A stretch of 64,000 nt of DNA from assembly GCF_029873635.1 (NCBI RefSeq), contig NC_080423.1, positions 96,681,025 to 96,745,024 of the forward strand, in the 5' to 3' direction. How positions within the stretch are numbered: position 1 is the stretch's first letter; each line of letters starts with the position of its first letter. Position numbers and translations under genes: made by a program. The stretch comes from Malania oleifera (taxonomy: Eukaryota; Streptophyta; Magnoliopsida; Santalales; Ximeniaceae). Under the pieces are notes generated by a model. The model did not search any database. It saw only the letters and a list, made by a program, of their open reading frames with translations, and had not been told where the DNA came from. Below, one piece after another: positions 1-64,000 of this stretch.

Positions 1-891
1 TGTTTAAAGTGCTTATATAATCGTTGTATTTTTTTAATCATTGTAATATACTTTTTTTTTATTATTACACATTATTTAGGGTGTTTGTGTTATTGTGTAT
101 ATATTATTTAGTTTCTTTGATGTATTTAGGATCTTTATCATGTTTATTGTTTATATGATATTTAGGGATTTTGTTTATTATTGTTTATTATTTAGGATTG
201 TAATATTTATACATGTCCAGGTTTCTTGATTATTTACATTATTTTCATGATATTATCATTTAGGGTTTTGGCTATTGTTTTATTTTAGGGTTTTGACTAT
301 TTCACGTTACTAGGGTTTTGAGTAGTGTTTTATTTAATTTGTTTCTATATTATTATTGTGTATCAATTTTAGGGATTAATTGCTTCCATATAGCTTGTGT
401 ATTAATTTTAGGATAGATACGTTTCCATATTACTATCACATGTTTCCATACTAATTGCACATTGATTTATTTTATGTTTTGAATTACTTACATATTGATG
501 TACATTTTTTTTTTTAGGGTTGGATTGACATTGTATACTTATCTCGTTTCGATTGCATCATCTTGTCTTATTTATTTCCATGTTGGTCCATATTATCTTA
601 ATTTAGTTTTTAGGACATAATTCACTGCCTTGTTATTAAAAATTTCCTCTATTGTTAATATTTGGGTTATTGAGGCTTTGGATTATTATGATATATGTTT
701 ATTATTGCGGTATATGTGTATTAGTATTCTAGTAGTATAGTTATAATATATGTGTATTACTATTGCTAATAGTGTGATATAGGTATATTATCATTCTAAT
801 AATACTATTATTGTACAATACTAGCACTTATGTGTTATGATATATAATATTAAAAAAATTGTCTTAACATTTATATGTTATTAATATTATG

Positions 892-947
<56 letters not shown>

Positions 948-1541
948 TTATCATAGTAGAATAGTTATTACATGTAGTGCATTATCATTATGATGTATTA
1001 GCCTTATTATTATCACATATTTTTTGTATTTTTTACTATTTTCTATGTTTCTATTTTATTACAATATTTACAATTTCTAGTATTTTTGTATTATTTTATT
1101 AAGTATTTTCGTATGTATATCCCTATGATTGCAATAAAAATGGTACAAGTTTTTTAAATTTCACATACCCCGGTTCTGAGGGAATATATATATTTATATT
1201 GTATGTTATGTGTGGTCCATTTATTTGTATTTTGTAAATACATAAGGGCAGTAAAATAAAAGGCTTTTTAAATTTACATTAAGATAACTTCATAATTAAT
1301 TAGGTACCGTTCATAAGAATGGGCACATAGGGGGTGCTCATACTTTCCCCTCGTATAACCGAACTCCCGATCCTGGCTTTGATAACGCAAACTGATTGTA
1401 CCCCTAATTGGGTAGTAATCAAGTGTTCTAACTACACTAAAAGATTAATGGTGAGTTCATTCCTATTTTTTACCAAAAATATAAACCACACAATTTTTAT
1501 TTCGCCACCCCAGGGCACCCACACTCTGGGACGTCGCGACA
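1..1541 (+). mobile_element. Left LTR (truncated by window start) of a LARD-like Tat/Ogre-type LTR element
   Basis: This segment is colinear with 6592-8086, with differences of several percent by eye, and ends in the same GCGACA. It is therefore the 3' half of the left LTR; about 1.35 kb lies outside the window. It is AT-rich and contains a (TA)n run at about 897-944 that is much shorter in the right copy. No coding capacity is seen. The divergence between the two LTRs implies an insertion that is not recent. Confidence 0.85.
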
Positions 1542-1542
1542 G

Positions 1543-1563
1543 CTTGGTGGCTCCGCTGGAGAC
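1543..1563 (+). other. Primer binding site of the LARD element
   Basis: TGGTGGCTCCGCTGGAGA follows the LTR end (CA at 1540-1541) after three bases. It resembles the tRNA-Arg type PBS of Ogre/Tat elements (TGGCGACTCCGCTGGGGA) with a few substitutions. This fixes the element as + oriented and the LTR boundary at 1541. Confidence 0.7.
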
Positions 1564-1737
1564 AATAATTAGAAAGTCGAGCCAGTAATTAATTAGAAAT
1601 TATCCCCATTTAAATTTATTAATTCTTTTAATTACTCAACTTTATTTTGTAAATTTAAATACTCCCATATTTGAATAAAGTGGTTTGTGAAAATTATAAC
1701 ACGTTTGACTTAGTAAAGACATATGTTTCCATAGTTA

Positions 1738-2215
1738 TAAATATCTTTGAGTTAATATTCGTAAATATCCTTGAGTAATATTCCCATATAGGTAGATATC
1801 CTTGATTAATGTGAATATTTAGTTCCCATATAGGTAGATATCCTTGATTAATGTGGATTTATGTTCCCATATATGTAGACATCCTTAATTAATGTGAATA
1901 TTTAATTTTCATATAGGTAGATATCCTTGATTAATATGAATATTTAATTCCCATATAGGTAAATATCCTTAATTAATGTGAATATTTAGTTCTCATATAG
2001 GTAGATATCCTTGATTATCATGAATATTTAGTTCTCATGTATGTATACTTCCTTGATTTATGTGAATATTTAGCCCCCATATATGTGAATATCCTTGACT
2101 TAATGTGAATGTTTGTTAATATATTTGTAAATATTTTGGATTTAATGTAAACATTTAGTTTCCATATTTGAAAATATCCTTGATTTAATGAAAATATTTG
2201 TTTCCATGAATGTTT
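1738..2215. repeat. 42-bp minisatellite, about 11 degenerate copies
   Basis: Units begin TTCCCATATAGGTAGATATC and continue with CTTGATTAATGTGAATATT. Unit starts at 1781, 1823 and 1864 give a period of about 42 bp. Copies decay towards the right end. It lies just inside the 5' part of the LARD internal region. Confidence 0.8.
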
Positions 2216-4167
2216 GAATAAGCATGTGATTAATTATGAATAAGTGTGTGACATGCATGTGGGGTAGCAGAATTTGGCTAAATTTGAATTCACACACTTT
2301 CACGGGCCTTCTACATGAGCTTTACCTACCAAGATTAAAAATGAGTGTAATATCATTTGTCCCCACGCGGCAGGGCTTGTGGGGACCTGCAAACCCTTTG
2401 AGTGAAGATAGGGTTCAGGTTAGGAACCTATTGTCAATAAGGTTAGAGCCAACCTGGAGATTGTTGTGATATATGGCTCATATAATTGAGTGGATGGCAT
2501 GCACATGAAGAAAACATGGTGAAATTAATGTGTTGGAGTTGTACCGAGAAAACAATCGACTGTTTGTTTGTTGTCGTCGACGGTTTGTCTATACTTTCAG
2601 AGAAGGTTGCTCCTGATATCTTTCCATCGATGGTGTGACTGAAAATTGTTGACTGTTTGGCTCTTTCCATAAATAGTTTAACCGAAATCGTCGACGGATA
2701 TGCTTGGGGAACTAGCGCAGATTTCAAATTTTGAATAAGGAGACATTAGTTTGGTTGGGGTTTGGAGGGATATCCTTCGAGAATTTTATATAAACACTGC
2801 TCTGGGTATATTTGTACTATAAGAAGATCATTGTAAGTGTCTTTTGACACCAAGTATTATGTGTGGATTTATTTTATATGATTGGTCTTCCGCTGTTTAG
2901 GTTACTAATTGAATTTAAAACTAGGAAAAAAATTTTATTTTATTAGCAGGTCGTTTCAACTAAACTAAAGGCAACAGTTAAATGAAAGATTTCCAGTGAT
3001 TTCACAGTAGAATTAAACAGAAGAGGAAAAGTGGCCCTTGATAAAATTGGGGCAATTGGTAAAAGGAAAGAATCAGTCACTCAATTTGATACATTAACAT
3101 CAACGTCATATAACTTTTGAATACTGGTATGAATTTTTCCCTGTAATAGTATTGAAACATGGTAAAACATTTATTCTGTTAGGGTTATCTTTTGATTTAG
3201 CAAGTTGATGTCATAATTGCAAAATCATTCCTCGTTTCAAAAAAAAAAAAAAAACTTTTTACTCTTCAAAGCATTAAAAGAGGATGGATAGTCAAAGGGT
3301 TTCAAAATCACCAATAGTTTCTATAAAGAAGATCCCTATGGAGAGAGAGCAGTCTAACTAGGGCAAATATCATGTTACGTTTCAGAGATTTGCTTATTCA
3401 AGAAGAATCTAACAACAGGGTCAAGCTCAGTGGTAGATAAATCCAACTGGGGCAAATTCCGAGTTGAGTTTCAGTGGGACCTATTCAAACACCTTCTTAT
3501 CAAATTGGAATATGAAAATAGGGTCAAGATCAGTTATGGATCAATTCAAATGGGACAGATTTTGTGATTACATTTGAGCCAAGTCAATCACCCCCATGAT
3601 CGAATGAAATAAGCAAATTGAGCCAAGATCAATTACAGATCCATTCAAATGCGGCAATTTTCATGTAAAAACTCGAAAACATGACCAAGATAAAAGATGA
3701 GGTTATTGATCACAGGCGCGTTGGGAGAAAAGATTCATGCATTGCTATGCATTTCATGTATTATCATACATTTCATGCATTACCATGTATTTCAGGCATT
3801 GTATAGAAAAATAAACGCATACATATAGCAACATATCCCTCCATTCTAGTATTACAAGCAACAAAAGAGCACCCTTCACACTTGTCTTGTTGAATAAGCT
3901 TTTGAATGATCATTTGACATCCTTGACTAAGCAATTCCTATTGGGCTAATATTTGAAACTAGGGCAGCCGACCCCAGGCATACATTGATTTACCAAAAAA
4001 CTGAGGCAGCTGACCCTAGATACACATTGATTTATTTTGAAACTGGGGCAGCAGACCCTAGGGATAAGATGATTCATTCATCAAAATCAGGATACTACAC
4101 CGAAGTGAATTTTCCAAATAAAGTAACCATTTTCCAAATTTTGGTTTCAGACCTTATTACGGCTTGA

Positions 4168-4800
4168 AGTGGCTCGAATCATCGTATCCGCTACGGCTTG
4201 GATTCTTACATTCGCAACAAGTCATCATTGTTCTATGACTCGGATCATCGTATCCACTACAGCTCGGATTCTAACATCCGTAGCAAGTCATCATTGTGTC
4301 ATGTGGATCAGATTATCGTATCTGCCACAGCTCGAATTCTTACATTCGCAGCAAGCCATTATTGTGTCTTATGGCTCGGATCATTGTATTCGTTGTGGCT
4401 CAGATTTTTACATTCGAAACAAGTCATTATTGTGTCTCATGACTCGGATCATCCTATCCGCTATGGCTCGGATTCTTACATTCGCAGCAAGCCACCATTG
4501 TATCATATGGCTCGGATCATCGTATCTGCTACGGCTCGAATTCTTACATTCGAAGCAAGCTATTATTTTGTCTTTTGGCTCGAATCATTGTATCCATTAT
4601 AGCTCGAATTCTTACATTTGAAGCAAGCCATTATTGTGTTTCATCGCTCGGATCATGGTATCTTCTATGGCTCGAATTCTTACTTTCACAACAAGCCACC
4701 ATTGTGTCGTATGGCTCGGATCATCGTATCTGCTACGGTTCAGATTCTTATATTTGCAGCAAGTCATCTTTGCGTCGCTTGACTCAGATCCTTGTATTCG
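4168..4800. repeat. 68-bp tandem repeat, about 9 copies
   Basis: Each unit contains CTCGGATCATCGTATC followed by GGATTCTTACATTCG and AAGTCATCATTGTG. Unit starts at 4173, 4239, 4375, 4443, 4511, 4579, 4647, 4715 and 4783 give spacings of 66-68 bp. Because 68 is not a multiple of three, similar peptides appear in all three frames, which shows that the open frames here are by-products. Tandem repeats in the 3' untranslated part of Tat/Ogre elements are a known source of plant satellites. Confidence 0.88.
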
Positions 4801-4804
4801 CCTT

Positions 4805-5062
4805 GGCCTAGATTCTTACATTTAGTGCAAGTCGACCCTACATACTTCCGCTTGGATTCTTACATCCAGTGCAAGTCATCCTTGTGTACCTTGGCCTAGA
4901 TTCTTACATTCTATGCAAGTCAAGCCTACATACTACCTCCTAGGTTCTTACATCGAGTGCAAGTCATCCCTGTCTACCTCGGCCTAGATTCTTACATTTA
5001 GTGCAAGTCAACGCTGCATACTCCGACCTGGATTCTTATATTCAACGCAAATCATCCCTGGT
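4805..5062. repeat. 44-bp tandem repeat, about 6 copies
   Basis: GATTCTTACAT plus TGCAAGTC recurs about every 44 bp directly after the 68-bp block. Units alternate slightly between two types. The unit looks like a shortened form of the right half of the 68-bp unit, so the shorter period probably arose from it by internal deletion. Confidence 0.75.
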
Positions 5063-5196
5063 TGGTGGAAGCAAAGTCATAGGTAGTTGTATGGTCTACC
5101 TAAAATAGGTGTCCATTATCTGGCTTGTAGTTACAAATAACGTAGGAGAGTTCCTACTGCTACATTGAAGCAACAGAGCCTATAAAGATGGACAGT

Positions 5197-6433
5197 TGTA
5201 GACACCCCAATTTTAACTAGACCTTCGTGAGAAAATCCGGTGTACTTAAAAATTGACTTTATATTCGAGCTGTATTAGAATGAGTCCCAACATTTTAAAT
5301 TGAGTCCTTGTCTTTAAATCGAGTCCCGGTCATTTTTAAATTGAGTCCCTGTTCTTAAATCGAGTCCCGGATATTTTAAATTGATTCTCAGCATTTTTCA
5401 AATTTTGAATTTTTATTTTTAAAGTCCCTATATTTTTAAATTGAGTCCGGATATTTTAGGTTGGATCTTTCATTCTTTTTTTTCTTTTTTGAAATTTTGA
5501 TTGAGTCCCGGAATTTATAGATTAAGTCTTTGTTTTTATTTTTATCGTTGGGCTTTATGTTGAAAAGAAAATAGAAAGAAAATAAGAAAATAATTATAAA
5601 AAAAAAAAAAAAAGAGGGGGAGCTTTAGGGTTTGTTTTTTCTTATAAATAGGAAGGTAAACTAGAGGGGCGGAGCACGGCCATTTCGGGAGAAGGCACAC
5701 GCACACTGTTCACGTTCTCTCTCCCTCCTCTCTGGCCTCTCTCTCTTGCTCCCTTTCTTCTCTTCGCACCCCTTCTCCCTTCCCTCTCTCGACTTCACTC
5801 CCTCAGTCTCCTTGTCCCTCTTTCCCATCTCTGCATCTGCCCCTGCAACTCTTCCTCCAGTTCTTCCCTTTCCTGCGGAACCACAGCCATCTCCCCCAAG
5901 ACTCCACCTTCCTCTGCTGCTCTTCGTGAGCCACCAGCCACCACGAGCAGCCCCTCTCTGCTGCAACCCTAGTCTCCCTCTCTACTGCAACTCCGACCAC
6001 CCTGAGAAGCTCCAGCCACACCCGAGAAGCCCAGCTCTGCGGCCAGCCACGGCCGAGACCTCCAGCCACAGCCGATACCTCCAGCTCCAGCCACGGCCAG
6101 CCGCAGTACAGCAACCCAGCTTCTTCCTCTTGCAACCTCCAGCACTCCCCGCGGCCACCAACAGCTACTCCGGCCAGCCTACCTCCATCAACAGCAACAT
6201 CATTGCCGCACCACAGCAGCCCCACACCAGTAGCCCAACTCCGGCAGCCAAACCTCCAGTTGAATAACAGCCCACCAGCCCTACCCAGCACTGTCATCTT
6301 CCCTGCATGTAGCCACCGCCACCAAGGACAGCCGTGAGCCCTCTCCTTCTCCAAAGGTTTGATTTTTAGGTATTGTATATATTTTAGGGGGATTTTTTAA
6401 TGTATTTTTTTATTATTAAACATCAAAGTTATT

Positions 6434-6475
<42 letters not shown>

Positions 6476-8086
6476 TATTAGGTTATATTTTATATATATG
6501 AGTGGTATTGTATATTATTGTTGTAGGTTTTGGATTATTATTTAATATTTTATCTTTATTATATATCCATATTTATTGTTTGTATATTTTTTTAAAGTGC
6601 TTATATTATCGTTGTATTTTTTTAATCATTGTAATATACTTATTTTTATTGTTACATATTATTTAGGATGTTTGTGTTATTGTGTAGATATTATTTAGGT
6701 TTTTTGATGTACTTAGGATATTTATCATGTTTATTGTTTATATGATATTTAGGGATTTTGTTTATTATTGTTTATTATTTAGGATTGTAATATTTATGCT
6801 TGTCCAGGGTTCTTGATTATTTACATTATTTTCGTGAAATTATCATTTAGGGTTTTGGTTATTGTTTTATTTTAGTGTTTTGACTATTTCACGTTACTAG
6901 GGTTTTGAGTAGTGTTTTATTTAATTTTTTTTTTATATTGTTATTGTGTATCAATTTTAGGGATTAATTGCTTTCATATAGCTCGTGTATTAATTTTAGG
7001 ATAGATACGTTTCCATATTACTATCACACGTTTTCATACTAATTGCACATTGATTTATTTTAGGCTTCGAATTACTTACATATTGATGTACATTTTTTTT
7101 TTTATGGTTGGAATGACATTGTATACTTATCTCGTTTCGATTCCATCATCTTGCCTTATTTATTTCCATGTTGCTCCATATTATATTAATTTAGTTTTTA
7201 GGACGTGATTCACTACCTTGTTATTAAAAATCTCCTCTATTGTTAACATTTGTGTTATTGAGGCTTTGGGTTATTATGATATATGTTTATTATTGTGGTA
7301 TATGTGTATTAGTATTCTAGTAGTACTGTTATAATATGTGTATTACTATTGTTGCTAATAGTGTGATATTGGTATATTATCATTCTAATAATACTATTAT
7401 TGTACAATACTAGTACTTACGTGTTATGATATATAATATTAAAAAATTTGTCTTAACATTTATATGTTATTAATATTATGAGATATATATATATATATGG
7501 TAGAATAGTTATTACATGTAGTGTATTATCATTATGATGTATTAGCCTTATTATTATCACATATTTTTTGTATTTTTTTACTATTTTCTATATTTCTATT
7601 TTATTACAATATTTACAATTTCTAGTATTTTTGCATTATTTTATTAAGTATTTTCATATGTATATCCCTATGATTGCAATAAAAATGATACAAGCTTTTT
7701 AAGCTCCACGTACCCCGATTCTGAGGAAATATATATATTTATATTATATATTATGTGTCGTCCATTTATTTACATTTTGTAAATACATAAGGGGAGTAAA
7801 ATAAAAGGCTTTTTAAATTTACATTGCTATAATTTCATAATTAATTAGGTACCATTCGTAAGAATGAGCGTGTAGGAGGTGCTTATACCTTCCCCTCGCG
7901 TAACCAAACTCCCGATCCCGGCCTTGGTAACGCAGACCAATTCTACCCTTAATTGGGTAGTAATCAAGTGTTCTAACCACACTAAAAGGTTAGTGGCCAG
8001 TCAATTACTATTTTTTCCCAAAAATATAAACCGAACAATTTTTATTTTGCCATCCCAGGGCACCTACGCTCCGGGACTTCGCGACA
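5197..8086 (+). mobile_element. Right LTR (complete, 2890 bp) of the LARD-like element
   Basis: The LTR begins TGTAGACACCCCAATTTTAA and ends GCGACA, giving TG...CA termini. 6592-8086 repeats 1-1541. The U3 part is short, a TATA box lies at 5643-5650, and the following 600 bp (5700-6330) is unusually C-rich and pyrimidine-rich on the + strand, as expected for a leader. A proline/serine-rich open frame (5746-6267) and an antisense frame (5803-6354) lie in that leader but resemble nothing I recognise. Right flank starts ATGGC; its target-site partner lies outside the window. Confidence 0.85.
5643..5650 (+). promoter_or_regulatory. TATA box of the LARD LTR
   Basis: TATAAATA lies 446 bp inside the LTR, just before the pyrimidine-rich leader. 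The copy in the left LTR is outside the window. Confidence 0.5.
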
Positions 8087-9330
8087 ATGGCATAAAATGA
8101 GAAGAGTACATAATTAAGGGGGAGCATTTATCGTTCATGGTTATATAAATTAAAATGCTCTCATATTCTTATATCTTTTATGTCTTTATGCCTATATGTG
8201 TATAACATTGCAGCACTATCCATGATTCAATAAATGGTTAAAATTTCTTTAATGGATAGTTTATGGATTTTCCTAGCACGAACTAACATTAAGCTATATT
8301 GAATATCTTGAACTGTTGATTATACTACTAGATGGCAGATGCAGTGATGTGCATTACATGCTGGTAGTGGTTTTAGGTTCTCGTGTGCCTCGAGCTGAAT
8401 TAAAAATTCCCTATTTGAAACCTATCAGGTACAGGTTTTATGGGAAAATGTCCGATTTACAGATGGCATGCTGCCAAATTTTTGTTAGAATTTTTCCAAG
8501 TAAAACCTTGTCTAAAGATGATTATAATAAAATGAAAGTTAAAATATTTTTGAAAGGATGAATAAAAATCAATTGAATAATTAAATTTTATTATTGCATA
8601 ATCATCGAGAATAGTTAGATGAGCTTAACTCCATCCCTAGGAAAAGAGGTTAATGGATTCATATGCATCAATTCACATTTTTTGAATATTGAGGCTCTTC
8701 AAAAATCCCTGATCATCATATCTAGTGCTTAAAGGTCTATGAATAGATATGAATTGTTCTAGAGTATGAGTACTAGTTCATGCCATAATATATTTTCTAA
8801 GATGCATCTGTGGCCTATATGGATGACCATACTAATCATAATATAGTTGATAAAACATCAGTATGGTTGGGTTAAAGGATTTAAAATGAATGGCATATAT
8901 TGTAGGCATAATGAAATAATCATCTATCTAGCATAAGCAGTTTATTGTATCTAACCTAGGATTCCAAACAATAGGGGAAGCATCTAAAATTAAAATATTC
9001 ATCTTATTATGCTCTCAAACACTTTTAGCATAGATCTATTCTGGATCAAGTGTGGCTTGTGCTTAAATGAAATGAAATTTGTAAAAATCTTAAATTGATA
9101 TATATTGTTTTGCCACATATGTTTTTTTTTTTTTGTCTTGTGATCATTGCTTTAAATTGTCTAACATTCTTAGGATCATTGTGGTTGTGTTTTTCTGGTT
9201 ATATTATAAGTATGTGCTTAATTGACAAACCGGAAAAATGTTGCTTGCTTGTTTTAAATTAAAGTTTCTTTTTCAGCAAGCACCCCTAGTACTTCTTGAA
9301 AACATCAAAAGGGGGATATATATTTATTAT

Positions 9331-9370
<40 letters not shown>

Positions 9371-9462
9371 ACAAAATTGCATAACTGGTTTGGTAACTAT
9401 ACATGAAAATACATACGAACTAGTAAGACTGTATTATGCTCAAACCATCTGTGATGACCCAA

Positions 9463-9500
<38 letters not shown>

Positions 9501-9794
9501 GTACAATAATAATAAAATAATAAAAATGGTCATTAAGTTAATATCAATACAGAAGTGTTTTTCTGTAGGATCCTTGATTCCATATTTGATGCCTAAGAAA
9601 GACCTTATCTTAGCGAGTGCTCAGAGACCATTGCGGCTCAGTCGCTCCCTGGAGGTTGGCCTGGTCAAAATGGAATTTTGTAGGATAAACAGGATGGACA
9701 CTGTTTGTACACGTAAATAAGTACATAAAATAATATTTTGACTGACATAATTTGCAGAAATATATGATAAAATAATAATAATATAGGTATCCTA

Positions 9795-10012
9795 TGCGGG
9801 GCCCACAAGGCTGTGTGGGGCCCACAAGACTGTGTAGGGCCCACATGAGTCCCGAAGCCGTGTGGAGGTTTACACGAGTCTCGAAGCTGTGTAGGGCTCA
9901 TAAAATCATAAGAGGATTATTCGAGTTACGTAGGATCCATTCGAGTCTCGAAGTTGTGTGGGGCCCACAAAACCATGTGGGGCCCACAAAACCATGTGGG
10001 GCCCACATGAGT
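9795..10012. repeat. Palindromic GTGGGGCCCACA repeat cluster in the solo LTR
   Basis: GGGGCCCACA-type units occur about six times here, interleaved with CGAGTCTCGAAG elements. The core TGTGGGGCCCACA is a near-perfect palindrome. The same motif recurs in another LTR at 37140-38160. Confidence 0.75.
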
Positions 10013-10342
10013 TTTTAAAATTTAAATTTAATTCTTGTTCAAAAATAAATAATAAAATAAATAAGTACTAAAAATAGTTTAAAAGTAATAACAATGATAA
10101 TAATGATTAAGAAAAATAATAAAATAATTAATTAACTAATTGATTAATTAATTAGGTAAGTAGTTAATTAAAAATTTATTTAATAGGAATGGTGGCAAGC
10201 ACTCCCACATGGCCTCCATTCCCATCCCATACTCAACCATACCTTGCTCATCCCTTACCCATTCTTTAAAATTTTAAAAAAATTATAATTTCACCTATCT
10301 CCCCACACTTTTATAAATTTCATTTCTTCCCCAAAATTTTCC

Positions 10343-10350
10343 TATATATA
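10343..10350 (+). promoter_or_regulatory. TATA box of the solo LTR
   Basis: TATATATA is followed by GGGAGCTCTCAACC, about 0.9 kb from the LTR start. This agrees with a + oriented promoter. Confidence 0.5.
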
Positions 10351-11842
10351 GGGAGCTCTCAACCTTCATTTTTCACAATAATTTTTCAAGGAAGAGAAGG
10401 ATTAGTGAGTGAAAGAATTTGTGGTGGAGAGAATTTTTGAATAAATTCTCAATCACCCACTCTTTCCGATCTCATTTCTTAGAGATAGTTATAGTGTGTA
10501 AGGAAGAAGGTAAGTAAATTTTGATTATGTTAGTTTTTTTATTTAAAATTCATACCCGAGTTTATTTTATAAGTAAATTTTAATTATGTTAATTAGTTCC
10601 ACAAAATTTCCACGAGTTTATTTTTAGGCGTATTTGATTATACCAATTCTATCTTTAATATACTTGCATCTATTTTTAGGTTAAAAAATGTTCTAATCCA
10701 CTCGGGTAAATTTTCAGCATTTCTTTCTATTCAAAAATAAAATTATATATATTTTTAACACAAAAAATTGTGTGGCATGAGTTTATTTCTACGTTACATT
10801 TTTTATGTAAATATGAGTAAAAATGATTTTCGCAATATTATTTTAAATTGCATAAATTATAATAAGATGATTTTAAAACCCCTTATGACAACGAAAGTTC
10901 AAAGTTACAGATACTCGGTACCGCAACTTAAAATTTATACGGATCAAAGTGCACCCACACTGTTTACAAAGTGGTTATTTATGTTAGTGGATTTCTCCTG
11001 AGTGCACACTTGGTTCCGGACCAGGACTTAATAAGGAAAATCTCACTTAAAGTTTATGTACGCTGATTTAGTTTGATCGGCCAGCCAGTTAAATCCAGTC
11101 TTCGAACCGCACAACCCAGTCATGGGGGTAAACATGACTTACGAAAAACAGGCCTAAAGGTGGTTTTTATAATATATGTTTATACATATTTAATTACGTG
11201 TACAAAGTTATTAATGATTTGAAGAAAAGGTGTAAGTTTACGTGAAAAAGATCATTTTGGTGCTTAAATGACGATCTAAGGAAAACGTATAAGGAAAAGT
11301 ATATGTATGTTTATCATTAAATGTTTATACAGTTTTAAAGTTAAAAGTTTAATTTAACAGTTATAATATATAATTATAAAATTTTACTGTTGTAATTGAT
11401 GGCAAAAGTTTTATGCAAAAATTTTTAAATTTATATTTATTCAAAAAGAAATTTTGAAGTTATAGTATTAAATATTGTTTTACGAAATTTTTAAAAAACT
11501 CATTTTGTCTCACACTAATAATAATCTTATTTACTTACTGATCGTCATCTCACTCCAATCATATTTTTATTTCAGATAACTTGAAGAGCATGTCAAAAAT
11601 CAAGCTTAACAAGCACGCAGGTGGAAATAGAAAAATAAAGATTTATTAGAAATATTAGTATGATGCCAGATATTTATGTTGTGAAATTTTTCTTTTTTCA
11701 AATAAATGATTGTAATATGGATAATTAGTGCTCTGGTTTAATAAAAATTGAGTTTATTTTGCTTCCGCTGTAAATTAGTAGTAAAAAGTTAATATCCGAG
11801 ACCCCTCGGGGTTGGGGTGTTACACCATCTACTATTATCATG

Positions 11843-14065
11843 TGTTAATTTAAGTGTAATACCAATAGGGGGTGAATTGTGTTTTTAAAAATATTTTAGT
11901 ATTTCAATCCTTAATTGCAAACCCAACCACACATTCACAAATTTGGATATATACCGATTTCAGTATTATGCAGTTCAATTGATTTACTTCGTGGATATCT
12001 CAATTAATTAAGTATTATCCAATTAATCTCACGTATTTTAGATATTCATATATATCAATAATTAACACATGCACATCAGATATTATATGAATATAAGTGT
12101 GGAAATATAAAGAGAAATAGATAGATAGAGTGCAGACACCGAATTTTTAACGAGGTTTGGCCAAACCCAGCCTACGTCCTTACCTTGGGCAAAACCCCCA
12201 AGGATTGCACTAATCCGCTCCTTTAACTGGGACGGAGCTTCCCCCTACAAATCCGCTACTTACAAAAGACATAGCTTCCTCCTACTCCGCTGCTTACAAG
12301 AGGCACAACTTCCTCATCCTCCAATTCACAACCCGAACCGTGATTACAATATAGAACTAGAATTCTGCAAAAACTCAATATTGCTTCTACACAAGCTAGT
12401 GAGTACAATCGAAATTCTAACACATATTTATATGATAAAACTTGAAGCTCAGTATATATGTAATGATGGTATCGTTATATGAATGATATGCTTCACAAAT
12501 CAATCATTTAAATCAATATCTCCCAAAAATAATTTTATAAATAAATGTTTTGGAGAAACGTATGGTTTGATTTCAAAATACTTTATGCAAGATTAGAAAA
12601 TAAGATCCTTTTATAAATAATCTCGAATAATGTGCAGATCTATATTCTTGCTATCAATAATCGGTAAATTTGAATCTTTGAATAAATATACGACTTTGAA
12701 TATTGCAAAGATTTAAACACTATGTTTCAAAAATAATATCCCTCAAGAATATGTATTTAAAAGCTTTTAGGATTTGCAATCAAATACTTCTTACACTAAT
12801 CAAATAGAAAATCTTTGAATGAAGATATATTTAAAAACTTTCTTCAAGATTTTAGTTTTTAAACAAAAACTTTTCTCAAGTAGTGATCTTTCATAAAAGT
12901 ATATATAAATAATAACTCAACATCAATTTCACAAAATGAATATTCAAGAATAAGTTTGTGAGATGAAAAAGTCTTTGAGAATAAGCAAACAATTAGTTTG
13001 ATCACCAAACCTCAATACCCAAGTTGTTTGCACAATATTTGCTGGAACTCCCTTTGAAAATCAACATAGCCCAAACTAAGATATGTTGTAAACGCTTTGA
13101 AATCCCAGGCAAGAGCTTAGCAATGAGTTCAACGATTTCCAGAGTTGTGTCTACGTTCAAGGCTCCCAATCATATGCCCAAAAGTGAGGCACTAGGGTCT
13201 AGAGGTTGTTTATATAAATAATCTCGGCCTTAAGATAAGTCTAGACCGTTGGATCAATTTGATTAAGTGAATAACTCGCGTGTTTTCTCACTGAAGTTTA
13301 GATTTTTATAGTTCTCACAGGTTCAGATGACTGAGCATTCAGGTTCAGACGTCTGATGTTCCTTAAAGTACTAAAAAATATATTTTGGACATAGAGTCAG
13401 ATGACTGAACTGTGGGTTCAGTCTTCTGAAGTCCCAGCTCAGACAACTGAACTGAGGGTTCAGATGTCTGAAAGTATTCTACCTGTTCTATGTTTCAGCA
13501 ATTATATCTTCAGATAACTAAACTAATTCTTCAGTCTTCTGAGGAAACTCTTCAAAAGTCTGATGTAAAACTTCAGTCGTCTAAGGTTGTATCTTCAGAC
13601 TTTTGAGGGTTCTCCTCAGTTGTCTAGGCAAACCAACTTCAAAATTTTCAATTTAGTTTTCAAAATCATTTGAGCTCTCTTTCGTTAATCTCTTAGAAAA
13701 CATTTTCCAAGGTTCAAAATAAGTTCTCTAAGTCCATGTTTAACCATAGAAGGTTTTCATGAGATGCATGTGTAGGGTATATTTTGAGCTTCTGGCTATA
13801 TCATATAAAATATGCACATACATCAATTTTAAATATCCATTCCCATGACGATATTGAACTTGACGCTTGCATCTTCATTCTTCTACTCTTTTAGTTCCAT
13901 AGATTGTGCCAGGTTATATATATATGCTTTAATTCTTGTGGCTTCCATGACTTCATCACCTTCCATGCATGCTAAGTAATATTCCTGCTCACATTTTCAA
14001 TGCACAAATCAAATACCAAGTGATTTGTCATTCTCAAAATAGGATTGAACTCGTAAGAGTCAACA
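11843..14065 (-). mobile_element. LTR A: 3' LTR of SIRE-like copia element A (2223 bp)
   Basis: On the minus strand it starts TGTTGACTCTTACGAG at 14065 and ends with AATTCACCCCC...TTAACA at 11843. Both ends match the SIRE-type solo LTR at 38570-40671 in layout. A purine tract (PPT) abuts the 14065 end, making this the 3' LTR. It carries an array of TTCAGACGTCTGAA-like palindromes (13318-13625) followed by a TATA-like TTTATATAAA at about 13205-13215. The possible TSD on the low side is TCATG; the partner has been lost. Confidence 0.85.
13318..13625. repeat. Array of about 12 short palindromes in the U3 of LTR A
   Basis: Degenerate copies of TTCAGACGTCTGAA (for example TTCAGATGACTGA, TTCAGTCTTCTGAAG, TTCAGATGTCTGAA) recur every 20-35 bp, ending about 100 bp from the putative TATA box. 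Equivalent arrays with different cores lie at the same place in LTR B and in the solo LTR at 38570-40671. Confidence 0.8.
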
Positions 14066-14080
14066 ACTCCCCACTTTTTA
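14066..14080 (-). other. Polypurine tract of element A
   Basis: On the minus strand, AAAAAGTGGGGAGT ends directly at the TG of LTR A. Confidence 0.75.
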
Positions 14081-16579
14081 TGATGAAAAATACACACAAA
14101 AATAAAAAATTGGTTATGCCTAACAAGGCTCCTCCTCAAATAATGCACAATATAAAATTTAGCACAACGTAATATAGCCAATAGTTTTGTACATATAACT
14201 CATGTCCTTATGTACATTTCTCCCTTGCATTCAAAAAACTTTTGCAAACTATTTTTGCTATAATCTTATATTCTTCTTCCCCTTTTGACATCAACAAAAA
14301 CGTATATAACAAAAATGTTATAACATAATTATATCTCATCTTTAAAAAAAAAATATGCAACCTTTATATTTCAAAATTGTACTGTGAAATATGTCTCCCT
14401 ATATTATGCAATTTACTTCTCCCCCTTGCTAATGCAAAAATGTGTTGTTGAATTAAATTTCAATGTGAACATACATAGTCTGTCAATTTACATAGACATG
14501 GATAAGTAAAGCAATCATTAAAGTTCAAAGGTTTATGTGAGGATCAACATGTACATTTAACATGCAATCATCATGCTATGAGTTTAATATCAAATGTGAA
14601 CAAATGGGCCAAATTTGAAATTTCTAATCAATTGTGAATATTAATTGATATTGCTCCCCTTGAATTATATAATCTAATATAATGCTAAGCAACTATATTT
14701 ATTTTAACTCAGAAAAGCTCTCCCTCATTTTATTTATTTAAGATCATACACATTGTAGACTATGCAATTAAAAAAAATATCTCTCCCCTTTTGGATCTTC
14801 AAAACAAACTGTGCCCTAGATTTTTGCTTTAAGTACATTCCGAAAAGAATTATAACCAGAAAGACTAACCATACAACTTTAATTATATCAATACATTTTA
14901 AAATAAGATCATATGGTTAACTCAAAGTACTTGTGGCAAAAAAATATATTTTTCATTTAGAGTATTCAATAAGATCATTATAATTTAGTGTATGCCACAG
15001 AAAATTCAATTCACATTTAAAAAATATTGGTGAGCATAATAAGATAAGAAATAATTTCTAGATGCTCCCCCTATGAATTCGAATATTTGCTTAGATGAAA
15101 TGAAATGCTTATATTTATCAAAGATTAGTTTCACTAATCATACCAACTAGTATAAGCAATTATTCCTAATCTTTAGAATAACTATACTGGATATAGACTC
15201 ATTCATTTCTTACAAGCAATCAATATAGTTATCCCTTTTTTACCACATTAAGTTGTATAACCAATAATAGTGAATGATACTAGATACTTACTATCCATTA
15301 AAGAGATTCAATTGTTTAACACAATGTGATGGTGAGCTGTGGTACTGCACTTGCATATGCATATGGACACAAACAAAGTAAGATCATGAGAACATCTAAT
15401 TTATATAATCATGAAAGAGAGATGCTCCCCCTCAATTATGCACTTATCATCGTCTTATGTCTTTTCTTTTCTTTTTTTAATCATTCTTCACCAGTTTAGC
15501 CGAGTGTTCTAAAACTTTCAATGATTTATACTTGACAATACCTGCTTTGGCTTAGAGGACCAAAAAGTCATAAACAATTCTTCTTCATGGTTATAAGCCT
15601 ATATCGCTTCTTTTCTTATGGATCTCAACGCGTAGGTTTCCTAGTCATTTGCATTTTCATATAGATTGAAAACTATTACAAATAACTTAGCCATTCGACA
15701 TATTCAAAAAAAAACTTCTAATAGATTTGATTTGAGGTTTAAGAGCTTGTGTAGTGAGATTGACGAATACTTTTAACAATTAAATTATTATTAAGTTCAG
15801 AAGAAAATTCATTATAAGCGGACAATATCAAAATATTTCATGGAAGCGAATATATCCAACTACTTAGGCAAAGAACAATATGGGAGAATATTAATTTTTG
15901 AATACTGCTCTTTGGGCATTTCTGATTATCCCACCATTGGATGGTATCCCACAAGTACGATCTCAATTTTAAGTAAGGAAATGAGCCAAGGATAGATGTA
16001 TCTTTACTGAATATGATCATGGTATGGTAAAGATTTCTTGTGGAAGAAATGACTTAATTACAAATCAAAATTAGGCAATTTTACATTCTAAGTACAAAGG
16101 GAATATTTATTAAAAATGTCTTGATAGACCATTTGGATCCCTTAGAGAATTCCACTGATTTGATTATAACGGGATATCTTTTAATAAGTACTTGAAAGAT
16201 ATAGAGTTTATGGTTTATCAGTGTTTGTAGCTAGAATGATGACTGATTTAACCATTTGGGGCTCCAAAAATGAGTTTAGGATTAGATGATGTTTAATATA
16301 TGATTTATTCCTAAGGCTTAGTCTTATGAAATGGACATAATCTGCTTAACTTAGGATTTTAATATTTAAACATGGGTTAAGCAATAAGAATTATTCGTTA
16401 AACAGTAATGCTTTAATTCATTTGGAAGTGGATTTATTCTTCAATGTTATGATTCATGTTACTCATTGTAAAGATATAAGATTCCTGATATTTTAACTAG
16501 TTAAGCCTTCAACCTTATACTTTTAACAAATTGAAGTTAGTATACTTTAACCAATATTTTATATCTTATCCAATCATTA

Positions 16580-16628
<49 letters not shown>

Positions 16629-16795
16629 GTCATTAAGTAGTCAAATTGGATATATTGCTTGGCGAGATCATATTGACTTAACTTTCTTGTAGGATTCTTA
16701 GTATAATAATAGTATAGTAAATATACATACTAAGATTTTACATTTTAAGCATATACTATTCCCCAAGCTTATTAGTCATCACAACCCCTTTTTGT

Positions 16796-17869
16796 TTATG
16801 TGGCTGACTCCACTAAATTCTCAATCCTAAAGTCTAAAGAGGAGTTTTTGGGGTTTGTTTCAGGTAACCATTTTTCTTTGACTCGCCAAACCTGTTTAAG
16901 CTTCACACCTTTCCTTTGAAATGGACAATCAAATTTAATGTGTCCTTTATTTTTACATAATATGCAGGTGGTATGAGCATACGGACCAAAGGAGGTACTA
17001 GCATAGAATTTTGATACTTTAACAAAGTACCTCATGTATAGGTTCTTTCTTCTCCTATTTTCAATTCCATTGTAACTTATACCTTCTTTGTCTAAGGTCA
17101 TCTTTTGAGAACGTAGAAGCTTATCTAAGTTTTCTTTGCCCTTGGTAAGTGTATGGATGATCTTAGCTTGGTCCTTAATTTTTCTTTCTAGGCTTTGAGT
17201 CTTTGAATCTTTTGAGTTCTTTAAGCCTTTGCAAACAGCTTGTAATTTTACAAATTCATCGGTCATTTTGTTTGCTTTACATTCAAGTTCAAAAATTTGA
17301 AAAACTTTTGCATTATCACTCGAAATCTTGGATTTTAACTCTTTCAGCTCTTTTTCCATCATATCATTCTTGTTTTCTAATTTCATGATTTTCAAATCCT
17401 TTTCTTTTTCAACACTAATATTTGATTCTAAATCTTTCAGTGATGCCTCATTTTTGTTTACTAATCTCTTAATTTCTAATTCTTTTTCAACCTTTTCTTT
17501 TTCCCAATAAGTATGAGACTCTCAAAAACTTCTAACTGTTTTGCTAAGTCTTTATTTTCATTTTTCAACATTATTTTCTTTTTAGACATCATTGCTAAAC
17601 TTTTATAAGCCATAACAAATCCATTTTGTAGTTCCTCATTAGTTGGCACGTTATCATTATCAAATTTATCATAGGATTCACTATCGAAATTATTACAATA
17701 TATATCACAAGATTTATCACAATCATTGCATGAATCATTTTGAGAATCATTATGAGAAGTAGAAGGAGTAGAGTGTACCTCTTCATGGACTGATGCAACT
17801 AGGCCATAATTTTCCACTACCTGATCATTTGAGCATGAATCTTCTTAAGTGGCAAACTTCTTTCCTTTT
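16796..17869 (-). pseudogene. gag: Truncated gag of SIRE-like element A
   Basis: The C-terminal part of a SIRE/Maximus-type Gag is spread over two frames (17817-17476, then 17395-16796), so at least one frameshift is present. Similarity extends upstream through an in-frame stop to the LTR B boundary at 17869. An Asp/Asn/Ser-rich segment is followed by a long charged coiled coil and one zinc knuckle, CILCKNKGHIKFDC (CX2CX4HX4C), then a basic tail with KQVW. The N-terminal capsid-like portion is missing because LTR B abuts it. Such proteins package element RNA; this copy is dead. Confidence 0.85.
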
Positions 17870-19925
17870 TGTTAGCTTTGGTGTATTCCCAAGAGGGGGG
17901 TGAATTGAACTTTTAAAAAATTTATCCCTACGTTAACCAATCTAGCAGCAGTATATCACAACCTAGGGTCTTTCTATGCAATCCCAAATGCACAAATAAC
18001 TATAATATGCGGAAATTTAAATCATGTGCATCATTCACACTATAACATACACGTGCAAGAATATAAATTGTGAAAATATAAGCAGACACACGATATGTTA
18101 TCGAAGTTCAGCCAATACTGCATACATCCCCACCTCTAGCTTGTAAGCCCGAGGATTCCACTAGTGCTCACTTAACAGGTGGAGCGGCACCGGTTACGAC
18201 CAAGTCAATTCACAGGGTTGACCTCAACCTACACCTTACCAGGATGGTGCACCTAACTTTCCTAACCGGGTCTAAGCCAATCCGAAACTATTCAATAGGG
18301 CTAATCTCCCTCTTCGGGCCCACACATGGAATACAACAAATGTAATACAATTTTGTGTACACAGAAATGTGTTTCTTAACTAAGCAGACTATGTACTACG
18401 ATACAGCACAGTATAATCAATGCACCTCAAATATGTATGAACTATAAGCTCAGTGCTCTACGTGTGCAATCAACACTCAATAAGATTTATAATCTCAAAT
18501 GCGCAGAGTGTTTTAACAAGCTAATCTTCAAAAGTAAAGTAAATCAAATCTCAATATCAAATTAGCGTTTCAAAGATGCTAGCAATAATATTCAAACGAA
18601 CTCAAAAATATTTTCTCAAATGTATTTAACACAAGAGTTTTCTAAAATCTAGCTTTGTAAAATATTTTTGCACACAAAATATAAGCTTAATGAATCTTGC
18701 AACCTAAATGCAAAGACTCACTTAGCTTTAGGATTTTTCCCAACCAAAGATATATTAATAAAATCAAGGGGAAATATCCTTTGCTCAACCCTCCAATAAA
18801 ATCACAAGCAAAGCAAGTGAAGGTTTCTTAGTAATTAAAAATGGTTAATAAAACACTCACAAAGTAAGAATTCTCAAAGGAGTGAAGGTATTTGAGTGTT
18901 ATGGACTTAGTAGGAGAAAACAGGATTTGGAATTTTTCAGAGAATTTTGACTTAATCCTATTTGCTAATCTTGCCTTAATTTTGCAAATAAAGAGATATA
19001 TATAGGCATAGGAAAAATTATGACCATTGGGGACACCAAGGGTATTATTAAATTAATTTAAAAATCATTAATAAAATTAACCCTATTTACTTAGTTTTAA
19101 CCCCAGTAAAAATTAATTTAACCCGAGAGATTCGGGTGCCCGGTCTGAGGTTCAGGTGCTTGAATAGACTTAGGTAAAAAAACTATTTTAAACAGTTTGG
19201 GTACTCGAGTTTGGATTCGGTTGGCTAAATCAAAGTCAGAAACATTGGCGCGCAGTTCAGGTGCCCAGTGCAAAGTTCGGTTAACCAAACTAACAAGTTC
19301 AGTTTCCTGAAGCATGATTTGAACTATGAAGTTCGGCAGCCTGAGTTGGTGAGAAGTCCCTCTCCAAGGTTTCGGTCGCCCGAGGGCGATGCGCTCATTT
19401 CTGGTTCAGTCGCCTGAAACCGGGTCAACTCGCTGATTTCCCTGCGATTTGGGCACCCGAGGTGTTTTGAACACTTGGGGTTTAGTCACCCAACCTCTCA
19501 CATATTTTCAATTAAGTCCAATTTTTGCTTCAATCAATTCCCCTGATATTATAAGTGATATTAGGGACTTTCTTAAATGCAAGTGCTGGGACCTAAGATC
19601 TTTCTAAGACCTTTTTAAGTATGCCAAAAAACCTGGCATCGGTCGACCGATCCCTAAGGTCTCTCTAAGGTCTTGAGCTTATAGATCCTACATGCATGAT
19701 ATGCAGATTATTACAGACTTTTTCTTAATTAAAATTACATACCCAAATTATACAAAATATAAATTAAAATGAGTCTTCGAGGTCTTTAGTCTTCAAGTCT
19801 TCTCATATGCTAGCATACCATTAATATGATCTAGTTAGTATGATCCTGCACACAAACTTGAAGGTCGTATAATACAAAGAGTATTTGTTATTATTAAAAC
19901 CGAGATATGACCAAAAATGTCAACA
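17870..19925 (-). mobile_element. LTR B: 3' LTR of SIRE-like copia element B (2056 bp)
   Basis: On the minus strand it begins TGTTGACATTTTTGG at 19925 and ends with AATTCACCCCCC and AAGCTAACA at 17870. A PPT lies against the 19925 end, so this is a 3' LTR. Its body differs from LTR A, so it is a separate family with the same architecture. It has a TATA-like TATATATA at about 18991-19000 (minus) and a palindrome array at 19130-19500. No matching target duplication is found (CTTTT on one side, ACCTC on the other), so it is not a simple solo LTR. Confidence 0.85.
19130..19500. repeat. Array of about 12 short palindromes in the U3 of LTR B
   Basis: Copies related to TTCGGGYRCCCGAA recur (for example TTCGGTCGCCCGAG, TTCGGTTAACCAAAC, TTCAGTCGCCTGAA). 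Position relative to the LTR start and TATA matches the array in LTR A, but the core bases differ. Confidence 0.78.
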
Positions 19926-19941
19926 ACCTCCCCTTTTTTTA
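19926..19941 (-). other. Polypurine tract of element B
   Basis: On the minus strand, AAAAAAAGGGGAGGT ends at the TG of LTR B. Confidence 0.75.
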
Positions 19942-22900
19942 TGATGACAAGTACTAGCCTACTTCCCCCCTTTTGGCAATAGCAAAAAGAGCCTAGATAA
20001 AAATTTAAGTGTATATAGGCAAATAAGAGGAAAATGTCTTTCATATACAAGATATGGTTTGGGAAAATTTTAAGAAAATTCGGCAGCATGCCGTTTGAAA
20101 GTAGAGCATTTTCCAAAAGAATATCTGTACAAAAATGACCTGATTGAGTTCAAATGTACAATTTATCCTTGATAAACAACTCAAACAGACCAGTATAATC
20201 AAAACAGAAAACATAACTATAACTACCAATATACAAGAGATATAACTCATAAAGTATAAAGCATTTAAGCACACAAACAATATAACTGGTCATTTAAATG
20301 AGTGAAATGACATGAAAACACGGCTAGACCGTAAATATGCACAAACCATTGCAATTAAAACATATCATAAGACCCGTGAAAGATTTGAGTTAAAAACACA
20401 CAGCATATGATACTAAATAGTAGGTTTGAGCATAAAAACGATCTAACTAGTTCACATGCATTTTTATGTGAAGTTATCAAACTAGTTATGCAATTTTTTT
20501 TTTAAAACTTATATGTATATAATAATAATGAGGCAAGAGGAAAAGTTTTAATTTTGAAATTAGTTCTTGCCATAAAGTATTAAAATAAATACATATGTAT
20601 ATAAATATAAACATATATCCCCCTTTGATATTTGCAAAAGGTACTGGGGGTGCTTGTTGAAAAGAAAACTTTAATTTAAAACAAGCAAACATAAATTTTT
20701 TGGTTTGTCAATGAAGCAAATACTACAATATAACCAGAAAACCACAACCATAATGATCCTAAAAAAAATTTAACAATCACATGTAAGATCATATGGCAAA
20801 TCAAATGGCTGTGGCAAATTGACATATTTCAGATTATGATTTTCAATAAAACATTTCATTCAATCACATGCCACACATGATTTTTAAAAAAAAAAAAAAA
20901 AGATCTAAGCAAAACATATTGGAGAACATAACAGAATGGGATTTAACTTTAGATGCTCCCCCTATCGATTTGAATTCATGCTTAGATACAATAAGCTGCT
21001 TATACTAGATAGAAAATTATTTTATTATGCCTAGTAGTATAAGCCATCATTTTGAAACTTTTAAACCAACCATACTGATTATTAATCAACTATATTTATC
21101 CTTATCAATATAATTATCCCTATAGACCATAGATGCATCAGAGAATATATATTAAGGCATGTCATGTAGTTCATGACGCAAGAACATTCCATATCAAATC
21201 ATAGAACTTCAAGTGCAGTATATAATGTTCAAGGATATCATAAGAGCCTCAATATTTCAGTAGACAAAAGTGATGCATATGGGTCATTTATACGCGATGG
21301 ATCTGAGCCTTCCCAAACGTTTGATGATTATGCTAGGATGAAGTTTAATATTATCAGTTTTCACTCATCCTTTCAAAAATATTTTAACATTAATTTTATC
21401 ATAATCACCTATGTACAGGGTTCTATTTTGGAAAAAAAAATTTCAAAAAATCGGCAGCATGTCATCTATAAATTGGACATTTTCCCATAAAACTTGTACC
21501 TGATAGGTTCAATCAAGCAATTTATAATTTAGTTCAAGGAACACGAGAACCTATATCCACTACCAGCATGTAATACACATCAACTGCATCCGCCATACAG
21601 GAGGCTTTCAATACAAGCATGCAATCCAGTAGTATAAACAACTCAAGATATTCAATATAGCCCAATAGAAGTTCATGCTAGAAACTATCCATCAAAGAAA
21701 TTTTAATCATTTATGAATCATGGATAGTGCGGCAATGTTGTACACATATATAAGCATAAGGCATAATCGATACAAGGATATGATAACATTTTAATCGATA
21801 TAGATATGAAGAATAAACACTCCCCCTGAGTTATGCACACAACCAAATCATGCCTTTTCTATTTTTCAAATTTTTTAGCCAAGTGTTTTAAGATTTTTAG
21901 TTATTATATCTTGGCAGTAGATGCATAGGCTTTAAAGGACCAAAGAGTCACAATCAATTTTCCTTCAATGAATAAAGCCTATAACTACCTCTTTTCTTAT
22001 GATCTTCAAAATGTGAGAGGCACAAGTTCAAATGGCATTAAACTTTAAGAATCGTGCATAGGTTTCTTAAAACTTTACATTTTCATATATGTTGAAACCT
22101 AAACCAATCATGTTAGCCATTTAACTTAATTCACGAAGATGAAGCTCTAAAGATTTTGACTTAAATTTTGAGAGCTTGTGAAAGGAGTTTGAGTAAATAC
22201 TCTTTGAAAATTAAATCACTAATGGGTACAGAAGAGTATTTAGGATAGGCAGGACATTTTTCCAGGATAAGAAGTCTAAAGACATTGTCCTAACTGTTTT
22301 GGCAAAGAGCACTAAAGAGTATATGAATTTTGACTGTAACTCTTTGGTGATTGGAAAGTATCGTTTTAAGTAAGATCACTATTTTTGGAGCAAGGATACG
22401 AACCAATGAGAGGATGGATCTTTACCTAATGTGATCGTGGTATGGTAAAGATTTCCTATGAAGGAGAAAGCTTCTATATAAATCAAAATTAAAAAATTTT
22501 TACATTTAAAGCTCAAAGGGATTTTATTATTACAATTCGATGAACAATTTGAATCCCTCCCAGGCTACCTCTAATTTGATTGAGAATGATGATTTTTAAT
22601 AAGCACACAATAGATATGAAATTTTGATAAACAGTGCTTATACCAAGAGTGATGACACCAACTTGTTCAAGACTTTTAAGTTCAAGGATAGGTTTAGGAT
22701 TATGCTATATAGTGTGAGATGGATTCCCTAAATCACAAGCTTGTGCAATGGACAATATATGCTTAATTTAAGAATTGTACATTCAAGTATTGATTAAGCA
22801 TTTGGAATTATTTACCAAGCAAGAAAGCCTTGTCCATTTGAAAGTGGATTTCACTCAAATATGCTATAGCCGATGTTTTCATATTTTATCCAATTATTGT

Positions 22901-23099
22901 AATATAAATGTATTAAGTTCATATTCGATATCTTGCTTGAATTTGCATATTCACTTGAATTTCTAATGATCTTAGTATTCAATATAGTGTATAATGAATG
23001 CATATACTAAGATTTGGAATTTTAAGCACGCACCACTTCCCGATCCTATAGTCATCACAACCCTTAAACCTAAACATTAAGGAAAGATTAACTAAAAAA

Positions 23100-23780
23100 T
23101 AATTTCAATTTAAATCCATTTTTCCTTAGGTCCTACAAGGTTTACTTTGCTGATTATCCACTTCATTTCATTTTCAAAGCCTCTGGCACTTCTGAGTAAA
23201 CAATTAGATTGAATATGCCATTTTATTTTTCAGCATAAGCAAATTTTTTATTTTCGTGAAGCGTTGTGCTTATTTATTCTATTTTTGCTCAATGAGGCAT
23301 TCATGTGACAACGAGTTTTAAAATATGAACCATTTTTCAAAGATTTATTTCTTTTAATTTCCAAGGGTTTGTTATGATTGATCTTCTCACTTTTAGCCTT
23401 AAGCGACACTTTAGAATGATCTTCCTGTTTTTCTCTCCAAGCAAGATTTTCAATATCTTCACTATCTTTTGCTTTTTAAGAATATCATGATAATTTTCTA
23501 ACCTCTTTAATTGTTTTTCTATTCTTTTGTTCTCATTCTTCAAAAATAGTTTATGCTTAGATGCTCTAACTAGAAACTTATGCATTTTCAATAAAGTCTT
23601 TTCTAGTTTTTCATATGACAGCATGTTTTTAATGTTCAATTCGGCACGTGATTCAACAAAAGAATTAACACAATAATTTTCACATGAATCATTGCAAGCA
23701 AAGTCAAAAGTATAATCATAATTTTCAACAGATGATTCAATGCATAATATATTCTTGTATTCTACATGAAATCATTAAAT
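23100..23780 (-). pseudogene. gag: Gag remnant of SIRE-like element B
   Basis: A 100-residue open segment (23639-23337) aligns with the coiled-coil part of the element A Gag: both contain FLKNENK/MLKNENK followed by a KQLE/KQLK heptad run. Flanking sequence shows similarity in other frames, so frameshifts are present. The zinc knuckle is not readable. It is a dead copy. Confidence 0.65.
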
Positions 23781-23789
23781 GCATCATGA

Positions 23790-24098
23790 CAAAGAACGTA
23801 AGTACTAGGACTTTATTAGGTTGTCATTTTGGGGTTTTGGTTGGCAGCGGGGTTTATGTTTTGTATTATGGAACCTAGACTCCTTTTGTCAAGACTCTGG
23901 TAAGGTATAATGTATATATAGAAAGAACAGTTTCTGCTACCTATTTATTATATATGTGAATATGTATAGGGTGTACGGGAACCCCACGGGGTCGGACCCT
24001 CATTCATTATAGCGTATCATTGATGTTTTGTATGATACAAGGACAGGTTAGTTTACTTATTCACCCCTGAGTCCCATTACTAGGTTCGGGGCATGATA
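23790..24098 (+). mobile_element. Decayed Ty3/gypsy-type LTR 3' end
   Basis: The segment ends CCCATTACTAGGTTCGGGGCATGA, which resembles the 3' end of plant chromovirus-type LTRs (ends in TTCGGGGCGTGACA). It is about 300 bp, has no partner in the window, and abuts gag B on the left and the TRIM on the right. The call rests on the terminal motif only. Confidence 0.4.
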
Positions 24099-24513
24099 GC
24101 ATCAATTCCAAGCAAGGGTGCCGATGGGCTGGCACGCCAAGCACTGTCGAGCTAGAGCCCACTGCTATGATCCCTCACAACAAGGTTGACTGCTGACTTC
24201 CCATAAAGCCAACAATCAACCCCCCAGCTGCTACCCTGGGAGCGCTTGAACCTATGACCTCACTCTGATACCACTTGTCAAGATCAAGCACTACCGGTTC
24301 TTCTAAAACCAATTGGTGGTAGAAGGGGTGCAACATTTTCCTTTAAACAGCAGTGCAGAGCCCCACACTAAGCATCAGATGGACATGAGGGGCTGCACCA
24401 ACTCCAAGCAAGGGTGCTGACGGGCTGGCATGCCAAGCACTATCGAGCTAGGGCCCACTGCAATAATCCATTGCAACAAGTTGACTGCTGACTTCCCATA
24501 AAGCCAACAATCA
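24099..24513 (-). mobile_element. Compact TRIM element with a 57-bp internal region
   Basis: A 238-bp LTR (24276-24513) is followed, on the minus strand, by two bases and the PBS TGGTATCAGAGT (24273-24262, initiator tRNA-Met type), a short spacer, a purine tract CAGCTGGGGGGT (24230-24219) and a second, truncated LTR copy (24218 down to about 24099). The two LTR copies match over about 118 bp with scattered differences. Intact LTR ends are TGATTG...TTGACA. The internal region is only 24219-24275. It cannot code for protein. Confidence 0.8.
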
Positions 24514-24545
24514 CTAATCATAAATAAAACAAATCATAAACATAG

Positions 24546-24589
24546 TCAATTGATTATTAGTCTACATAGTATGACTAATAATCAATTGA
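24546..24589. repeat. Perfect 17-bp inverted repeat with 10-nt loop
   Basis: TCAATTGATTATTAGTC (24546-24562) is the exact reverse complement of 24573-24589, separated by TACATAGTAT. It lies between the TRIM and the end of the Athila-like protease remnant. It may be a tiny foldback or an RNA hairpin; its role is unknown. Confidence 0.85.
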
Positions 24590-24660
24590 ACTTCATTAAT
24601 TGATTTGTCTCACATGTACGATGAAGCATGAATGTATAGTAACTCCTCAAATTTTGGAGT

Positions 24661-25458
24661 CTAACCGTGAACTTCAAAGACCTCAACTATATCGAGAAGA
24701 GATCGGAAGTGCTCCGCTTCGGGGTTCTCAACACAGTCGTCCTCTACAACATTTACCAAGCATGCTTCAAGAGGGTCTTCACAAGAGAAAGCATCCAAGT
24801 GTTCCCGCAGAATAACATCAATGCTATTAGCTTCAAACACATCACCATCATCCCTAACTTGCTTCATGACATTAAAAATGTTATGTTCAGCAGTCATGTT
24901 CCCAAATGAGATTTTCATCAAACCATTCCTGCATTGGATGTTAGAATTTCTCGTAGTAAGGAATGGTCTACCAAGGATAATTGGGATATGGGAATTTTTG
25001 GTCACCACTTGTTGAGTATCCAGTACCACAAAATCAACAGGGTAAAAGAATTAATCCACTTGAACTAAAACATCCTCCACGACTCCTTTAGGAATTCTAA
25101 TTATTATATCTGCCAGTTCTAAAGCCATCTTTGCTGGCTTCAACTCTCCCAACCCAAGTTGTTCATACACAGAGTAGGGGAGAAGATTAACACTCGCCCC
25201 CAAATTAAGCAAGGCACGCTCGAATTTGAATTCCCCTGTCACTATGGAAATGATCAGGTTCCCAGGGTCATTGTATTTGGGAGGTGTAGTTGCATTCAGA
25301 ATTGAGCTCACTTGTTCAGCCAAAAGGACTTTGCTATGCACATTATGCTTACACTTCACAGTGCATAGATCCTTTAAAAATTTAGCATATGCAGGCACTT
25401 GCTTTATGGTATCAAGTAAAGGTATGTTTACCTTCACTTGTTGGAACAATTCAAGCAT
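24661..25458 (-). pseudogene. Aspartic protease part of an Athila/Tat-type Ty3/gypsy element
   Basis: Two frames (25458-25051 and 25029-24661) cover a retropepsin-like domain. The active-site loop reads LNLGASVNLLP where the family normally has DLGAS, so the catalytic Asp appears replaced by Asn. Downstream are the flap region with RIPKGVVEDVLVQVD and the conserved ILGRPFL segment followed by CRNG. Sequence continues to about 24600 and is then lost. The frame break between the two parts and the active-site change show a dead copy. Confidence 0.82.
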
Positions 25459-25479
25459 TTTAGCATTACATCTTCCCTT

Positions 25480-27548
25480 TTGAAGAGCCTTGAGTCTTTG
25501 TGGGTACAGGATGACTATTGGATCTTTTGCAACAACATTCTCACCCTCAATCTCTTAGGGCTCTTGCGTCACCTCATTACTCTTAGATTCATGAATAGGC
25601 TCTTTGAAAACATTGCTTGAAAAGCCTTCATCATTTCTTTTTGAAATCTCTTTTTGCGGAATTTTTCTTTCAACTTTCTTACCACTTCTAAGGGTAATGG
25701 ATTGAGCATGCTCCATAGTCACCTCAGAGTCACTAGTACTCGCAATACTATGTTGACCCACTGGATTAGCTTGGGGTTGAGATGGAAATTTACCTTTTTC
25801 TTATTGAAGTACCCCAACAACGATGTTCAACTTAGTAATTTAAGCTTTCATGTCCCCAATAGATTAAGTGATTTGAGAAATTGATTGACTCGTTTGGGCT
25901 ATGAACTGTTGCATTTGATCCTCTAGACTTCTTTTATGAGGGGGTTGGTATGGTGGAACATGTTGTTGCCGTGGAGGGGCATATGCTTGAGGATGATTTT
26001 GAGCATACCCCCGAGAACCTTGGCTTTGATGAAATTGGGTTCCTTGCCCTTGAAAATTTTGTGGGGCATGGTGATTGAAACTTTGAGTAGGAAATGAAGG
26101 ATTAGCCACCTCTTGATTCCTCCAACTAAAGTTAGGGTGATTTGACCCCCCTTTGTTGTAAGTTTCAAAGTATGGATTGTTGAAGAGCCTTTTGAATTGA
26201 TTCAAAGAATTCACACTTGCCTGACCACTAATCACTTCTTTTAGGGAGGGAATTGTCGGACACTCACTAGTGGAGTGTTCTTGGGTCTCACAAATTGCAC
26301 AAACCTTTTCCAATCTAGGTCCAGTGGTAACCTTTTTCATTTGCAAAACCTCCATTTGCGTTGTGTGGTTTGCAATCTTAACTAACATATCGTCCTTTTC
26401 TTTGATTGGTACATCCCTCCGCCACCCTGAATACCAAGGTGCCTCAATGTTCCAACGGATTGAGAAGTGCCCCAAGTTTGGGCTCGTTCCGCAAAAACAT
26501 CAAAGTAATCTAATGCATCCTTGGGTGATTTGTTTAAAAACTCGCCATTGCACATCAAGTCTATATACTGGTGATTCTTAGGTCAAAGCCCTTGCATGAA
26601 AAAGTTCACAATTTGCCAAGTATCTAGACCATGATGTGGAATGGTTTGTAAAAGCTCCTTGAAGCATTCCCACACTTGATGAAATTCTTCATTAGGTTTT
26701 TCAGAAAAATTTTGAATTTGTTAGGTCAAATCAATGGTTTTTTGTGTAGGAAAGAACTTCTTCAAGAAGTTTCTTTGCATCTCTTCCCAAAATGTAATAG
26801 AATGAGGTTTAAGGGAATATAACCATGACTTAGCTTTATCCTTTAAAGAAAAAGGGATAAGCTTAAGTTTAACCATATCTTCAGGGACAACGGGGTTAGT
26901 AAGAGTTGAACAAACCTCTTCAAATTCCTTCAGATGTAAATAAGGGGACTCTGAATCCATCCCATATAATGTGGGCACCATCTTAATCATTTCAGGTTTC
27001 AACACAATGTGGCGAGCTTGCATTGGTAAACGAATACAAGAGGGCTTAATAGACCTTGGAGGATTGAAATAATCTCCTAATGTTCTTGCATGTTGAATGG
27101 CGGGAACATTAGGGACATTTTGTTAATTTGGGGCATATTAAAAGTTTTGAAAATTTTGAAATTGTTGTGCCCCCATTCCTTCTTGGTCTTGCATATTGCG
27201 TTGATTTCCAAAGAAAGGCAGTTGCCCCACTTGACCTTGGTGAAAGGGTTGGTTGTTGTAACCCCCTTGATTAGCTTGAGCGAATAAAGGGTTGGCTTCT
27301 CCATATTAGGGTGGAGCATTCCTAAGAGAATGAATTGGGCCTCCATTTCCATCCCTCTCATGTGGCAGTTCTTGGTTATTTTCGGGTTCCAACGCCATTG
27401 GTCTTCTAGAGGATGAGGGTCCTCTTTGGAAATTTATGGATGGAGATGATTCGATGGGCTCTTCTGAGAATTCTAAGTGACGTTGAACTAATCTAGAAGG
27501 CCACTCCTTAACTAGCCTATTAGTTCCGTCATGAACCCAACTCGACAT
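25480..27548 (-). pseudogene. gag: Gag of the Athila/Tat-type element
   Basis: Fragments in several frames, all minus: an N-terminal segment (27548-27306), a linker (27361-27077), the retrotransposon Gag core (27023-26721, with HLKEFEEVCSTL and SITFWEEMQRNFLKKFFP), and a C-terminal segment (26475-25864) with a zinc knuckle CAICETQEHSTSEC (CX2CX4HX4C), then NHPNFSWRNQ and a Gln/Pro-rich stretch. This order is typical of Athila/Tat Gag. Multiple stops and frameshifts make it non-functional. It precedes the protease on the same strand. Confidence 0.85.
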
Positions 27549-27826
27549 ACACTATGATAACAAAATTCAAGAAAATGAAGAAAAAATAATAATAATTAGT
27601 TCCTGCAAAAGAAACAAAATGTTACTACAAGTTAATATAAAACGTTTAGGTGGTACAACCGTCCATGGAAAACAAGGAAATGTAAATACAAATAAATGTG
27701 CAAAAAAAAGTAAATAAATATATAATAGTTAGTACAAGTAGGCGAAAGAAAAACCAGCCATTGTATGTACATATATATATAGATATATAGTATTATGCAC
27801 TTTTTTTTCTCCAAACTTACACAGAA

Positions 27827-27844
27827 TCCCCAGCAACGGCGCAA
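27827..27844 (-). other. Primer binding site of the Athila-type element
   Basis: On the minus strand TTGCGCCGTTGCTGGGGA follows the LTR end after a few bases. It matches the tRNA-Asp type PBS (TGGCGCCGTTGCCGGGGA) with two differences. The leader between it and gag (27549-27826) holds only short AT-rich runs. Confidence 0.8.
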
Positions 27845-27848
27845 AAAA

Positions 27849-29160
27849 TGCTTGTCATTTTATTTTGTTCATCATTGTCCAATTCCCAAGCGTAGGAAAA
27901 TTCCATTGTCAAGCAAAGTAATCTTGGAGTCCCGAGGTCATTTCCACAAGGATTCAATTGGGAAGTTTAAGAGTCCGTACGTCACAGATTAACTCAGAGT
28001 GAGATGTGTGGGGATTGATTTTAATGAATACAACTATCACTTGATTATAACAATTTAATTAAAGCGCTAGGCTTTAGATTTCATCCTAATCTCATCAATG
28101 GTAATCAAATCTCACATCTTTATAACTCAACCAACATCAATATACCTATTGAACTTGATCGAAAAATATATCAATTGAAATGCATAGATCTAACAAAAAT
28201 TGTTGATTAATGTCAAATGAAAATATTTTAGCAAACTTTTCGAATATAAGAACAAAAGCATTGGTTGTAGCAAGATTTAACTTGTCCTACAATCAATCAA
28301 GAAGTTTTACAAAACTAAAAGTTTTTAGAAAAAGATCATTGAACATTAATCAATTTTAAACATAAAATACTTGAAGACTGAGGTGAGAATTACCATAAAG
28401 GGATGTAGGACTCCACCCTTAGCCTACTTGAATTTAGTTTGGCCATTAGAACGAAAAGAAGAAATACTTAAAATAAATACTTCTGAAGGTTTACAAGGAA
28501 ATGAGAGAGAGAATACAAGAAAATGAGGTAGCTCCTCCTTTTTAAGGCTAACACAAACCTCTTATTTATAGGTTGAAAAACTACTCCCTCCACTCCAAAA
28601 CCTAACACAATTTATTAGTTACACTCCTATACCTACCACAAACACCTCCACCTACCAAAATGGTAGTTTGCACTCCTTATGTTGTTGAAATTTATTGTTT
28701 AATCTCGTCACCTTTCTTCCAGCTCAAGTTTGGACAGCTAAACATTGTAATTTGGACTTCCTCGTGAAATGTAAATTTGTAGGGCTTGAAGTCTTTTTTG
28801 CAATGAAACCAAGTTTGCATAAATTGGATAACCAAGTCAAACGTTATGACTGATTTACCAAATTGCAGAAAACTGCTACATTACTTCAATTGACCCAAAT
28901 TAAAGCACTCTTGGATGTTATTCAATTCTTCCAAACATCGTTCCTTACTTCACAAATTAGTACTTTGAATCTTTAAAGTCTTTTTAGGCCATTCCATACT
29001 CCACACAAGGGCTAATCATTATTTAATGAAATTTACTTACAAATGACAAAAATCACACAATAAGTTTTATATGCATGTTACGTAGATGATTTAACTTATT
29101 TATGTGCACTAAGATGGCGTATAAATGTTCATAAATATGCAATATTATGTACTAATCACA
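27849..29160 (-). mobile_element. Athila-type LTR (1312 bp)
   Basis: On the minus strand it begins TGTGATTAGTACATAA at 29160 and ends GACAAGCA at 27849, just before the PBS. A G-rich tract (AAGTTCGGGGG) lies directly upstream of the start, as a PPT would. The LTR therefore has a PBS on one side and a PPT on the other, so internal sequence of the same family flanks it on both sides. Confidence 0.75.
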
Positions 29161-32100
29161 CCCCCGAACTTGCACATTGCTAGTCCCTAGCAATCAAAAT
29201 AATTTTAAAGAAAACTTCAAATAAGTACAAAATTAGAAAATAAAGCCACTTTCGTAGGGAAAAACGATTGCATTTAGCGCATGCAACAAGCCTTTAAACC
29301 CCTAGGGTCCCCCTAGTGGACGAGTTAAGTCTCGTGCGGGCTTGTAGAGATGATACCCACAAACATCTTCCATGCTGTCAAAAGAAAATAGAAATGACTA
29401 CAGTAAAAATAAAAAGAAAGAACAACAAAAAATAAAATAAAATAAACTACTACTACCTCAAAACAAAAAATAAAACTTAAAACAAGCACTCCCTTATCCA
29501 AGTTATGAATTTTAAACTAGCCCAATAAATAGAATGCTCAATTAATTAATTTACTTATAAATAATACAAAGTTTTAGAGAAAAACTCAAATGTATCAATC
29601 CAACTCTCGATGTGTAAGGGAATTTAGCCATTCAAATAATTCAAGTTATCCAAATGCATATGAATTTAGATCATTCCATTTTTGAGTGTTGACTTCAAGA
29701 CCTTCCATGGATTCTCTCAAAATAAAACCTCTCATTGAAAATAGGGTAAACATCCACCCAAGAACTCGTGTGAACAAGAGTATTTGACTAGCCAATTTCA
29801 AGTATAATTCACATGAATAGAAAAATGGCACAGATGGAAACAAGTCTCAAAAAATTAGTAATGAATTACAATATTGATAAGTGGCATGTTAGCGGCACAT
29901 GATTCATTAAAATTATTCAACATTGAAACACACGGCAATTCTTAGAATCAAAAAGGATTTTCATTGGTTGTAATGTAATTCGGGTAAGAAGGAAAGGAAA
30001 TCAAAATTGTGATGCCTTTTAATGTGGCTTAGGACATACCTATGACGATCACAAATTCTAACCTATCCAAACACATAGTTAAACACCCAAACATAAATGG
30101 GATTGAAGAGAACAACACCATACAAGGTTGTAAACCACAATCTTCAAGAAGCTATTGCGCGAGAGGGCTACAAATGGGGCATTAAATACGGCACCAACGT
30201 GCTAATTATAAAGGGTATGCCTTGAGTTTTCTTTTCTTTTTTTTTGTTTTTCTTCTTCTTCTTTTTTTTTTTTTGAACGAACTCTTACCCAGTCCTATGT
30301 TCCTTCAACGTTTACAAGCCACTACCAATGATATCCATCCAACATTGCCAACCCTTGAACAATATTTACCCATAAAAGATTTCCCTAAGCTGGCCAGAAT
30401 GGAAAAACACTAATGGCTCAAAAAAATGGTACCAATGATCTTGAAAGTTAGAAGAATTAAGGCTCCAATTTTCAAGAAGGCCTAGGATCATGTTCTATAA
30501 ATTGCCATGATTCAGTATTGAATAATAATAAGGCTTATATATATGTCACTAACATTGGAAACTTATTGGTATTGCAAAATTGAATGAAAGTTAACCCCCA
30601 ATTGAAAGATAGGCACCAATATATCAAGAAGGTTTAAGTCTCCACTCGATTTGTAAGGATTTCATTCACAAGCATTATTAACTCAAATATGTTTCAAATG
30701 GCTTGTAGATATGCATGAGTGAGATGCCAATTGATGATTTAAGCATGTCTCAAACAAAGTATTACACTAAGTCTATGAATCACATAAGAGCATACTAGAA
30801 ATCAAACAGAGTTTAAATTCACTCATCAAAAGGTCTTCTCTCTTTCTCACTTTTTTTTCAAAAATAGAAAAAAAAATTGAATGATTGATATCTCCACACC
30901 GCCGAACTTAAATTATGCGTGCCCTCAATGTATATAGATGAAATACGAAGAAAAGATTTGGGAGAGTGAGGAGAAGGTATCACCTTGAGAATGAATCTAC
31001 GACATATCTACAATTAATGGGTTAGAAAACAGACAAAACACCAAAATCAAAGTAAATGTCTGGGCTGCGCACGCCGGCAATCTTATCCCTGACAACAAAT
31101 TTGAGAAACTAGGAAAAGAAAGCCTTTATTTGATGAGGTTTTTCTCTGTCCTTCCAGATTTGAATGATCTACCTGCAACCAACACAGACAATGGGATAAG
31201 GAGACAGATTATCCACCCTTTCAAAAAGGTCGGGAATATGAGATGTAATTGTGCCTATAAATGGAAGTGAATGCACAAGGGTTAGGAACTCAAGACATCA
31301 GTTTGATCTTGCACTCCAAAATTTCCTAACTTCTCTTAAAGACTCTCAATCATCCCTATGGCAGGATCATCTTCCAACCCAATTCTGGATCTGAATGTAG
31401 GCACCAGATGTGACAACCAGTCCTAATGAGCTACTAGATATATCCCTGGTCTATCTTATTTTTCCCCTCAACTCCAAGGTGATGTGATTGAGGACTGAAA
31501 TGGTAATGGCCACAATATCCGATACAAGTGCAGCTTCCCATGCGATTTCTTTGAGTGCTCAAGTGGTCACTTCGATATCTCACTGACCCAACGTCTATAG
31601 AGTCGAAACACTACTGTGAACCGCCTCCAAAATGAGATTTCCTTTCTGCAGCAGAAATCCTGAGAAGACCAACAAAAAATAAAAGACTGCGGCAATGCAG
31701 AAATAAAGAGCTTAAGCGAGAGGTCAAGAACTAAGGAAACTGGTGAAAAATTACTCCAACGATCTTGGGCTAGGGTTCGGGTAGTAGGGCTGGGACGAAA
31801 GTTGGGAGCATTTCCAGTAGGAACATAAACTGACTCAAAGCCATGGTGCAAGTAAAGAAAGGGCAAGACCTCATGCTTTTCAACTTGAGGGGGGGAGGCA
31901 TGACATGACAGAGATCGGTCTAAGGGTCTTCTTGTTTTTTTGCTCTTTTTTTTTTTTTGGACACAAATAGACCAAGTACCAAGGGTCTGTGTAAACCTCT
32001 CCCCCAACTTGAAATTGTACATTATCCTTAAAAATGTTGTATTCCTTAGTTGTCCAAAGTGATGGAATGATGCAAAACCTGTGAAAGGGGTAGAAAGAAT

Positions 32101-32235
32101 ACGATTGGAGAAACGAGGAGGAGAACAAGAACAATTAAAGAAAAAGAAAAAAAAATAAAAATAAAAATACAAGAACCATAAAAATAAAATAAAGAAAATG
32201 AAAATATATACAAGACCACGAGACTAAATGTGGTC
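29161..32235 (-). mobile_element. 3' untranslated internal region of the Athila-type element
   Basis: This 3 kb lies between the end of integrase (about 32240) and the LTR. It holds no sense coding sequence that I can recognise. A second PPT-like motif (AAGTTCGGCGG on the minus strand) lies near 30896-30908. A + strand gene-like unit occupies 31250-31765. The long minus-strand open frame at 31567-32172 has no recognisable domain and overlaps that unit in antisense. Confidence 0.6.
31250..31765 (+). pseudogene. Decayed antisense coiled-coil gene in the 3' region of the Athila-type element
   Basis: On the + strand, opposite to gag-pol, a TATA-like CCTATAAATGG (about 31251-31261) precedes a 100-base leader and an ATG near 31359 opening MAGSSSNPILDLNVG. 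Further on, a frame reads NRLQNEISFLQQKS, a stop, then EDQQKIKDCGNAEIKSLSER, with heptads suggesting a coiled coil. Stops and frame changes separate the parts. Extra antisense reading frames between pol and 3' LTR are known in Tat/Athila elements; assigning this to them is an inference. Function unknown. Confidence 0.5.
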
Positions 32236-32239
32236 TAAG

Positions 32240-34440
32240 TGAGGAGAGGTTCTGGTAGTAAAACTGGATCCACCAATTCCTCTCCAATGCTAACACGAGG
32301 GAAGGACAACGGAAAATCTTTTAAAAATGGTTTTAGACGTTGCCATTTCCTTGAAAACAATTACCATCTTTGGGATTTTCAATATCCACAGTGCCATGAG
32401 GGGTAAACCGTCCTTACTATGTAAGGGGACCTATCCAACGGGACTATTAGATACTTACAACACAAGTGAAGCCTAGAATCGTACACATAAGACTTTTTGG
32501 TTAGGTGTCAAATTGTCTCTCACCAAATATGTTTCATCATGATAACACCTTACCCTTCTCTATATAAATTATAAACGAGTTATCATAAGCATCTCTTACT
32601 TTCTTCAAGTTCATTTAGTTGCAAAACGACGATGGGGTCAACAGCCAACCATTCCAAGATTGGAATTCAAAGTTTAATGGCCCACCAGCAGGCTTTATGT
32701 TCCATTTCCACAAAGTAAATGGCAAGTCTTACCAATAAAACTAGCCTATAAGGAGACATACCCAAAATAGTTTTGAAAAAAGTGTAGTATGCCCAAAGCG
32801 CAGGCATAAATAATCTCAAGGACCAAGTCTTTACGGTTCGGGTTTACCTTTTTTCAAGAATAATTTAATCTGCCTATTAGCCAATTCCACTGCCCACTAG
32901 TTTGCCAGGTGATTAGGCCATTAGTTTGGGTTGAAATTTACGTAGAAATTTATGCGATACAATATTTTTTCCTTATATAAAGTTTCAAAAGATCTATTAC
33001 AGAAAGGAAATGTAAAGCCGTCATCACTAATGAGTGCTTCAGGCATCCAAAAACAAGATAAAACATTTTTATTTTAAAAAAAAAAAACTTAATCATACCT
33101 TTGTGATTGTTAGTTCTCGTTAGAATAGTCTCTACCATTTGGATACATAATCCACCGCTGCTAAAAGAATGTACAGATAGCCAAAGGAGGAGGGGAAAGG
33201 ACTCATAAAATCGATGCCCAAACAATCAAATTTTCAATAATCAAAAAAGGGTTTTAAAGGGATCAATTTCTATGTGTGATCCCTCTATATGTGGCATTGT
33301 CACACCGTTTGCAAAATTCAGAACCGTCTTTTTCTTTAAAAAGAGTGGGCAGCAAAAACCACTTTGTAAATTTGTGCAGTGGTTTTTCTTGAAAAGAAAT
33401 GCCACCATAGGTTCCAATGATAGAATGATGATGCCACCTTGAGTCTCTTAATTGGCATTACATCTTCTCAAATACTGGTCTGGACAAGATTTAAACAAGT
33501 ATGGGTCTCATAAAAGAACGTTTTTGACCTCAGCTAGGAAATTTTGTCTATCTTGGGATTCCAATGACAAAGAGTTGCCGAAACAACACGAGATAGTTAA
33601 CATGTCGAGTACCAAGGTAAGTCACCACAAGGAACAATGTTCACCGAGAGAGAAGAAACTATCTTGATAGGAATTGTGTTGTAGAGGCGTATCAAATACC
33701 AGTCGGGACAAATGATCAGCCCACAACATTTTCAACTCCTTTCGTGTCTTTAAGATTAAATCAAATTCTTGAAGGGAGTAAGAGTAGTAGATTCCACGGA
33801 TGAGCTTTGGCTTAGCATCCTGCTAAGGGAGCAGACTTGAGCGCAGCATGATCTATTGTAAAACCAACCAATAGGTGAACAAATGAGATATGACCGAAAC
33901 TTGTCCAGGGCAAAAAACTATTGCTAGATAGCTAGAACTCTTTTATGTGATAGTGTAACTCATTTGTGCATCATTTAAGAGTTCTACTAACGTAGTACAC
34001 CACGCAAAAGATACTCCCTCTACACTAGCACGCTACACATGGGCATAATCCAATTGCATCACATCTAAGTCAAAAAGGCATCTTTCCAATCTGGTGGTTT
34101 GCATTAGGCGAAGAAAATTTAACATTTTTTTAGTTTTGAAAAAGCCGTTCACATGCAATGTGTCCACTCAAATGGGATACATCCTTAGCAAAAAGGTTGC
34201 ACAAAGGTGTGCAATGACACGAATTCTTTATAAACCTTCTATAAAAAACTGAGGTCCAAGGAAGGGACCGCACGTCCTTGATGCAAGTTGTGGTAGGCAA
34301 ATTTGAAATAATTTCACATGACGTGTATACCTCATACCCTTAGCAGAACAATGTGGCTCAACAACAATACCTTGTGTCCCAATAAAATGACATTTTTACC
34401 AATTTAAGATGAGATTTTTCTCCTCAATCTAGTGAGGATT
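32240..34440 (-). pseudogene. pol: pol remnant (RT end, RNase H, integrase) of the Athila-type element
   Basis: On the minus strand, in shifting frames: end of RT (34400-34100, with FYRRFIKN and CNLFAKDVS), RNase H end and linker (about 33900-33690, with a readable DHLSRL), integrase zinc-binding segment (FCKRCD near 33320), integrase core C-terminal part (GMSPYRLV and EHKA near 32700) and the post-core segment (VRTV and GNCFQ near 32360). The order and motifs are those of Ty3/gypsy pol. Many stops and indels are present. Sequence upstream of the RT end is missing. Confidence 0.85.
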
Positions 34441-34464
34441 TGGGGGATTTTGTCGGAATAGTGA

Positions 34465-34560
34465 TGATTTTAAAACCGTCACTCTAAAACTCTTAAAACG
34501 TCACTAGTAGTGTTATTAGTGACGGTTTCTCCTAACTGTCACTACTAGTCTATCATTTAA
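34465..34560. repeat. Clustered ACCGTCACT / AGTGACGGTTT motifs, CACTA-like subterminal sequence
   Basis: AACCGTCACT, ACGTCACTAGTAGTG, TTAGTGACGGTTT and AACTGTCACTACTAG occur in both orientations within 100 bp. Such motifs are common in subterminal regions of plant CACTA transposons. No clear CACTA terminus or transposase is present in the window, so this is tentative. Confidence 0.35.
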
Positions 34561-34772
34561 AACTAAAATTAAACTATGTACCCAATTAGGAGTGAGCATG
34601 CATAATTTCGAGAAAACCCGAAATTCAACGATAAAGAGACCAATTTCAGTCAATTCGGTTCACGTCAATCACGAAATAGGGTCACGGTTCGAGGCCGAGG
34701 TTATTGATTTTACCAATTTTGGTTCATGGTTAACGATTCGAGCTTAACGAATAATAATTATTTTAATTATAA

Positions 34773-34872
34773 NNNNNNNNNNNNNNNNNNNNNNNNNNNN
34801 NNNNNNNNNNNNNNNNNNNNNNNNNNNNNNNNNNNNNNNNNNNNNNNNNNNNNNNNNNNNNNNNNNNNNNNN
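34773..34872. other. Assembly gap, 100 N
   Basis: Exactly 100 undetermined bases. The round length suggests a placeholder of unknown true size, so the sequences on either side need not be adjacent. Confidence 0.99.
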
Positions 34873-36700
34873 TAAGTCCACCATAATACCGCCGACACTA
34901 AAAGGCGCGATGTCTTTTTTGAGCTGAACGGGTTACCTAAGTTAGTAAAGAATTGTCATCGAAAAAATATAGATTTTAAAAGAAAAAACACACACACAGG
35001 ATGATACAATTGCCGATTAAAAAATCAAAGAATGACAATACTTAATAGGAATCCAAGACTACACCTCACAACGGGGCATCTAAACTGGTACTACCGAAGA
35101 GTCATGTTCTTGTATTGCAATCATCAAGGAGGACAAATCGAAATAGAATACAATCATAAACACGGCCGGCCACGGTTTCGAAATCTAGTGCTCTCATATT
35201 ATTTATTTTATTTTTGTATAATACAAAAAAATAATATTTTGTTGAAATTTTTGTTCATGACAGATTAGACAGATTTTTTTGTAGTAGACTAAAAAGATGA
35301 TTTCTAGTGATTTTTCCTAAGTGGAAGAGTCTTTTTTGGTGACTTTGGTTTTTTTTCTTGCCACCACTTGTTTTGTTTTCCCGGAACTTTCCAAAGTATA
35401 CCAAAACAAATCCAGATTTAAATCAAAATGTGAAAATATTTTTTGAATTTCTGAAAATTTCTTTGATTTTGTTGTGAATCTTTCGGGATATACCCGTTAA
35501 AAAGTATATAAGTCAAATTGAAAAACTAAACTTTCGTGGACCGGATAACAAGAGAAATCGGGTGTCCCGGGAGCAAGAATGATGGACCACCAGTTTGTGT
35601 GGGGAAAAAACCATCTTAAAGAGAGTCGTTGGTAACAAGACATATGAATTTTAATCCGCAGGTATATTTGCAAAGCTAACCACATAATTGTCTTCTTATA
35701 AACCTAATACAATCCCGAAACATGTTTAAAATAACAATCGATAGAGAGGTCATATTTATTAAATAATATAGAACTTTAGAATTGATTTTGGTTGAAAATA
35801 TTTGGACAACTGTCACGAGAAACGCGACTCCCACCTTGTCAACCATGCTTGTGAAACGTCCTCACTGGCACTTTCCTTCAAATTTTCCCAGTAAATAAGT
35901 TTCAATCAGCTAAAATTTTGGAAGTTTTTGAAGACATTAATATTTACTGAATTTTTGTGTCTTTGATGAAGTTTCCACCATCCTTTTTTGTTTTTTTTTT
36001 TTTATTTCTTTGATATGGTTAAAAAGAAAGCTATTTTACAAATAAACAAAAATCAACCATCACATCGACTCAACCCAGCCCACCAAGGTCCGTTGCGGGA
36101 AGGGGTAGGTGAAGATGATCAAGCAATGGAAGACAGAGTTCATGAATGTGGTTTTACTATCGTCTTTATGCGCCTCAACGTCTTCCTTTCCTATTGGTGA
36201 ATCTGGGCAGGGATGTTAAGCTCCCAACGTCTTCTCCTCAAGGGTTTGTTCTATAGTTTCGAAACGGAGGCACTGACGAGGTGAGCACCGTCTTCGGAAA
36301 CGAGTTGACTCGGCACTGTAACGACACGGGATCAGTCAAACAACGCCACCTCTGCACTCGTCTAAACTTCGTTATTATCCTCTAAACTCGTAATCATTCT
36401 TTTCGCACTTGCGTGAGATCCACTACGCCCACCTCACAAACAACTAACCACCGCCCTTCCCGAGAGTTATTCTTCGCCTCTAACTCGAGGCACACCGGAG
36501 TGCCTGCTTTAATCGGGGTGATTCGACCACTATGTAACAGTGGAACGGGATCAGAATGGACCTTATTTAAGATCTAGCACTCAAAAAAACTTAGCTGTCG
36601 ATACAACATTAGAAATAGAAAATTTACAATATCTGTAACATCCTCTCCCACCCACCCCAACACATAAACTCATACTCTTATGCGGACATGAGAGGGCACA
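34873..36700. other. Unassigned sequence
   Basis: I see no gene or repeat family here. 36060-36580 is richer in GC than its surroundings but opens no long frame with a recognisable domain. Short frames at 35032-35268 and 35988-36200 carry no known motif. Confidence 0.5.
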
Positions 36701-37097
36701 TTCTAGACTTAAACATTGGTGGCATCATAAGGCAAGAAGAACAATAAGGGAGTGCTGAGCCTGGGGGAACCACAGTATGAGGGAGCAGAATATAAAGGAA
36801 GATTCAGCATGGGAAGAATGATAAAGGAGACTAACATAGACAGGTGGATTAGTGGATGAATGGGGGAACCAAAGGTATTTTGATGAGATGATGAAGCGAA
36901 TGGGATATAGTATGGGAAGAATGATAAATGAAGGAAACATGACATGTGGTGAGTGATGATGGGGGGACAAAGTATGGGATGAAGAATAATGAAGGGAATA
37001 TAGTATGGGAAGAATGATAAAGGGAGAAAACATGACATGTGGTGAGTAATGATGGGGGGAACAAAGTACGCTTGCATTTGATAAATTAAAATAAATA

Positions 37098-37137
<40 letters not shown>

Positions 37138-37199
37138 TGAGGGTTCTAGAAGCTGTGCGGAGCCCACGCGCTGTGTGGGGTCCACAAGCCGTTTGAGGG

Positions 37200-37918
37200 T
37201 TACAGGAACCCGAGCTAGCAAGGCACCGGATATGTGGATCCGAGCTAGCGTACCAGAGGGGGTAACTTGCACAGGATGTAAGAATCCGAGCTAGTGTACC
37301 AGGAGAAGTGGGGCCCACAAACCGTGTAGGGCCCAATGGAGATATGTGGGGCCCACAAGCAATGTGGGGTCCACGAGCCATTTAAGGGTTATAGGAACCC
37401 GAGCCAACAAGCACAAGCATGCCAAAGGAGGTAACGTGCATCGGATGTAAGAATCCGAGCTAGCGTACCAGAGCAGGTAACGTGCACCGGATGTAGGAAC
37501 CCGAGCTAGCGTACCAAAGGGGGGTAACGTGCACCGAATGTAAGAATTTGAGCTAGCGTACCAGGAGAAGTGGGGCCCACAAACCATATGTGCCCAATTG
37601 AGATATATGGGGCCCACAAGCAATGTGGGGTCCATGAGTCATTTAATGGTTATAGGAACCCGAGCCAGCAGGCACAAGCATGCCAAAGGAGGTAACATGC
37701 ATTGGATGTAGGAATCCGAACTAGCGTACCAGAGCGGGTAACGTGCACCGGATGTAGGAATCCGAGCTAGCGTACCAGAGGAGGTAACATGCATCGGATG
37801 TAGGAATCCGAGCTAGCGTACCAGGGGGTAACGTGCATCGGATGTAGGAATTCGAGCTAGCGTACCATATGGGGTAACGTGCATCGGATGTAGGAATCCG
37901 AGTTAGCGTACCAGGAGA
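37200..37918. repeat. 46-bp tandem repeat, about 9 degenerate copies
   Basis: The unit contains GGAATCCGAGCTAGCGTACC followed by GGTAACGTGCATCGGATGTA. Clean copies sit at about 37757, 37803 and 37850 (45-46 bp apart). Interrupted in the left part by GTGGGGCCCACAAGCAATG segments. Confidence 0.8.
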
Positions 37919-38160
37919 TGTGGGACCCATAAGCCATGTGGGACTTACAAAGATGTGTGGGGTCCACAAGCAGTGTGGGACCTACAAGGATGTGTGGGGT
38001 CCACAAGCAGTGTGGGACCTACAAGGATGTGCGGGGTCCACAAGCAATGTGGGACCTATAAGGATGTGCGGGGTCCACGAACACCATGGGACCTATAAGA
38101 ATGTGTGGGGTCCACAACCAGTGTGGGACCTACAAAGATGTGTGGGGTCCACAATCGTAT
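37918..38160. repeat. 37-bp tandem repeat, about 6 copies
   Basis: The unit GTGTGGGGTCCACAAGCAGT plus GTGGGACCTACAAGGAT recurs head to tail. It contains the half-palindrome GTGGGGTCCAC. Confidence 0.85.
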
Positions 38161-38219
38161 GGGAAGGTTTTGACATGAGGTCTCCTCAAAAAGGCCTAAT
38201 TAAAATTGGGGTGTCTACA

Positions 38220-38261
38220 CAGGGTTTGCTTTCATAACTATCATGAGAGAGAGAGAGAGAT

Positions 38262-38310
<49 letters not shown>

Positions 38311-38394
38311 TGAACAATGGATGCCCCCTTCCCCTTGATGTTGTGCCAAGACTCCTCATTTATAGGGGTCTAGGCAATGCAAATTGGAGCGCAA
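38220..38394 (-). promoter_or_regulatory. Minus-strand promoter-like segment of an unidentified, interrupted LTR
   Basis: On the minus strand CCTATAAATGAGGAG (about 38368-38354) is followed by a leader with a long (CT)n run (+ strand GA at 38249-38309). The sequence continues upstream across the Tekay solo LTR at 43653-43860, where GGCCCACGAGAAGCAG follows. The pair looks like one LTR or promoter split by the later insertion. Confidence 0.4.
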
Positions 38395-38869
38395 TGTAGC
38401 AGCCCAAAAATTTTTGTTCAATTTATCTAATACCACCTATAATGACCTGAATATTTCATACAGCGGAAGACCTTAATAATCAATTACCAGAGTATTAAAT
38501 CATCCCAATATAATAATATCATCTACGACATCATAAATTACATCCCTATCACTCAAAAATCATTAAGACTGTTGACCTTATAGGTCACACCCGGTTTTGA
38601 TAATGACAAATACTCATTATATATCTAATGGGTTTTTGAGATTATGTGCAAAAACCAAAACTGTCAAAATCATAATGCACATGCACATGGAGAAAATGAA
38701 GAGTTGAAAATCAAATCTCTTTTTCTAATGTATTTCATATCTATTTGGTCTATAATAGTAATTAGGACATTTGGTCTGTAATAAACACCCACAACACATG
38801 CATGATTTATCTTGTAAGCTCAAAACCAAATACAAACTAAAAGTGACCATAGAGAGACCTTAGGGTGTA

Positions 38870-39375
38870 TCCTTCGGTCGACCGACACCAGGCTTTTTCA
38901 GTGTCTTGATGTTGGACATAAATGACCCTAGGACACTCACATTTGCACATATGCTTGTTAGGCACTTGGATAGGGTTCATATGTTTCGAAATATGACTGA
39001 AATGCACACTTGGTGCACTTTCGATCGACCGAATTAAGCAGTTGATTTTGCCCTAGTCAACTAAACCAAGCCTAGGTAAACAGTTGACCAAGGCCCCGGT
39101 TGACCGAACCAAGTAGTTCAAAAAGCCTCGGTCGACCGAAACCTCCCTGAGTCAACATTTTGACCATCTGGTCGACCGACCCCTTTTTGTACTCCAACTA
39201 CCTAGTTGACCGAGGGTCCTCGAGAGAAATCTCAGCAGTTTGGTCAACCGAACCTTGAAAAATTGAGAAATCGCCCTCTCCTAGTTGACCGAGCCCTTAG
39301 TTCAAAATTCCCCTGGTCGACCGAACCATATGAGACCTAGTCAACCGAAACATTTCTGGTCAACCGGACCTCTTG
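38870..39375. repeat. Array of about 12 TTCGGTCGACCGAA-like palindromes
   Basis: Copies such as CGGTCGACCGACACC, CGATCGACCGAA, GGTTGACCGAACC and GGTCAACCGAACC recur over 500 bp directly upstream of the TATA box. The core is the SalI hexamer GTCGAC. Confidence 0.85.
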
Positions 39376-39477
39376 GGTCGCTCCTAATTTTTTACCGTAG
39401 TTAAAATATTTTAAACGTCATTAAACTTTTCTAACAATCCCTAATAGGTCCCCAACGGTCAAAAATTCTGATATGTC

Positions 39478-39485
39478 TATATATA
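39478..39485 (+). promoter_or_regulatory. TATA box of the SIRE-type solo LTR
   Basis: TATATATA followed by CCCTTTCATT, about 100 bp after the last palindrome of the array. Confidence 0.55.
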
Positions 39486-40966
39486 CCCTTTCATTTAGGA
39501 GAATTAAGGATTGATTAGCAAAAACAAAAATCCAATTTCTCTCTCAAACTAAATACTTCCTACTGCTCATACTATTTCCAAATCCACTCAAACTTACCTT
39601 CTTCAATTCTTTGAAACATTTGTAAGTGTATTGAGTGTGTTCACTTAGAGGTTTGCTCTCTCATTTTGTGAGTGCTTAAATCGATTTTCCACGATAGCAT
39701 AACCTAAGCTTTCTTAGGAGGCTTTCCTAATAAGCCTACCCTAAGAAGGCTTGTAGTGAACTTTCGAGTGTTGCATTCTCATTGCAATATCTTAGGAAGT
39801 TTCTATTTGTTTTTGGCTTACAAAAATATTTTCAAACGTACTCAAATATCTTGTGATATTCATATTGATATATTTGTGAATAGATATTTGTGTGTGTTAT
39901 ATTAATCTTTGTGGCAATATCCATTCAAGTATATATCATTTGCTGAAATACAGAGATTACATATATCTTGCAAACCAAGCATATATATTATTCACGTGAT
40001 TGACATATTCTACTATTTGAGATATTTAAATCTTGCATGATATCTTTGTTTGAGCACCTTGATTGAGAACATCTTGAAATACAAGATTGCTTGTTGACAC
40101 TCTCACGTACTTACTACATTGATAGAAAATATCTTTAAGACTTGAACTATCTAAACCACATTGAGCTTACATTTTAAATCATCTGTGGTATTTGTGATTG
40201 TGCGCATTTGGGGTACAAATTTTTTTTACGTGAAAGCACCCTTATATTGTACCTTTTGATTGTATATCTGAGAGATTCCAGGCGTAGCCTGAGGGTGCGG
40301 TAATCCAGCCTAGTAAGGATTGGTGTAAAAGTTGAGGTCAGCCCTGTGCTAATTTGACCTGGTTTATATAGGTGTCGCTCCACCCGTTTAAGTGAGCAAG
40401 TTATTGTGATAATCCTTGTGCTGGTTAACCAAGGCGGGGACGTAAGTAGTTAGCCGAACATCGATAACATATCTGCATGTCACCCTCTCTTTATTGCTTT
40501 CTGGTGCATGTGCTGTTAATTAATCTGCTTTATTTTATTTCTGATATATTTATATTACTTGCACTAGATTGACCATAGAATTATGAACATACTGTTGTTG
40601 GGAGGAATACCTAGGGAATAAATTTTAAAATACCAATTCACCCCCCTCTTGGGATCACAGTAAAGTTAACAAAGACATAATAAAATAATGCAATTCTAGG
40701 TAAGACCTTCTATCCCACTCACGCTTCTACTGCACTACTCCGATCACTGGTATCCTCCATGTCAATCTGTAAAATGTTAGAATTTTCATGAGATGAGACA
40801 CCTCTCAGTAAGTGGGGATAAGTTATTATCACTGTGTGGCAAGTGAATTGTCATGCAAAAAAGATATAAAAATTTATTAATGCACTTTTACTGTAATATC
40901 ATTAATACTGTTTTCACGTTTATTGAAATATCATTAGTATTGTGCTCACACTTATATATCTATCTA

Positions 40967-41015
<49 letters not shown>

Positions 41016-41019
<4 letters not shown>

Positions 41020-41270
41020 AAAAATACAAATTTCCATTTCAAAACGTATTTTAGCTCACCAAATACTATTTTCTCATAAATCTACATACATGCCTTTATA
41101 ACTGTAACTCGGTATAAAATCATATTTATATATATATATATATATACATATATCTAAAAATACAAATTTCCATTTCAAAACGTATTTTAGCTCACCAAAT
41201 ACTCTATTCTCATAAATCTACATACATGCCTTTATAACTGTAACTCGGTATAAAATCATATTTTTGTATG
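41016..41270. repeat. Direct duplication of about 125 bp
   Basis: The stretch TATCTAAAAATACAAATTTC through GTAACTCGGTATAAAATC occurs at about 41013-41128 and again at about 41150-41262, nearly identical, separated by a (TA)n run. A longer (TA)n run precedes it (40968-41017). This is a local duplication inside the Tekay-like LTR. Confidence 0.85.
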
Positions 41271-41424
41271 TATTCATAACTTAGTATAGGATCAAATTTT
41301 TGTATATATAATCAAAACTCTGTATAACACTGTTGTACCATATTGTTGCACAAAACTATCATAACATAATTCTATAATAATCTGTCATAACATGACTCTA
41401 TAATAATCTGTTGTATCATCATAA

Positions 41425-42215
41425 TCTACACTATTCATCCTCATGTTGACCCGTATACGAGGAGGATACAACCTCAGGCCCGTGTATGAGGAGAGAATAC
41501 TACTATACTCATACTTTATCGCGATGGATTCCTTCATGTATGTAAATCATCTGTTATATATACCTAATAGAATCTTCCCTGATTAGTCATTCATATCGTC
41601 ATATACTGCTCATACTCACGCTGACTTGTATACGAGGAGGATAACCTCATGTTGTCCTATATACAAGGAGGGACTCTACTATACTCATTCTCATGCTGAC
41701 CTGTATATAAGGAGAATAATCTCATACTGACTCATATATAGGGAGGAACTCTGCTATACTCATCTTCATGCTGACCTATATACAAGGAGAATAATCTCAT
41801 ACTAACCTATATACAGGGAGGGACTCTGCTATACTCATCCTCATGCTAACCTGTATACAAGGAGAATAATCTCATACTGACCCATATACAAGGAGGGACC
41901 CTACTATACACATCCTCATGTTGACCTGTATACAAGGAGAATAATCTCATACTGACCCATATAAAGGGAGGGACTCTGTTATACTCATCCTCATGTTGAC
42001 CTTTATACAAAGACAATAATTTCATACTGACTCATATACTGGGAAGGACTTTGCTATACTCATCCTCATGCTAACCTATATACAAGGAGAATAATCTTAT
42101 ACTAGCCCATATACAAGGAGGGGCTCTACTATACTCATCCTCATGCTAACCTGTATACAAGGAGAATAATCTCATATTGACCCATATACAGGGAGAGACT
42201 TATACTCATCCACAT
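41425..42215. repeat. 76-bp tandem repeat, about 9 copies
   Basis: The unit contains CTATACTCATCCTCATGCTG, ACCTGTATACAAGGAGAATA and ATCTCATACTGACCCATATA. Each unit holds two related sub-units (CTGACCTGTATAC-AAGGAG and CTGACCCATATAC-AGGGAG), so the array has an older half-length period of about 38 bp. Directly after it (42230-42410) is a looser series of ATCACGGCA-type repeats. Confidence 0.85.
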
Positions 42216-43315
42216 ACTTCGGTATATAACTGTCATTCATAACTTATCACGGCATAAAACTAGCTGAACTATCACGGTACTTAGTCGGCTGAACTATCAC
42301 GACAAAAAGTCAACTGAACTGTCACGGCACTTAGCCGACTAAACTATCAAGACATAAAGTCTGCTAAGTTGTCATAGCATATTGAACACGGCATAAAGCT
42401 GGCTAAACAATTATATCATAATTTCTAAATTAAACCATATTTCATGATATCACAATATCCATAACTCTATATATATATATATATTCTTAACTCCATATAA
42501 AACACAATTTTATATATATTCATAACTCCGTATAAAATCACATCTCTGGGTAAAACTATCATGTCATTATACTATATAAAACTATACTTTATTGTACAAA
42601 TCCATAAAATATGCTAACGAGTTTATTTATACTGTATCATATATATTTACTCATGCCACACAATTTGAGTGATAATTCATTTATAAATCTACCTGGAATA
42701 ACTATATTTTTTTGCTGAAAATAATTATATACTCAACTCTGGAGACCTACTTAAATTCAACAACTGATTCTTCCCAAACATACATATAATAATTAATTCA
42801 AACTTTCTATTTCCGTAAGCCTGATAATTCAAAAAGTCATATATAATATTTCTATAATCACATGCTTTATTTTTAATCAGTTAAACTTTTGAAAATACTT
42901 GACATAATTTATTCCCCTTACTTGCTTACTAAAGATACACTTGCAGAGATCCTAAAATAATGTTTGCAGCAGTTGGAGCACGAAACCCAGGTTTTTCCTA
43001 AGTACATATATCCCATGTAAAATCATAAGTCTCCATACCCATAATTTCATATCATGTATTATCCAAAAATTCATATATGGTAATCCCGAAATCACATGCT
43101 ATAATTTAACCGGTAGAATTTCCTAAAATAACTAACATAACTTATTTTCTTACCTTAGCCTCAAAGTGCAGCCTAAGATCCCCAAACTACGAATTTGCTC
43201 CGATTAAAATGTCGAGGATTGAAGTTGAAACCCTAATATAGTGTCTGATCATCGATTTGGCGGAGATTCAAGGTAGAAATTGAAGAGAGAGAAAAGAGGA
43301 TGTCACAACCCTAAG

Positions 43316-43316
<1 letters not shown>

Positions 43317-43375
<59 letters not shown>
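43317..43375. repeat. (GA)n microsatellite
   Basis: About 27 GA units inside the Tekay-like LTR. Confidence 0.95.
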
Positions 43376-43378
<3 letters not shown>

Positions 43379-43859
43379 AAGATTTCTTCAAATAAAATGA
43401 GCTGACCCCTATTTTCCTGAAACCGTCGACGGTTTAGTCTTTTACCAAACCTCTTTTTTTACTGTTTTACCTTTACTACTGGGACTCAGTAACTCAAAAC
43501 CGTCAACAGTTTCCCTGAACTTCACAAAACCGTCGACGATTTGGTCTTAAACCAAACCTTCTCCCTTCATTTCTAAAATATATTTATTGTTCCATCATTA
43601 AGGGGTTTTATATATATCCACTTATATGTATATTATTTTCCAAGGTGTTACACGCAAGGCCCACGAGAAGCAGAAAATATCCTAACAGAAAATATTCCTT
43701 CCTCCTATATGCGCTTTCTGTTAATGGGGTTTGGGAGGGAATCATTTCCCCAACGCGTACATGCTTCCCCCTATACGCGCTTTCACGTGGTTATCAGTTC
43801 AAAATAGAATTCTGGTTAGGGACAATTTGTAGAAAAAAAAAAAAAAAAAAGGTTGGTAC

Positions 43860-44451
43860 ATCACATATTTCTATCATTTATGCAAACAACATTCGAAAGA
43901 TGTGAATCATTTGTTCATCCATTATCCTTATGCATGGAATATTTGGTTTATAGTTCTTGGTATCCTAAAGTTGCAGTGGGTAATGACATTCTCCTTTAAT
44001 AACCTGATCAAAAGTTGGGGACTTTTTAAGCTTAAAAGTCCTCTAAAGAATCTCAAAAGATCTGTCCCGACAACGATGGTTTGGGGAATATGGAAGGAAA
44101 GGAATAGTAGAATTTTTAAAGATCAATTTAGGCCATGTACAGATGTAACCATAAAAATTATGAACAATCTTTTTTACTAGAGTTGTGTAAGTGTGCATCT
44201 GGCTGATTCGAAGTGGGGTGATTTCATGTAGGTGATGGCTTTCCTAGGGGATTAGGGAGAAGCTCACTTCATCCATCTACTCTTTGGGGCCTAGCTAGGG
44301 AAGTCGGTTAGCATACTTTTCTTTGATGTTTTTTGTTAATACTCTTGCTATTTTTTATACTTATTGTTGCTACCTTCGTGTTGTTACTTAGGGTTCAAGT
44401 TTCTTGATTGAGCTCCTTACTCTTGGCTATAATAAAATTTATCTTTACCTC

Positions 44452-44460
<9 letters not shown>
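43860..44460 (+). pseudogene. 5'-truncated L1-type LINE 3' end (zf-RVT region)
   Basis: The frame 43902-44180 and a short stretch before it read a plant non-LTR reverse-transcriptase C-terminal zinc-binding (zf-RVT) segment: NHLFIHYPYAWNIW, then VPTTMVWGIWKERNSRIF. The first Cys pair is damaged. A 280-bp 3' UTR follows and ends in AATAAAATTTAT plus a (TA)n tail at about 44456-44493. The rest of the LINE is absent, as is usual for 5' truncation. Confidence 0.8.
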
Positions 44461-44494
<34 letters not shown>

Positions 44495-44498
<4 letters not shown>

Positions 44499-44945
44499 AT
44501 ACAAAGATATTATATTAATGAGTAAACTTTAGATTACTATTTACAAGATAGTTATCCTTGTCATATGTCACCAAGAACAATGGCATGAATAAGCTCACGA
44601 CTCGTGACATATGACCATGTCCCTTGCAATCCCTCTCTCTCTCTAGTTGGGCACCAATACTTACTACATGCATGTTTCACACATAGGTACGGAAATGGAA
44701 TAAGATGAAACAAAATCAAATTTATCAACCATTTAAAATTCCATTCCACTCTTTTTGTATAGCATTCACCATTTCACGAACCAAACATGGCATTAGAGTA
44801 TTGGATTGTTATCTCCATGATTCCATTCATTTGGCAACAACAAATCTTGCATTAATTCATTGTAAGTGCCTACTCCTTCTTCCAGTTAAACTAGATGGCC
44901 CTTAAATCTTTATCTTTTTCCCATTAAAATTTTAATTGTAATAGG
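44495..44945. other. No recognisable feature
   Basis: AT-rich sequence with short unsupported frames on both strands; no motif recognised. Confidence 0.5.
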
Positions 44946-45515
44946 CTTTTTTTTTAAAAAAAAAAAAAAGACGGCACCTCCTAAACTTTATTAGAAAACC
45001 CCTCACTTATGGTGGAGGAAAACCGTGATTACAATTTTGAGCTTTTGGGACAATAAAAGCAAAATTCCAAGACCCTAAAACTAACTTAACCAACATAAAT
45101 CAAACCAAAAAATCAAACACCAACAGCCAAAAAACTAAAAAACTAAACCACTAAAAGAGTAATAACATAAAACATCATGAGCGCAAAGAATGAAAACCCA
45201 ACAAGTCCAATCGAATCATTCCCCCGACTTGCTGAGGAAGATCATCTTGACAACTATATGATCGAGAAATACCAGATTCATCCTGTTTGGCAAAAAAATT
45301 TACACTTTTATTCGCCTCCCTGTAAATATATTCCACTTTAAACTGTATGCCTCTTAATGCTAGCACAAGTTCTTCTCACAATTCCCATAAGTTCCAAACC
45401 GAGCACTTCCCAAAATTTATCCACTGAACCAACAAAACAGAGTCACATGCAATCTCCACTTGATCAAATCTGAGATCTTTGCACAAGTTTAACAAGCTTG
45501 CAATATATATTATAT
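44946..45515 (-). pseudogene. LINE 3' end with RNase H-like domain
   Basis: On the minus strand an RVT_3 (plant L1 RNase H-like) C-terminus is readable: EIACDSVLLVQWI, a stop, then VEYIYREANKSVNFFAKQ (45366-45175 and upstream). The match to the usual REAN..AD.LAK motif lacks the Asp. The 3' UTR carries AATAAAGTTTAGGAGGTGCC, typical of these LINEs, and ends in a T run then an A run at 44946-44972. It is truncated at its 5' side near 45515. Confidence 0.78.
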
Positions 45516-46284
45516 TTGGTTTCACACATCATAAATTAAATAAAAATTTCAAATTAGTGATGGGATAAAATATATACCACATCTGCCTCCTAAAGATTGT
45601 TTGTTAGATATCAAGGTCCAAGTGTAATTTGCGATTGCAATGAACAAATAGAAAACCAAATTTTCTTACATTTTCCCTTTGCACATTATATTTGGTCAAG
45701 TTATTTTAGTCTCCTTCCTTTTTCTTAAATCGTGCTCGAAAAACTCAATCTATATAGTACTTAATAGATAGAGCGACGCAACTATAAAGTAGTGTATCAT
45801 TTTATGTCTAATCCCTAGGAAGAGAATATAGTAATATCATACGTCTCTCTACGAGTCATTTAAGTTTGCTACTTTCATGGTAAAAGTAAGTAACATAAGA
45901 TTTTAATCTTGAGAGCTAAACAAGGTGGGAAAAGATGTATATAGCTAGGAAGGAAATTAACTATCCTGACTATGAATAAGTTGTGTCCGCATCCAATTAA
46001 CCCAGCGAACCAGGGGGGAAACCGCCACTCCATGGATTTGGTATCGCACCGGGGGTCAAAAGGACTCATTGGTGGTAGAAGTTCCCACTTAAAAAAAAAA
46101 AAATAGCTATCCCTCCTCTTGCATATTTATGCAACTTTTAAGGCTTCCATTGATTAAAAAAGAAATGTGACGACATAATCGCCACATCCCATCAATGCGT
46201 GTAGCCTAGGGGCATGTGCGCCAACTAATAAAATGCAGGCATGTAAGCAGTTCCACACAAACTTATATGGCATCTTCTTGTTGG
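45516..46284. other. No recognisable gene
   Basis: AT-rich spacer between the LINE remnant and the MULE. Short frames at 45875-46069 and 46225-46407 have no recognisable domain. Confidence 0.5.
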
Positions 46285-46397
46285 ACGGGGGCACATACCA
46301 TTATATACAGAGTTTTTTCTCATTTTATAATTAAGAAGAAATAAAATATAAAATAATACTCTAATTAGGAAATTTTTTCCCAAACTAATGCTCACGT

Positions 46398-46643
46398 AAT
46401 CTCGCAACTTAATGCTGCGAGATTTAAAAGCGAAGCCAATGAGGAGCTGACACGTGGCAGCGTGCAGAGAAAATCTCGCAGCTTCATGCTACGAGATTTA
46501 AAAGCGAAGCCAATGAGGAGCTTATGCGTGGCAGCGTGCAGAGAAAATCTCGCAGCTTCATACTGTAAGATTTAAAGACACAGACAAACATGGTGGTGAC
46601 ACGTGATGGTGGAAAAATCTCGCAGGTTAGTCCTGCGAGATTT
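46398..46643. repeat. Left-end array of four palindromes, 70-74 bp apart
   Basis: Palindromes at 46398-46425, 46471-46499, 46545-46573 and 46615-46643 have arms AAATCTCGCAG and CTGCGAGATTT around a 5-7-nt loop; the last has perfect 12-bp arms. Spacers contain AAGCGAAGCCAATGAGGAG and CACGTGGCAGCGTGCAGAG, with an ACGTG core. A fifth, weaker copy is at 46822-46850. Confidence 0.88.
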
Positions 46644-47030
46644 GCGCTATTACCCTTCTTTGCAAATTTAAATTGAAATAATAAACATTCCCTTTTATTA
46701 AATTTAATCATAACTTTCCCTTAAAACTATAATTTAAACTTAAATTTTAAATTTTAAATTGTAAATATATAATTTTAAAAAAAAATTACCTAAAAAAAAT
46801 TATTGATTATAAATAATGGGAAAATCTTGCAGGTTAGTCCTGTGAGATTTGCGGCTCTATTTACTCCCTTCTTTGCAAATTTAAATTTAAATAATAAACA
46901 TTCCCTTTTAATAAATTTAATCATAACTTTCCCTTAAAAATATAATTTAAACTTAAATTTTAATTTTTAAATTGAAAATATATAATTTTTAAAAAAAAAT
47001 TTACATAAACGAAATGATTGATTATAAATA
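46612..47030. repeat. Tandem duplication of about 206 bp inside the MULE left end
   Basis: 46612-46815 (palindrome plus AT-rich stretch with CTTCTTTGCAAATTTAAAT and TAATCATAACTTTCCCTTAA) is repeated at 46818-47030 with minor changes, including the palindrome with C-to-T differences in both arms. Confidence 0.85.
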
Positions 47031-48905
47031 AGTATTTTGTCATAAAAATTTGGATAAAATCTAAAAAAATATATCAAAATATGATTCTAACCCCTGAATT
47101 TACAAAAAATACTACAAAATTTCGTATAATTGAATTTTATTGACGAAATGAATATTTTGTTAGTTAACTATTAAATGCATGTGGAATAATAAAATTTGTC
47201 CTTAATAAAATGATATTTTAAAACTCGTGGATTAGAGATCGAAAAAAAATTTCGAATTTAATGCTTTGATGCTTTGTGCCAACTAATTCTTTAAGTATGA
47301 CAAAAATAATTTGTATTATTTCAAAATTATCTAAAATTATAATTAGAAGAAATAAATTTTTCAATACGTTATAAAAATGTCTAATAATTATAATGCTGCA
47401 AAATGTTTATTGGATGTAATATTTAAAATTAACAATTAAACATTTTGCAAGACAAAGTTAAATTTATTATTTAAATTTAAATTTAAATTTGTAAAAAGGG
47501 AAAGTTATAACTAAATTTAAATTATAACTTTAAAAAATTAAATTTTAATTAAATTTTATCTAAAGAAATAAATAACAAAACAAAAAAGTTTTAAGTAAGA
47601 TTGAAGCTCTGTAGAGCACATGCAAAATTAATGGGAAAGAGATAATGAAATTTGATCTGTGAGTATCGTGAGTTGACAAAAGCTAATCATGTAAGGAGTG
47701 TGACTATTTCTAACACAAGCTTAATCAACTTGAAAACAAGTATGACGAACTCAGTTAGCAGCACTAAGACTCTAATTTACATATATAATTATAATTATTA
47801 TATTACATGCATATAGTCTCTCTAAGAAGTGTATGAAAGATAATAGCAGCATTAATACCGCTTCGTACGTCTTAATTTTTTTGTTTTTACTCTTTTTTAT
47901 TACATTTTGACTATCCGCATACTAAACCAATTATTTTGACCCATCCTTTTGGTGTTTGAAAGTAGGATTTGGGTCAAATTGGATTATTGTTAGAATGCTT
48001 TTTTGTCTTAGTCACCCATTCATATTAAAATAATTAAATTTTTAAAAAATTGAGTATAATTAAAAAACAAAAATAATAATTATCTCTACAATTCCTTTGA
48101 CAAAAGGCATGTCTATTGCTAAATAAAAATATATGAAATATTCAAAACACAGAATATATAGTTCAATTTGTCAGGTTGCGCTTCAAGTTAATAATAAGCT
48201 GCACTGTGAGAAAGGAGGAAGAAGGCAGGGATATTTCATGAGAACGAGATTTATTATTATTTTCTTTCAAGTTCAAAAATTGGACCTCTCTCGCCTTGAC
48301 GCATGTGTGTAAAAATGAAAGTACAATATTATTTATATAAAATTAAAAGATAATAAAAAAAATGTAACATTATTTGCGTGTGGAAACAAATATTTTTAAT
48401 TTTTCAAAGAATTGTAAAAATATCAAATTCATTTTTTATGTTCTAAATTTATATAAAAAATTTAAAATATATTTTTATTTTATATATACTTTAAGACAAA
48501 TTGACTAGGAGTTTAATGGAGAGAACATATATTAAGTGCTCCCTAAAATTTTCGGTGCATGTAGTATATGGCGGTGAAGGGAGGTTAACGTGTAAATGTT
48601 TAGAGTGCTGAAACACATTTACATCTGACGACGCACATAAATGCATGCAGACATACAAATTTTAGCAATACGAATTTTGCAGTAAAAGACAATTCAATTT
48701 AAAGAATTAACTTAACTAGACATGCAAATTTAGACGATACGAATTATATGTCATTTTTTAGATTTGGCAGTATTGAATTCTTTAGAGATACGAATTATTA
48801 AATGATATATAGAAAAGAATAAAAAAAATAATCAATTATATACAAATGAAATCAAAACAATCAATGATATACATACAAATAAAATGCAATTAAAGTAATG
48901 CTAAA
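47031..48905. other. AT-rich MULE interior, no gene
   Basis: This is the region downstream of the PMD gene (minus-strand sense), between its stop and the left-end repeats. No coding sequence or repeat family is recognised. Confidence 0.55.
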
Positions 48906-51204
48906 CTACTCCGTGCCGCAGCGAGGTCGTCTCCGGGGTCGTGGTGGCTGCCGTCTGCATCTACCCTCTCCCTGCTCGTCAGCATCATCAGGTGTCCTGA
49001 CCCGTCGTGCTGGATGTGAATCCTCTCCCCCAAGAGGTGCTGCATCATCATCATCAGCCATACGGAGCGCACACGGTGATAAATGATACGATGTCTAGAG
49101 ACGAGAACGAGGCGGCCTAGGGGGTGCATCGACCTCCACCCCATCGAAAAGATCGTCTAATAAAAATGACATGGATGGGGTAGCAGCAGAGTCGGATGGG
49201 GCATCAATCGGTATGCTCGATGGTCCGGCAATATGAGCTACAATGGAAGGCGCATAAGGTGCTGACGGGCCGAACAAGTACTCAGCTTGTACAACTGGTG
49301 GGGAGGACATGGGAGTCCCTGGATGACTAGAGGAGGCATGTCGTCCTCCTCGTACTGGAGCTGGTCGACCTCCTTGTGCTGGTACATCAGGTCGACCTCC
49401 TCGTTCTGGGATCCGTCGACCGTCCTCGTGGACGAGGTCCAGTGCAGTACTCATCAATCGGTGGATCGCAAAATCCTATGAGATCTGGTCTGCCTCAATG
49501 ACTATGTCAGCCTGCAGGATATGAACATATTTTATTAACGCATTGAAATTGGAACACATATATAATAAAATGAGTTGTGGCATTAATCTTCTTACGAGGC
49601 TCAAATATACAGCTGCGGTCCTATCGACGAAGCGGCGTGTGATAAACCTATACCAAGTGAAGTATGGGTCATCTAGACGCATCGGACTGTGCTCCGCCAC
49701 TCCTCGTACAATGTAGTCTCGTCGATGCTCCCACGCAGTGACGAATATCGCGTGTGTACTCGACCAGTCTGTGACCCCTCGACCGCGCCCATCCATGCCG
49801 TGGAGATCGTTCCCAATAATATCTACCCCCGAAGTCATAAATGGGGCGAGAATGACCTGTCGAAACCCGAACTGTCGCATGACTCGATCGGGGAGATACC
49901 ACTCAATAATATGAAAGTATATGAGTGGCACTCGCGCTACCCACAGGTCCCTCCTGTCTGCATAGGCAGGCGGCATGTCGGCTAAAATCTCATCCGTGTA
50001 GGGCATCCATATAAACTACAATTAGACAAAACAAAAAGTTAAGCGGACTATACACAACTGAAAGAAAGAAAGAAATACTTTCATGTGCTATACTTTAACT
50101 GATTTATACCTCATGCTCCCGGTGCATGTCCAACTCGAACCTATACCAGGGCAATGTGTGAAGCGCAACCATCGATGCCCTCAAGTCATCCCTCCATCTG
50201 TATAAGATGAAATGTAAGTTCTCAAATGCAAAACTACTACATATTACGAATTAGTATTCGTAATAGTTATTGAGTGAATGAGAAGGGATAGATAAAATTT
50301 GTACTAACCGATATGCAAGTGGGAGAGGATCAACCGGACGACCGTCCTGGCCCCTCTCAATCTGCAGGAAACCTCGCCGCGTAGGCGCGAATGAAGGAAA
50401 TCTCTCCCAAACCCAAACCTGGAGTAAGCGAAGGGGGCCCACAATTTGTGTCTTCGAGTGGTGCGCGGCGCGACACATCTCCCTGTACAACCACGCCAAA
50501 GTGGCAGACCCCCAACTGTACGAGTAACACGCTCCGAAGTCCTCAAGAAGTGGAAGGAACATAAGATGCGCATAACTATCGGAAACATCCAAGAACATCA
50601 CCCCACAAATCAAACGCAACAAGTGGGCTCGTGCGTGGCATGCTATCGTCTGAACATCTGCATGTGCCGGGAGCTCATGAAACGCATCCCCCTCAAGGAA
50701 CCGCATACAGATGCGTGCACCAACCAACTCGATGTCAGGCGGAACGACGCCTAACAAACGCTCGCGCATAGTACGCAGGGCGAGTCGACCCTGACGGTCT
50801 GTAGGTCCCTCCACTGGTCCGGCCGTGCGACCAGTGACAGCTCGCCCATCAATCGGCAACTCGAACAAAACAGCTACGTCCTGTAATGTGACGGTGGCCT
50901 CGCTATGAGGTAGGTTGAACGTGTGCATCTTGGGTCTCCATCGCTCTACCAATGATGTGACAAGATGCCAATCAAGCTGGATATAAGCAATCCGATAAAT
51001 GCCATAAAACCCCGCATCGCGTATCAGCTGGACAATGCGGGGGTCTGCCTCTAACCAACGCTCGGCAAACTGTGTGCCCCCTCGGCAGCACAGGGGCTCC
51101 GTATGCCCATCAGCCCACGCTCGGCTGGCCCTGTGATGATCGCCCATCGTCAAGACCCTCGAATCAGACGGCCCTGGATCAATCCTGGAAATGCATCGTT
51201 GCAT
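48906..51204 (-). pseudogene. PMD (plant mobile domain, MAIN-like) gene of the MULE, four exons, two in-frame stops
   Basis: Predicted exons (minus): 51204-50309, 50197-50110, 50015-49596 and 49511-48906. All introns are GT-AG and the reading frame is preserved (669 codons plus stop). Exon 1 has PMD hallmarks: DPGPSDSRVLTM, then ERWRPKMHTFNLP, TLQDVAVLFELPIDGR, YSWGSATLAWLY and LLQVWVWERF. Exon 3 begins FIWMPYTDEIL. Exon 4 is a low-complexity Pro/Arg/Ser-rich tail ending RPRRRPRCGTE. TAG stops interrupt exon 4 at 49478-49476 and 49097-49095; reading resumes in the same frame after each. PMD proteins are plant-specific, occur in host MAIN/MAIL genes and in MULE and Ty3/gypsy elements, and include nuclear proteins tied to silencing. 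The start at 51204 is the first ATG of this frame after the transposase stop; an alternative is splicing from the transposase transcript. Confidence 0.85.
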
Positions 51205-51262
51205 CAGAATAGGTATATACAAAAAAAAAATGGTGTGAAATAGTATAAAACTGCATACGACA

Positions 51263-53890
51263 TCAACGAGACGGTCTCGCTGCATCGCCCGAGTGGGTCC
51301 TTCTCGAACACCTTGTGCGATTATGCCCTTCTTGATGACATATACTGCACGTGCTCCTTTTCCTACCTTCCCTAGCGTCCATCTCATTGTGTATACGAGA
51401 GCTCCTTGGGCGACCTTTATGTCGAGCATATGCTGGATTTTCCTATATAGTCGGCAACAAGGATGCTGTCCAGTACGCCTCGTGCATAATCAGTTGAAAA
51501 TCCGCCGCATATGTCGCATAATATTCGGCGGTGCTCCAACAAGGCTCAACGTACTGCATGGCGTTGAGTCGTGTCTCCGCACATGCAACGAGAAGGTGGG
51601 AGCATGGAAAGTGTAAAGCTTGCCACTTCCCACACGAGTAGCCGTGCAAATCCTGAATGCGCAGCGTTTGCACGTTGTTTCCTTTATGAGGTCCCAACTG
51701 CTCAGTTGTGATGCTAAAAGTACCTCTAGACCAGTTGAACGTCGTCACGCGATGTCCGGTCGCCTTCAACTTCCTTCTTTCCATCGCAAGCAATATATGA
51801 GGAGTTAATGCATTTCCTCCTGATATTGCATTACGAGAAGCCTCACGTCGGCTATTGAAATAATGTGCAACGCGATAAAATGTCAGTTGCACAAGGGCAA
51901 TGATTGGGAGGCTACGAGCGCCCTTAAGGACGGCGTTGAAACATTCGACAAGGTTTGTCGTCATATTCCCATACCTTCCGCCCCCGTCGTGGCACTGAAT
52001 CCACATATGAGGAGCGATTTGATCAAAGAACGTCTTCGCAGGTTCCCCACCCTCGTCGAAGATTTTCTCCATCCACATGTTAAACTTTCTGACCTGATGC
52101 TCCCTTCCCGCGCACTCAGCCATTCACTTCAGATTGACACTATGCACTTTCGTGCTGAAGTTGCTTACAATGTGTCGAAGGCAGAATCGGTGGTGCGCAC
52201 GCGGTGGCTGCCAATCGGGATTGTGAGACACTGCAGCGATGATCCCTGGATGCCTATCTGATATAAGGCAAATGTCGTTCCTATCGGTAATGGAACGAAG
52301 ACAACACAGAAACCAATTCCATGTGTCCAAACTTTCCTCTTGCACAATAGCGAATGCAAGGGGAAATATTTGCCTATTTGCATCCGGGCACGTCGCAATA
52401 AAGAGTTTTCCCTTGTACTTACCGTACAAGTGTGTCCCATCTATACATATCACAGGAGGACAGTGGGGAAAACCCTGAATAGATGCTGCGAACGCCCAAA
52501 AGACTGATACAAATGTTACGGTCTGATCGCTGCCTGGTATAGGGTTCCACCTCCACTTGACGACAGTACCAGGATTATAAGTGCACATTGCTTCCATCCA
52601 CCTAGGTAACGTCTGATAAGACTTCTCCCAATCGCCGAATACTTGGGCGATTGCCTTCTGTTTTCCTAACCAAATTTTCTTATATGAGATGGAATAGCCA
52701 AAACGACGATCTATGAATTCTTTCAATGTAGCGATTGAGGTCGACGCATCACCCCTTATCATATTCACAATCTCACTAGCAATAAGGGACGACATGATTT
52801 GGCTATGGTCTTGCGAGAGGAGTTCATTCAAGCATGTGTGCGAACCACCATATTGAGTGATTTCGAAGAATCGATGTTTCTGACGATACATCGCACGCAG
52901 TCTCCAACTGCATTCAGAGTTCTTACACCTAACAACCCATAATAGTGGGGTTGACTGCAGGACGTGGAAGTCATGGTGCGTTCGAGCGTGGTATATTCGC
53001 ACAGCAGCTATCAATTGATCTTTCGACCCGAATAGCATCCCTTGACTCAGTTCTGATGATTCATCCCAACGAGTTATCCGTATAGGAAGCTCGTCACCAT
53101 GGGACAAATATGCAACATCTACATCAATTACACCATACATAGGAGGTTCGACCATGAAATCTGCCGTATACGTGCCATCGTTCAATTGACGGGGGGGTGG
53201 GTCGACATCATCGGGGAACTCATTCGTCCCTTCACCAATTTCCTCCTCGTACGTGTCATCTTGTAAATGAACATTGTTCGTGATGTTCATCCCCACGTCC
53301 AGCGCGTTGTTCGCTATTGCGAACAACAATCCTGGTTGTTCTACTGAAACATCTTCGCAAACACCATGATAATTCGTATGAATAGTAGTTCCTTCGTACG
53401 TCTGCGCCTCGAATGACGATCGTGGACATTCGTTCATATCCACAACAAGCATCCCACCAACATCTGCATCTTCTTCCTCCGCTTCAACCACGTGCTCAAT
53501 AGACGTTCCCGGCTACTCATGTGCGGCAACACCCATCTGAGGAATGAGTTCGACACACAGTCACACAGTCAAATATGTCGTCCCTACGCAGTGTGCATCC
53601 AACACCATGCGCAAACCGTAATCACTAGTTACGGGAACAACCTCATAGAAGATTGTATCATGATGCCCCTTAATCAGGTATCTTGCAGTTAACCGCTATG
53701 CATATTGATTTGGATCAATTTGCAAATACTTGTATATCTTCGTATGCAATTTAGTTAATTTACACCTATAACCAATTCTAATAGGTTGAACTAGCGGAAT
53801 ACTATAACTAATATCAATTTGGACGATTATAATGTTACCCCCCATGTACAACAATACCAGAACCGGAATACTGCTTGAACTTCCTGCCAT
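51263..53890 (-). pseudogene. MULE transposase, single 876-codon frame with five in-frame stops
   Basis: One frame runs from ATG at 53890 (MAGSSSSIPV) to TGA at 51265-51263 with no intron or frameshift. In-frame stops lie at codons 65 (TAG), 110 (TGA), 126 (TAG), 589 (TGA) and 816 (TAG). Order: MuDR-type N-terminal zinc finger (about residues 283-353; CX4C then HXC, ending GGSHTC), MULE DDE core with Asp 484 (VICIDGTHLYG), Asp 545 (LISDRHPG) and Glu 649 (NLVECFNAVL), a SWIM-like segment (CGKWQALHFPCSH, about 743-755) whose first Cys reads Tyr, a basic linker, and a C-terminal zinc knuckle CSICHQEGHNRTRC. It would bind element ends and cut and paste DNA in the nucleus. The stops imply it is inactive unless read through. 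Confidence 0.9.
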
Positions 53891-56278
53891 CTAGATTGAC
53901 GCCCGGTAAATATAAAAGACCTACGCAAAACAATAATTTTATGTATAAGTCGTATGCTAAGTGAATAGTGAACAAAAATTATTTTTCAATACGTTCATGT
54001 GCATGCAATATTCTCTAAATGTTTCACTTGTCACTTTGAAAATATTCTTGCATGCAATTCTGACTTCTCTACGAAAAGTCGTATCGAAATTTGGACAGCA
54101 TGCCAAGTGTAATTTGATCATTTACCCATTTTTACAATGACCCTTAAACGTTTGCAGACAATATAATAATATAGTTGAAGCATGCGAGAACCTATGATAT
54201 CTACCAGCATGCAATTCACATCACTGCATCAGCCATGCAAGAGGCATTTAAATTCGTGCTTAGAAAACAAATACTTTTAGATATAACATATAATATCTTT
54301 GAAATTTTTTTGTAAGCAAGCCTTCAATTAATGCGTGTGTCACAAATATTTATTTAATATTTCATAAAAATTAATTAACATTTTATATTTATATTATATA
54401 ATAAAATTAATTATATTTATATATATACATCTCAAATATAGATTCAAAAGCTCCAAAACATCATGTGCCATTGAGTGTATACTAAATAATTAACTTATAA
54501 TTCCTTCAACTTATATGCATGCGACTATCATATTCACATTGCTTCCAAATATTAATAAAAAATTATTTTTAATATATCATTTGTCTCTAATGAACTCATC
54601 TTGTCACTAATTTAGAAAGTTATTTTTTATACATAAGAAAGAAAATGAAATTCATTTTTCTAATTTTTTCTTAAACAAAATTTGGGAAGAGTGAGAATCC
54701 ACACATCAGTTATGATTCAAGTTCAAGTTATGTTGAATTTTATCTAAATTTTAACAAATTTATATATAAAGTTTCAAATTTGTGTCATTAATTCACAAAT
54801 TTTGATAAGTCAATATAGAGAAGTGATGCGAAAAGCTTAATGAAGATGATACTACAATGATATATATAAATAATTATCTCCCAAAGGCAACTAGTTAACC
54901 ACATACCTTTTGTCATTTATATAGTTTGTATTATCAAATTCCAAACACAAACAAATCATAGTCATGTGTAGTAGATCGAATTGTACTCTAACAAAAAAAT
55001 TTGTATGATTTTGGCATGGAGCACACTCAATATGAGTATATAAGACTAATGTTGAACAAGTTAAATTAACTTAAATATAACCTTTTAACTTTATTATTAA
55101 GCATTTATAGATCAACAAACTATAACTTATTTGTTACTATAAGATAATTATACAATAGCAAATTTTATAATACTTTTGAAATCCCGAGGAAGATCAATGA
55201 AATTTTTAAAAATTTTAAAAAATCTTCACTGAAGTGCAAATGGCTTGATTTCAATATATAGTTTTTGGATTCCAAATTTGGAGGGCTTCTCATTGGGATG
55301 TAAAAATTATATTTTGGAAGATTGAAATTAAATTAGAGAAGTAATAAGAAGATAGTCAATGAAATTTTGAATTGTTTTGACCAAAATTTTAACCATAAAA
55401 TTACGTATCCATATATATATTCATAGTGGTTCATAGTAAATTAAATTCAAGTTAAGTTCAGCAAGTTTAAATTTAGTTCTAATTATTTTGTACATGATAA
55501 TGTTACTCGTTTGATTACGAACCACATGTAAAAATGGATGGATCATACTACATTCAAAGAGAAGTTATTTTGTATATTATTACCATAAAAAAGAACTATG
55601 GTATTGAGAAGGGGGGGTAAAAGAAAAGGGGAAGCACTTGAATTATTGAATATGATTATTAATAAGTTTGTAGAATGACCATACTTTAAAAGAAAAAAAA
55701 AAAAGGTTTTTAAAATTGATCAAGATAACCAAACTATATTATAATATTCTTCAATGGAACCACACATCCGAGGGTAGTATTGTTGCCCTTGTTACGAATT
55801 AGGAAGGACTTGTAATACCCATTAGAAATGGCATTGTGCATTCCAAAATAACCTTATCAAAGTGAGTTGAGACCCACAAACAACACAAAAAATACAAAGA
55901 AACAAATGTCCTAAACACTATTTCTTCTTTGATATTAATGAATATGTAAATTTAAAATATTGAAGATAAAATTTGAAGCATAAATATTTGATCAATATAC
56001 TTTTTTTTTATTTCAAATATTCAGATTATATTATTAAAAATTTACATGATTATGCGGAGTATATACAAATACTATTAAAGACATAAACATTAATGAAATT
56101 ATTAATTAAAAAAACTAACCTTCCTCTAGATGCAGCAACGAACCCAAATAGTCGGAACGCAGCGTGTGATATCAAACCAACTCAAAACATAAATAATTAT
56201 CTCATGTAAATCTCAATAAGTTAAATAAAATATTCACGTTTTTTTTCTAAATATTAAATAACATACCCCATCTTCGGC
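53891..56278. other. MULE 5' non-coding region with a small SIRE-like fragment
   Basis: This lies between the promoter region and the transposase start. It is AT-rich and has no coding sequence. About 54090-54262 (with GCGAGAACCTATGATATC and CTACCAGCATGCAATTCACA) matches element B near 21450-21610, so a fragment of that repeat family is embedded here. Confidence 0.55.
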
Positions 56279-56365
56279 CCTTAAATAGCCTCGCCTCGCC
56301 TTCGCCTGAGCCCGAACGGTCACTTGCACCTCGAACGGTCACCTGCCAACGCAACGGTCCTCTGC
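56279..56365 (-). promoter_or_regulatory. MULE promoter region: GTGACCGTTCG repeats plus TATA-like box
   Basis: On the minus strand three or four copies of (A)GGTGACCGTTCG (within 56365-56308) precede CTATTTAAGGG (56288-56279) and then GGGGTATGT. The related element at 62851 onwards has the same order: GTGACC repeats, TTATAAAAGGG and GGGGTATGT. Conservation between two copies supports a promoter driving the transposase, though its start codon is 2.4 kb away. Confidence 0.6.
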
Positions 56366-56452
56366 AAGCTCGAAGGTTTGCAACTTTTCTCCCTTTCTCC
56401 TCTGCAATATTGTGTTCTGAGAAGCCTCGGGGAGGAATTCAGCAAACGAAGC

Positions 56453-56753
56453 AAATCTCGCAGAACCATCCTGCGAGATTTACCACGTGTCACCACGCAG
56501 ATGGATGTCAGGCACAAATCTCGCAGCTTCGTCCTGCGATATTTTCACCACGCGTCACGACCAGATCGATGCCTCGTAATCTCGCAACCACGCGTCGCCT
56601 CTCCGTTCGATGGCTTCTTAAATCTCGCATCTTGGAGCTGTGAGATTTCTTCAAGCGTCGTCACGCGTCACCTGCCCCCTGTTTCTCTCTTTGCCACGCG
56701 TCAAAGGCAGAGTAGCCATCAGTTTAAATCTCACAGTATGAAGCTGCGAGATT
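56453..56753. repeat. Right-end array of palindromes of the MULE
   Basis: Palindromes at 56453-56481 (perfect 11-bp arms AAATCTCGCAG and CTGCGAGATTT), 56516-56544, 56620-56648 and 56726-56753, with a lone left arm at about 56576-56586. Spacers contain CACGTGTC and CACGCGTC motifs. Spacing is less regular than at the left end. Confidence 0.88.
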
Positions 56754-56989
56754 ACGTGAGCATTATTTTGGGAAAAAAACTCATTATATACAACACCTAA
56801 GTTTTTCCCCAAAACAACATGGAAATAAAATATTAGTCATATTTCTCGCAAATTGGACTTAAAATTTTCGAGAACCAAATGTGACCTAATTAAGTCCCAA
56901 TCCCAAAAGATGATTTTTTTTAACAAGTCTTTCAAACCTTTATCAAGTAGAGCAGCAAGCCGAAGGCACAATTGTCTAATGATAAATCA

Positions 56990-58384
56990 ATAATTAAATT
57001 TCACCGGTAAGAAGCAAGAAGCTGGTATGAGTAGGACGAGAAGAAATGATTTTATGAAAAAACGGCCACCAAACTGTAAAGTTGAATCTTACGTCGCTGC
57101 TAGTTGAAGAGGGTGTGCAAGTCTTATCCATTGCATAGTTCGAAAGGGAAGCGAGGTTTCTGCTCCAATGGAACAAGTTGCGATGGATTTTCCAAGATGT
57201 TTTTTGAACTGAAGACGCTTTATTCCAAAAAATTCTGGAGTTCCTTTCCTTCCAAAATTCCTATGCACACGCCATCAGAATAGCATCTCTAAGTTTTCTT
57301 GAAGGGCTTCTTGGAAAGTTCCAAGGCTCCAGCTGGCTTTTGAGGGTTTTGGGGAAGACCCAAGCTAGATTCATCATCTATAAGGTGGATACCCATATTG
57401 TGTTGCTAAATTCGCAGTGAAGTAATAAGTGATCAGCCGATTCCAGATAATTCCTGTAAAGAACACAAATAGATGCCAGGTGCCAGCCTCTTTTCTGTTA
57501 ATTATCACAAGTTAAGATATTGTTATTGGCTGCCAACAAGGAGCATTTTGTGCGGGTTAGCTTGTTCTAGAGTAATTTGTGTCTAAATGCAATGGACCTC
57601 CCAAATTTATCTGAAATTGTTCTCCTGTATAAACTGTTTAACAGAGAAGACATCATCCTTGCTTAGGAGCCAGAGCCAATAATCCTCTTCCGTAAGCTGC
57701 ACCTGAATGTTATAGATCCAATTCAACATTTCCATGGACACCTCTCCCCGAAGTTGTCTTTGAAACAAGATGATCCAAATTGGAATATCATTATAACAAG
57801 ACATCATATTACCTACCTTTAGCTCTTTTTGAGATGATATCTCGAATCGAATGGGAAATTTTAGCTTCAAAGTGGAATCCCCTATCCACCGATTCGACCA
57901 AAAATAAGTTCTCTACCTGATACCTATTCTTATAAGAGCATAGTAACAATTCATACCTCTAGAGTGGGTATCAGCTACTGGTTTCCAGGAATCCAATTCA
58001 TACCTAGATTTAATACAAATCATGCATCTCCAAATGCTCTCAATTTCTTTGCAAAATCTCCAACACCACTTACTTAGCAGAGCTTGATTCATTATTCTCA
58101 GATTCTTACTACCGAGACCTCTATCTGAAACTGCGAGATACAATTTATTCCACTAAACAAGGGAGAATTTAAAGGAGTCCGAGTTACCTCTCGAGAGGAA
58201 GCTTCTTTGAATCTTCTCAATTCTAGCAGCCACAGTAGCCGAAATATTAAGTAGAGAGGAATAATAGGTAGGTAGATTGGCTAGAGCGCTTATGATCATA
58301 ATCAATCTTCCACGGAGAGACAGATAATTTGGTTTCCATCTAGCATGCCTCTACTCCATTTTCTTAATAACAAAGACGCATTTC
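56990..58384 (-). pseudogene. L1-type LINE pseudogene (RT C-terminal half and zf-RVT)
   Basis: Minus-strand segments in several frames give the standard order: LRGRLIMIISALANLPTYY (about 58310), RGLGSKNLRIMNQALLSKW (58110), the EDYWLWLLSKDDVFSV segment (57680), zinc-binding ADHLLLHC (57430) and EFWKERNSRIFW (57250). Stops and indels separate them. The start is truncated near 58384 and the catalytic RT core is missing. The end is near 56990; no clear poly-A tail was found. Confidence 0.85.
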
Positions 58385-61300
58385 TTGTCAAATATTATTT
58401 TTTTCCACAAAAAAGATTTACAATATATTTCATTTAAAAAAAATGAAAAAATAAAAAAGAACAACCATACCAAACTTTTCTAAAAAAATCCAAAGACACA
58501 TCCCCAAAGCTGGGTGAAGATTCTATCTCCCTAGCATCAGGTTAACAAGTTTTCATAGCTGAATGTCACAAAGTTTGATGGTGTCAAGATAAATGTTATT
58601 CACAACTAGATAAATATCTAATGTCCTAAGCATCAAGTGGAGAGATCCTACCCCCCTAGTGTCAAGTCAAGGTCTTATCTCCTTAGCTTACAAAGTGTGC
58701 TTTCACTCTAAAAACAACGAGACAATATATAAACTTTCCTACTTGAAACCCATACTCCATAGATTTGTACTCTAGCTAGTTTTCCTATTGAGCGAATGAA
58801 CAGAGAACTCACCCTCAATGAGCCCTCACTCACACTTTATAGAAACTGGAAGTAAAACATGTAAAAGGTGTCTCTATTTCAAAATAACCTTTGAAGTTAC
58901 ATTGCAATTGAGAGCATGAATTTCGGATCTTAAATTTTGATTCGAATAGATTTGGACAAAATTTAATACAATTTTGCATTGCATCTTGTCCAAAACCACA
59001 AAACTCCAAATCTCAGGTCTCTCGTAAACATAGGGTCAATTTCTAACAATGTGAGCATGGATGATTTTAACATTATTTCATAAGAAACATGCTCCTTCAA
59101 TCCTTGCCCAGGAACATTGTAGAGGCAGAACATTTTTCTTCTCATAAATATGTTCTCAGCTGTAGGGGAGTTGATGGGGTGCTTTCTTTTCTATGTGTGT
59201 TCCTATTCAGGAAGCTCAAGAAACTTTGTGGTGAGTGCATAAGCAGTGTGTTGGGAAGAAGGCACATCCCTCTACCATCCACTTCGACAAGCTCCATATT
59301 CACAGCCCACTATGATGACTAGGAGAGCTTTCTAACTTGACAGCTTTTGTGCTAAGTGCACTGGGGCCTCTAGATCCTGATCAATAGGAGCTATACCTTC
59401 ATTCGAATTTAAAGAATTTGGTACCACTTATGCATTGACAATTTTTAGAATAGAGTGCTCCTTACAAATCAATCATCAAGATGCATACTACAAAAACCTA
59501 GAACTTTAAATAAAATATCATAATTCTAATTGGAATATTTTGGGATTCTCCTCATAAAATTTGAAGAGGTGCATTCAAGTACATACAAAGAACACAGTAA
59601 GGGGACAGACTATACGAGCAACTTTTAAATGCATATTGGCATATTTTTTAGAGAAATTCTTTTGAAAATGCTATTCATGCCCCAGTGTTACGAGCTAAAC
59701 ACTTCACATCTTGTGAAAGGTCATACAACACTAATTATAAAAAACAATCTTACTTAACTAGTTAGCTAAAAGTATACCTCAGTTTCACCACATGAACATA
59801 TTCTCAACCATCAAATACAAAGTTAAGCGAAAGCATGTAACAAGTATAAAAGTAGACAAGAGTCAAGGGTTAAATTGTAAAGCAAAACAATTACCTGACA
59901 CATCCATAAGGAACATGTAATTAGCAAATAAAGCAAGTAACTTAAACACATTTACAAAAGCTAGTGATTTTACAATGATAGAAGAACATCCACCCTCCCT
60001 TAAAGAGTATTCTACGATATTATTATTGCAAGCATTAAAAAATTATAAATACATATAATTAATTTAATTAGTCAAAATAGAATAAATTTATTTGAGTAAT
60101 TATTTTGAGTCCAATAAAATGTTGAGCCTCGACAATAAGTATTAATAAATAAATTCATATCTTAAAATTTTCAGCTAACATAAATAAACTAAAAAAAATC
60201 AACACTTAATAATCCACTAAAAGAAATAATGAAACAATATAGTTTTAAAATTTCAATATTTATATTATATTATAATAACATAAAGATAGCATTACATTTA
60301 TTTTTATAAATATCTATTTGAGTTCATATAGAAATAAATTGTTTTAAACAGAAAAAATACACTTACATTCCTAAATTATATCGTTCATCACATGATGTCC
60401 CCTTAAATTTTTAAAGTGATACTTACACCTTGTAAACTATCAAAAGAAATAACGAAATTAACATCTATTAACAAAAATAATAAAAATACGCTAATATCAT
60501 TTTATTTTAACTTCAATCCATCCAACTTGGCGGCCACTTCTCGACAACAAGAATCAAACTACATAGAACTGTCAAATCTCAGAGATATTCTTCGACTATA
60601 TGCACAATACTGCGCATAAATTTATAATAAAAGATCATTTCTTCTATTAAGTTTAAATTATTTATTTTATTAAGTTTATTTAAGTGCACTATAATTTCAT
60701 AAGGTATAAGTAAAAACTGCAATATATTGTATACAGGCTACATATATAGTATACCATTTTGGTTATGCATACTATATACTACTTGTACAATGTGCATATA
60801 GTATGTTTTTGTTGTATAGAATTAATTACTTAATTCCTCGAAATTTATCTCATTATTTCTACCTATAATTTACTTGATTTTTTTTTTATTTTTACTACAA
60901 TATTTCTTCTTCTTCTTTTTTTTCATTTTATAACCCCAAAATAATTTCTTCTTTTTTTTTTTTTTTTGTTGCTCGTGAACATCTTTACCACTCACATACA
61001 AAAATGTTACAAGGCTAATTAAGTCTAAAAAAAATAACAATTATTCATGTGCTATATACACTATAATAATCCATTAGATTTAACCATTGTTTGTCAACAA
61101 AAGAGGCTACTTGCAACCATAAAGATCATTTGAATGGTGTAAGAATGACTTTTAGAAGTTCAAAAGGGAAAATTTGTAGCAGATAGCATAATCCAAGGGT
61201 ATTTTTTCCCCTTTTAACCATGAAAAAAGTGTAAATAATACTATGTTATGAAAGCATTAATGTCCAACAGGTCAAAATAGTGGCATCAATTTAGTCCAAA

Positions 61301-61800
61301 AATTAGATTTTCATAGAAATGACATTTGTATGAAACTTACCTATGCCTAAATACTAAGCTCAAAACAAAGAAGGAAATGAGATATACCATGAATATCACA
61401 TTTCTAACAATGTTTAAAGACCCTAAAGATCAAAGGGAGAAGAATATACAAATAGTAAATGTTTTATAGAAAAAAAAAACAACAAACAAAAAGACATCTT
61501 CATTCAATTTTTTGGTGTGCAAATATTTGCAATGAAAAACCATATTCAATTTAAGTGTGCAAATTGGCAAGAAGGAAAGATAGAAGGATGAAACATAGAT
61601 TCACCTATTCAGATAGCATATTATTTAAGTCATAGCCTAGTTTAGCATTTGGATCAAAAGATTTCCTATCCTCCCACTTTCTTCCCTACCAAGCACAGCT
61701 ATCATAATCCAACCATTCAAAATAATGTATCTATTTTTAAGTTATAGAAGCACATACACAAACCACACATATATATTTTCAACAGAAGCGAAGTATCTCA
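58385..61800. other. No recognisable gene or repeat family
   Basis: AT-rich spacer with short unsupported frames (for example 59089-59322 and 60416-60619). Poly-T and poly-A runs occur near 60880-60967. I cannot identify any feature, though 58500-58750 contains two similar passages with TCTCCCTAGC / CCCCCTAGTGTCAAG that may be an old duplication. Confidence 0.5.
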
Positions 61801-61951
61801 TTTAGGATGGAGGAACAATCTCTAGTTCCTCCTTCGTCCTACGATTACACAAAGCGAGAAACAGGGTGCAGCCAGAGGCTGAACACATTTACACTATTAC
61901 CAAACAGAGCGCAGCAGCACAGGCGATGGGTTCGACGGGGATCGAAGAGCG

Positions 61952-62242
61952 CTAAACGACGCCGTCCCACAAGCACTCGGAGCGAACACTTGCGGACTCG
62001 AGGAGGGTTTGGATCTGTGGAGGAGGGTTCAAGCCCAGGCGATGGGCGCGCTCCCAGCGAGCGAGTCTAGACATGCCGAGGCACGGCCCGTACGTCATGT
62101 TCATGTCGAATTGCCTCAGCACCTCCTCCTCCTTCTCGCCGTAGTTCTTTTCTTCACCTACCACAAATCACAACACGCCATTGATGATCAATTGTTAAAA
62201 TTGGAGCAAACCCCTAACAAATCAAACGACAAAATGAGTTTG

Positions 62243-62273
<31 letters not shown>

Positions 62274-62471
62274 AGTACATTTGTTGGGGTGGAGAGAAGA
62301 ATGAGAGGTGAGAGAAGGGGATTGGGCGTCGTCGGAGCCCAAAGTAGCAGAGTGAGAAGGGGTGGAGAGCTTGGTCTTGGAAGTGGCCCTTGAAGTCTTA
62401 GGGTTTGGTTTCGCGATGCCTCCGCTACCCTTCCTCTGCCGGAAGAAACCCTTCATGTTCCCAGACGCCAT
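61952..62471 (-). CDS. POLD4: DNA polymerase delta subunit 4 (POLD4), two exons
   Basis: Exon 1 is 62471-62279 and exon 2 is 62157-61952; splicing GT-AG across a 121-bp intron gives 132 residues. The N-terminus MASGNMKGFFRQRK has the PIP-box-like start of p12, followed by a Lys/Ser/Thr-rich linker. Exon 2 carries the conserved YGEKEEEVLRQFDMNMTYGP, GMSRLARWERAHRLGLNPP and the terminal LWDGVV. POLD4 is the smallest subunit of the replicative DNA polymerase delta and aids PCNA binding and complex stability in the nucleus. Length fits plant homologues. The intron starts beside a (GA)n plus ten-G run (about 62242-62271, + strand), and the 5' UTR is CT-rich. The frame is intact. The promoter side faces a MULE end at about 62851. 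Confidence 0.93.
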
Positions 62472-62881
62472 CTCTCTGTCACTCTCTCTCTCTCTAGATT
62501 CAAATTTTGAATTTGATTCACAGAAGAACGCTCTCACGGAAAGCAAAAGAGAGAGATCGGGAATTTAAGTCCAAGGAGACGAGAGTGATTTCAGATAATT
62601 AGGTATCTGCCCCGCTATCTCTGCATATTCTTACTTCTCTCCTCATTTCCCCAGCTTTCTCTGCACGCTGCTCTCTTTGTTTACTTTTTTTTTTTTTTAA
62701 ATATATCCCATTGGATTTGACATAGTTACACTTGCAATTGTTTAGTTAAATTAAACTTGTTTTATTAATATATACAATTAATAATGGAGTCATTTAGAGT
62801 TTTTTCCCATTTTATTATTTTATAATAATATATCAAATAATATTTCGTTTGGGAAAAATTTTCCTAATTTGATGTTTACGT

Positions 62882-63038
62882 AATCTCACTGCTTAGTCCA
62901 ACAAGATTTAAAGGGTAAGGCAAGTCGAGTGTTGACGCATGGTAAGGCAAATCTCACTGGATCAGGTAGCGAGATTTTTCCGAAAAATGCTCGGTGCGTG
63001 ACACGTGGCAAATCTCGCTACTTGATCCAACGAGATTT
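62882..63038. repeat. Three palindromes at the end of the second MULE
   Basis: At 62882-62910, 62949-62977 and 63010-63038, with arms AAATCTCRC and GCGAGATTT-like and inner bases different from the first element (core around TTGATCC). Spacing is 61-67 bp. The spacer again carries CACGTGGC. Confidence 0.75.
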
Positions 63039-63148
63039 GCTCGGGGCCCTTCTACTCCTCCTTTCTCCTTCACTTCTCTCTTGAACACAGAATAGAGCAG
63101 CAAAAAGCAGAGAGTTGCAAAGAGGAGGACGGTAGCAACAGCAAGCTA

Positions 63149-63240
63149 GCAGGTGACCGTTTGGCATAGCAAGTGACCATTCGGCGTAACAGGTGACCAT
63201 TCGGGAACTCGCAGGTGATCGTTGGAGTAAGTTATAAAAG
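63149..63240 (+). promoter_or_regulatory. Promoter region of the second MULE
   Basis: Four AGGTGACCRTTYGG-like repeats (63150-63223, about 20-25 bp apart) precede TATAAAAG at 63233-63240 and GGGGTATGT. The layout is the same as at 56365-56279 on the other strand. Confidence 0.6.
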
Positions 63241-64000
63241 GGGAGAAATGGGGTATGTATTTTTCTTACCCTAATTCTATTTTGGTTTCATGGATCATTC
63301 AAGATTAATTTGAATTGGATTTGAAGATTTGTTATTTTAGATTCATAATTTAGTACTGTGCTTTCAATTTTTTGATTGGAAGCTGCATCTGGAACCCCTC
63401 ATATGAGGTTAGGGTTTCATTTCATTATTTTTATTTTATCGAATTAAAATTGTTCTATATTGAATGTGTAAATATCTGTAATTATTATATATATTTATAT
63501 ATATATATATATGTAATTGTTATTAAAAAAAAATTAAAGTATGTTGTATAGTTGATGATTCAAAATCTAAAGTATGTTATAAATGTTATTAAAAAAAAAA
63601 ATTAAAGTACGTTGTAATTAACATATATTGTATTTTATACGGTATTTTGTATGTGTAATTGTTATATATTTAATGTGTTCATTTGCTGTTATTTAATGTG
63701 AGGTTAACTTGGTTAATTTGTTGTTAATTAATATGAGGTTGGGGTTGAATTCCTTATTTGTAATTGAATTTGAAAATTACATGCATTAGTAAGATATCTA
63801 AAGAAAATTGAGTTGGTTTTAAAAATTAAGGGTGTGTTCAAAAATTGATTTGATTTTGTGTAGTGGATTTGGCCAAAAAAATATGCATCATAATATATAA
63901 TTTTTAACTAAAAAATAACAATATGAATTATATTAACTATAAAAATAATAATTAAAACTGGTGAAATGTTATTAAAAAATTTCACAATCATATATTAATT

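Follow-up and report, generated by a model that had tools for sequence, protein, structure and literature searches.

Positions 46310–56782 of the 64,000-nucleotide stretch of Malania oleifera DNA analysed here (the window) hold a 10,473 bp Mutator-like element (MULE), an inactivated member of a multi-copy family with terminal inverted repeats (TIRs). The left TIR (46310–46645, plus strand; 336 bp) starts with GAGTTTTTT and holds four 27-bp palindromes, and forms an inverted repeat with the right TIR (56451–56782, minus strand; 332 bp), which has GAGTTTTTTTCCC at its outer end; GAGTTTTTT, read inward at both ends, is a terminus common to other genomic copies. Directly outside the TIRs lies an exact 10 bp target-site duplication, ATTATATACA (46300–46309 and 56783–56792), for comparison, identical pairs make up 2.6 × 10−6 of 10-mer pairs between the two flanks and 1.7 × 10−5 over the window; long TIRs bounded by a duplication in the 8–11 bp range are as found in MULEs. 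A sequence-only reading of the same DNA had correctly recognized a Mutator-like element with matching inverted ends, but had placed its outer limits at 46285 and 56805, 25 and 23 bp from the true ends. Because about 60 bp missing from the right TIR and present in the left one are also found in a second element and in other copies, we regard the right end as the shortened one and rejected a 60-bp insertion in the left TIR; a direct repeat at 46338/56822 was dropped as a target-site duplication, since it lies away from the shared termini. The second, related element has its end at 62797–64000 and continues beyond the window; its terminus likewise reads GAGTTTTTTCCC, and it carries three diverged 27-bp palindromes (at 62882, 62950 and 63011) and a similar promoter-like stretch.

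Two genes occupy the minus strand of the element. The MULE transposase gene (51263–53890; 875 codons plus stop) runs from an ATG at 53890 to a final TGA at 51265–51263, and its PF10551 match (70 bits against a cut-off of 27.6; E = 2.4 × 10−19) identifies the MULE domain. Five in-frame stops interrupt it, at codons 65, 110, 126, 589 and 816 (starting at 53698, 53563, 53515, 52126 and 51445, respectively). No SWIM zinc finger was found in the window transposase, the first Cys being replaced by Tyr, and because 56 of 60 related transposases have such a finger, we take its loss as decay of this copy. With deamination in mind as a source of stops, CpG dinucleotides were counted and showed no depletion in the two genes (observed/expected 1.04 and 0.96). 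A PDB search with the transposase gave no credible match. Upstream of the transposase, a long noncoding stretch (53891–56259, minus strand) is perhaps a leader intron of this gene, with similarity to the second element ending at a donor-like GTATG site near 56266; next to it, a putative promoter or leader (56260–56330, minus strand; TATTTAAG then GGGGTATGT) aligns with TATAAAAGG...GGGGTATGT of the second element. About 95 bp of the noncoding part (54159–54253) resemble window positions 21518–21612 (79.6%) and, inverted, 8332–8383 (84.6% over 52 bp), and are perhaps a small dispersed repeat.

The second gene, a PMD gene (51204–48906), begins exactly 58 bp past the transposase end on the same strand and comprises four exons (50309–51204, with the ATG at 51204; 50110–50197; 49596–50015; and 48906–49511), which together encode 669 codons plus stop and are separated by three GT-AG introns. 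The spliced protein matches PF10536 over profile positions 1–347 of 347 (232.7 bits against a cut-off of 34.9; E = 8.9 × 10−69). The gene content and spacing given by the sequence-only reading were therefore right, but the five transposase stops, the two PMD stops and the inactivation of this copy had gone unmentioned. Both PMD stops (codons 480 and 607; TAG at 49478–49476 and 49097–49095) fall in exon 4, which is chiefly a near-neutral tail with its natural end at 48908–48906, and Malania P0020 has residues at both positions. A whole-domain PMD protein is still possible from the window copy, because both stops come after the Pfam domain, which spans residues 65–451 of 479. Sequence relatives of PMD were found neither in viral contigs nor in the PDB at E = 1 (for P0001, the protein with which the window PMD groups), and a PDB search with the PMD profile returned only four matches, all unrelated (E = 0.43 to 4.1).

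To place this copy in its genomic context, we searched the genome with PF10536, which gave at least 207 matches (111 of 2388 candidates scored), cut out the 30 best-scoring PMD loci and examined 11 of these in 16-kb stretches. Transposase sequence lies directly upstream and on the same strand in 23 of these 30 loci (only 29% alike at L014); the remaining seven are the host MAIL2-type loci L011 and L013, the divergent L008–L010, L012 (transposase match on the opposite strand) and L035 (a family copy without a transposase within reach). By alignment score, nine of the 11 copies are two-ended, L022 and L024 having no 5′ end, and in all nine the transposase (near full-length in seven, a fragment in L020 and L030) is followed by PMD, in that order, between the ends. 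Exact duplications of 10–11 bp flank five of these nine other two-ended copies and one of 9 bp flanks a sixth (L037), while the 8 bp of L025 include one mismatch and are at control level, and L020 and L028 have none; when flanks were crossed, all 72 pairs scored below 6, whereas the six duplicated copies score 8.5 to 10.5. The two-gene order proposed from the window thus recurs between the same ends, with PMD inside them in every two-ended copy, and an origin of the ends from two different elements was rejected, since other copies share these ends, this order and the duplications.

In an alignment of nine copies, one of them the window copy, the final stops are common to all nine transposases and to eight of the nine PMD genes, internal stops are mostly copy-specific, and the transposase frame is open in one copy and both frames in none. 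The order also recurs in other plants: seven of the 120 transposase relatives listed are annotated proteins holding both domains (five from Heliosperma and one each from Vitis and Actinidia), with the transposase part before PMD, as is likewise the case in Vitis P0069 (SWIM plus PMD). A Malania gene model, P0005, reaches from the end of the transposase into the beginning of PMD, and its initial portion matches the window transposase at 85.7% over 42 residues. Downstream of the PMD start by ~3 to 6.5 kb, the L060/L061 locus holds another transposase copy in the same orientation, which suggests tandem or nested elements. According to a published survey, eudicots hold mainly genic PMD-C (PMC7156037); with at least 207 PMD matches, the numerous PMD-MULEs of this one eudicot genome contrast with that picture.

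To assess selection on the two genes, dN/dS was estimated within the family from 36 pairs of nine copies, including L025 with its many frame-breaking PMD insertions. Median values were 0.375 for the transposase (range 0.30–0.77), 0.44 for the PMD core (0.24–0.88) and 0.835, near neutral, for the PMD tail (0.48–1.75). A comparison with a second subfamily (8 loci, L015 being intermediate; L014 and L035 (no transposase part) were excluded from the medians) gave a median dN of 0.098 and dS of 0.948 for the available transposase part, and of 0.219 and 1.329 for PMD exon 1, with ratios of ~0.10 and ~0.16, respectively, that are rough because dS is near or above 1 and close to saturation; for PMD, dN and dS are both above the transposase values. 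The PMD gene has therefore long been kept by selection alongside the transposase.

The noncoding ends of the element carry repeated 27-bp palindromes, AATCTCGCAG-N7-CTGCGAGATT, with five on the left (46398–46849; at 46398, 46472, 46546, 46616 and 46823; 0 to 2 mismatches over 20 arm positions) and four on the right (56454–56753; at 56454, 56517, 56621 and 56727), all nine in or beside the TIRs. A loose scan of the window found 13 places (these nine units, three in the second element end and one stray), compared with 0 to 4 in 20 block shuffles, and the genome contains 1290 exact palindromes versus none for the backward-read pattern. Similarly, AATCTCGCA occurs 12 times in the 5.8 kb of noncoding element DNA and is absent from the remaining 51.7 kb of the window (second element excluded). 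Palindromes lie at both ends of all nine two-ended copies, their number varying from 3 to 5 per end; where L022 and L024 have no 5′ end, none and one were found, respectively. As single strands, three units of the element were computed to fold into hairpins of −7.5 to −12.2 kcal/mol and a unit of the second element into one of −4.4 kcal/mol; the pattern with an 8-base loop had zero matches, the actual loop being 7. Matches in viral (one stretch) and bacterial (six stretches) collections, at one place each, were taken as chance, and an Rfam scan of the window returned zero families. One unit of a palindrome variant, AATCTCGCTA...TAGCGAGATT, was seen at position 49 of L060, lying upstream of a copy of the second subfamily.

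The molecular function of PMD proteins has been described as unknown (PMC5418596, PMC8616336). Here, the predicted fold of the PMD protein matches VANC21 (structure 9lnj), a member of a group of proteins that bind short motifs occurring as tandem repeats in noncoding DNA of the elements that encode them, and that induce loss of silent marks (PMC5735166, PMC10398659). At the sequence level, the best PMD score against PF09331 (DUF1985) was 20.2 bits, below the cut-off of 35.1, when ten proteins were scanned singly; weak DUF1985 matches appeared in 34 of 60 PMD proteins, with none for P0001, and the VANC21 sequence had no significant match to PMD profiles. A MAIN-only structure model was poor and had no VANC21 match, and a Foldseek search of a viral library yielded nothing at E = 0.001. 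A fold shared with a DNA-bound anti-silencing protein would offer a concrete, testable answer, namely that PMD binds DNA, with a candidate target named.

Because the predicted fold is the same, both genes are under selection, PMD changes faster than the transposase and a motif is repeated in the noncoding ends, we consider it slightly favoured (probability of roughly 0.53) that the family PMD is a VANC-like anti-silencing factor that binds an element motif and lifts silencing of the family. The family encodes two proteins, the MULE transposase and the PMD protein, and the latter would be part of the element's working equipment: with its predicted VANC21-like fold, it would bind a short sequence that recurs in noncoding DNA of the element, most probably the 27-bp palindromes of both ends, and would lift silencing from family members. 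DNA binding, its target and the anti-silencing action are what we infer for PMD. The counter-silencing role put forward from the window sequence alone gains support from the predicted fold, the weak DUF1985 matches and purifying selection on PMD, and keeps its conditional form.

The palindromes might instead be transposase-binding sites, with PMD a transposition helper that has no anti-silencing action. Their occurrence at both ends of every two-ended copy would suit such sites, long MULE TIRs are described as holding transposase sites and promoters (PMC3310237), and purifying selection on both genes would suit a helper; yet the fold predicted for PMD is the one known from an anti-silencing protein that binds DNA, and 113 of the 120 transposase relatives listed are annotated without PMD (a count that a separate neighbouring gene would escape), and we consider this explanation unlikely. 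PMD could also act by contacting proteins instead of the DNA of the element, as a decoy or partner of host MAIN, MAIL1 and PP7L that disturbs the silencing complex. MAIN and MAIL1 are reported to be interaction partners of one another and of PP7L, and to silence transposable elements (PMC7156037, PMC8616336), and the element PMD is homologous across the whole domain, but element PMDs are distant from host MAIN and MAIL2 (26–34% identity to P0001, on a branch of ~2 changes per column) and the predicted VANC21 match suggests DNA contact, making this mechanism quite improbable in our assessment.

That PMD is merely a functionless passenger captured by the transposon, as in Pack-MULEs, is close to refuted. 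Gene capture by MULEs does occur and the window PMD has two stops, but Pack-MULEs carry captured sequence without selection for element function, whereas the PMD core has dN/dS values under 1 both within and between subfamilies, with only the tail near neutral, and purifying selection therefore argues that PMD is no passenger; the transposase directly upstream in 23 of the 30 best PMD loci, in an order that recurs in other plants, argues in the same direction.

To relate element and host genes, an unrooted tree was built from 46 PMD sequences (labelled PMD-A, PMD-B and MAIL3 sequences not being among them). The 15 host MAIN, MAIL1 and MAIL2 proteins, including Malania MAIL2, form one group (100/100) apart from the window PMD, which groups with P0001 (100/100) in a set of 12 (98/95) whose members include two Vitis proteins bearing transposase parts. 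The tree has 13 weak inner branches of 43 and many long end branches, and forcing the host genes and the window lineage into one group was not formally rejected (p-AU = 0.112). The idea, raised on first inspection of the window, that host PMD genes derive from elements of this kind is thus unsupported; Ikeda et al. (2017) read their published tree as host PMD-C captured by MULEs (PMC5418596). The host gene at L011 is 100% identical to Malania MAIN-LIKE 2 over 216 residues. Three divergent PMD loci (L008, L009 and L010) lie within ~64 kb on one chromosome with no transposase nearby, and are possibly a host gene cluster.

Maize MuDR-type MULEs have long TIRs, ~9-bp duplications and two genes, the second of which, mudrB, is not a PMD gene; the Malania element resembles them in its long TIRs, short duplications and two genes, and differs in having PMD as the second gene. 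The earliest description of the PMD domain came from a rice MULE (Babu et al. 2006, cited in PMC5418596), and PMD-C MULEs encoding transposase–PMD fusion proteins have been reported from several grasses and Amborella, with anti-silencing offered as speculation (PMC5418596); neither the presence of PMD in MULEs nor the anti-silencing idea is therefore new. These elements likewise combine MULE transposase and PMD, whereas PMD in Malania, a eudicot, has its own gene of four exons, inside an element whose long TIRs hold 27-bp palindromes; as far as the open-access literature searched shows, such a well-delimited eudicot PMD-MULE family with terminal palindromes is new. The Arabidopsis VANDAL21/VANC21 system is alike in that a MULE encodes, as its second protein, one sharing the predicted fold, and in that a motif is repeated in noncoding DNA (YAGTATTAY for VANC21, compared with the candidate AATCTCGCAG palindrome here); however, VANDALs are called non-TIR MULEs (PMC13317346), VANC scores above the DUF1985 cut-off and PMD below it, and anti-silencing is shown for VANC only. 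The likeness between PMD and VANC is apparently new, being absent from the open-access literature searched, and may already be noted somewhere.

Host MAIN, MAIL1 and MAIL2 (PMD-C) share the full-length Pfam domain with the element PMD, but differ in having no transposase nearby (L011 and L013), in forming one tight clade of low identity to P0001 and in acting in silencing (PMC7156037, PMC5418596). We give just under an even chance to the broader proposal that PMD and VANC are the same sequence-specific DNA-binding fold, used against silencing by VANDALs and PMD-MULEs and for silencing by MAIN and MAIL1. Such a shared fold would tie MAIN/MAIL1 silencing to VANC anti-silencing; the two sides of the conflict, plant and transposon, would each be turning one DNA-binding fold to opposite ends, with the terminal palindromes serving the element as its own address label. 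In tea, 175 PHAS loci are reported at PMD genes (PMC10673657), consistent with the host targeting such genes. Elsewhere in the window are an assembly gap of 100 N (34773–34872) and two minus-strand open frames (16796–17521 and 25051–26499) that, judged by eye from their translations, resemble gag/protease pieces of LTR retrotransposons.
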